A stretch of DNA of 38,053 nucleotides from Lactiplantibacillus plajomi. GTDB lineage: Bacteria; Bacillota; Bacilli; Lactobacillales; Lactobacillaceae. The notes beneath the pieces were generated by a model. It ran no database searches, was not told the origin of the DNA, and saw nothing but the letters and a program-made list of their open reading frames with translations. The stretch lies in the NCBI RefSeq assembly GCF_005405405.1, contig NZ_BJDZ01000029.1, positions 1-38,053 on the forward strand, given 5' to 3'. Positions within the stretch are counted from its first letter, which is position 1; each line of letters begins with the position of its first letter. Made by a program: the position numbers and the translations under genes. Of this stretch, positions 1-38,053 are shown one piece after another.

Positions 1-191
1 CTATAATGGTGTGCAAAGCTTTTCATGGATTAAAAACTCCTGTTTTTGATCTAATTTAACTAAAATCAAATCGAATGTCAAAGTATCCAAACACGTTCTT
101 AGCGTTGATGGCAGCGAGTTTTCAGACTAATTCTTATCAATAAAATTTAGCCACTATTGTCCGCCAACGGCCAACCCAAGCCTGCAGGGAA

Positions 192-321
192 AGCGGGAAC
201 AGTCCCAGCGGTGAAATTTCACTTGGTCGCCGTCCTTTGGCGAGTTAGTAAAAGCCCGGTGGTTAAGACCTGATTTTCGGGCTTAACTCCGTGGCCACCG
301 CGTTCCGGACTGATTCCCGCT
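192..321. other. Foldable non-coding element in a gene-free stretch (1-448)
   Basis: Bases 1-448 contain no convincing gene. Within them is a GC-rich block with nested inverted repeats. The outer stem pairs 192-199 (AGCGGGAA) with 314-321 and 201-205 with 307-311. A second stem pairs 208-213 (GCGGTG) with 296-301. Inside are a palindrome GTGAAATTTCAC (211-222), a hairpin CGCC/GGCG (228-231 with 239-242) and a hairpin AAGCCCG/CGGGCTT (252-258 with 278-284). This multibranch fold is stable on either strand, so the transcribed strand cannot be told. It could be a structured RNA or a repeated intergenic element of the host genome; I do not recognise a named family. A TATAAT at 2-7 may belong to a promoter entering from the left. 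Confidence 0.45.
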
Positions 322-448
322 GACCGGAGGGCTGGCAAGTAAACGATCCCTTGGAATCGAGCTACATCTTTAAAAATCTACTAATACTTTTCCTTAGTTT
401 ATTAAAATTGCACTCAAAAGTGTTAACAACGAGTTTTCTCGGCCAATC

Positions 449-485
449 AAAAAAGTCCCGCCCATCATAACCTGATAGGCGGAAC
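449..485 (-). terminator. Rho-independent terminator of the cit operon
   Basis: Read leftward, a 13-bp stem (473-485 with 455-467, two G-U pairs) with a 5-base loop is followed by six Ts. It begins 8 bases after the citC stop codon and marks the end of the operon, so citX and citG are not part of this transcript. Confidence 0.9.
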
Positions 486-492
486 TAATAAA

Positions 493-1536
493 TCAACCTG
501 CCGCAACCGCGCGTTGCGTTAAGTCGGTGTAGTGCTCGTGAATAAACGCGGCCGTGGTCGCGGGAACCATTGAGGAAATGGTCGCAAAGTCGTTGTTTCG
601 AAGTGCTTGACGTACCCGGCTAGCGGAAATAACGACGTGGTCGCTAGTTTGAAAGCGTTCGACCACTTTAACGGTTACCCGTGGCGGGAGCTCAGTTTGT
701 AAGACTTGGTTGTAAATCGCGGTTGTATGGGAACGGGGTTCGCTGCCGACGTAGCGGGTGGTGATGGCTAAGGCCGGTGCAATCGCATCGCGGAAGATGC
801 GGGCATCGAGCGTGGTTTGGTAGCGGACCGTCTGGCTCGGAGATGGTAGGAAGTACGCCGGAAAAGTGGCGTAGCTGACCATGTAGTCCCCACCATCGAC
901 AACGATGACGTTAGGGAGATCACGGGTGCCGGCGCGGACGAGTTCTAGGCGCTCTGCGGTCGTGAACAGCGAGGCGTCGGTCGCGACGACAAAGACGTAG
1001 ACGCTGACATTTTCGCGGGCGGCTTGTTCAATCAAGAAACGGTGTCCAAGGGTGAACGGGTTAGCGTTGATAACAACCGCGGCAACCGCGCCGGTACTGC
1101 GGGCGGCTGGACGTGGTAGCCGGGCTAAGTAGTCGTCAACGGTCGGGCTACCCGTTTCTAAGACCGCGGCTTCATCGGTATGCGCTAATTCACTAAAACC
1201 AACGTGTTGGAAACTCGCGGAGTATTGCCGTTTGGTGAAAACCATCAGGTGAAAGACGTTTTGGCGAAACAGGCGGTTGACCAGTTCGCTAACGATCAGG
1301 TTGAAGCGCACCCCGGCCGTCACGTTTTTATTACAGACGCCGACGTACTTTAAGACGTTTCCTGCCACCGAACCGGTCGCAACCAGCTGTTCACCATCGT
1401 AAATACCGATGGTGAAATCCAGTTGATCGACTTCACGCGGTGAAAAGTTGGTAATGTTGAGTGACGTCAAGAAAGCCTGCCACTGGTCAAAAACTTGCTT
1501 ATCTTTGAGGTACAAATCAATAATTTGGCTGTCCAT
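493..1536 (-). CDS. citC: [Citrate (pro-3S)-lyase] ligase CitC
   Basis: Acetate:SH-citrate lyase ligase. It acetylates the phosphopantetheine-type thiol of the citrate lyase acyl carrier protein (CitD) using ATP and acetate, which activates the lyase in the cytoplasm. The 347-residue length is normal for the family. The N-terminal ~130 residues look like the GNAT-like domain of CitC, and the C-terminal part carries the nucleotidyltransferase signature NPFTLGH around residue 158-164. The ATG is preceded by AGGAGG at ideal distance. It is the last gene of a leftward citD-citE-citF-citC transcript, 16 bases after the citF stop. The usual partners citX and citG, which make and attach the prosthetic group, are absent from this operon. 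Confidence 0.93.
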   Translation of the reverse strand: MDSQIIDLYLKDKQVFDQWQAFLTSLNITNFSPREVDQLDFTIGIYDGEQLVATGSVAGNVLKYVGVCNKNVTAGVRFNLIVSELVNRLFRQNVFHLMVFTKRQYSASFQHVGFSELAHTDEAAVLETGSPTVDDYLARLPRPAARSTGAVAAVVINANPFTLGHRFLIEQAARENVSVYVFVVATDASLFTTAERLELVRAGTRDLPNVIVVDGGDYMVSYATFPAYFLPSPSQTVRYQTTLDARIFRDAIAPALAITTRYVGSEPRSHTTAIYNQVLQTELPPRVTVKVVERFQTSDHVVISASRVRQALRNNDFATISSMVPATTAAFIHEHYTDLTQRAVAAG

Positions 1537-1552
1537 GGCGCCACCTCCTAGT

Positions 1553-2966
1553 TTAGTTCAAGTGTTTCGGTTTGCGAATCGTGTCGATAATCGTTCCGTC
1601 ACGGTATTCAACTAACGCGACAACTTGATCATCGAATTCGACCGGTGCCGGCTTGCCAGCGTACTGGTAGGCTAAGTCGCGGAGTTCTTCGATCGTCTTC
1701 AACGGAATCGTGGTGTCTTTGAACGCCGCTAGTAAGTCCTGACGGTTTGGATTGACCGCAACCCCGTAATCGGTCACGATGATGTCGACACTTTCGCCGG
1801 GAGTCGTAATCGAGGTGACCCGGTCACGGACAGTTGGCATCCGGCTACGGATCAGCGGTGCCACGATGATAGTGACGTCGGCGCCGGCAGCCGTATCGGG
1901 ATGGCCGCCCGGTGCGCCGCGCAGGACCCCGTTGGAACCTTGAACAACGTTGACGTTAAAGTCGGTGTCAACTTCTAACGCACCTAAAATGACAAAGTTC
2001 AGTTGGTTGACGAAGGCTCCCTTATTGAACGGGTTGGCGTACTGGGAAGCTGAAATTTCGAAGTGCCCCGGTTGATGAGCGGAAGCGACCGCGGCCAAGT
2101 CGAACGACTGGTCATCCAGCACTTTGTTAACGAAGCCGGCTTTGAAGAGGTCCACGATGGGTTCCGTGACGCCCCCCATGGCCCAGCCACACTTAATGTC
2201 GGCTTGTTGCATATAATCTTTTAGGAAAACGGTGGTCGCAAGCGACGACCCACCGGCCCCGGTTTGAAAACTAAAGCCATCCTTGAAGTAGCCGGAGTGG
2301 TACATACACTTCGCAACTTCGCGGGCCATGTTTAGTTCGCGGGTGTCCTTGGTCAGCCGCAGTGCACCGGTCGCAATTTTCGCCGGGTCCCCGATCGAAT
2401 CGACCTTGACCACGTAGTCCACGTCGACCCCTTCGATGCTGGCCGGGAAGTTCGGGCTGGCAACGATCGTATCCGTAATGACCACGACCCGGTTGGCGTA
2501 CTTGGCGTCACCATCCGCGTACGATAGCACCCCGGTATCGGACTTGCCGCCCTTACCGCTGGCGTTACCGTAGACGTCACTGGTTGACGCCCCGATAAAG
2601 GCCACGTCGATCTTAATCGTGCCGTCCTCAATGGCCCGCGCTCGGCCACCGTGGGAGCGGATCACGGCGGGATGTTTCAATTTTCCCTTGGACACGACTT
2701 CCCCGATTTCGTCCCGAATCCCACTAGTTGAAATTCCGGTTACCGTCCCGTCCTCAATGCAGGGGACCAGATAATCGTGGGCTTTACCTAAGCTTGACGC
2801 GCAGACGGTCAGGTCTTTAATCCCCAACTTATGAATTTCCTTCATCACCATGTTGACGACGTAGTCACCGTCGCGTAAATGGTGGTGGAACGAAATCGTC
2901 ATGCCGTCCTTCAAACCGGACTTGACGATGGCCTCGTGAATCGAGGCGACCTGCTTGATTAATCAT
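1553..2966 (-). pseudogene. citF: Citrate lyase alpha subunit CitF, 5' region deleted and out of frame
   Basis: CitF is the citrate:acetyl-ACP transferase of citrate lyase. The body is well conserved, for example DGMTISFHHHLRDGDYV near the start of the remaining frame and GAGGSSLATTV in the middle. An ATG overlapping the citE stop (ATGA, 2966) starts MINQAGR, which looks like a native citF start, but that frame runs out after about 33 codons. The conserved frame begins at about SIHEAIVKSGLKDG in another phase and has no good start: only TTG at 2914 or ATG at 2902, neither with a ribosome site. The open part is about 453 residues against about 510 usual. I infer loss of roughly 45-50 N-terminal codons by a deletion inside the gene. 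The protein could still be made from an internal start, but activity is doubtful. Confidence 0.7.
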
Positions 2967-3862
2967 ACTAGTGCCCCCTTATAAATACCGGCGGCTTGCG
3001 CCAGTTTGAGTGTCCGTTGTGCGCCTTCGACCCAGGCAATGTCGACCATCTTACCGTCAACGGTTAAGACGCCGACCCCGTTAGCCTTACTATCGGCAAC
3101 CGCCTGCATCACGTGTTCAGCGTGCTTGATTTCCGCTGCTGACGGGTTAAAGACGGCGTGGGTCACGCCGATTTGCTTCGGGTTGATGCACGACTTGCCA
3201 TCAAAGCCCATGTCCTTGATCAACCGGAGCTCGTCGACAAAGCCGGCTTCATTATCAGTGTCGGTGTAGACGGTAGCGAACGCCATCACCCCGGCGGCCC
3301 GCGCGGCAATCAGCATTTGTGAACGGGCACCGAATAACTCGGTCCCGGCCACCGTCCGCTTAGCGTGCATCGTCCGGGTGTAGTCGCCGGCACTCAGGGC
3401 GATTCCCATCATCCGGTCACTAGCGGTAGCGATCTCGTAAGCATTCATGATACCGAGTGGCGATTCCAACGCCGCCATCATCATAGTTTTGCCAACTGGC
3501 CGGTTGAACTCGGTCTCGGCCGCCGCAATTTTATCCGCCGCCGCTTGCACTTCAGCGGCCGTTTCCGTTTTCGGTAAGCGAATCCCTTCGGCCCCACCGG
3601 CCACGGCGGCCCGAATATCTTCGTTGATTAGGTCGGAGTCGAGGGCGTTGACCCGTACCCAGCGTTCAACGCCTTGATAATCGACGTTTTTTAGCGTTTG
3701 GTAAAGTTGAATGCGGGCCGAGTCCTTTTCCCCTTCCGCGACCGCGTCTTCGAGGTCAAAAATGACGCAGTCCGGGTGGTAAACGAAGGCTTCCTTAACC
3801 AGCGCCGCCCGTTGAGTGTTCAGGAAAATCATCGACCGTCTAATGTGATTCGTCACTGCCAT
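2963..3862 (-). CDS. citE: Citrate lyase beta subunit CitE (citryl-ACP lyase)
   Basis: CitE cleaves citryl-ACP to oxaloacetate and acetyl-ACP within the CitDEF complex. It is a 299-residue protein of the HpcH/HpaI aldolase-like TIM-barrel family and is full length. Visible family features are the N-terminal RRSMIF strand, VIFDLEDAV (residues ~33-41), RVNALDS, GIRLPKTE and the C-terminal GFDGKSCINPKQI. The VPGN-type loop that usually follows the first strand reads LNTQ here, an unusual substitution. The start overlaps the end of citD by 10 bases, and its stop overlaps the old citF ATG, so the genes are translationally coupled. Confidence 0.93.
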   Translation of the reverse strand: MAVTNHIRRSMIFLNTQRAALVKEAFVYHPDCVIFDLEDAVAEGEKDSARIQLYQTLKNVDYQGVERWVRVNALDSDLINEDIRAAVAGGAEGIRLPKTETAAEVQAAADKIAAAETEFNRPVGKTMMMAALESPLGIMNAYEIATASDRMMGIALSAGDYTRTMHAKRTVAGTELFGARSQMLIAARAAGVMAFATVYTDTDNEAGFVDELRLIKDMGFDGKSCINPKQIGVTHAVFNPSAAEIKHAEHVMQAVADSKANGVGVLTVDGKMVDIAWVEGAQRTLKLAQAAGIYKGALV

Positions 3863-4155
3863 TTAGAGCACCCCCAAGGTAAATTCGTGGTTTGACCGAT
3901 TGCCCGGTAGTAAGCGGTTTCAACTCGGGCCTTAATCGTACAGTCCAAGGCACCTTTATCGACCACCTTAATTAACGCGTCGTCCAAACCGAGTGCTTGC
4001 GCCGTTTCGATAATTAGGGCGATGATGTGCTGGCCGTACTGGTCATAGACACTACTATCCAGGGTAATTTTTAAGCCGCCCGCCTGCGGTAAAATCATGA
4101 CTTGTGCGTCACTCGATTCGACCGTTCCGGCAACGGCTTGTTTAATTGTTTGCAT
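3853..4155 (-). CDS. citD: Citrate lyase acyl carrier protein CitD (gamma subunit)
   Basis: A 100-residue acyl carrier subunit. The motif GTVESSDAQV places the serine that carries the phosphoribosyl-dephospho-CoA prosthetic group at Ser14, as in other CitD proteins. It is the first gene of the cit operon. GGAGGG lies 7 bases before the ATG, and a good promoter lies just upstream. The length is slightly above the usual 97-98 residues; the extra C-terminal residues overlap the start of citE. Confidence 0.93.
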   Translation of the reverse strand: MQTIKQAVAGTVESSDAQVMILPQAGGLKITLDSSVYDQYGQHIIALIIETAQALGLDDALIKVVDKGALDCTIKARVETAYYRAIGQTTNLPWGCSKWQ

Positions 4156-4188
4156 GTTGGACCCTCCATTCGTTTAACTGACAAGTTC

Positions 4189-4218
4189 ATCATAACGAGC
4201 ACTGGTCATGCCTGTAAA
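4189..4218 (-). promoter_or_regulatory. Promoter of the cit operon
   Basis: Leftward -35 TTTACA (4213-4218) and -10 TATGAT (4189-4194), 18 bases apart, about 35 bases before the citD start. TGGTCATGCC (4203-4212) lies in the spacer, and a near copy TGGCCATGCA (4236-4245) lies upstream at a distance of about three helical turns. These are candidate binding sites for the divergent LysR regulator. Confidence 0.75.
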
Positions 4219-4263
4219 AGGTTTTAAAAGCATTTTGGCCATGCACAAAATACATGTCTAACC

Positions 4264-4269
4264 TATAAT
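4264..4269 (+). promoter_or_regulatory. -10 box of the LysR regulator gene
   Basis: A perfect TATAAT 25 bases before the GTG start. No good -35 is seen at 17 bases, as is common for activated or autoregulated LysR promoters. The repeat TGGCCATGCA (4236-4245) lies just upstream. Confidence 0.5.
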
Positions 4270-4293
4270 GGACTTAACCATCAAACTAGGAAG

Positions 4294-5169
4294 GTGATTC
4301 CGATCGACCCAAAGGAAATCGAATTATTACTGGCACTGGAACGGACGCACAGTATCACCCGCGCCGCCGAATTACTATTCGTCAACCAATCGTCACTTTC
4401 AAAGCGGCTCCAACAGTTGGAACGCCGCCTACAGACCAAGCTGGTGATTCGCTCTAATCAGGGGGTGCGCCTTAGTCCGGCCGGAACATTGGCGGTTAAA
4501 ACGGCCAAGCAAATCGAACACTTAACGACCGAGCTCCGCGAAACTTTATCCCAGGGCGACTTACCGCTGCAAGGCACCCTGAACCTCGGGTGCTCAATCA
4601 ACTACGCCCAGTACGGCTTACCCGATTTATTGGTAGCATTACGCCAACAGTATCCCCAAATTCACCTCAACATCACGATCGACTACAGTCGCAGCATCTT
4701 TCAGCAACTCCAAATCGGTAACCTCGATCTTGGCATCGTCCGCGGTGAATTCGCTGGGCCGCTGGATAAGCGGCTGATTGCCTCCGAATCGATTGACTTG
4801 GTTTGCGCCACCGAAAACGACCGCCACCGGCTAAACGAGCTCTCTTACATCCAACGCAAAACCGACTACCATTTCCAAGACCAGATGAACCGCTGGCTGA
4901 CCGACAACCAGCTCCCCGCCATCAACCACCAGACGATTACGGTCGACAGCTTGTCTTCCTGCGTGGCCTTCGTTGCTCACGGGCTCGGTTGGGCACTCGT
5001 CCCCGAAATCGCGTTGCACCACTTCAAGGGTTACCGCGAGCGTCTAACGCTAGCCGGCCAACCGTTCACCCGCCAAACCTACCTGATGACCCGGCCGGCT
5101 TTAAAGGGTACCCCGTTAGTCGACGCCTTTCATTCAATTTTGCCGCCGTCGCCGATTGATCCGGGATAA
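4294..5169 (+). CDS. LysR-family transcriptional regulator, probably of the cit operon
   Basis: A 291-residue LysR protein. The N-terminal winged helix spans residues ~1-60 with the typical LERTHSITRAAELLFVNQSS helix-turn-helix, and the periplasmic-binding-like effector domain lies at about 90-290. The chosen start is GTG at 4294 next to AGGAAGG; there is no better ATG, and the family usually starts a few residues before this motif. It is divergent from citD, which is the standard position for a regulator of the neighbouring operon, so citrate or a related acid is a plausible inducer. That role is inference from position only. Confidence 0.88.
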   Translation: MIPIDPKEIELLLALERTHSITRAAELLFVNQSSLSKRLQQLERRLQTKLVIRSNQGVRLSPAGTLAVKTAKQIEHLTTELRETLSQGDLPLQGTLNLGCSINYAQYGLPDLLVALRQQYPQIHLNITIDYSRSIFQQLQIGNLDLGIVRGEFAGPLDKRLIASESIDLVCATENDRHRLNELSYIQRKTDYHFQDQMNRWLTDNQLPAINHQTITVDSLSSCVAFVAHGLGWALVPEIALHHFKGYRERLTLAGQPFTRQTYLMTRPALKGTPLVDAFHSILPPSPIDPG

Positions 5170-5170
5170 A

Positions 5171-5221
5171 AGAAAACCATTGCCAATAACGCTGACAGTG
5201 GTTTTCTGGTGTCAATTTTTT
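5171..5221. terminator. Terminator after the LysR gene, possibly bidirectional
   Basis: Inverted repeat AGAAAACCATTG (5171-5182) and CAGTGGTTTTCT (5196-5207), 12 bp with one mismatch, then a T run at 5215-5220. The A-rich left flank could serve the leftward DUF421 transcript. Confidence 0.75.
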
Positions 5222-5314
5222 GAAAAGATTTTAGTAATCTAAATTGATTGCCGCTGGTCGTAAACTGGCCAGAGCGTACTGAAACCGCACTAAGCTCTTA
5301 AATCAATCTCATTG

Positions 5315-5953
5315 TTATTGATGCGCATACCGTGTCACCTTCAACACGTGGTCCTCATACTTTGCCATGTAGACGTCGCGAATATTCGTGACGCCCTGCT
5401 TTTCTAATTCCGCCATTAACCAGTTTTCGTCGTGATCCATCAACTCTAACACGTCCTGGTCAATTTGCCCGTCCACGATAATTGGGTAGCGAATCGAACC
5501 TTCACCACGGCGCAAAATTGTGACGCTACCGTTTTGTTCCACGATGGCCCGTTTAACTTCGTCCAGCGTGTAAACTCCGGCAGTGCGTAACTTAAAATCA
5601 ATTTCCTTAGCCGATAAATTAGCCTTAAGGCAGTTATGCACCAGCAACTTGCCATTCCGCACAATCGTAATCGGTCCGCCATCGATCATTTTACCAATTG
5701 GGCGCACGTGAATCTTTAAATAGCGCATCACAAGAATTAACAATGACCAAATTAACAAGACGATGAGGAACTGAATCACCGTAATGTCCGAATTATAAAT
5801 GACACCACCGATAATCCCACCAAGTACGTAGTTCTGAACTTGGTCAATCGCCGAAGTCGGCGCCAAGTTCCCCTTCCCCGTAAAGTTGATCAGCAACGTC
5901 ATAAAAATAAATCCGATAATCAGTTTAATGGCCACGTCTGAATAATTAAACAT
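5315..5953 (-). CDS. DUF421 (YetF/YcaP-type) membrane protein
   Basis: A 212-residue protein of the DUF421 family. Three hydrophobic segments fill the first ~85 residues: VAIKLIIGFIFMTLLINF, YVLGGIIGGVIY, and FLIVLLIWSLLILVMRYL. A cytoplasmic domain follows with GGPITIVRNGKLL and a C-terminal extension. The biochemical role of the family is unknown. It follows the DUF3290 gene by one base in a two-gene leftward operon, a pairing common in lactobacilli that suggests a joint envelope function. Confidence 0.85.
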   Translation of the reverse strand: MFNYSDVAIKLIIGFIFMTLLINFTGKGNLAPTSAIDQVQNYVLGGIIGGVIYNSDITVIQFLIVLLIWSLLILVMRYLKIHVRPIGKMIDGGPITIVRNGKLLVHNCLKANLSAKEIDFKLRTAGVYTLDEVKRAIVEQNGSVTILRRGEGSIRYPIIVDGQIDQDVLELMDHDENWLMAELEKQGVTNIRDVYMAKYEDHVLKVTRYAHQ

Positions 5954-5954
5954 C

Positions 5955-6404
5955 TTATTGCCCCTTTACAATTTTAATTTTGGGATTCGTTAAGGTCACC
6001 TTTTCCAGCACAAACGCCGAACCGTCGCTATTATAGGTCGTGCGGTAATAACCCTTACTGGTTTTAAATAACAGGTTGTTCGAGGTCGTCGTGCCGTTGA
6101 CACTAATCGTGGTTGGCTTAACATCTAACCGTTTTCCAACTTCTTTTATCGTCGTTGTTATCGCATTAGCCTGAACGTTACTAGCTTTCAGCGACATCAT
6201 ACCGTTAATTTGAAATCCCAAGAAAAGGAGGATTACCACCCCAGTGATCACACTCAAATCCTTATATTTAACGTTCCAGCGGTGCCGTAAATAGTACACG
6301 AATAATCCAGTAAAAATTGCTAATAAAATTAATATGATAATTAAACGAGCATACTGCCACGTTTCGTTTCGATTTGTAAGGTAATTATACGTATAAAAGG
6401 TCAT
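5955..6404 (-). CDS. DUF3290 family membrane protein
   Basis: A 149-residue protein with two clear transmembrane segments (about residues 20-40 and 49-67) followed by a mostly extracellular domain rich in Thr, Lys and Val. The ATG is preceded by GGAGG. First gene of the pair with the DUF421 gene. Function unknown. Confidence 0.82.
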   Translation of the reverse strand: MTFYTYNYLTNRNETWQYARLIIILILLAIFTGLFVYYLRHRWNVKYKDLSVITGVVILLFLGFQINGMMSLKASNVQANAITTTIKEVGKRLDVKPTTISVNGTTTSNNLLFKTSKGYYRTTYNSDGSAFVLEKVTLTNPKIKIVKGQ

Positions 6405-6505
6405 TCACTTTCGCCTCCTTCAATATATTTTAATTGAAAATATTATATTCGACATGGATTTCGGCTTGATGGCTTCATTTTTGCATCATGCTGTACCACA
6501 AAACA

Positions 6506-6531
6506 CCGTACTTCTTTTTTAAGAGGTCCGG
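6506..6531 (-). terminator. Hairpin at the distal end of the CRISPR array
   Basis: A stem formed by 6506-6516 and 6521-6531 with an A/T loop lies about 50 bases beyond the last repeat, with a short T-rich stretch after it on the leftward strand. It probably ends the array transcript. Confidence 0.5.
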
Positions 6532-6577
6532 TATTTTTGAGCTGTAGTGATGCTGAAAATGAATATAAACAGCGACT

Positions 6578-8985
<2,408 letters not shown>

Positions 8986-9014
8986 ACTAAAAAAATCCCG
9001 TTAAATCAACGTTT
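8986..9014 (-). promoter_or_regulatory. Very short leader between cas2 and the array
   Basis: Only 29 AT-rich bases separate the cas2 stop (9015-9017) from the first repeat. Any array promoter and integration signals must lie partly inside the end of cas2, or the array is read through from the cas operon. No convincing promoter is seen. Confidence 0.5.
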
Positions 9015-10861
<1,847 letters not shown>

Positions 10862-11536
10862 CTAGGCTCCTGGTAGGACCGTCATTAAGCCCATACCGTA
10901 CGCCTTTTCGCGGCCAATGCCCTTCTTCATTACATCTCGAAACGCATCAGCATCGGTAATTTTCAGGACGCCCTCAAAAGTGACCCGGCTCAACTTAACG
11001 GTCCTACTTTGTTTCTTGTGTAAAATTGGGTATTCCCGGTTAGTAACGTTGAACGCTTTTCGTAACTGTTCCGCTTCAAAGACGCTCGCTGGTTGTTCCA
11101 AAAGTTCGAAGCCAGATTTTTCCGACCGGTCTAACAACCACTTACACTGCTGGGCCACGGTCACGTGTGGAACCACGTGACCGCCCTGATCACCCGGAAA
11201 GCGGCGAACTTTATGGGTGGGATTAGCAGTTAATCGAAAGCGCAGGGTCTGGCCTACTTTTAAGCTGTTAAGAAACGAATCATACGGTTTCGTGGCCGCA
11301 GTGCCGCTAACCCCGTATTTTTCTAGTTCTTTCAGATCTGGTTTTTCTTCACTTAGAACTAATAAATATTTTTTGGTGCCTAGTTGGTCGATCCGCCATA
11401 AGTGCCGCAACCGTTTACGGTTAGCTACCTCTTGAGGAAAGCTCTGCTCAACCCAGTTATGGTAAGCACCCAAGTGAGTTAAATCCCGTGTCTTATACCG
11501 ATCATTAGTATCGATTTCAACTCTTGATAAATACAT
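10862..11536 (-). CDS. cas6e: Cas6e crRNA endoribonuclease
   Basis: A 224-residue Cas6e (CasE). It cuts pre-crRNA 3' of the repeat hairpin and stays in Cascade. It starts MYLSRVEI as usual. His21 and His26 (HLGAYHNW) match the region holding the catalytic histidine of the family. The glycine-rich loop GIGREKAYGMG is at the C-terminus. It sits 14 bases after cas5e with its own ribosome site. Confidence 0.95.
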   Translation of the reverse strand: MYLSRVEIDTNDRYKTRDLTHLGAYHNWVEQSFPQEVANRKRLRHLWRIDQLGTKKYLLVLSEEKPDLKELEKYGVSGTAATKPYDSFLNSLKVGQTLRFRLTANPTHKVRRFPGDQGGHVVPHVTVAQQCKWLLDRSEKSGFELLEQPASVFEAEQLRKAFNVTNREYPILHKKQSRTVKLSRVTFEGVLKITDADAFRDVMKKGIGREKAYGMGLMTVLPGA

Positions 11537-11550
11537 CGTGCTCCTCCTTC

Positions 11551-12276
11551 CTAGTTAAGTCCGCCGAAAAAGTCCAGTTCTGGTTTAGCTGCAGAATCCG
11601 ATTCCGGCTTTGATTTGAACCTTGAGTTGGGATTCGTTTTCGTCACGACCGTGGCTGTAACGGCCCTAAAACCGTATTGGCGGTCGCGTTGGTCAAAGGA
11701 TTCAACCCGGTCTTTCACTAACGTACTAGCCGTTGTTGGTAATAAATCCGCATCCGCCATAATTGACAAGCGTACCGTTGGCGACTGCTTTTTTTGGTAC
11801 CATTTCGCTGCTTGCCAATCTAACGTTTCGAGCACTTGCAACGGGTCACCGTCCAAGATTTCAGTCCGTAACGGCCCGGCCGGCACGTTCGCCCGCCGAC
11901 CTAGGAATAGTTGGAACTGCGGGTGCGCCAGTGCATCCCGTAACCGTTCAATTAAAGACTCATCGTCACTGCCTAGGGCCACCACAAATCGGGCGTCCTG
12001 TAAATAGCCACGGTACGTAATTTTACGGGTATCCGCTTTCCATTCAACGATGTGAAAGTCAGTCAACGGCACCCCGACTTGGTCGGTTCGAACTGCAAAT
12101 TGCAGGGCGTTTAAAGCCTTTACGCGCGAATCACGTCGCCGATAACCCAGCGCCGCAGCCAGCAAGCCGACGACCGCACTCTTTGAAGGGTAGTCGTTCG
12201 TTGTTCGCCGCTCAAAGGTCGCCTGATTCCCGTACGACTGTAACGGCGCAGTTAAGTTAATTATTAGTGTCTTCAT
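11551..12276 (-). CDS. cas5e: Cas5e, Cascade subunit
   Basis: A 241-residue Cas5e (CasD), which caps the 5' handle of the crRNA in Cascade. The N-terminal LTAPLQSYGNQATFERRTTNDYPSKS region and GLLAAALGYRR are typical. The C-terminus has a short tail of charged residues. The start lies 20 bases inside the 3' end of cas7e. Confidence 0.95.
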   Translation of the reverse strand: MKTLIINLTAPLQSYGNQATFERRTTNDYPSKSAVVGLLAAALGYRRRDSRVKALNALQFAVRTDQVGVPLTDFHIVEWKADTRKITYRGYLQDARFVVALGSDDESLIERLRDALAHPQFQLFLGRRANVPAGPLRTEILDGDPLQVLETLDWQAAKWYQKKQSPTVRLSIMADADLLPTTASTLVKDRVESFDQRDRQYGFRAVTATVVTKTNPNSRFKSKPESDSAAKPELDFFGGLN

Positions 12277-13366
12277 CCTGCACCGCCTCTTTCAAACTCT
12301 CGGTGATTGCGTCTAAGAATTTAGGTAACGTTTCAATCTTTTGGCCCGCCGTTGTATCGTAGTCGCTCAAAACAACGTTTAACAATGGTTTTTCAACTAG
12401 CTCCTGGTCCGTAATTTTTTGATAAGCGGCTTCGAGCTTGGCTTCCGACTGTTTCATGTAACCGTCTCGCGAAACGACCGGTTCTTCAAAAGCCGAAACC
12501 AGGTTAACTGGCGTGTCAGGCCGAACCGTAACCATCACGTAACTCGGTAAGGTCTTGTTAGCAAACGTGTTTTGTTTCCCGCTTGGCATTGAAAGCATGA
12601 ACGTCTTGATAAAGTTAACGGCACCCGTGATGGCGTCTTCCGCCCCCAAGTTGTGGCTCAGTTCATGCATGTTAATGTTAGCGTAGCGGTAAAGGGTCGC
12701 TGAATTAAATTCGATAGTCCCCAACATCGCCGCCCCGTTTTGGTCCTCTTCCTTGGCGTCGTCCAAAGCCGTATAGTAATCAAATTCAGGAACTACTTCA
12801 TGGGTCGACAAGGCGTGAGCAACCTGGGTCGCCGCATCCACGTTTAATTCGGGATTATCCGCAACCATCCGACCGAACAACGCTAAGTCAATCGCTTGGT
12901 CACCCTTAATCAGGGCCTTAATTTCTTTTTTAGCATCCTTGTCATCTAGCGACTCGTGATCAACGGCGTACTGGGCCAACTTTTCGATTTGACCGGGGCT
13001 AACCATCAATAGTGCCCCAGTTTCATAACGGCCGTCTTCCCCATCCTTGGGAACCGCAATCTTAATCCCTGTTGCCTTAAAAATCGCTTGAACCTTGGTC
13101 AGGACGTCCTTATCAGTCATTTCTGGTACCAACGTTTTAATCGCGGCACTTAACAATTGAGGCACCTTTTTTGTCCGTTTAGCAATCGTCACGTCATTTG
13201 CCTCAAATGCCTTCCGAACTGCTCGTTTCCAACTTTGCGATGAGACCCGCGCCCGGCTAACACCACCGTAGAGGGCCGTTTTAGGTGCCCCCGCATCGTC
13301 GCGGTTTAAGTTTGATGAAGGTACGGTCTGAAGGACGTTGATATCTACGTATACATTATTTTTCAT
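12257..13366 (-). CDS. cas7e: Cas7e, Cascade backbone subunit
   Basis: A 369-residue Cas7e (CasC). Six copies form the crRNA-binding backbone whose thumbs flip out every sixth spacer base, a point relevant to the guide found upstream of cas3. It starts VYVDINVLQTVPSSNLNRDDAGAPK and has GGVSRARVSSQSWKRAVR, both typical of the family. Five bases separate it from cse2. Confidence 0.96.
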   Translation of the reverse strand: MKNNVYVDINVLQTVPSSNLNRDDAGAPKTALYGGVSRARVSSQSWKRAVRKAFEANDVTIAKRTKKVPQLLSAAIKTLVPEMTDKDVLTKVQAIFKATGIKIAVPKDGEDGRYETGALLMVSPGQIEKLAQYAVDHESLDDKDAKKEIKALIKGDQAIDLALFGRMVADNPELNVDAATQVAHALSTHEVVPEFDYYTALDDAKEEDQNGAAMLGTIEFNSATLYRYANINMHELSHNLGAEDAITGAVNFIKTFMLSMPSGKQNTFANKTLPSYVMVTVRPDTPVNLVSAFEEPVVSRDGYMKQSEAKLEAAYQKITDQELVEKPLLNVVLSDYDTTAGQKIETLPKFLDAITESLKEAVQDEDTNN

Positions 13367-13371
13367 TGAAG

Positions 13372-13992
13372 TTACTCCCCTTTTGTTTGTGTGTGATCAG
13401 TTTGAACGAAAAAGTATTGTTGGCCCCACCGTAAGCGAATTCGGTTAGCGGCGGTATAGCCGAATTGGAATTGATAAAAATCCTGTGCGAGTTGGCCGTA
13501 ATCGACCTGAACACCAGCCGAGCGGGCTTTTAACATACTAACGAGGTGTCCCAACGCGTCAAATACCGCGTCAATATTGGTCGTCGCCAACACTGCCTGA
13601 ACCCGGCGGTCCAAAGCATCCTTGTAATCCGGATTGGCACGAATCAGCGCCAACGCCGCAAATAAATCCTTGCCCTTAGTCTTTTCTTCGCCATTTTCAT
13701 CCTGGTGTTTCCAACCAAGCTGATCATAAACGAACGTCGACTGTGCTTGCTGGTGAATGGCGTATAACCGTACGGCCGCATAGACCGCCTTTTCCGCCTT
13801 AGTCGGTTGGCCATCACGACTGAGCATCGTTTCCGGTATACTACCCAGCATGACCGGCCAAACGCTTTGCGCGCGCGGACTAGTTAGTTTTGGGGCCGTT
13901 CTTAGGCTTGCTAACACACCTTTATTTTCATTGCCATCATTGTAAAGTCGCAAAATAATTTGCCGAGTACTTTTAGCTATTTCATTCGTCAT
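13372..13992 (-). CDS. cse2: Cse2 (CasB), Cascade small subunit
   Basis: A 206-residue Cse2, an all-alpha small subunit present in two copies that binds the displaced DNA strand. RAQSVWPVMLG and the C-terminal QLAQDFYQFQFG region fit the family. It lies between cse1 and cas7e with five-base gaps on both sides. Confidence 0.92.
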   Translation of the reverse strand: MTNEIAKSTRQIILRLYNDGNENKGVLASLRTAPKLTSPRAQSVWPVMLGSIPETMLSRDGQPTKAEKAVYAAVRLYAIHQQAQSTFVYDQLGWKHQDENGEEKTKGKDLFAALALIRANPDYKDALDRRVQAVLATTNIDAVFDALGHLVSMLKARSAGVQVDYGQLAQDFYQFQFGYTAANRIRLRWGQQYFFVQTDHTQTKGE

Positions 13993-13997
13993 GCCCG

Positions 13998-15668
13998 TTA
14001 TCCCTCCTTAAGATCCTTCTTGATTTTCCACTGATAGCGGCTTGTCGCTGTGAAGATATTGTCGACGCCGTGCTCACCAGTAATCCCCTTTACGTCCCGC
14101 GGCGAGCTGGTTTGCATCACCATATTCGCCGCGTCCAACGCCATTCGATGTAGCGTGTCTTGCCAAGCTTCGATCCGTTCCAACCGACCCTGCTTAGCAC
14201 CTTGTAAACTAGCTAACCAGGCCTTGAACGGTTCATTAAGTTGGCTATAAAATTGATCACTTAACTGCCCCGCATATGGTCGCGGTTCAATTCCCCTGAT
14301 AGTGGCGACACTGGCCGCAAAACCGTAAAAATCGCGACCAATGGTTTGCGTCTTTTGGACAACCCCTTCAATTCGCGTCTGCCACTGCTGATCGAAAAGC
14401 ACGTCGGCCATGAGTTGCATATCATCATGGTATTCCGCAACGGGTAAGTTGGCGGGGGCCCCACCACTAATGAACGTCACGGTTGCTAAAGCTAACGGCT
14501 GGTTATCCGCAATCAACCCACGTTCAGTCAACAAATCCAACCATTTCACAATTCCGGGAGCATTTTTACTGCCATCAACGGTTGAAAGCCCCACGTAACT
14601 CCCAAAATTACGCCACATGGCCGTGGTCACGTTGTAGCGGGTCGCCGGGGAGTCGATTTCCGTTTTCTTATCCCGTTTCCAAGTGGTCATCGGTTCAATA
14701 TGGGCGTTGTCAGCGGCAAACATCGGCACGCCGGCGCTAAAAATTGTTGGTTCCCCCTGATCCGACCACTCGACGTGTAAGATTCGCGCCCAGGTCGTAT
14801 ATAACTCCGCCAAATTATTCGGTAATTTTTGATTTTCACGTTCCGCAACGTAGGTCTGAATATCATCGTATTCCCAAACCGGGTGTTGCGGTGCTACCGG
14901 AACTTCCTTGCTAACCAGGACTAAGTTCAACATCAACATTTCAAATAACGATTGCGTGCTATCGACGTAAACCGCATTTAGTTTATATAGCCAGCCCGAC
15001 GACGATGAAAATTTATCAGTCGTTTCAACCTTCGTCTTATCGGTCGTCCCCGCGTAATTCTGATAGGTGATTAACCAGCGGGCGAGTTCGTCCAAACTAA
15101 GTTGGTTTTTGGTCTCGTCAGCCTTAGGCGCAAACAGTGCCGGCGTATTGTTACTTTCAGAGACCCGCCGATTCAGTTGCTTTAACGCCACGGTTCCTTT
15201 GCCAAGGGCCACCCGCTTGGACTTTGCGACTAACGCGTCGTAGTCGTTCGCTGTCACCTGATAAAACGGGTGCTCACCGAACAAGTCGAATTTATCCGCC
15301 TGTTGCTTTAAATAATCTGTGACAACCGTTGAAAACTGGCCGTTTTCGTATAGTTGACTCCAAGTGTCTAGTAGCTGATTTTCAGCCTCCTCGGGATCAA
15401 CATCCACGTTTCGTTGCGCTGCCGGATCGGTTGCAATCCAATCATAACGGTCACCCTCAACGTTGTAGCGTGAATAAACAGTTGTTAAAATAGCTAATAA
15501 CAACCTAAAAATAGCCAAATCTTGGGTGCGCATGTCCCCCGCCAACTGCCGGTAATCCTGGGCGTGCTCGAACAACTCAATTAATGAGACGGTTTCGGGC
15601 TGATTACCATCGCGCCGAATGACTTTAATCCAGGGTTCGGTGGTTAAATTAAACGTCTGTGTCTGCAT
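13998..15668 (-). CDS. cse1: Cse1 (CasA, Cas8e), Cascade large subunit
   Basis: A 556-residue Cas8e, the subunit that recognises the PAM and recruits Cas3. It starts FNLTTEPWIKVIRRDG and contains QDLAIFRLLLAILTTVYSR, both typical of CasA. A middle segment has ARILHVEWSDQGEPTIFSAG, and a C-terminal four-helix bundle follows. The ATG abuts the cas3 stop directly. Confidence 0.95.
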   Translation of the reverse strand: MQTQTFNLTTEPWIKVIRRDGNQPETVSLIELFEHAQDYRQLAGDMRTQDLAIFRLLLAILTTVYSRYNVEGDRYDWIATDPAAQRNVDVDPEEAENQLLDTWSQLYENGQFSTVVTDYLKQQADKFDLFGEHPFYQVTANDYDALVAKSKRVALGKGTVALKQLNRRVSESNNTPALFAPKADETKNQLSLDELARWLITYQNYAGTTDKTKVETTDKFSSSSGWLYKLNAVYVDSTQSLFEMLMLNLVLVSKEVPVAPQHPVWEYDDIQTYVAERENQKLPNNLAELYTTWARILHVEWSDQGEPTIFSAGVPMFAADNAHIEPMTTWKRDKKTEIDSPATRYNVTTAMWRNFGSYVGLSTVDGSKNAPGIVKWLDLLTERGLIADNQPLALATVTFISGGAPANLPVAEYHDDMQLMADVLFDQQWQTRIEGVVQKTQTIGRDFYGFAASVATIRGIEPRPYAGQLSDQFYSQLNEPFKAWLASLQGAKQGRLERIEAWQDTLHRMALDAANMVMQTSSPRDVKGITGEHGVDNIFTATSRYQWKIKKDLKEG

Positions 15669-18600
15669 TCACTCATCCTCCTTTTGATAACTTAATCCGT
15701 AGCTTGGCGAGTAGCTTAAGCGCCAGCCCAGCAAACAAGCCGTGTTATTCGCATCTAAAACTAGTGCCACTGCGCCTCGTAGCCACATTTCACTCCGCCA
15801 AGCTGGAAATAGCGCTTGCGTATCGCTCTCCAATTTTTTAATGGCATCGTCCAATTTTCCCAGCGTCACGGCCGCCGGAATTCGAATCACTTGTTGCGAA
15901 ATGGCTTTCGGCGTGACGCTGTCGATTGGGCGCCCGTCCAGTAAAAACTTTCCAGTGGCCGTTTTCCGTACCAAAATCACTTCCAAGGTCTCTTGAATAT
16001 CCCGAACCATTGCGTTGGCGTGAACGCTGTCGGCATCCGTACTTTTAAGTGCGCGGTCGAGCCAGCCCAACAAATTTGCAAACTTTCCTGTTTTGGGCGC
16101 TTTGATCTGAAACCCCTCCGCTTTTTGCAATTGGAGCGCAACTTTCTTATTAAAGGCCGCTTTTAAAGGTTCAATCGCTTCAATTTGTTGATCAGTTTGT
16201 TCGTCATACACCTGCTGAACCAGTGGTGAGATGTCATCCGGTAACGTAATCTTGTCGGCCAAGAAATGGTCCGTTTTAGTCAATAAATAGTCGCCATAGA
16301 TTGCCTGGTTAGCATCACCGTAGTCACCGACGCCGTTAATACCTAAAACGAATAGTCGCGGTTGGCGTAGCTTTGCCGGTCGCTTAACTTGGTGGCGGTG
16401 CAGGCGGCCGACCCGTTGTAAAATCAGGTCGACTGGGGCAATGTCGGTATACATCACGTCAAAATCAACGTCTAACGATTGTTCCAACACTTGCGTCCCG
16501 ATAACGATCATTTTGTCCGGTCGCGCCTGACCCTTACCAATCGAATTTTGTAACTTTTTCTCTTGGACAGCGCGGTCTGGCGCTAAGAAGGCCGAGTGTA
16601 AAACCATTAGTTTGACATCACTAACCCGGGCGACAAGTTCTGCCAAGGTCTGGGCCCTTCTAACCGTATTGACAATGATGCCCGCTACCCCGCCATCGCT
16701 TAGCTGACTAAGTACGTGTTGAATCAACTGTTCATCGTCACCTGTAAGGCGCTCAACTGCCACCTCTTGCGTAATCTGACCATTATTTTGTGACTGATCA
16801 GTAACCTGCTTAATTTCACAACCATCAACCAAACTGAGCAACGGGTAGGCGGTCGTCATTTTCCAATTTGCTGGTGCAACGAGTTGCTTTTCATAACGAC
16901 TACCATACTTACCCCTTAAATACGCATCAATTAACGAATTTCTTTTTTCTTTCGGCAGCGTTGCTGATAAAATGATCACAGGAACGTGGTAAGCACCTAA
17001 CCAAGTCAGCGCCATTGTCAGGTAGCTACTCATATAGGCGTCGTATGCGTGCACTTCATCAATGATGACGACCTTCTCACTAAGCCCGAAGTGGCGTAAA
17101 AATAGGTGCTTTTGTTTCAAGCCCATCATTAATAAGTTATCGACCGTCCCCACCGAAAATGGCGTTAAAATTGACTTTTTACCCGTAAACCAGGCATCGG
17201 TACTGACCGTCCCGGCGTTAACGGCATCGTCAGCATCGTCTGGATCAAAGGCGTCAATGTTACTGGCACGTTGCAGTGTTTGATACAGGTCGTTGTAAGC
17301 GCTTTTGCCGTGGCTTAAATTAATGGCAAAGTTGCGATGTTGGTGCTCCGCTAGCTTAGCCACCCACTGCTCGACCCGCTTAAACATCGCGTCCGAGGTT
17401 GCCTGGGTCGGTAAGCCCATAAATACGCCATTGCGCCCGGTTTTATAGGCTAACTGTTCGGCCGCCAGTAGTGCAATTTCGGTTTTACCACTGCCCATGC
17501 CGGCCTCAATAATCACCATGCCGGGATCGGTTGCTTGTTCAATTTGGTTGGTCATCGTCGTCTGAAAATCACGGGCTTGAAACCCCCATCGTTGCTGATA
17601 CGGGTCGCCAGTTTCATTTAAGCGCTCGGGAACCCAATTATCGCTCCAATGCCAATTTAAGATGGCCCGTCTGAAACGACTCGTTGGATCGATTTTAACC
17701 GGGTCGTCCAACCCGATTAGCGGAAACAACGGAACTTGGACAATCGTATTTAGATAGCCCGCCGCATCCAAACAAGCTTCGAGGGAATTAAATCGCGCTC
17801 GCAACTCACCAAGTGGGGCTTCAGCGAGCACGTTTGTCGCAGTGGTTGCTAACTGTTGGCTGGCTACGGGCACGTCAGGATAAGCCGGTAACGCTAAGGC
17901 TTGTTGAATTTCATCGACCCGCTTTAGCACCCGCTTTGGCACCAAGTTAGACCCTGACAATTCCTGTTTCAGTAGTCGCAGCGAATAATCGACCGGTTTT
18001 GCCGCTAAGTTCTCCGTCGATGCCAACCAATCCGCCATGATCAACAGGCCTTCCAGTAATACCGCTTGCGGTTGGGACACCGCCGGAATTTCTTCAACAC
18101 TTTGATAGCCGGCAACCGCCAGTCCCCATTCAAGGATTGCTTCCTGAACGGCTTTCCAAGGTGCCTGAATTTGCTGATCAAAATCGGATTGATAGTAATT
18201 TTCCGTATAATCACGAAGGTTCTTTTTTGCCCGCTTATCCGGCGTTCGACCGTGGTGGGCACCAATAATTGCCGCCACTGAAAGCGGGACCCCCGCTTCT
18301 TCCAACAGCGCTTCTCCGGCAATGGTGTGGGGCGATTTCTTCGCATCTGGAAAAGAAGAATCTCTCAAATCTGAAAAGCCGGCACCCTTCAATTTCTCCA
18401 ATAAAGTTTCATCTAAATCAGCATTATGATTCCAAGATTGTTTGGACTGAAACACTGGTGTCGCTTTTCCAACGTCGTGGATTGCGCCTAAAAACTTCAC
18501 TAACTTTTGCGCCTCGTCCACTGACATTCCAGCTGCTAAACGTTGTCGAACACCATCACTGATCCAATTATTAAAAAGCCAGTTGATCGTGTTAGCTGTG

Positions 18601-18707
18601 TCAGATAAGTGGACTTGCAACGGCAACCAGAAATTACCTTCATCGGTGGACGTCTTTTTAGCCCACAGTGCGTCAATTAACTCCTCGGTCCGTGCAGTCA
18701 TCATCAT
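15669..18707 (-). CDS. cas3: Cas3 nuclease-helicase, type I-E
   Basis: A 1012-residue Cas3 that nicks and degrades DNA once Cascade forms a full R-loop. The N-terminal HD nuclease domain has His33, His77-Asp78 (AIHDVGKA) and GAHHGR. The helicase has Walker A GMGSGKTE (about residue 404), DEVH (about 551) and motif VI QRVGRLHRH (about 767). A Cas3 C-terminal domain ends the protein. Start: GGAGGGG lies 7 bases before the first of three adjacent ATG codons. First gene of the cas operon, so its promoter controls the whole set. Confidence 0.96.
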   Translation of the reverse strand: MMMTARTEELIDALWAKKTSTDEGNFWLPLQVHLSDTANTINWLFNNWISDGVRQRLAAGMSVDEAQKLVKFLGAIHDVGKATPVFQSKQSWNHNADLDETLLEKLKGAGFSDLRDSSFPDAKKSPHTIAGEALLEEAGVPLSVAAIIGAHHGRTPDKRAKKNLRDYTENYYQSDFDQQIQAPWKAVQEAILEWGLAVAGYQSVEEIPAVSQPQAVLLEGLLIMADWLASTENLAAKPVDYSLRLLKQELSGSNLVPKRVLKRVDEIQQALALPAYPDVPVASQQLATTATNVLAEAPLGELRARFNSLEACLDAAGYLNTIVQVPLFPLIGLDDPVKIDPTSRFRRAILNWHWSDNWVPERLNETGDPYQQRWGFQARDFQTTMTNQIEQATDPGMVIIEAGMGSGKTEIALLAAEQLAYKTGRNGVFMGLPTQATSDAMFKRVEQWVAKLAEHQHRNFAINLSHGKSAYNDLYQTLQRASNIDAFDPDDADDAVNAGTVSTDAWFTGKKSILTPFSVGTVDNLLMMGLKQKHLFLRHFGLSEKVVIIDEVHAYDAYMSSYLTMALTWLGAYHVPVIILSATLPKEKRNSLIDAYLRGKYGSRYEKQLVAPANWKMTTAYPLLSLVDGCEIKQVTDQSQNNGQITQEVAVERLTGDDEQLIQHVLSQLSDGGVAGIIVNTVRRAQTLAELVARVSDVKLMVLHSAFLAPDRAVQEKKLQNSIGKGQARPDKMIVIGTQVLEQSLDVDFDVMYTDIAPVDLILQRVGRLHRHQVKRPAKLRQPRLFVLGINGVGDYGDANQAIYGDYLLTKTDHFLADKITLPDDISPLVQQVYDEQTDQQIEAIEPLKAAFNKKVALQLQKAEGFQIKAPKTGKFANLLGWLDRALKSTDADSVHANAMVRDIQETLEVILVRKTATGKFLLDGRPIDSVTPKAISQQVIRIPAAVTLGKLDDAIKKLESDTQALFPAWRSEMWLRGAVALVLDANNTACLLGWRLSYSPSYGLSYQKEDE

Positions 18708-18753
18708 TCAATCCCCTCCTTTATTTAAAAACCAGCTAATTAACCTTGAAGTC

Positions 18754-18782
18754 AGTATATCATCACCACTTATATAATACAA
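18754..18782 (-). promoter_or_regulatory. Predicted promoter of the cas operon
   Basis: Leftward -35 TTGTAT (18777-18782) and -10 TATACT (18754-18759) with a 17-base spacer, giving a start near 18747 and a leader of about 40 bases before cas3. The -35 lies inside the stretch 18771-18789 that matches the spacer of the neighbouring two-repeat unit. Confidence 0.6.
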
Positions 18783-18789
18783 CTGTAAT
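18758..18789 (-). promoter_or_regulatory. Candidate Cascade target site in the cas promoter
   Basis: Read leftward from 18789 this 32-base site matches the guide spacer at positions 1-5, 7-11, 13-15, 17 and 19. Mismatches fall at 6, 12 and 18, the bases flipped out in Cascade, and at 16. Past position 19 the match is lost. The three bases before it are AAT, fitting the T/C base seen after the repeats in the main array. A bound Cascade would cover the -35 and reach the -10. Confidence 0.75.
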
Positions 18790-18811
18790 ATTGTTTATTA
18801 AAATAATGATA

Positions 18812-18828
18812 GACTGCTCACGGCAGTC
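18812..18828 (-). terminator. Terminator-like hairpin of the mini-CRISPR
   Basis: GACTGC and GCAGTC form a 6-bp stem with a 5-base loop, followed leftward by TATCATTATTTT. It overlaps the last bases of the degenerate repeat and would separate the guide RNA from the cas operon transcript. Confidence 0.5.
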
Positions 18829-18942
18829 CGACCCCCACATACGTAGGGAATACGCTAAATCTTCACTGTTTAAAACAACAGTAATTGGATCACCCCCGCA
18901 TACGTGGGGAATACTTGATAACACGCTATTGATCCATAATTC
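18812..18942 (-). ncRNA. CreR-like crRNA gene: two-repeat mini-CRISPR with own promoter and terminator
   Basis: Read leftward: -10 TATAAT (18949-18954), inferred start near 18942, repeat 1 (18887-18914, one change from the array consensus), a 33-base spacer (18854-18886), repeat 2 (18826-18853, eight changes), then the hairpin GACTGC-CGTGA-GCAGTC with a T-rich tail. Despite its changes, repeat 2 keeps a full hairpin: CCCTAC pairs with GTGGGG through a compensating A-U pair and a U-G pair, so Cas6e processing is plausible. The spacer resembles the cas promoter (see target site). Known CreR RNAs in other systems are crRNA-like guides that direct Cas effectors to repress cas genes; this unit fits that role. 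The alternative is a dead fragment of an old array. Confidence 0.8.
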
Positions 18943-18948
18943 TCATCC

Positions 18949-18954
18949 ATTATA
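18949..18954 (-). promoter_or_regulatory. -10 box of the mini-CRISPR
   Basis: A perfect TATAAT on the leftward strand, about 28 bases (after the likely start) from the first repeat. The -35 region is poor. Confidence 0.55.
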
Positions 18955-19046
18955 CCCTTTCACAACTTTTTCGGCATCTCATCTAAACTCAAATAACTTC
19001 AATGCATTACAATAAACGACAAAAATTTCATCCTCATCTAGATTGC

Positions 19047-19075
19047 TTTACAACCTAGTCCACCTCTGTTACACT
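19047..19075 (+). promoter_or_regulatory. Promoter of the padR operon
   Basis: TTTACA (19047-19052) and TACACT (19070-19075) with 17 bases between. The likely start near 19082 excludes the ATG at 19080 as a translation start. Confidence 0.7.
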
Positions 19076-19115
19076 ATCTATGTACCAATCCAACCTAGTG
19101 AAAGGTGGTGCCGTC

Positions 19116-19454
19116 TTGAAACAAAGTCAACTTATCAAGGGCGTCCTCGAAGGCTGCGTTCTCGCCACGGTGGCGCAGGGCGAAGTCTACGGCTACCAGC
19201 TGATTCAAGCCCTGCGCCAGCACGGGTTTGACGCGCTGGTCGGCGGGACGCTCTACCCGTTACTCGCCAAGCTCGAGAAAAATGGCGACGTGGTCAGCAC
19301 GGTGAAACCGTCCCCGGACGGCCCCGCCCGCAAGTACTATACGCTGACGCCGCAGGGGCGCACGACGCTCCAAGCATTTGATCAGCAATGGACGCAGTTG
19401 AAAACAAACGTGGATCAAATCATAGCAGAGGTGAATTTAGATGACCAAAACTAA
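19116..19454 (+). CDS. PadR-family transcriptional regulator
   Basis: A 112-residue PadR winged-helix repressor. It contains EVYGYQLIQALRQHGFDALVGGTLYPLLAKLEKNG, the typical DNA-binding core, and GPARKYYTLTPQG for the wing. I choose the TTG at 19116, preceded by AAAGGTGG, because the upstream ATG at 19080 precedes the predicted transcript. It overlaps the next gene by 14 bases. PadR repressors usually control a neighbouring membrane or stress gene, here the membrane protein downstream. Confidence 0.88.
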   Translation: MKQSQLIKGVLEGCVLATVAQGEVYGYQLIQALRQHGFDALVGGTLYPLLAKLEKNGDVVSTVKPSPDGPARKYYTLTPQGRTTLQAFDQQWTQLKTNVDQIIAEVNLDDQN

Positions 19455-20106
19455 CCAGACCCTAGACCAAATCAACATCCGCAAGCAGCAGTTGGCCGCC
19501 AACGATCAGCGCTACTTCGACGATTTACAGCTCTACCTCTCCACCGCGGGACTATTTTACGACGAAGCCAAGTTAAACGACCAACTGCTGAGCATGCTGC
19601 TCGACTTGCAAGACGCGAATGCGGACGGCCAAAGTGCCATTGAATTTTTCGGTCATGACCCGCAGACAATGGGGAACGAAATCATTCAGGAATTCCCAAC
19701 GCCGAAATTACGGGACCAGTTGGGATTACTCGGTTCAATTATCGGCATTACCTGGCTCTTCCAATTACTGTATAGCCGCAACAACGCCGCCGGTATGCAC
19801 CTGAACATTATCGCGTTCATCGTCGTCCCGTTAATTGAAACGCTGGCCATTATGCTGATTTTGCGGGTGCTCCACCACAGCGTTTACACCGTGAATGCCA
19901 AAAACTGGCTCCCCTACGTTCAGACGGCCGTAATTATCAGTGTCACCATCGGGCTGATGTTACTGTTCACAACGCTTGCACCGTTGGGGTGGACCATCCT
20001 GATTCCAAGTCCTTGGAACAACCTCCTCTTAACCGTTATTGCCATCCTCGCCACCGGCTACTTGGTATTCGTGCTGTCACGGCACCGGCACCATAAAAAA
20101 TTGTAA
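19441..20106 (+). CDS. Membrane protein with DUF1129-like N-terminus
   Basis: A 221-residue protein. The first ~85 residues are soluble and charged and include LDLQDANADGQSAIEFFGHDPQ, as in DUF1129/DUF1048-type proteins often encoded beside PadR regulators. Four to five hydrophobic segments follow from about residue 95 to 217. Probably co-expressed with and controlled by PadR. Substrate or function unknown. Confidence 0.75.
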   Translation: MTKTNQTLDQINIRKQQLAANDQRYFDDLQLYLSTAGLFYDEAKLNDQLLSMLLDLQDANADGQSAIEFFGHDPQTMGNEIIQEFPTPKLRDQLGLLGSIIGITWLFQLLYSRNNAAGMHLNIIAFIVVPLIETLAIMLILRVLHHSVYTVNAKNWLPYVQTAVIISVTIGLMLLFTTLAPLGWTILIPSPWNNLLLTVIAILATGYLVFVLSRHRHHKKL

Positions 20107-20119
20107 ATTAAACAATAAA

Positions 20120-20159
20120 GCGACCGCCAATGACATTTTGCCATTGGCGGTCGCTTTTT
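20120..20159 (+). terminator. Terminator of the padR operon
   Basis: A perfect 13-bp stem (GCGACCGCCAATG with its complement at 20142-20154) and five Ts. It lies between convergent genes and may also serve ppsA in reverse. Confidence 0.9.
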
Positions 20160-20201
20160 AAAACTAATAGTCATACTAATACTAATACATTACTTTACGT
20201 C

Positions 20202-22601
20202 CTATTCCCAACTATAATCAGTCGGGTCCTGCAACCCGCGGCCGGTCATCTTGTCTAAGATGATCCGCTGCTCGAAGTGGGCGACGTTGCGCTTGGTTTC
20301 CTTGACCATGTCAGGGTTGACCGAAACGTAGTCGATACCGCTTTGAATCAAGAAATTCGTGAATTCAGGGTATTCGGATGGGGCCTGGCCGCAAATCGAA
20401 ACGGTCTTACCGTCCTTATGAGCCGCCGCAATCAAGTGACGGATTGCGCGCTTAACGGCGAGGTTGCGTTCGTCAAAGAGGCTGGCAACCGTGTCGTTAT
20501 TCCGGTCACAACCCAGAATTAACATCGCGAGGTCGTTCGAGCCAATCGAGTAACCGTCCACGAACTGGTTGAACTTGTCGGCCAAAATAATGTTGGATGG
20601 GATTTCCGCCATCATGTAAACCTTGAAGTCGGCACTGCGGATCAAGCCTTCGCCGCGAATAATACTCGTGACCTTTTCGGCTTCGTCAACGGTCCGAACG
20701 AACGGAATCATGATGTTCAAGTTCTTGAGGCCAAATTCGTTGCGGACCTTCTTGACCGCCGCTAATTCTAACTTAAAGGCGTTGATGTACTTCGGATCGT
20801 AGTACCGCGATGCGCCCCGCCAGCCTAACAAGTCCGCTGGTTCGTGGGGTTCGTACTTGTCGCCGCCCTTTAACTTCCGGTATTCACTGGACTTAAAGTC
20901 GGATAACCGTAATACCACCGGCCGTGGTGCCATTGCCCGGGTCACCTTCGCAATCCCGTTGGCTAACATGTTGACCACTTTTTCAGGATGACCCTGTTCG
21001 ATCAAGTAGAGTGGGTGTTCGTGGATGTAAGTCGTCCACAGGAACTCTTCACGCATCAACCCGATTCCGTCAGCCGGCAAGCTTGAGTACTTGTCCGCCA
21101 GTTCGGGATCACCAAGGTTCATCATGACACCGGTGGCCGTTGGGGCGAAGGTCTCAGCTGCAACGACTTGCCCGGCCGCGCCAGCAGCCGGTTTGTCCTT
21201 ATCTAACAGACTAGCGACCTTGCCGCGGTAAACGATCCCGTTCTTCGCGTCAACGGTAACCACGTCGCCGGTCTTCAGGGCGTCGGTCGCAGCTAAATTG
21301 CGACTCTTAGTCCCAACGATACATGGAATCTGCATTTCTCGCGAAACAATCGCCGCGTGGCAGGTCATCCCACCGTTGTTCGTCACAATGGCGGCGGCCT
21401 TCTTCATCGCCGGTACCCAGTCCGGTGACGTCATCAAGGTAACCAGCACTTCACCCTGCTTGAACTGGTCGATATCCTTCGGTGAATCGATGACGTGGAC
21501 GACCCCGCTAGATAAACCGGGGCTGGCTGGTAAGCCGCGAACCGCCACTTCAGCATCCGCTTCGGCGACCACGTGCCCATCATCACTCTTCTTCTTGTCC
21601 TTATTACGTTGTGACCAGACCGTTTCCGGCCGTGCCTGTACGATCCACAACCGGTTGGTGTTGACGTCCAGTGCGTATTCCATATCCATATAACAACCGT
21701 AGTGTGCTTCAATCTTCTTAGCATAACCGGCTAATTCAATGACTTGTTCATCCGTCAACACTTGTTTGCCCTGCAGGTCGTCCGGAACAACTTGTTCAAC
21801 GGTCCCGCCATCGGCAACCCGCATCAACTGAACAGGTTGTTTAATGATATTCTTTTCAACAATCTTCAAGGAATCCTTATCCACAACGAAGTGGTCGGGG
21901 GTCACTTTCCCTAAAACGATGTATTCGCCCAAACCGTAGATGCCGTCGATCACGATTTTCGAATCGTCACCATTAGCAACGTTCACCGAGAACATGATCC
22001 CGGACGCCTTCGAAAAGACCATCATTTGAACCGCGGCCGACAGTGCCACCTTTTCATACGGGAAGTTCTGCTTGTGGCGGTAATACGTGGCTCGGTCGGT
22101 GAATAATGAGGAGTAACATTCCTGAACCCGGTTGACCACGTCGTCAGCGCCCTTGATGTTCAGATAAGATTCCTGTTGACCAGCAAACGAAGCGTTCGGC
22201 AAGTCTTCGGCGGTTGCGGACGACCGAATTGCAACGAACGGATCGTCTTGACCGACCTTCTTAGCTAAGTCAGCGTAGGCTTGCTTAATGTTATCGGCCA
22301 AGTCCGCTGGCATTTCAGCGTTCACAATCAGGTTCCGGATTTGCTCACAGGCTGAGTGAAGTTCGTCCGAGTTTTCATAATCTTTGATGCCTTGCAGCAA
22401 CGCGTTGACCTTATCGTTTAAACCGGTCGCATCCATAAAGTACCGGTAAGCGTGGGCCGTGGTTGCAAAACCAAATGGTACCGGGACATCCATCGAAGAA
22501 GTCATTTCACCAAGTGATGAAGATTTCCCACCAACTAAGTTGACGTCTTCACGGTGTAACTCATCAAACCATAAAACATTCGCAGTATCTCGACTACTCA
22601 T
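20202..22601 (-). CDS. ppsA: Phosphoenolpyruvate synthase
   Basis: A 799-residue pyruvate, water dikinase that makes PEP, AMP and phosphate from pyruvate and ATP, allowing gluconeogenesis from lactate or pyruvate. The N-terminal ATP-grasp domain starts WFDELHREDVNLVGGKSSSLGEM. The central phosphohistidine motif GGMTCHAAIVSREM is at about residue 408-421. The C-terminal PEP/pyruvate barrel contains GLMREEFLW and SIGSNDLA. The start is the ATG at 22601 after GGGAGG; a TTG six codons upstream lies before that ribosome site. Together with citrate use and the fumarate reductase it points to organic-acid metabolism. Confidence 0.95.
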   Translation of the reverse strand: MSSRDTANVLWFDELHREDVNLVGGKSSSLGEMTSSMDVPVPFGFATTAHAYRYFMDATGLNDKVNALLQGIKDYENSDELHSACEQIRNLIVNAEMPADLADNIKQAYADLAKKVGQDDPFVAIRSSATAEDLPNASFAGQQESYLNIKGADDVVNRVQECYSSLFTDRATYYRHKQNFPYEKVALSAAVQMMVFSKASGIMFSVNVANGDDSKIVIDGIYGLGEYIVLGKVTPDHFVVDKDSLKIVEKNIIKQPVQLMRVADGGTVEQVVPDDLQGKQVLTDEQVIELAGYAKKIEAHYGCYMDMEYALDVNTNRLWIVQARPETVWSQRNKDKKKSDDGHVVAEADAEVAVRGLPASPGLSSGVVHVIDSPKDIDQFKQGEVLVTLMTSPDWVPAMKKAAAIVTNNGGMTCHAAIVSREMQIPCIVGTKSRNLAATDALKTGDVVTVDAKNGIVYRGKVASLLDKDKPAAGAAGQVVAAETFAPTATGVMMNLGDPELADKYSSLPADGIGLMREEFLWTTYIHEHPLYLIEQGHPEKVVNMLANGIAKVTRAMAPRPVVLRLSDFKSSEYRKLKGGDKYEPHEPADLLGWRGASRYYDPKYINAFKLELAAVKKVRNEFGLKNLNIMIPFVRTVDEAEKVTSIIRGEGLIRSADFKVYMMAEIPSNIILADKFNQFVDGYSIGSNDLAMLILGCDRNNDTVASLFDERNLAVKRAIRHLIAAAHKDGKTVSICGQAPSEYPEFTNFLIQSGIDYVSVNPDMVKETKRNVAHFEQRIILDKMTGRGLQDPTDYSWE

Positions 22602-22682
22602 ACTATTACCTCCCTGCAATTGATCACGTGTAACCTATTCCAGGCGAACCGCTGTCCGTTGGTAAAATCGATTACATTTACG

Positions 22683-22711
22683 ACTATATTGTAGTGCTTT
22701 TATGCACAAAA
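22683..22711 (-). promoter_or_regulatory. Predicted ppsA promoter
   Basis: Leftward -10 TATAGT (22683-22688) and a weak -35 TTTTGT (22706-22711), spacing 17. An inverted repeat GTGC-TTTTAT-GCAC (22694-22707) lies between them, a possible operator. Confidence 0.5.
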
Positions 22712-22744
22712 TTTAACCCATTTTTTGATTTTAATCGTAATTTT

Positions 22745-22759
22745 TTTACTGTCAGTAAA
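22745..22759. promoter_or_regulatory. Perfect palindrome upstream of ppsA
   Basis: TTTACTG and CAGTAAA around one central base, about 35 bases above the predicted -35. The gene-free stretch 22602-22896 holds this, the ppsA promoter and a CCAATT/AATTGG hairpin near 22792-22821. Nothing else is seen there. Confidence 0.45.
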
Positions 22760-22896
22760 TTGGGTAAAAGGTTGCAATGGCATTAATAACCAATTTAAGG
22801 CGAACAAGCACTTAATTGGTCTAGATTAGCTTATTACCAGCTTTACTTTTGTTCATAAATGAACAACGTTCAAGAAAATTATTTTCATTCACCCGC

Positions 22897-22928
22897 TAAA
22901 AAACGGGCGCCACTCTCCGCGACGCCCG
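22897..22928 (-). terminator. Terminator of the redox operon
   Basis: Leftward stem CGGGCG (22923-22928) with CGCCCG (22904-22909) and a run of six to seven Ts. It follows the 39-residue gene. Confidence 0.75.
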
Positions 22929-22935
22929 CCTCTGA

Positions 22936-23055
22936 TTACGATTTCGATTCTGCTTGCCGGTGTTCATTGATGTTGCAACCCTCTGGGCCGCATACCGCGC
23001 TGGCATCCTGGTTACCTAGCGTTTCAAACGTTGGGGATTGTTGCTCTTTTTCCAT
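22936..23055 (-). CDS. Small protein with a CGPEGC motif
   Basis: A 39-residue open frame starting MEKEQQSPTF, with Cys22 and Cys27 in VCGPEGCNIN and a charged C-terminus. The ATG lies two bases after the stop of the DsbA-family gene, and GGAGG lies about 10 bases upstream. It is followed by the operon terminator, so it is very probably translated as the last gene of the trxB-trxA-dsbA operon. The Cys pair, in an operon of thiol enzymes, suggests a small thiol or metal-binding partner, but that is inference. I do not know a named family. Confidence 0.65.
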   Translation of the reverse strand: MEKEQQSPTFETLGNQDASAVCGPEGCNINEHRQAESKS

Positions 23056-23057
23056 TG

Positions 23058-23708
23058 TTACTCAGCCTCCTTTGCTTGAATTTGTTTCAGGGCATCCACC
23101 ATCGTATCGTAAGGTTGGGCGCCTGAAATTCCAAACTTATTATTGATAACGAAAAATGGGGCGCCGTGAATGCCTAACCGTTCGGCCATTATTTCATCAT
23201 CCCGGACATCTTGGGCAAATTGCTGGCTCGCCAATACGGCGTCGACCTGTTCGCCACTTAAGCCGGCGTTAACACTGGCCGCCCGTAAAACGGCGTGGTC
23301 CGCGATCGATTCACCGTTACTAAAATAAACTTGGTAGAACGCGTCGATCACCTTTTCCGTGACGGTATCATCACCTAATGATGCCGCCAACTTAATCAAC
23401 CGGTGGGCATCAAACGTGTTGGTTGGGACCGCGTTTAAAAGGTCCACCTTTAAGCCGTCGCCAGCACCCATTTGCGAGATTTGCTGAATCTGGGCCTTGG
23501 CTTGCGCCTTCGACATGCCGTGACCGTTAGCAAAATTATCCAGCATCGTCTTGTCCGTTTTAGTTGGCAACGTTGGGTCCAACTGAAAGGCCTTAAACTC
23601 CAGTGGTGTGGTTTCAGCCAAGCCCAGTTCGGCTAACGCCCGTTTCATCCGCGTTGACCCGATGTAGCAAAAGGGGCACGCAATATCTGACCAGTATTTA
23701 ATTTCCAT
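23058..23708 (-). CDS. DsbA-family oxidoreductase, FrnE type
   Basis: A 216-residue thioredoxin-fold protein with an inserted helical domain, as in FrnE and the 2-hydroxychromene isomerase-like group. The active site is CPFC at Cys11-Cys14 (DIACPFCYIG), and the cis-proline region is HGAPFFVINNKFGISGAQ. There is no signal peptide, so it acts in the cytoplasm. It follows trxA by two bases and is co-transcribed with it. Confidence 0.9.
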   Translation of the reverse strand: MEIKYWSDIACPFCYIGSTRMKRALAELGLAETTPLEFKAFQLDPTLPTKTDKTMLDNFANGHGMSKAQAKAQIQQISQMGAGDGLKVDLLNAVPTNTFDAHRLIKLAASLGDDTVTEKVIDAFYQVYFSNGESIADHAVLRAASVNAGLSGEQVDAVLASQQFAQDVRDDEIMAERLGIHGAPFFVINNKFGISGAQPYDTMVDALKQIQAKEAE

Positions 23709-23710
23709 GC

Positions 23711-24037
23711 TTAATTTTCCTCCAATGGGGTGTATTTTGCGAGTGTCGCCTTCAATTGTTGCTTGGTCCGTAAACCGACCAGCTTTTCGACTACCGCACC
23801 ATCCTTTTTAATCACCAGCGTAGGAATCGACATGATTCCAAAGGCTGCGGCCGTCGCGGCGTTTTGGTCCACATCGACCTTGCTGATTGCGACCTGGCCG
23901 TTAAGTTCTTGATCCAGTTCTTCAACGACTGGACTCTGCATCCGACAAGGGCCGCACCAGGCTGCCCAAAAATCCGTTAGGGCCACACCGTTAGCGGTGG
24001 CCGTTTCAAACGTTTGATCCGTCAATTCTTTAACCAT
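23711..24037 (-). CDS. trxA: Thioredoxin
   Basis: A 108-residue thioredoxin with active site WCGPC (Cys28, Cys31), DVDQNAATAAAFGIMSIPTLVI and the cis-proline in place. Reduces protein disulphides in the cytoplasm. It overlaps the end of trxB by 8 bases. Its dedicated reductase upstream is broken, so reduction must come from another reductase, if it occurs. Confidence 0.93.
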   Translation of the reverse strand: MVKELTDQTFETATANGVALTDFWAAWCGPCRMQSPVVEELDQELNGQVAISKVDVDQNAATAAAFGIMSIPTLVIKKDGAVVEKLVGLRTKQQLKATLAKYTPLEEN

Positions 24038-24921
24038 TAATTTTCACCTCATGATGTTTCGCTTCTTCAACGTAATTAAAGACTGCCTGCCCGGCGATCC
24101 CACCGTCACCAACCGCCGTGGTGATTTGCCGGAGATTCTTTTGCCGTACATCCCCCACCGCGAAAATTCCCGGTAGGTTTGTCTGCATGTTCTCATCCGT
24201 CAGAATCCACCCGGCGTCATCGGTAATCCCTAAATTACGAAAGGCCGCCGTCATCGGTTCAGCCCCCACGTAGACGAAGACGCCGTCGGTTGCTTCAACG
24301 CGCACTTGCTTAGTTTGGCGGTCGTAAACCCGCACGCCGGTCACCTTTTGTTGATCACCTAAAATCTCGGTAACTTGGCTGTTCCAAGTAAACGCCATCT
24401 TGTCATTTTCAAACGCGCGTTCCTGCAGTAACTTTTCGGCCCGCAATTGATCACGGCGATGAACCACTTGTACCGCATCGGTCACGTTGGCTAAGTACAA
24501 GCCCTCTTCAATGGCGGAATTGCCCCCACCAATAACGGCCACCATACGCTTCTTCACCGGGGATCCCAAGTTTGCGCGGTTGTGAGCCGGTTGCAATGAT
24601 TACCGCTCTGGCCACCAATTCCTCGTTATCGGTGAACAGGTGCTTCCAACCCTGCTCATCAACCAGTACCCGGGCCACGTTACCGTATTGATACGTCACC
24701 CCGAACTGGGTGGCACTTTTGAACATCTGCTCCGCTAAGTCCGGTCCCAACACGTTTTCGAACCCGGGGTAGTTCTCAACTTCTGCCGTGTTATTCATCT
24801 GACCGCCATAGATTCCCCGGTCTAGTATGGCAACGTTTAAATTCGCCCGCGACGCGTACAGGGCGGCCGTCATGCCACCAGGACCCGCCCCAACGACGAT
24901 GACATCAAATTGGTTTGTCAT
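24030..24921 (-). pseudogene. trxB: Thioredoxin reductase, inactivated by a short internal deletion
   Basis: The N-terminal half (from 24921) has the FAD-binding GAGPGGMTAALYASRAN and reaches ATGSQPRKLGIPGEEAYGGR. It then runs into 9 foreign residues and stops at 24508. The C-terminal half continues in another phase with RMVAVIGGGNSAIEEGLYLA (NADPH-binding) and GIFAVGDVR. The segment that normally lies between, about 16 residues including the redox CxxC, is missing. The junction 24536-24555 is read as EEAYGG in the first phase and KKRMVA in the second. The deletion therefore removes the catalytic cysteines and shifts the frame. It is the first gene of the redox operon, with AGGAGG before its ATG. 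Confidence 0.85.
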
Positions 24922-24939
24922 AATTTCCTCCTGACCAGT

Positions 24940-24963
24940 CTATTCAACTGATTGATTGAATAG
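24940..24963. promoter_or_regulatory. Operator-like palindrome of the redox operon
   Basis: Perfect arms CTATTCAA (24940-24947) and TTGAATAG (24956-24963) around 8 bases, directly downstream of the trxB -10 box. A close copy lies at 25764-25786 at the arsR-rhodanese gene. ArsR-type repressors bind such imperfect palindromes. Confidence 0.75.
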
Positions 24964-24967
24964 TTAA

Positions 24968-24995
24968 ATACTACCATGCTTTTGCCATTTGTCAA
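24968..24995 (-). promoter_or_regulatory. Promoter of the trxB-trxA-dsbA operon
   Basis: Leftward perfect -35 TTGACA (24990-24995), 16-base spacer, -10 TAGTAT (24968-24973). The layout is the same as at the arsR gene. Confidence 0.75.
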
Positions 24996-25014
24996 TTTAA
25001 AAGGTCGTATCGTC

Positions 25015-25060
25015 AAAAAAGCGTTGCAGGGTTAGTCTGATTAGACCGACCTCGCAACGC
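25015..25060 (-). terminator. Terminator after the arsR-rhodanese gene
   Basis: GCGTTGC (25021-25027) pairs with GCAACGC (25054-25060), inner GGTCGGTCTAA/TTAGACT pairing extends it, and six Ts follow leftward. Confidence 0.85.
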
Positions 25061-25091
25061 TTCTTCAACTTAATAACCAATCCACCTGGCG

Positions 25092-25751
25092 CTACGCACG
25101 GGCTTTAACAAACGCACGCCAGTCATAGTAGCTTTCGTTCAAGCTATAGGCGTGACGCCCTTGTTCATTTAACAACCGCGTTGCCTGATTCGTCAGGGCG
25201 CACAGGTGACCACGGCAATAGACGATGACGTCCTGGTCCGCCTTTAAATCGGCAAGCCGTTCCCGCAGCTCATCGATGGGGATGTTGACCGCCCCGTCAA
25301 TGTGACCATTTACAAACTCATCGTGGGGGCGCACGTCTAGTAATTGAACGTCGTCACGACCAATCAACTTGGTGGCCGCTGACAGATCCAGCGTCTGAAC
25401 CCGTTCCTGAGCGTCAAAGTCCCGCTGAATCTGCTTCATGGCTAAGAGTTGGTTTTCGCCCACGTCCCGCAGCAGGTAAAATAGTTGCTCGACTTGTGCC
25501 GACGCTAACTGGTAGATCCCGTAGTTTCCGCGTTTCGAGCGGCTGACCAGGTGGGCGTCACGCAACGTCTGCAGGTGTCGCGACGTGTTGGCAATGCTCA
25601 TACCTGATTGCTTAGCCAGCGTTTCAACGCTTTTCGGGCTTTGTGCTAAAAGGTCTAGCAGTTCCAAGCGGCGATTACTCGACAAGCTCTTGCCCAACTT
25701 AGCCAGCTCCGCATATAAACTCGTTTTATAAGTTTCGGCAGTCTCAGTCAT
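25092..25751 (-). CDS. ArsR-family repressor fused to a rhodanese domain
   Basis: A 219-residue fusion. Residues ~20-90 are an ArsR winged helix (SVETLAKQSGMSIANTSRHLQTLRDAHLV). Residues ~125-219 are a rhodanese domain with DVRPHDEFVNGHIDGAVNIP and the active loop CRGHLC, giving Cys179 and Cys184. Such fusions act as thiol or sulphur sensors; here the cysteine loop probably senses persulphide, disulphide or electrophile stress. The start is the ATG at 25751 after AGGAGG; the upstream ATG at 25766 overlaps the ribosome site. It lies upstream of the redox operon and shares an operator with it. Confidence 0.9.
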   Translation of the reverse strand: MTETAETYKTSLYAELAKLGKSLSSNRRLELLDLLAQSPKSVETLAKQSGMSIANTSRHLQTLRDAHLVSRSKRGNYGIYQLASAQVEQLFYLLRDVGENQLLAMKQIQRDFDAQERVQTLDLSAATKLIGRDDVQLLDVRPHDEFVNGHIDGAVNIPIDELRERLADLKADQDVIVYCRGHLCALTNQATRLLNEQGRHAYSLNESYYDWRAFVKARA

Positions 25752-25763
25752 CCGATCCCTCCT

Positions 25764-25786
25764 CATTCTACTAATTAATTGAATAG
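25764..25786. promoter_or_regulatory. Operator-like site of the arsR-rhodanese gene
   Basis: It aligns with the palindrome 24940-24963 with one gap and four changes; the right arm ATTGAATAG is identical. It sits just after the -10 box, as at trxB, which suggests autoregulation. Confidence 0.65.
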
Positions 25787-25790
25787 GTTA

Positions 25791-25818
25791 ATTCTAACGA
25801 TTTGGGGAGATTTGTCAA
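25791..25818 (-). promoter_or_regulatory. Promoter of the arsR-rhodanese gene
   Basis: Leftward -35 TTGACA (25813-25818), 16-base spacer, -10 TAGAAT (25791-25796). Confidence 0.78.
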
Positions 25819-25849
25819 TGATTTACCCTGATTGTTGTGCCGTACCATT

Positions 25850-26212
25850 CTATTCCGTCTTTATCCGGTAGCCGTTCGCCAACAACTGGTCGCGGTACCA
25901 ACTATCAAACATCATTCCGTAGATGACGAGTCCCACAAGGTTCACAACCAGTGACATTAGCTGGCCAAAGACAATTTGGGCGATGATATCTAATACCCAG
26001 ATTGCAAAAATCGGGATCCAGGCTTTCTTGACAAACCCCGTCGTTCGGTAGCGTTGGCTGACTAGCGGGTAAATCCCGGTAAAGAGCGCCGCCAACCAGT
26101 TAAAGCCGGCCTTGACGTGTTGAACATCCTGCTGGCCGTTAACTTCTTTGACCAGGGTTAAGTCGCTGGTCACCCGGTGGTTAAAATCGATCCAATTAGT
26201 TTGTGTCATCAT
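25850..26212 (-). CDS. Small DUF2628-like membrane protein (copy A)
   Basis: A 120-residue protein. A soluble N-terminus (FNHRVTSDLTLVKEVNGQ) is followed by FNWLAALFTGIYPLVSQRYRT, two to three hydrophobic segments (residues ~38-100), and the ending MMFDSWYRDQLLANGY. It is a clear paralogue of the proteins at 32169-32564 and 32873-33250. Encoded 22 bases after a Mor-like HTH gene and probably co-transcribed. Function unknown. Confidence 0.78.
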   Translation of the reverse strand: MMTQTNWIDFNHRVTSDLTLVKEVNGQQDVQHVKAGFNWLAALFTGIYPLVSQRYRTTGFVKKAWIPIFAIWVLDIIAQIVFGQLMSLVVNLVGLVIYGMMFDSWYRDQLLANGYRIKTE

Positions 26213-26234
26213 AAACTCCTCCTTAAAGTTAGTC

Positions 26235-26492
26235 CTACTTCGACTTATTAATGGTTTGCGTCACCCAGCGTTGCGAGTAGCCGTACTTGCGGGCTAACGC
26301 GTAGCTGTTGTGGCCGTTATACTGGGCAGGTAAGCGCTCGGCGACCCGTTGGCGATCATATAAATGAATCGGAATCGTAATCTGCATCCCGCGGTACTGC
26401 TCGTGCAACTTCAACAACGCCGCAGCGCCCAGTAAGTCGTAAATGCCGCGGTAAAAATCATTCAGCGCGGCCGGTTCAATTGGCGTATTCAC
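26235..26492 (-). CDS. Mor-like transcription activator (copy A)
   Basis: An 85-residue protein with the architecture of the phage Mu Mor family: a dimerisation strand YRGMQITIPIHLYDR and a C-terminal helix-turn-helix ALARKYGYSQRWVTQTI. It starts at GTG 26492 after AGGAGGTGAGG. Copy B at 32595-32861 shares the YRGMQITIPIHLYDR block exactly. No phage genes are near, so this is a chromosomal use of the fold. It probably controls or co-acts with the DUF2628 protein encoded next. Confidence 0.8.
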   Translation of the reverse strand: MNTPIEPAALNDFYRGIYDLLGAAALLKLHEQYRGMQITIPIHLYDRQRVAERLPAQYNGHNSYALARKYGYSQRWVTQTINKSK

Positions 26493-26585
26493 GCGTCCTC
26501 ACCTCCTACATTAAGTTGATTAAGCTGTTCGTCTTGTCTGGTCTTCACCATGCCTTAGGTCACTCACTTTCGCTGTTGTTAATGC

Positions 26586-26591
26586 TATAAT
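26586..26591 (+). promoter_or_regulatory. -10 box of the WYL regulator gene
   Basis: Perfect TATAAT 53 bases before the TTG start; the -35 is weak. Confidence 0.5.
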
Positions 26592-26643
26592 AACGACGTA
26601 GCTAGACAAAATACGTCCACTTATTAACAAAGGAGCGATTAAT

Positions 26644-27591
26644 TTGAACGCTGCTTACCGTCAGTTATATATTTTCCAGCAATTATTATCCGACCATCTG
26701 GTTGAAAAACGGCCCCTGGCCGCCCGCTTTAACGTTGATCCGCGGGCGATTCAGCGCGACCTCAGCCAGCTCAAAACGTTCATTAGCGACCAGCAGCTGC
26801 CCTACCAGCTGGTTTATTCCCGGCAACGCGGCGGTTACCAATTTGTAAGCGCACAGGATCAGGTTTCTAAACAAGTCGTGCTCGTGTTGGTCAAAGTCCT
26901 GTTAGCCAGCCGGGCGCTCAATCAGGACGAATTGCACGATGCGGTGACCGGGCTGCTCAAGCTAGTCACCGTCAGTGAACGCGCCGAAGTCCAGCCGATT
27001 ATTAAAAATGAGGTTTTTCATTACCAGCCGTTACGCCACCAGCAACCCCTGCTCAAGCGAATCTGGGCCATCAGTCAGTACATCAGTCGCCAGCAACCGA
27101 TTGCCATCGACTACCGCAACGCCCGCAATCAAACCCAGACCCGTGAGATTTTGCCGCAAGCGTTGATTTTTTCGGAATATTATTTTTACGTGGTGGCTTA
27201 CAGCCTGAAGTACCACGCCAACCGCTTCTTCCGTTTGGACCGCATCTTCGGCTACCGGTTGAGTACGCAAAAAATCCACCGCAGCCGCGCAGAGCGCGTT
27301 AGCGATGGACAATTACGTCAATATATTCAGTATATGCAACCGGGTAAGTTGCGAACAATTCGTTTCGAGTTTTCCGGTGTTGTCGAGGCGGCCCTCGACC
27401 GCTTCCCGACCGCGCGGATCATCACCGCCGCCAGCCGCCCCGGCACGGTCTTAATTGAAGCCGACGTCTTCGACAGCGGTGCCATGATGTGGCTACTTAG
27501 TCAGGGGCAGCGGGTCAAGGTCGTCGGTCCGGCCGATTTTGTGGCACAGATGAAGGCCAGTCTAACCGCCACGCTAGCCCAGTACGACTAA
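26644..27591 (+). CDS. WYL-domain transcriptional regulator
   Basis: A 315-residue protein. A DeoR-like winged helix lies at about residues 5-65 (LAARFNVDPRAIQRDLSQLKTFI). The WYL ligand-binding domain is at about 140-215 (IAIDYRNARNQTQTREILPQALIFSEYYFYVVAYS), followed by a WCX-type C-terminal domain. TTG start after AAAGGAG. WYL proteins often sense nucleic-acid or nucleotide ligands. No target is evident. The end overlaps the convergent MerR gene by four bases. Confidence 0.9.
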   Translation: MNAAYRQLYIFQQLLSDHLVEKRPLAARFNVDPRAIQRDLSQLKTFISDQQLPYQLVYSRQRGGYQFVSAQDQVSKQVVLVLVKVLLASRALNQDELHDAVTGLLKLVTVSERAEVQPIIKNEVFHYQPLRHQQPLLKRIWAISQYISRQQPIAIDYRNARNQTQTREILPQALIFSEYYFYVVAYSLKYHANRFFRLDRIFGYRLSTQKIHRSRAERVSDGQLRQYIQYMQPGKLRTIRFEFSGVVEAALDRFPTARIITAASRPGTVLIEADVFDSGAMMWLLSQGQRVKVVGPADFVAQMKASLTATLAQYD

Positions 27592-28427
27592 TCCGCCGCC
27601 GTGACCGGTAACCAGGCTTCGTCAAAACGGACGTGCGCCTGGTCGTTATCTAAAACTAACAGGAGCGCCGTCACGACGTCGCCGTTTAGCTTTAAATGCC
27701 GGCGCTTAAGTTCTATAAGTGCCGGTTGTAACCACTGGCGTCGTTTAATTTGTTGCGAGTCACCAACTAGGATCGTGTGGAGGCAGCGTTGGGGTGGCAA
27801 ATCGCGTACCCGGACGCTGGTCGTGAGACCACAGCGGCGAAACTGCGCGTTGGTAATGATCATGCCGATTTCTGGTGCTAGGTCGGTCGCCCCGCTGACG
27901 ATGGCCGCTTGTTGATAACGTACCGAGGCGTCGGTAATCGGCATCAGTTCGTTCCACTGCCGATACTCGCATGACTGGTGGGCGTTGCTTTCGTGGGCCG
28001 CTTCCATTGAGCGTAAGAAGAGCCACTTGGCGGCCGGACTGACGGTGTCCTCGAAAAACGGCCCGTCCGCCAGCTGACCGAGCAACGCCATGTGCCGTTG
28101 CAAAACGGCAATCGTCGCGTCTAGCTTGGCGCGTTGCGCTTTCAAATCGGTCAATAAGTCGTCGAACGACGCTTCGGCCACGGTCGGTTGGTCGGCGTCC
28201 AAGACGGTACGGGTCTGGTCCACGTTAAAGCCGCTTTGGCGCAAGTAGCGGGTCATCCAAATCCGGTACGTTTCCATTAAATCAAAGCGGCGCTGCTTAT
28301 TATGGCCGACCCGTTGTGGCTTGATCAGCCCCTTCTTTTCGTAATACTCAATCTCCTTGATACTGATACCGAAGTACTTACCTAGCTCCGAAGAGCTGTA
28401 CACGTAGGGGTAATCGTGGTTTGCCAT
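27588..28427 (-). CDS. MerR-family regulator
   Basis: A 279-residue protein with an N-terminal MerR HTH (YSSSELGKYFGISIKEIEYYEKKGLIKP), a coiled-coil linker, and a large C-terminal domain that may be a GyrI-like ligand-binding domain. It lies downstream of the fumarate reductase-like gene in the same direction but after a terminator, so it has its own promoter. Its target is unknown. The convergent stop codons with the WYL gene overlap and leave no room for a terminator. Confidence 0.85.
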   Translation of the reverse strand: MANHDYPYVYSSSELGKYFGISIKEIEYYEKKGLIKPQRVGHNKQRRFDLMETYRIWMTRYLRQSGFNVDQTRTVLDADQPTVAEASFDDLLTDLKAQRAKLDATIAVLQRHMALLGQLADGPFFEDTVSPAAKWLFLRSMEAAHESNAHQSCEYRQWNELMPITDASVRYQQAAIVSGATDLAPEIGMIITNAQFRRCGLTTSVRVRDLPPQRCLHTILVGDSQQIKRRQWLQPALIELKRRHLKLNGDVVTALLLVLDNDQAHVRFDEAWLPVTAAD

Positions 28428-28481
28428 GACGGGCCTCCTTCACCGCTAATATTAAAAATATTATAGCACCGAATGACCGCC

Positions 28482-28527
28482 AAAAAATCGCGGGCGTCGC
28501 AACTAGTTTGCAACCCCCGCGATTTTT
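28482..28527 (-). terminator. Terminator after the fumarate reductase-like gene
   Basis: ATCGCGGG/CCCGCGAT arms with poly-A and poly-T on the two sides, so it could work in both directions. Confidence 0.85.
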
Positions 28528-28550
28528 CAATCCGCATTATTTCATTAATC

Positions 28551-30587
28551 TTAGTGAACTTTCGTTAGTTTAGCAACCGCGTCCTTAGCCGCCGCGCGAC
28601 CAAAGACTCCGCAGTTCAACAACGACATGCCGTCACCGTAATAGTCGATGCCCATCACACCGCTATCAGCGCAGGAACCAGCGGCATAAAGGCCTGGAAT
28701 CGGTTGATCCTGCTTGTCCAAGACCTGCGCGTTTTCGTTGATTTTAGCCCCGGTATAAGCATCCGTACAAATCTGCGGCATCCGCAAAATGTAGTACGGC
28801 GCAGTGATTTTGATCATGTTGTCCGGATTCTTACCAAAGTCAAGGTCTTCGTGCTGGTCACAAAGTTGGTTGTAACGGTCGACCGTGGCTTGGAGCTTGT
28901 CCGGATCGATTCCGACGTCTTCGGCCAACTTGGCAATTGACGTTTCCTTATAGCCGAACGGTTTGTCGTGGGCCGTCTTGGTGGTTAAACCAATGTCGGT
29001 CATGACCGGGTACTTGTCCGCGACTTTTTGGCCGTAAACCGCATAGCCTTCGTCGTAGCCGTTGTACCAGCAACGCTTGGTAAATTCAAAGGTGAAGTCG
29101 TCTTCGGAAGCCAGCCGTTGCCCGCCACCGTCGACTGACAATACGTCGTAGTTCGGCAAGGTCGGTGATTCTGGAATCGCTTCTGGGAAGCGGTCGCCCC
29201 AAGAAACACCGTAGAAGTAGTACATGAATTGTAAGTACGGGACGTCCACAATTTTTGCGCCGGCTTGGTCGAAGAACTTCATCGCGGAACCATCACCGTT
29301 ACCAACAATCACGTCAATGTTGGTCATCCGTGGATTTAATTTTTTGACCATTTCGCAGTTCATGGTGTACGACCCGGTTCCGACCAGTACCGCCGAAGCG
29401 TGAATCGTTAACTTGTCGCCAGCAACCGTGGTCGCTTCAACCCCTTTAACGACGCCGTCTTCGATAATCAAGTCGTCGACCTTGGTACCGAGCCGTAAAT
29501 CAACGCCCTTCTCGCGGGTCGCCTTGACCAACGTGTTGATCAAAGTCGTGCCCATCCCCTTGATGGTGTGGGCCCGCTTAGTCAGCCGTGGTTCTTTGGG
29601 GGCAATGTTAACGACTTTATCCCACTTCAAGCCCTGATCCTCTAAGAACTTGATGTAGTCCCCAGATTCGTCGGCCAGCTTGCGCAATAATTTCGGTTCG
29701 ATGTTCGGTTCGTCCCCGTAAACGGTCATCAAATCTTTATAGAAGTGGTCGGCACTATCCTGAATGCCACGCCGCTTCTGTTCGGGCGTGTCGGCCCCCA
29801 TGATGAATCCTTGGGCACGGGTGGTCGAACTACTGTAAGTTTGACCAGCTTCTAGCAGCATCACCTTGGCACCGTCCTGCGCGGCTTCAAGCGCAGCACT
29901 GAAACCGGCTAAGCCGGCCCCAATCGCCACGATGTCAGTCGTTAATTCCCGGTGTTCAGGTTTGTGAACAGGGAGCTTGCGGCTAGCAAACGCATCGGCG
30001 TCCCCACCAGCCGCGGTGACCGCCTGAGCGATTCCGGACAAGAAGCCTTGTGACGAAACCGTGGCACTCGTAATCGCGTCGACCGCCGTCGATTGATGAT
30101 CAATTACCTGTTTCTTCAACAAGTCAAAGGCCATCCCGCCGATCACCGGCGTATCGGTATAGTCAGGGACCTGTAAGTCGTGAATTTGGTTATCTTTAAA
30201 GGTCACGACCAACGTATCCTTCCCCTTACCCGGTAACCCCTGGTTTTCAACGAAGGAGTCAAAATTGACGACGTAAGTCCCATCCTTAACGTTGGTAACC
30301 GTCGTTGGTTGAACACCGTTGACCTGATTTTCAACGTCCTTTAACGCAGCGTTGAAGCCGTCGGAAGTGTGCGACGCCCCGGACACCCCGTCGACCTTAA
30401 ATTGCTTATTCTGATTAGCCGTCGCAACTAATTCCGGTAAGGCCTTCTCACCAACTTCCGGACTTTCGTTACTTGATACCAGTGCCACTTCAGTGGGATG
30501 GCCATCCTCAATTGTGACGTTTAAAACAATATCATCCTTAAAACCTTTCCCGTGACCAACAAACGTTTTAACTTCTGATTTACTCAT
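28551..30587 (-). CDS. Fumarate reductase-like flavoprotein with two FMN-binding domains
   Basis: A 678-residue protein. Two FMN_bind domains occupy residues ~1-190, with covalent-attachment motifs DGVSGAS (Asp66 to Ser72) and DAITSAT (Asp170 to Thr176). An FAD_binding_2 domain starts near residue 216 (DIVAIGAGLAGFSAALEAAQDGAKVMLLE) and includes the substrate-binding region. No signal peptide, so it is cytoplasmic. It probably reduces fumarate or a related unsaturated acid; this would fit a reductive branch from citrate-derived oxaloacetate. The first motif ends in Ser rather than the usual Thr. The FMN transferase ApbE is not in this window. AGGAGG precedes the ATG. Confidence 0.9.
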   Translation of the reverse strand: MSKSEVKTFVGHGKGFKDDIVLNVTIEDGHPTEVALVSSNESPEVGEKALPELVATANQNKQFKVDGVSGASHTSDGFNAALKDVENQVNGVQPTTVTNVKDGTYVVNFDSFVENQGLPGKGKDTLVVTFKDNQIHDLQVPDYTDTPVIGGMAFDLLKKQVIDHQSTAVDAITSATVSSQGFLSGIAQAVTAAGGDADAFASRKLPVHKPEHRELTTDIVAIGAGLAGFSAALEAAQDGAKVMLLEAGQTYSSSTTRAQGFIMGADTPEQKRRGIQDSADHFYKDLMTVYGDEPNIEPKLLRKLADESGDYIKFLEDQGLKWDKVVNIAPKEPRLTKRAHTIKGMGTTLINTLVKATREKGVDLRLGTKVDDLIIEDGVVKGVEATTVAGDKLTIHASAVLVGTGSYTMNCEMVKKLNPRMTNIDVIVGNGDGSAMKFFDQAGAKIVDVPYLQFMYYFYGVSWGDRFPEAIPESPTLPNYDVLSVDGGGQRLASEDDFTFEFTKRCWYNGYDEGYAVYGQKVADKYPVMTDIGLTTKTAHDKPFGYKETSIAKLAEDVGIDPDKLQATVDRYNQLCDQHEDLDFGKNPDNMIKITAPYYILRMPQICTDAYTGAKINENAQVLDKQDQPIPGLYAAGSCADSGVMGIDYYGDGMSLLNCGVFGRAAAKDAVAKLTKVH

Positions 30588-30602
30588 TGTTTCAGCCTCC
30601 TA

Positions 30603-30617
30603 TGATAAGCGCTTTCA
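30603..30617. promoter_or_regulatory. cre-like site before the fumarate reductase gene
   Basis: TGATAAGCGCTTTCA, centred on AAGCGCTT, lies just before the ribosome site. It differs from the catabolite-control consensus by one extra base, so it is tentative. Confidence 0.4.
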
Positions 30618-30805
30618 TTTCTGATTATAGGTGATGAAGTTGGTTCATCGTCAAGCGGGATTTGGAAATTTGTTTGGTAAATCACGAAGTTAACAGGTGC
30701 AACTCGCAACAGACCGCGCAGCTCATTTTTGCTTAAGGAACCAACTACCACTTGTTCAATTTATAGCGCAAAACTTTGCGCCTCCACGAATCAACTCGAA
30801 CAGTC

Positions 30806-30839
30806 AAAAACATTCCACTTAGTTAAAAGTGGAATGTTT
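30806..30839 (-). terminator. Terminator after the acetyltransferase gene
   Basis: AAACATTCCACTT (30808-30820) pairs with AAGTGGAATGTTT (30827-30839). Followed leftward by T-rich sequence. Confidence 0.8.
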
Positions 30840-30841
30840 AG

Positions 30842-31399
30842 TTACTCAGCCAGTGGTTTAATCACCTTAGCGGGGACCCCACCAACTAGCACGTTGTCCG
30901 GAACGTCCTTCGTTACCACCGCGCCGGCCGCAATAACGACATTGTTGCCAATCGTCACGCCGGGCGTAATCGTGACCTTGCCGCCAATCCAAACATCGTT
31001 GCCGATTTTAACGGGCAGCCCCTTCGCTTGATAATTGCGCCGCCCCGCCGCCGTCAACGGGTGGTTGACCGTGTAAATATCAACGTTCGGGCCAATCATG
31101 ACGTGGTTTCCGATAGTAACCGGTGCAATGTCCAGAATCGTTAAGTTGTAATTACTCAAAAAATCGTCACCAACGTGGATGTTACGGCCATTGTCGCAAT
31201 TAAAGCGGCTCTGGACAGAAAGGTTGGCACCATATGAACCCAAAATTTGCTTGATTTTAGCCGTCTGGGCTTCGGGGTCCGTCGCCGGAATCGCGTTAAA
31301 TTGTTGGCACAGTTCGGCCGCCCGGGCTTTTTGTTGCGCCACCGCTTCATCTGAAAAGTCATACCAGTCGCCGTTTCGTAATTTTTCTAATTCAGTCAT
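30842..31399 (-). CDS. Maltose/galactoside O-acetyltransferase family protein
   Basis: A 185-residue acetyltransferase of the Maa/LacA group. Left-handed beta-helix hexapeptide repeats fill the C-terminal half ([31 protein letters not shown]). The catalytic histidine lies in YTVNHPL. It transfers acetyl from acetyl-CoA to a sugar hydroxyl, probably for detoxification. Single gene with its own terminator. Confidence 0.92.
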
Positions 31400-31531
31400 T
31401 TACTCACCTCGCTTTAAAGATACCACTTGAACCCCGGTTTAAGTCAAAGTAAACCTGGCGCAAACTTATCCCCAGCCGTTGCAGTCACCGTGTGCTACAC
31501 TAAAGCCAATTTTACCGAAAGGAGGATTGCG

Positions 31532-32011
31532 ATGAAAATTCGTCCAATCACGTCCGCAGACGATGCCGCTATCAAGACCATCGTCCAAACGGCGCTTAAA
31601 GACGCCGGCCTCGCCATTCCAGGAACGGCCTACTACGACCGAAATCTCGACCACTTAGCCGCTTTTTACGCCGCCCGCTCCGACCGCGGTTACTGGGTGA
31701 TGACGACTGATAGTGGCGAAGTCGTTGGCGGTGCCGGTTGCGGTGAGGTCAACGGCGCTGACCACGTTGCCGAGCTCCAAAAACTGTACTTACGGCAGGA
31801 CGTCCGCGGTCACGACCTGAGTTATCCACTGATCGACCAAGTCACGCGCTTCGCCCGCCAAGCCGGTTATCAACAACTTTACTTAGAATCCAGTCACCAA
31901 CTCGCTGCCACCATTCATGTTTACGAAAAACTCGGTTTTCAACGCCTGGCTCACCCACTCATCCACACCAAACACACGGCAATGGACCGCTTTTATCTCA
32001 AATCACTTTAG
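31532..32011 (+). CDS. GNAT-family N-acetyltransferase
   Basis: A 159-residue GNAT protein starting MKIRPITSADDAAI, with LQKLYLRQDVRGHDLSYPLI (the acetyl-CoA loop region, normally RGxGxG) and YEKLGFQRL near the end. The start is the ATG at 31532 after AAAGGAGG. The acetyl-CoA loop reads RGHDLS rather than RGxG. Substrate unknown. Confidence 0.9.
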   Translation: MKIRPITSADDAAIKTIVQTALKDAGLAIPGTAYYDRNLDHLAAFYAARSDRGYWVMTTDSGEVVGGAGCGEVNGADHVAELQKLYLRQDVRGHDLSYPLIDQVTRFARQAGYQQLYLESSHQLAATIHVYEKLGFQRLAHPLIHTKHTAMDRFYLKSL

Positions 32012-32220
32012 TTATACACAGTGGATAACTATTTTTGACAATTTTCATCACAAGAAAAGTCGCTCGGTGGAAAACCGAACGACTTTTGATTACTTTATCC
32101 ACTTTTGACGGCACTTATCTCCGTTTCCCCCGCTAACTAGCGCTAGTTTCTGCACAGGCGTGGATAACTTATTCGAAATTTTGGTTCGCGGTTGCGTTGG
32201 CTTGTGCCTGGTTATCCACA
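32012..32220. other. Cluster of DnaA-box-like sites
   Basis: Two perfect matches to TTATNCACA (32012-32020; 32212-32220) and three with one change (32020-32028 reverse, 32095-32103, 32159-32167 reverse) lie within 209 bases. The first two are joined tail to tail. No replication gene is nearby, so this is more likely a DnaA-titrating or regulatory site than an origin. Confidence 0.5.
32055..32087. terminator. Bidirectional terminator between convergent genes
   Basis: AAAAGTCG with CGACTTTT and inner CGGT/ACCG, between the GNAT gene and the DUF2628 gene. Confidence 0.85.
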
Positions 32221-32564
32221 TGATAACCGTTCGCTAACAACTGGTTGCGGAACCAGGTGTCAAACATCAAACCATACCAGATAGCCCCAGCAAAATTGAT
32301 AATGGTCCCAATCGTTGACCCGAAGATCACTTGTATCAATCCGTTTAGTACAATTAAGGCAACGAACGGAATAGCCGTCTTTTTCAAAAAGTCTTTTGTT
32401 TTATACTTTTGACTAAACAGCGCGTAGAAAAACGTAAATATGATAGCTAACCAATTAATCGACCCCTTAACGTGCTTCGTAACCACTTGCCCGTTAACTT
32501 CCTTAACTAGTGTCATATCATGCTTAACGCGGTTATTAAAATCAAACCAATCCGAAATATCCAT
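32169..32564 (-). CDS. Small DUF2628-like membrane protein (copy B2)
   Basis: A 131-residue paralogue of copy A: FNNRVKHDMTLVKEVNGQ, INWLAIIFTFFYALFSQKYKT, two to three hydrophobic segments, and MFDTWFRNQLLANGY, then a hydrophilic tail. Last of a three-gene leftward set, 30 bases after the Mor-like gene. A DnaA-box-like sequence falls in its C-terminal codons. Confidence 0.78.
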   Translation of the reverse strand: MDISDWFDFNNRVKHDMTLVKEVNGQVVTKHVKGSINWLAIIFTFFYALFSQKYKTKDFLKKTAIPFVALIVLNGLIQVIFGSTIGTIINFAGAIWYGLMFDTWFRNQLLANGYHVDNQAQANATANQNFE

Positions 32565-32594
32565 TTAAGCTCACTCCTCCAAATTCAATGTGTG

Positions 32595-32861
32595 CTACTC
32601 CTTGCGTTGATAATCACGCAAGACCTTCGCGACCCAGCGCTGTGAGTACCCGTACTTATTTGCTAATTCGTAGGCGTTGTGGCCGTTGTAATGCTTAATA
32701 ACGTGCTCGGCCGCTAAATTCCGGTCATACAGGTGAATCGGAATCGTAATTTGCATGCCGCGATACTGGTCGAACAGCCGTAACATATTTTCAACCCCAA
32801 TTAATTCGCTCACGCCGCGGTAAAACGAGTGGAGCGCTTCAACATCGACTTCCTCTTCCAT
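32595..32861 (-). CDS. Mor-like transcription activator (copy B)
   Basis: An 88-residue Mor-family protein nearly identical in plan to copy A: YRGMQITIPIHLYDR, YNGHNAYELANKYGYSQRWVAKVL as the HTH. It lies between two DUF2628 genes with short gaps. Confidence 0.8.
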   Translation of the reverse strand: MEEEVDVEALHSFYRGVSELIGVENMLRLFDQYRGMQITIPIHLYDRNLAAEHVIKHYNGHNAYELANKYGYSQRWVAKVLRDYQRKE

Positions 32862-32872
32862 GGGCGACCCCC

Positions 32873-33250
32873 TTACTCAAAATCTGCGGGTGGGTGATTA
32901 GGATCCTCACGATAACCGTTTTTACGCAACTGGTTGTAATACCAAGTGTCGAACATACTCCCGAAGTAGAAAGTCTCAATAATATTCCACAACCAATCGG
33001 ACCCCTCAAATAAGTACGATAAGCCACAGTTAATCAGGACTAATAGCAACAAGTCACCAAATAATTTGGCAATAAATCCCCTAGTCCGATACTGCCGACT
33101 AAAGACGGCGTAAAACGCCGTAAAAATAAAGGCTAACCAGTTAAACTTTGCCGGAACGCGCTTACTCACCATCCGTTGATCAACTTGCTTAACCAGGTAC
33201 CTCGTTCCCCGTACCCGACGATTAATCGCAAACAAATCTGATAAATCCAA
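32873..33250 (-). CDS. Small DUF2628-like membrane protein (copy B1)
   Basis: A 125-residue paralogue: RYLVKQVDQRMVSKRVPAKFNWLAFIFTAFYAVFSRQYRT, hydrophobic segments, MFDTWYYNQLRKNGY. It starts at TTG 33250 (MDLSDLF), which aligns with the ATG of copy B2 (MDISDWF). A TATAAT on the leftward strand at 33293-33298 is the likely -10 of this three-gene set. Confidence 0.76.
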   Translation of the reverse strand: MDLSDLFAINRRVRGTRYLVKQVDQRMVSKRVPAKFNWLAFIFTAFYAVFSRQYRTRGFIAKLFGDLLLLVLINCGLSYLFEGSDWLWNIIETFYFGSMFDTWYYNQLRKNGYREDPNHPPADFE

Positions 33251-33358
33251 CCAAACACCACCCCCTACTACAATTGATACTAATTATAATTAACTCATGA
33301 TGATTGCCACAGTCACACTACGCAGGAGAAACGTCGGGTGATTGGTGCTTAAAGTATG

Positions 33359-33402
33359 TAAAAAGTTCCAGCAAGAAGACAATCGTCTACTTACTGGAAC
33401 TT
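33359..33402 (-). terminator. Terminator of the telA-xpaC transcript
   Basis: AAGTTCCAG and CTGGAACTT arms (33363-33371, 33394-33402) with inner AGAC/GTCT, then five Ts leftward. Confidence 0.85.
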
Positions 33403-33415
33403 AAATCGATATCAC

Positions 33416-34174
33416 TTATTTATTTTTTAGAAGGTCCTCTACCGAAACATTGCTAAGAGAAGAATCTTGCTTTTGTTGTTCAATTCGCTTAGATTCTGTG
33501 TGGATAACTGCATTTGAAAATGACATCGCATCTGATAGACTTTGTGCATCACTGTTTAAACATTCACGATATTTTGTCTGCATTGCACTTGCCAATCCCT
33601 TTAATTGCTGTCGCGTTTTTTCTAGCATCTCCGCAATTTTCGGATCATTTGCAATCAGATTATTTTGATAGTGTTCACTGTACTCATTAGCCGAGGTAGA
33701 AAATCCTGGTAATAGATTCTGCAATACTGGATCAAATCGTAAGAGTTCTTTTGGATTGTCAATAATACGAGCTGCGATGTCCTCTAGAATGACAAATAGT
33801 TCATTCCCGAACCCCATCGAAGAAAGTGAAGATTCTTTTGCAAAAATATTTTCATTATCAATAATCTGCTTGAGTAGAATTTGCACATTTTCTGTCCAGT
33901 ATTTTACATCTTGCTTACTCAACTCATACTTTTTCTTGTTATCTTTAGTAACCTTTTTAGTATTATTTTGATAATTACTAATGATTTCTCGATTTGTTTG
34001 TTGCATTTTCAATTGTGCTTGTTCACGGTCCGTTAACTTCTTAGCTACGGGTTTATTCTTTTTCCCTCGATACCACATATAACCAATAAATATTAATAGA
34101 AGTGGAATACCGATATACATTGGTAAAACCAAAAATACTAGAATTGCTCCAATCCAAAGCAAAGCTGTTTTCAT
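33416..34174 (-). CDS. XpaC-like protein (5-bromo-4-chloroindolyl phosphate hydrolysis family)
   Basis: A 252-residue protein with two hydrophobic segments in residues ~4-35, then a basic, mostly helical cytoplasmic part (NREIISNYQNNTKKVTKDNKKKYELSKQDVKYW). XpaC-family proteins are regularly encoded beside TelA, as here (two-base gap). The family name comes from an old phenotype; true function unknown. The base composition is AT-rich compared with the rest of the window. Confidence 0.8.
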   Translation of the reverse strand: MKTALLWIGAILVFLVLPMYIGIPLLLIFIGYMWYRGKKNKPVAKKLTDREQAQLKMQQTNREIISNYQNNTKKVTKDNKKKYELSKQDVKYWTENVQILLKQIIDNENIFAKESSLSSMGFGNELFVILEDIAARIIDNPKELLRFDPVLQNLLPGFSTSANEYSEHYQNNLIANDPKIAEMLEKTRQQLKGLASAMQTKYRECLNSDAQSLSDAMSFSNAVIHTESKRIEQQKQDSSLSNVSVEDLLKNK

Positions 34175-34176
34175 AC

Positions 34177-35559
34177 TTATTCGTACCTCCGTTGAGAAAT
34201 TTCTTCCAACTTATTCTTCAACCCGTTTTCCAACGCCGCCAGTTTCTTAGTCGATTCTGCTCTGGCTTGGGCACCTTCTTGCTGAATTTTCAACGTATCA
34301 TCAATCGAAGCAATTAACTGATCCTGTACATGTTGCAATGTTTCAATTTCAATAATCCCGCGCTCATTTTCTTTAGCAGTTTCAATGGTCGTTTGATGCA
34401 ACAAATCAGCCCCTTGGTTTAATAAATCATTGGTTGTATCAGAAATTTCTCTTTGTGCTTGGGCTAACGAACGCTGATGGACCGTAGCTAATACCGTTAC
34501 GAAATTATTTCTCCAAACCGGTAAAGTAGCAGTGATTGAGGATTGAATCTTATCAATCAGATTACGATTGTTAGTCTGAATAAGTCGGATAGACGGTGCC
34601 TGATTTAAAGAAACCTGCCGAACTAAACGTAGATCGTAGATTTTTCTTTCAAGCGCATTTTGAAAGTCTTGTGTACGCGTTAACCGCTCACTTTCTAAAC
34701 TACTTTCTGTAGCGTTTGCTAACTTTTGACGTAACTCTGGAATCACCTGTGTGACCAATTGCTCATTATAGTATTCCGCACCAGCTATATAAATATTTAA
34801 GGCTTTAAAGAAATTCAAATTTTGTTCATAAAGCTTATTCAATGTATCAATATCACCAGATAACTGCTGCTGGCCACCTTCAAGTTGTTCCTTTAAAATA
34901 TCAATTTTTTCTGAAACACTCCGGAATTTGTCAATCTTATTACCTTGAACTAACTTATTGGTTTCTTTATGACCAAATAAATTACTAAAGAATCCACCTT
35001 TTTCTTGCTTTACCGGCTGTTCCGGATTATCTTCAAGTAGCTCTTTTACATTAGCATTTCTCAATACACTAGAAATTTGATGTAAGTTGCGCCTCACATT
35101 AGCTTGATTAGTTTCAGAATCAGCGTTTTCCAGAACTTTTTTGGAAAATGCATCAATACTACTTGTTACCTTCGAAGCATAATTCATTAAGGTATCGCGA
35201 TTATCAAAGTTTAATTGGTCCGAGACCTTAACCGCCATCCCTTGATCAGCAGTATTCAACTTGTCATACATAGGTTTCGTTACTTCAGCTTGACTAGTTG
35301 CTGACGACACAGCGGGACTGTTGTCAGATTCCAACAACGACTTCACTGCATCGTTGACCGATTCAGAATCTTGCTCAACAACTGGAGTTACTTTTTGTGC
35401 TACACTCGGAGCTACCGTCTTTTGCGGTTGTGGTTGCGGGCTCGCTTTAGGTTGCACAGGTGCCGTTGATGTCTTTTTTTCAGTCTCCGACAACAGCTCA
35501 TCTTCTAAGCTCGAATCGGTATTTTCAAACATACTCTCCAAACTATACTCATCACTCAT
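34177..35559 (-). CDS. TelA-like toxic anion resistance protein
   Basis: A 460-residue TelA/KlaA-family protein. An acidic, Pro/Gln/Ser-rich N-terminus (about 110 residues) precedes long coiled-coil helices. RQVSLNQAPSIRLIQTNNRNLIDKIQSSITATLPVWRN near residue 310-350 is the family's most conserved block. Linked to tellurite and other envelope stress in other bacteria; the mechanism is not known. Start: ATG 35559 after GGAGG; the TTG at 35574 overlaps that site. Confidence 0.88.
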   Translation of the reverse strand: MSDEYSLESMFENTDSSLEDELLSETEKKTSTAPVQPKASPQPQPQKTVAPSVAQKVTPVVEQDSESVNDAVKSLLESDNSPAVSSATSQAEVTKPMYDKLNTADQGMAVKVSDQLNFDNRDTLMNYASKVTSSIDAFSKKVLENADSETNQANVRRNLHQISSVLRNANVKELLEDNPEQPVKQEKGGFFSNLFGHKETNKLVQGNKIDKFRSVSEKIDILKEQLEGGQQQLSGDIDTLNKLYEQNLNFFKALNIYIAGAEYYNEQLVTQVIPELRQKLANATESSLESERLTRTQDFQNALERKIYDLRLVRQVSLNQAPSIRLIQTNNRNLIDKIQSSITATLPVWRNNFVTVLATVHQRSLAQAQREISDTTNDLLNQGADLLHQTTIETAKENERGIIEIETLQHVQDQLIASIDDTLKIQQEGAQARAESTKKLAALENGLKNKLEEISQRRYE

Positions 35560-35764
35560 TATACTTTCCTCCAAAACTAGATATCCTTTTATACCTTAAT
35601 AATTTAACCTAATAATACTAATTATAGATAATTACTCCTATAATCTCTACAAAACTTATAAATAATTATCAATAGTATTCTTATAAAACATACACATTTT
35701 GTACATTTGTAAGAGACGTCTCATTGTTAGTATTTAATCCTGGTCTTTAAACACCAGCAGCAGG

Positions 35765-38002
35765 CTAGCTTAGTTGGATAGCTTGAATAGAAAATACTTG
35801 ATCTGCAAATTTATACTGTACTTTAATCGCATCATCGAACTTCTCTATTCCAATCACGTTGTCGGTTGAAAAGTTTTCCCGGAACTCCTGAGCAATTTTT
35901 ATAGGTACAGATAAGCTTCCACTTCCACCCTGAAATTCATACTCAAATTTCTGAGTATCGGCAACGTAGTGTCCAATTTTGATATCATCTGCAAATACAG
36001 TTCCAATCCACTTCAATAGCTCTGAAACAGATGCAGCATCCAACCAATTGTTATAAGCCAGTTCTAATATCTGTTGTTCCGCTTCAATTCTACTATGCAG
36101 ACCATTTAAAAATTTACGCTCTTCATCAACTTTGCTTTCTAAATGCATGATTTCGTCACTAGCCTTTTCAGACTCCTCACCGCTATTATCCTCTGCAGTC
36201 ATCAAGAGTTTCCTTTTATAGTCTAGTACACGTTCATCAAATACACTTTCTTCTTCAAATTCTCCACGCTCAAGTGGCGCTTCATTATAGGCCTTTTCCA
36301 TTAAGTAATTAGCCATATTTGTTAGACGTTCTTTTAGTTCCTTGATTCTAACCTGATTTGTTTGCAACTTTTCTTGTGCAGATTTCCGTAAAGATTCTTC
36401 ATCCTCAACGTACCTTACCCGTAAGTTGTTTTTGATTTCATCCTCATCAAGGGACATCAATCTTTCATTAAAGGCCGCATAATTACTGCGCAAATTGCTA
36501 GCCATCAGACTGTCCCATTCTTCTTGATCTTGCTCCAGTTTTCGATCCGCTGCTTCTTTTGCCTGCCCCATAACAGCCAATTCACTTTCTTGGTCAGCTA
36601 TCTCCTGTTTCAGTTCCTCTGTTCTCTGTGGTGTAAGAACTTGATCACGAAGAATACCCCGATTAATTTCTAATTTTTCGTACTTTTTCTTCATGACTAG
36701 CAAAACACCAGTACCAATAATAAGATCACTCGGTCGACTATCATGATTGGTCACTTTAATAAAATAGTCAAGATCACGTTGGCTTGCAGCCATCATATCC
36801 CACGTAAAACCGAATGCATTGGCAGAATTATTAAGATACTCTTCATCAGTTAATTTCCGTAACTTTTTAATGAATTTGGGCGACTTTTGCATTAACAATG
36901 CGAGTTCTGCCGGCATAACACCACCAGCCAGCAATTCATTCGCACGAGCCTCATTTTCTTTAAAGTAATCCAAATCTTCATCAAATACAGCCTCTGCTGC
37001 TTCCCTACTATCAGATAACTCAATCGCATCCATTTTATCTAACAGAGGTTTTCTTGAAGATTCACCCAATTTCGTTAAGCAAGTCATTCGTGCGTCCCAA
37101 AAGTCGCCCAAGTTAATTTGCAACCTGACCGTCTCGAGTAAATAGTCGTTCGTCTCATCAAACTCTTGGAAAAAGGTCAATAACGCGTCTTGGTCTTGCT
37201 CTTGTAGTTTTCCTTCATCATCAACAAGCCTACCAGCAGCCTTTAGAGCTGCAGCGCATTTAGTTCTAAATTGAGCAACATCATATTTACCTAATTGTTC
37301 CAAATAGCTTATGACCTGGCGCCAGTCATTGTTCTGAATAACATTATCAATAATGAGACTTTCTGTACGTACATGCTCTTCATCGTTGGTTAGCGGTAAA
37401 TTGTCAATAAGGTTTAATACTTCACTATCAACAGAATCACCATTCAATAATTCATCAACTTTACTTCTAAACATTTGAACGTTAGAGTCTTGCGCCTCCA
37501 GAAATGCTTTAATTCGCATAAGCGTTTCAACTACTGTTGTATCAAAGTCTATCTCCCAAACTGTGATACCATTAGATTCAGCTGCAAAGTTTAGCACTTG
37601 CATCCTTTGTTCATTTAAAATTGAAAAAATAATATTATTAACAGGCATCCTACCAACTTCTTGGTTTTCAAATGACCATCTAAACTCTCCAGTCGTCATC
37701 CCTAAGCCTAAGCTTCCGTTATTTCGAACCATTGTCGTATCTAAGAAAAAGATAGTCTGTTGATAATCCAGACCGATTTCATTTTGTAAATTTTCAATTT
37801 TTTTATGTTCAATATTAAGCGTTGATAAATGCTTATTATTTTCCGCATTACCAACCACGTTTCTGATCTTCTCTCTAAATTCAGTGTCAACAATCCCCGC
37901 TCCCAATTGGACACTCTCTGTATCAGTAACCTCATTTGCAAACTTTTTTAACCCGACGAATTTACAATTGAAGTGCAACAAATGATCAAAAAGAAGACTC
38001 AC
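35765..38002 (-). CDS. Large coiled-coil protein of unknown function next to TelA/XpaC
   Basis: A 745-residue acidic protein. Residues ~75-150 (FFLDTTMVRNNGSLGLGMTTGEFRWSF and following) resemble the strand-rich, PH-like domain found at the start of some bacterial stress proteins; this is a weak call. A helical middle follows, then coiled coil at about 430-690, rich in Glu, Lys and Gln, then a small strand-rich end. GTG start at 38002 with AAGGA 8 bases before it; an in-frame stop lies just upstream, so the gene is complete. I do not recognise a family. It lies upstream of telA and xpaC in the same direction, separated by an AT-rich gap of about 200 bases. Confidence 0.8.
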   Translation of the reverse strand: MSLLFDHLLHFNCKFVGLKKFANEVTDTESVQLGAGIVDTEFREKIRNVVGNAENNKHLSTLNIEHKKIENLQNEIGLDYQQTIFFLDTTMVRNNGSLGLGMTTGEFRWSFENQEVGRMPVNNIIFSILNEQRMQVLNFAAESNGITVWEIDFDTTVVETLMRIKAFLEAQDSNVQMFRSKVDELLNGDSVDSEVLNLIDNLPLTNDEEHVRTESLIIDNVIQNNDWRQVISYLEQLGKYDVAQFRTKCAAALKAAGRLVDDEGKLQEQDQDALLTFFQEFDETNDYLLETVRLQINLGDFWDARMTCLTKLGESSRKPLLDKMDAIELSDSREAAEAVFDEDLDYFKENEARANELLAGGVMPAELALLMQKSPKFIKKLRKLTDEEYLNNSANAFGFTWDMMAASQRDLDYFIKVTNHDSRPSDLIIGTGVLLVMKKKYEKLEINRGILRDQVLTPQRTEELKQEIADQESELAVMGQAKEAADRKLEQDQEEWDSLMASNLRSNYAAFNERLMSLDEDEIKNNLRVRYVEDEESLRKSAQEKLQTNQVRIKELKERLTNMANYLMEKAYNEAPLERGEFEEESVFDERVLDYKRKLLMTAEDNSGEESEKASDEIMHLESKVDEERKFLNGLHSRIEAEQQILELAYNNWLDAASVSELLKWIGTVFADDIKIGHYVADTQKFEYEFQGGSGSLSVPIKIAQEFRENFSTDNVIGIEKFDDAIKVQYKFADQVFSIQAIQLS

Positions 38003-38044
38003 AGCCTGAGTCCTTGTAAAATATAGTCACCACAACTTACTTAC

Positions 38045-38051
38045 AAGGAGG
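38045..38051 (+). promoter_or_regulatory. Ribosome site of a gene beyond the right edge
   Basis: A perfect AAGGAGG two bases before the window ends suggests a rightward gene starting outside, divergent from the 745-residue gene. Confidence 0.5.
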
Positions 38052-38053
38052 AC

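Follow-up and report, generated by a model that had tools for sequence, protein, structure and literature searches.

A single-guide mini-array matching the cas3 promoter of Lactiplantibacillus plajomi is a probable type I-E CreR with counterparts across Lactobacillaceae

We identified a single-spacer mini-array next to the cas operon on a 38,053-nt stretch of Lactiplantibacillus plajomi DNA (contig NZ_BJDZ01000029.1; the whole stretch is referred to as the window), the guide of which matches the promoter region of cas3. The region 18954–18758 most probably comprises a type I-E CreR unit and its target, through which Cascade would repress its own operon. CreRs are cas-regulating RNAs (Liu et al. 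2023, Cell Host Microbe, as reviewed in PMC13131331, PMC12737573 and PMC12948488) that autorepress type I-B, I-E and V-A systems by partial promoter complementarity (PMC13131331) and sense crRNA abundance and anti-CRISPRs (PMC12737573, PMC12948488). The window element shares with them, as they are reviewed, a crRNA-like guide, partial complementarity to its own cas promoter and the lack of a coupled toxin (PMC13131331), and is very probably of this already known kind; the comparison draws on the reviews, the available text of which gives neither the type I-E organisms tested nor lactic acid bacteria nor spacers of 21–23 nt. A self-repressing guide of the CreR type had been proposed in a sequence-only reading of the window and is supported by covariation of guide and promoter beside the same PAM in relatives, with repression itself as the inferred step.

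The cas operon runs from 18707 to 9015 in the order cas3-cse1-cse2-cas7-cas5-cas6-cas1-cas2/DnaQ and is followed by the main CRISPR array:

15669..18707, minus strand: cas3, HD nuclease-helicase, first gene of the operon (Pfam)
13998..15668, minus strand: cse1 (cas8e; Pfam PF09481)
13372..13992, minus strand: cse2 (cas11; Pfam PF09485)
12257..13366, minus strand: cas7e (Pfam PF09344)
11551..12276, minus strand: cas5e (Pfam PF09704)
10862..11536, minus strand: cas6e, repeat endonuclease (Pfam PF08798)
9902..10858, minus strand: cas1 (Pfam PF01867)
9015..9905, minus strand: cas2 fused to a DnaQ-like exonuclease (Pfam PF09707 and PF00929)
6578..8985, minus strand: main CRISPR array, 39 perfect repeats and one degenerate end repeat (repeat scan)

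The type I-E gene set and the Cas2-DnaQ fusion, both recognized in the earlier reading, were confirmed by Pfam, and the full cognate Cascade and the Cas6 expected of a CreR locus are present. The main array begins 29 nt past the cas2-dnaQ stop (8985–9015), and its leader is therefore either very short or located inside cas2-dnaQ. The main array may rely on the cas promoter; if so, crRNA supply would be limited by the guide as well. At position 29, 31 of the 39 main-array repeats have T and eight have C. Four spacers of the main array have counterparts in Lactobacillus phages (Iacchus, Lpa804, phig1e) at 0–3 mismatches, and all four protospacers in the three phage stretches retrieved have the PAM TAAT. 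The PAM AAY is hence supported independently of the mini-array by both position 29 and the phage protospacers, and AAT is the tested PAM of the Ligilactobacillus salivarius type I-E Cascade (PMC11288051).

The mini-array lies between a PadR-like gene and cas3 and consists of the following parts:

18914-18826, minus strand: mini-array, two degenerate repeats and one spacer
18949..18954, minus strand: predicted -10 of the mini-array (TATAAT), read from the sequence, a weak candidate lacking a good -35 and absent from the scanner output
18887..18914, minus strand: first repeat (psi-R1), 1/28 mismatch to the main-array repeat, supplies the 5' handle GTGATCC
18854..18886, minus strand: spacer, 33 nt; guide proper 18885-18854, with 18886 corresponding to repeat position 29
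18826..18853, minus strand: second repeat (psi-R2), 7/28 mismatches, stem retained, 3' handle lost (GTCGGAC)
18811..18829, minus strand: intrinsic-terminator-like hairpin at the mini-array end, seven pairs and a T-rich tail

This arrangement, one guide between two degenerate repeats adjoining the cas operon, is that of a CreR mini-CRISPR and departs from an ordinary type I-E spacer in its repeats, which are one and seven changes off, and in position 29 (18886), which is A, unlike the T or C of the main array. The changes in psi-R2 relative to the main-array repeat fall mostly within its 3' handle. The mini-array also resembles CreA, the antitoxin guide of CreTA, in having two degenerate repeats, of which the first keeps the Cas5-binding handle and the second loses it (PMC9458426); as described there, psi-R1 of CreA is the more diverged repeat, whereas in the window it is psi-R2 (seven changes versus one, mostly the lost handle). 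One terminator-like hairpin was found where shuffled sequences gave 0.3 (fold z = -3.25). Transcription of the mini-array would start at a promoter of its own and end at the terminator-like hairpin, and cleavage of both repeats by Cas6e would yield one crRNA-like RNA with a canonical 5' handle and a 33-nt guide. The psi-R1 stem carries an A-C mismatch and folds less stably than the main repeat (-8.0 versus -13.2 kcal/mol), so processing of the mini-array RNA could be weak.

The site matched by the guide lies in the cas3 promoter region:

18758..18789, minus strand: whole target, 32 nt, aligned to guide 18885-18854
18779..18789, minus strand: target seed, positions 1–11, mismatched at position 6 only; the sole AAY site of this seed in the genome
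18790..18792, minus strand: target PAM, AAT in the sequence, with independent support for AAY that includes PMC11288051
18777..18782, minus strand: predicted -35 of the cas operon (TTGTAT), within the target at positions 8–13, weak with 3/6 consensus bases
18754..18759, minus strand: predicted extended -10 of the cas operon (TGA-TATACT), 17-nt gap to the -35

Guide and target, both on the minus strand, match at positions 1–5, 7–11, 13–15, 17 and 19 and mismatch at 6, 12, 16 and 18; past position 19 only 28 and 30 match. Re-alignment reproduced exactly the base-by-base comparison of the sequence-only reading, including its count of 14 matches among the 15 non-flipped positions of the first 17. 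The window guide thus has the limited seed complementarity to its predicted cognate cas promoter, beside a proper PAM, that characterizes a CreR. That the matched site covers the predicted cas -35 was likewise confirmed, the box being a weak prediction that depends on the good extended -10. The consensus scanner, which found promoter matches within the window at chance level (two versus 1.6 expected), omitted the TTGTAT/TATACT pair and gave TTAATA-16-TATTAT at 18801-18774 instead; the target overlaps both candidates. Poor -35 boxes are common to the predicted promoters of the mini-array and the cas operon.

Spacer and promoter are both AT-rich, and the background match rate is 0.32 per base, so a resemblance by chance has to be weighed. 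When the first 11 guide positions were shuffled and compared with the 53 AAY sites on both strands of the 660 nt around the cas3 start, a 10/10 seed match beside AAY arose in four of 20,000 shuffles, and related loci show the same arrangement with other letters; we regard coincidence as a negligible explanation. In the whole 2.76-Mb genome (77 contigs), the seed preceded by AAN occurs at two sites, the cas3 target with AAT and one with AAA, and a reversed-pattern control occurs at one. This uniqueness bears on whether the guide could instead be a CreA-like antitoxin repressing a small toxin gene or toxic RNA near the mini-array. CreA has the identical seed, its ten positions 1–5 and 7–11 being needed and positions 6 and 12 being free by mutation (PMC8501985); its target, as described, is a toxin RNA promoter, whereas the only AAY site in the genome that the window guide matches is the one upstream of cas3. 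The region 18708–19079 is overlapped by seven ORFs with a length of 20 aa or more. On the minus strand the longest has 53 aa and overlaps the mini-array, on the plus strand it has 89 aa and lies antisense to the mini-array; neither of these two has a Pfam match at E 0.01. Judged from these ORFs and the single matched site, an antitoxin role is very unlikely, with a short RNA toxin as the remaining conceivable partner.

Under the CreR reading, guide-loaded Cascade would recognize AAT and pair at positions 1–5, 7–11, 13–15 and 17 in a stretch that spans the -35 region of the cas3 operon, where it would block RNA polymerase and repress its own operon. Pairing ends at about position 19, so a full R-loop would presumably not form and Cas3 would leave the chromosome uncut, as judged from other systems. 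According to the published CreR model, abundant main-array crRNA, or an anti-CRISPR that disables Cascade, would lower the amount of CreR-loaded Cascade, upon which cas expression would rise. In the self-repression of Streptococcus pyogenes Cas9, a long form of the tracrRNA acts as the guide. There, too, the effector represses its own cas expression and anti-CRISPRs relieve it (PMC13131331), the difference being that the effector is Cas9. Binding of the L. salivarius Cascade beside AAT lowered a reporter to about 25% in a cell-free assay, which differs from the present case in its engineered, fully complementary guides and the omission of Cas3 (PMC11288051).

Comparison of guide and promoter in related strains had been named beforehand as a test, and the outcome is in favour: spacers that differ between loci fit the upstream region of their own locus, and the PAM is unchanged. 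Within the genus, cas3 was found in 12 of 21 genomes, and within the Lactobacillaceae in 73 of 397, at 74 places in the family (loci are denoted by L numbers); 73 of these were examined, L014 being left out for having less than 250 nt upstream, and L032, L045 and L062 have less than 400 nt upstream of cas3. Of five loci from a scan of named genomes, L034 was kept, L038 was dropped as lying on the same contig as L026, and L035–L037 were dropped as distant (33–37% identity). A unit was counted if at least nine of the ten seed positions (1–5, 7–11) matched beside an AAY PAM within 600 nt upstream of cas3; the repeat-and-handle scan was loosened so that units with one inserted base or an altered handle (L044, L070) were picked up as well, a handle-like end still being required. 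Self-matching mini-arrays were thus recovered at 19 of the 73 loci, window included, in eight genera, with 10/10 seed matches in 17 units and 9/10 in L050 and L059; as L008/L009 and L064/L069 are close relatives, the independent cases number fewer than 19. Two further 10/10 matches lie farther upstream (L011 and L067), bringing the total to 21 with a scan of up to 1500 nt, a range without its own control. In the genus of the window, units occur at five of 12 loci (L001, L002, L008, L009, L011). The target lies upstream of the mini-array in L008, L009, L064 and L069. In L011, the first repeat ends about 1056 nt ahead of cas3 and the site that fits the guide, at about -896, precedes a 191-aa ORF (Pfam PRiA4_ORF3) that is itself ahead of cas3; this guide may repress the 191-aa ORF gene together with the cas operon.

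Retention of the match in many lineages also bears on a guide that targets its own chromosome for primed adaptation or cleavage, not for repression. Mismatched targets are able to prime in type I-E systems; a conserved chromosomal target should be harmful and select for loss, and we therefore consider such a role extremely unlikely. The units are nevertheless not universal: none was detectable at 52 of the 73 family loci, including seven of 12 in the genus of the window, and upstream of cas3 in L034 (Levilactobacillus namurensis), which groups with L002 on the Cas3 tree, a mini-array was not found. The mini-array guide is therefore dispensable, and the L034 case indicates that units may be gained or lost quickly. 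On the Cas3 tree the 21 units require at least ten gains or losses (well-supported branches by themselves impose six) and show clustering (at least ten changes versus a mean of 18.5 after shuffling). A search of plasmid DNA with the promoter region returned no matches.

Guides and targets of related loci change in step. The related guides of the window and L002 differ at seed positions 1, 5 and 11 and their targets carry the same three differences, while position 6 differs in the spacer only and 12 in the target only. Likewise, co-changes were seen at positions 1, 7 and 10 in L064/L069, at 5, 9 and 17 in L059/L066, and at 5 and 11 in L021/L044. Taking eight pairs of relatives together, 26 seed cells differ, of which 25 have changed in guide and target alike; at positions 6 and 12 this holds for none of 14. 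The count is descriptive and not an independent test, as the loci were selected for a match in the seed and members recur among four of the eight pairs. The sole exception is position 10 in L059/L066, where the target alone differs, leaving L059 with its one seed mismatch. Guide and promoter accordingly co-evolve, an expectation that was set by this analysis and the earlier reading and not by the CreR paper.

An unmasked analysis is a fairer test than the co-change count. For this, 31 two-repeat units were picked by their repeats alone and scored over 17 positions of equal weight, with no PAM demanded (L050, L059, L066 and L069 failed the repeat test that defines the set and are outside it). 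Twelve of the 31 reached at least 13/17, and all twelve matched sites lie beside AAC or AAT. Their mismatches at positions 1 to 17 number 0, 0, 0, 0, 0, 7, 0, 0, 1, 1, 0, 9, 0, 0, 3, 4 and 8, i.e. position 6 is mismatched in seven units and position 12 in nine, as compared with two of 120 cells at positions 1–5 and 7–11. The six-base periodicity claimed for the window guide is thereby borne out at positions 6 and 12, and does not extend to position 18, which is not visibly free (it matches in 12 of the 19 units; position 17 matches in six). The other 19 of the 31 units score 10–12/17, among them L008, L009, L062 and L064, which were counted by the score omitting positions 6 and 12 and fall below 13/17 when unmasked, with a different site scoring best in three of the four. 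With the seed score, 16 of the 31 are below 9/10 within 600 nt, of which two (L011, L067) match farther off and several are ends of ordinary arrays.

Controls gave few comparable matches. Among 316 canonical array spacers scored in the same way none reached 10/10 and the best, two spacers, reached 9/10; 1406 pairings of spacers with foreign upstream regions gave 10/10 in three (two of them the near-identical sisters L008/L009) and 9 in 14; and 3800 shuffled spacers gave 10/10 in five and 9 in 31. Unmasked, ten of the 316 canonical spacers reached at least 13/17, six by hitting another copy of themselves and four beside other PAMs. Three borderline loci are outside the counts of 19 and 21: L052, for which a check by hand gave no match; L055, with 9/10 beside AAC and AAT upstream of its repeat; and L078, a weaker case with 8/10 in the seed and 13/17 overall beside AAC, which is one of the twelve unmasked high scorers. 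Separately, arrays with one spacer in two copies were observed at L017, L042 and L071.

The same mismatch profile weighs on the idea that the unit is a relic, i.e. a decaying, non-functional remnant of a past spacer acquisition from the cell's own cas promoter, or of its duplication. Both repeats of the window unit are degenerate, the 3' half of its spacer no longer matches, and positions 22–32 of the nine long units are at background (33 of 99 cells). Decay would not, however, spare positions 1–5 and 7–11 while 6 and 12 drift, nor would it alter spacer and target in step, and we judge a relic to be very unlikely. The repeats of the 19 units are consistent with the CreR reading. The handle GTGATCC is present in 17 first repeats, with near forms in the other two, a count that is partly imposed by the search for a handle-like end, and in none of the 19 second repeats; loss of the second handle fits the production of one guide, as expected. 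By an ungapped count, the stem of the first repeat has 7/7 pairs in nine of the 19 units, several of which differ from the consensus there, and fewer than five pairs in seven units. Judged from these sequences, upkeep of the stem is visible in some first repeats and is not demonstrable for all.

Spacers of the 19 units fall into two size classes, 21–23 nt in ten (L008, L009, L021, L022, L044, L051, L059, L063, L066, L073) and 33–34 nt in nine, with none between; the window unit belongs to the long class. The 12-nt gap equals two Cas7 steps of six bases each. Short guides do not pair farther than long ones, positions 13–17 matching in 30 of 50 and 27 of 45 cells, respectively. According to its title, Kuznedelov 2016 reports that shortened E. 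coli type I-E guides still interfere. Type I-B guides of 24 nt (PMC10989794) and of up to 26 nt (PMC10551041) repress without cutting. In type I-F1, cleavage is not triggered by shortened R-loops, and the same source terms type I-E less restricted (PMC7296934). Because of this last statement and the E. coli title, both of which speak against it, we treat guide length as a safety device in type I-E as a hypothesis.

Fifteen further loci, three on plasmids and twelve in non-Lactobacillaceae genomes of the order (three more extra-family match rows from the order search are not among them), yielded 10/10 matches beside AAC or AAT in six and 9/10 in one, with no other candidate above 9/10 in this set, for which no separate shuffles were made. 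In L092, L095 and L099, the guide-matched site and the mini-array upstream of cas3 are separated by a small gene, and the first repeat ends 62–72 nt ahead of cas3; the small-gene proteins of L092 and L099 match helix-turn-helix families (Pfam). From this layout, the guide of the three loci appears to sit inside the transcript unit that it would repress.

More generally, and as a tentative proposal to which we give somewhat less than even credence, type I-E systems of Lactobacillales may carry widespread, fast-evolving self-repressing guides of two size classes, the long ones safe through lost 3' complementarity and the short ones, 12 nt less, safe as the reduced Cascade does not call Cas3, with guide-target pairs that drift freely at positions 6 and 12, and with some guides downstream of the promoter they repress, so that one transcript would be both cas mRNA and repressor. 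Our literature search, in which subscription papers were poorly covered and which does not imply unpublished status, returned one review mentioning CreR for type I-E and nothing on this element in lactobacilli. What may be new is the breadth in lactic acid bacteria, the class of spacers shorter by 12 nt and the footprint of drift. Free drift at positions 6 and 12, if true, would be a natural record of the flipped-out bases. The natural guide-promoter pairs with matching changes allow tests of the type I-E seed rule, of the tolerance at positions 6 and 12, and of the guide length for binding without cutting. For the organism itself, the finding suggests a type I-E system of a lactic acid bacterium that uses its effector to throttle itself, a point of relevance to editing with the endogenous system and to the response to anti-CRISPRs.
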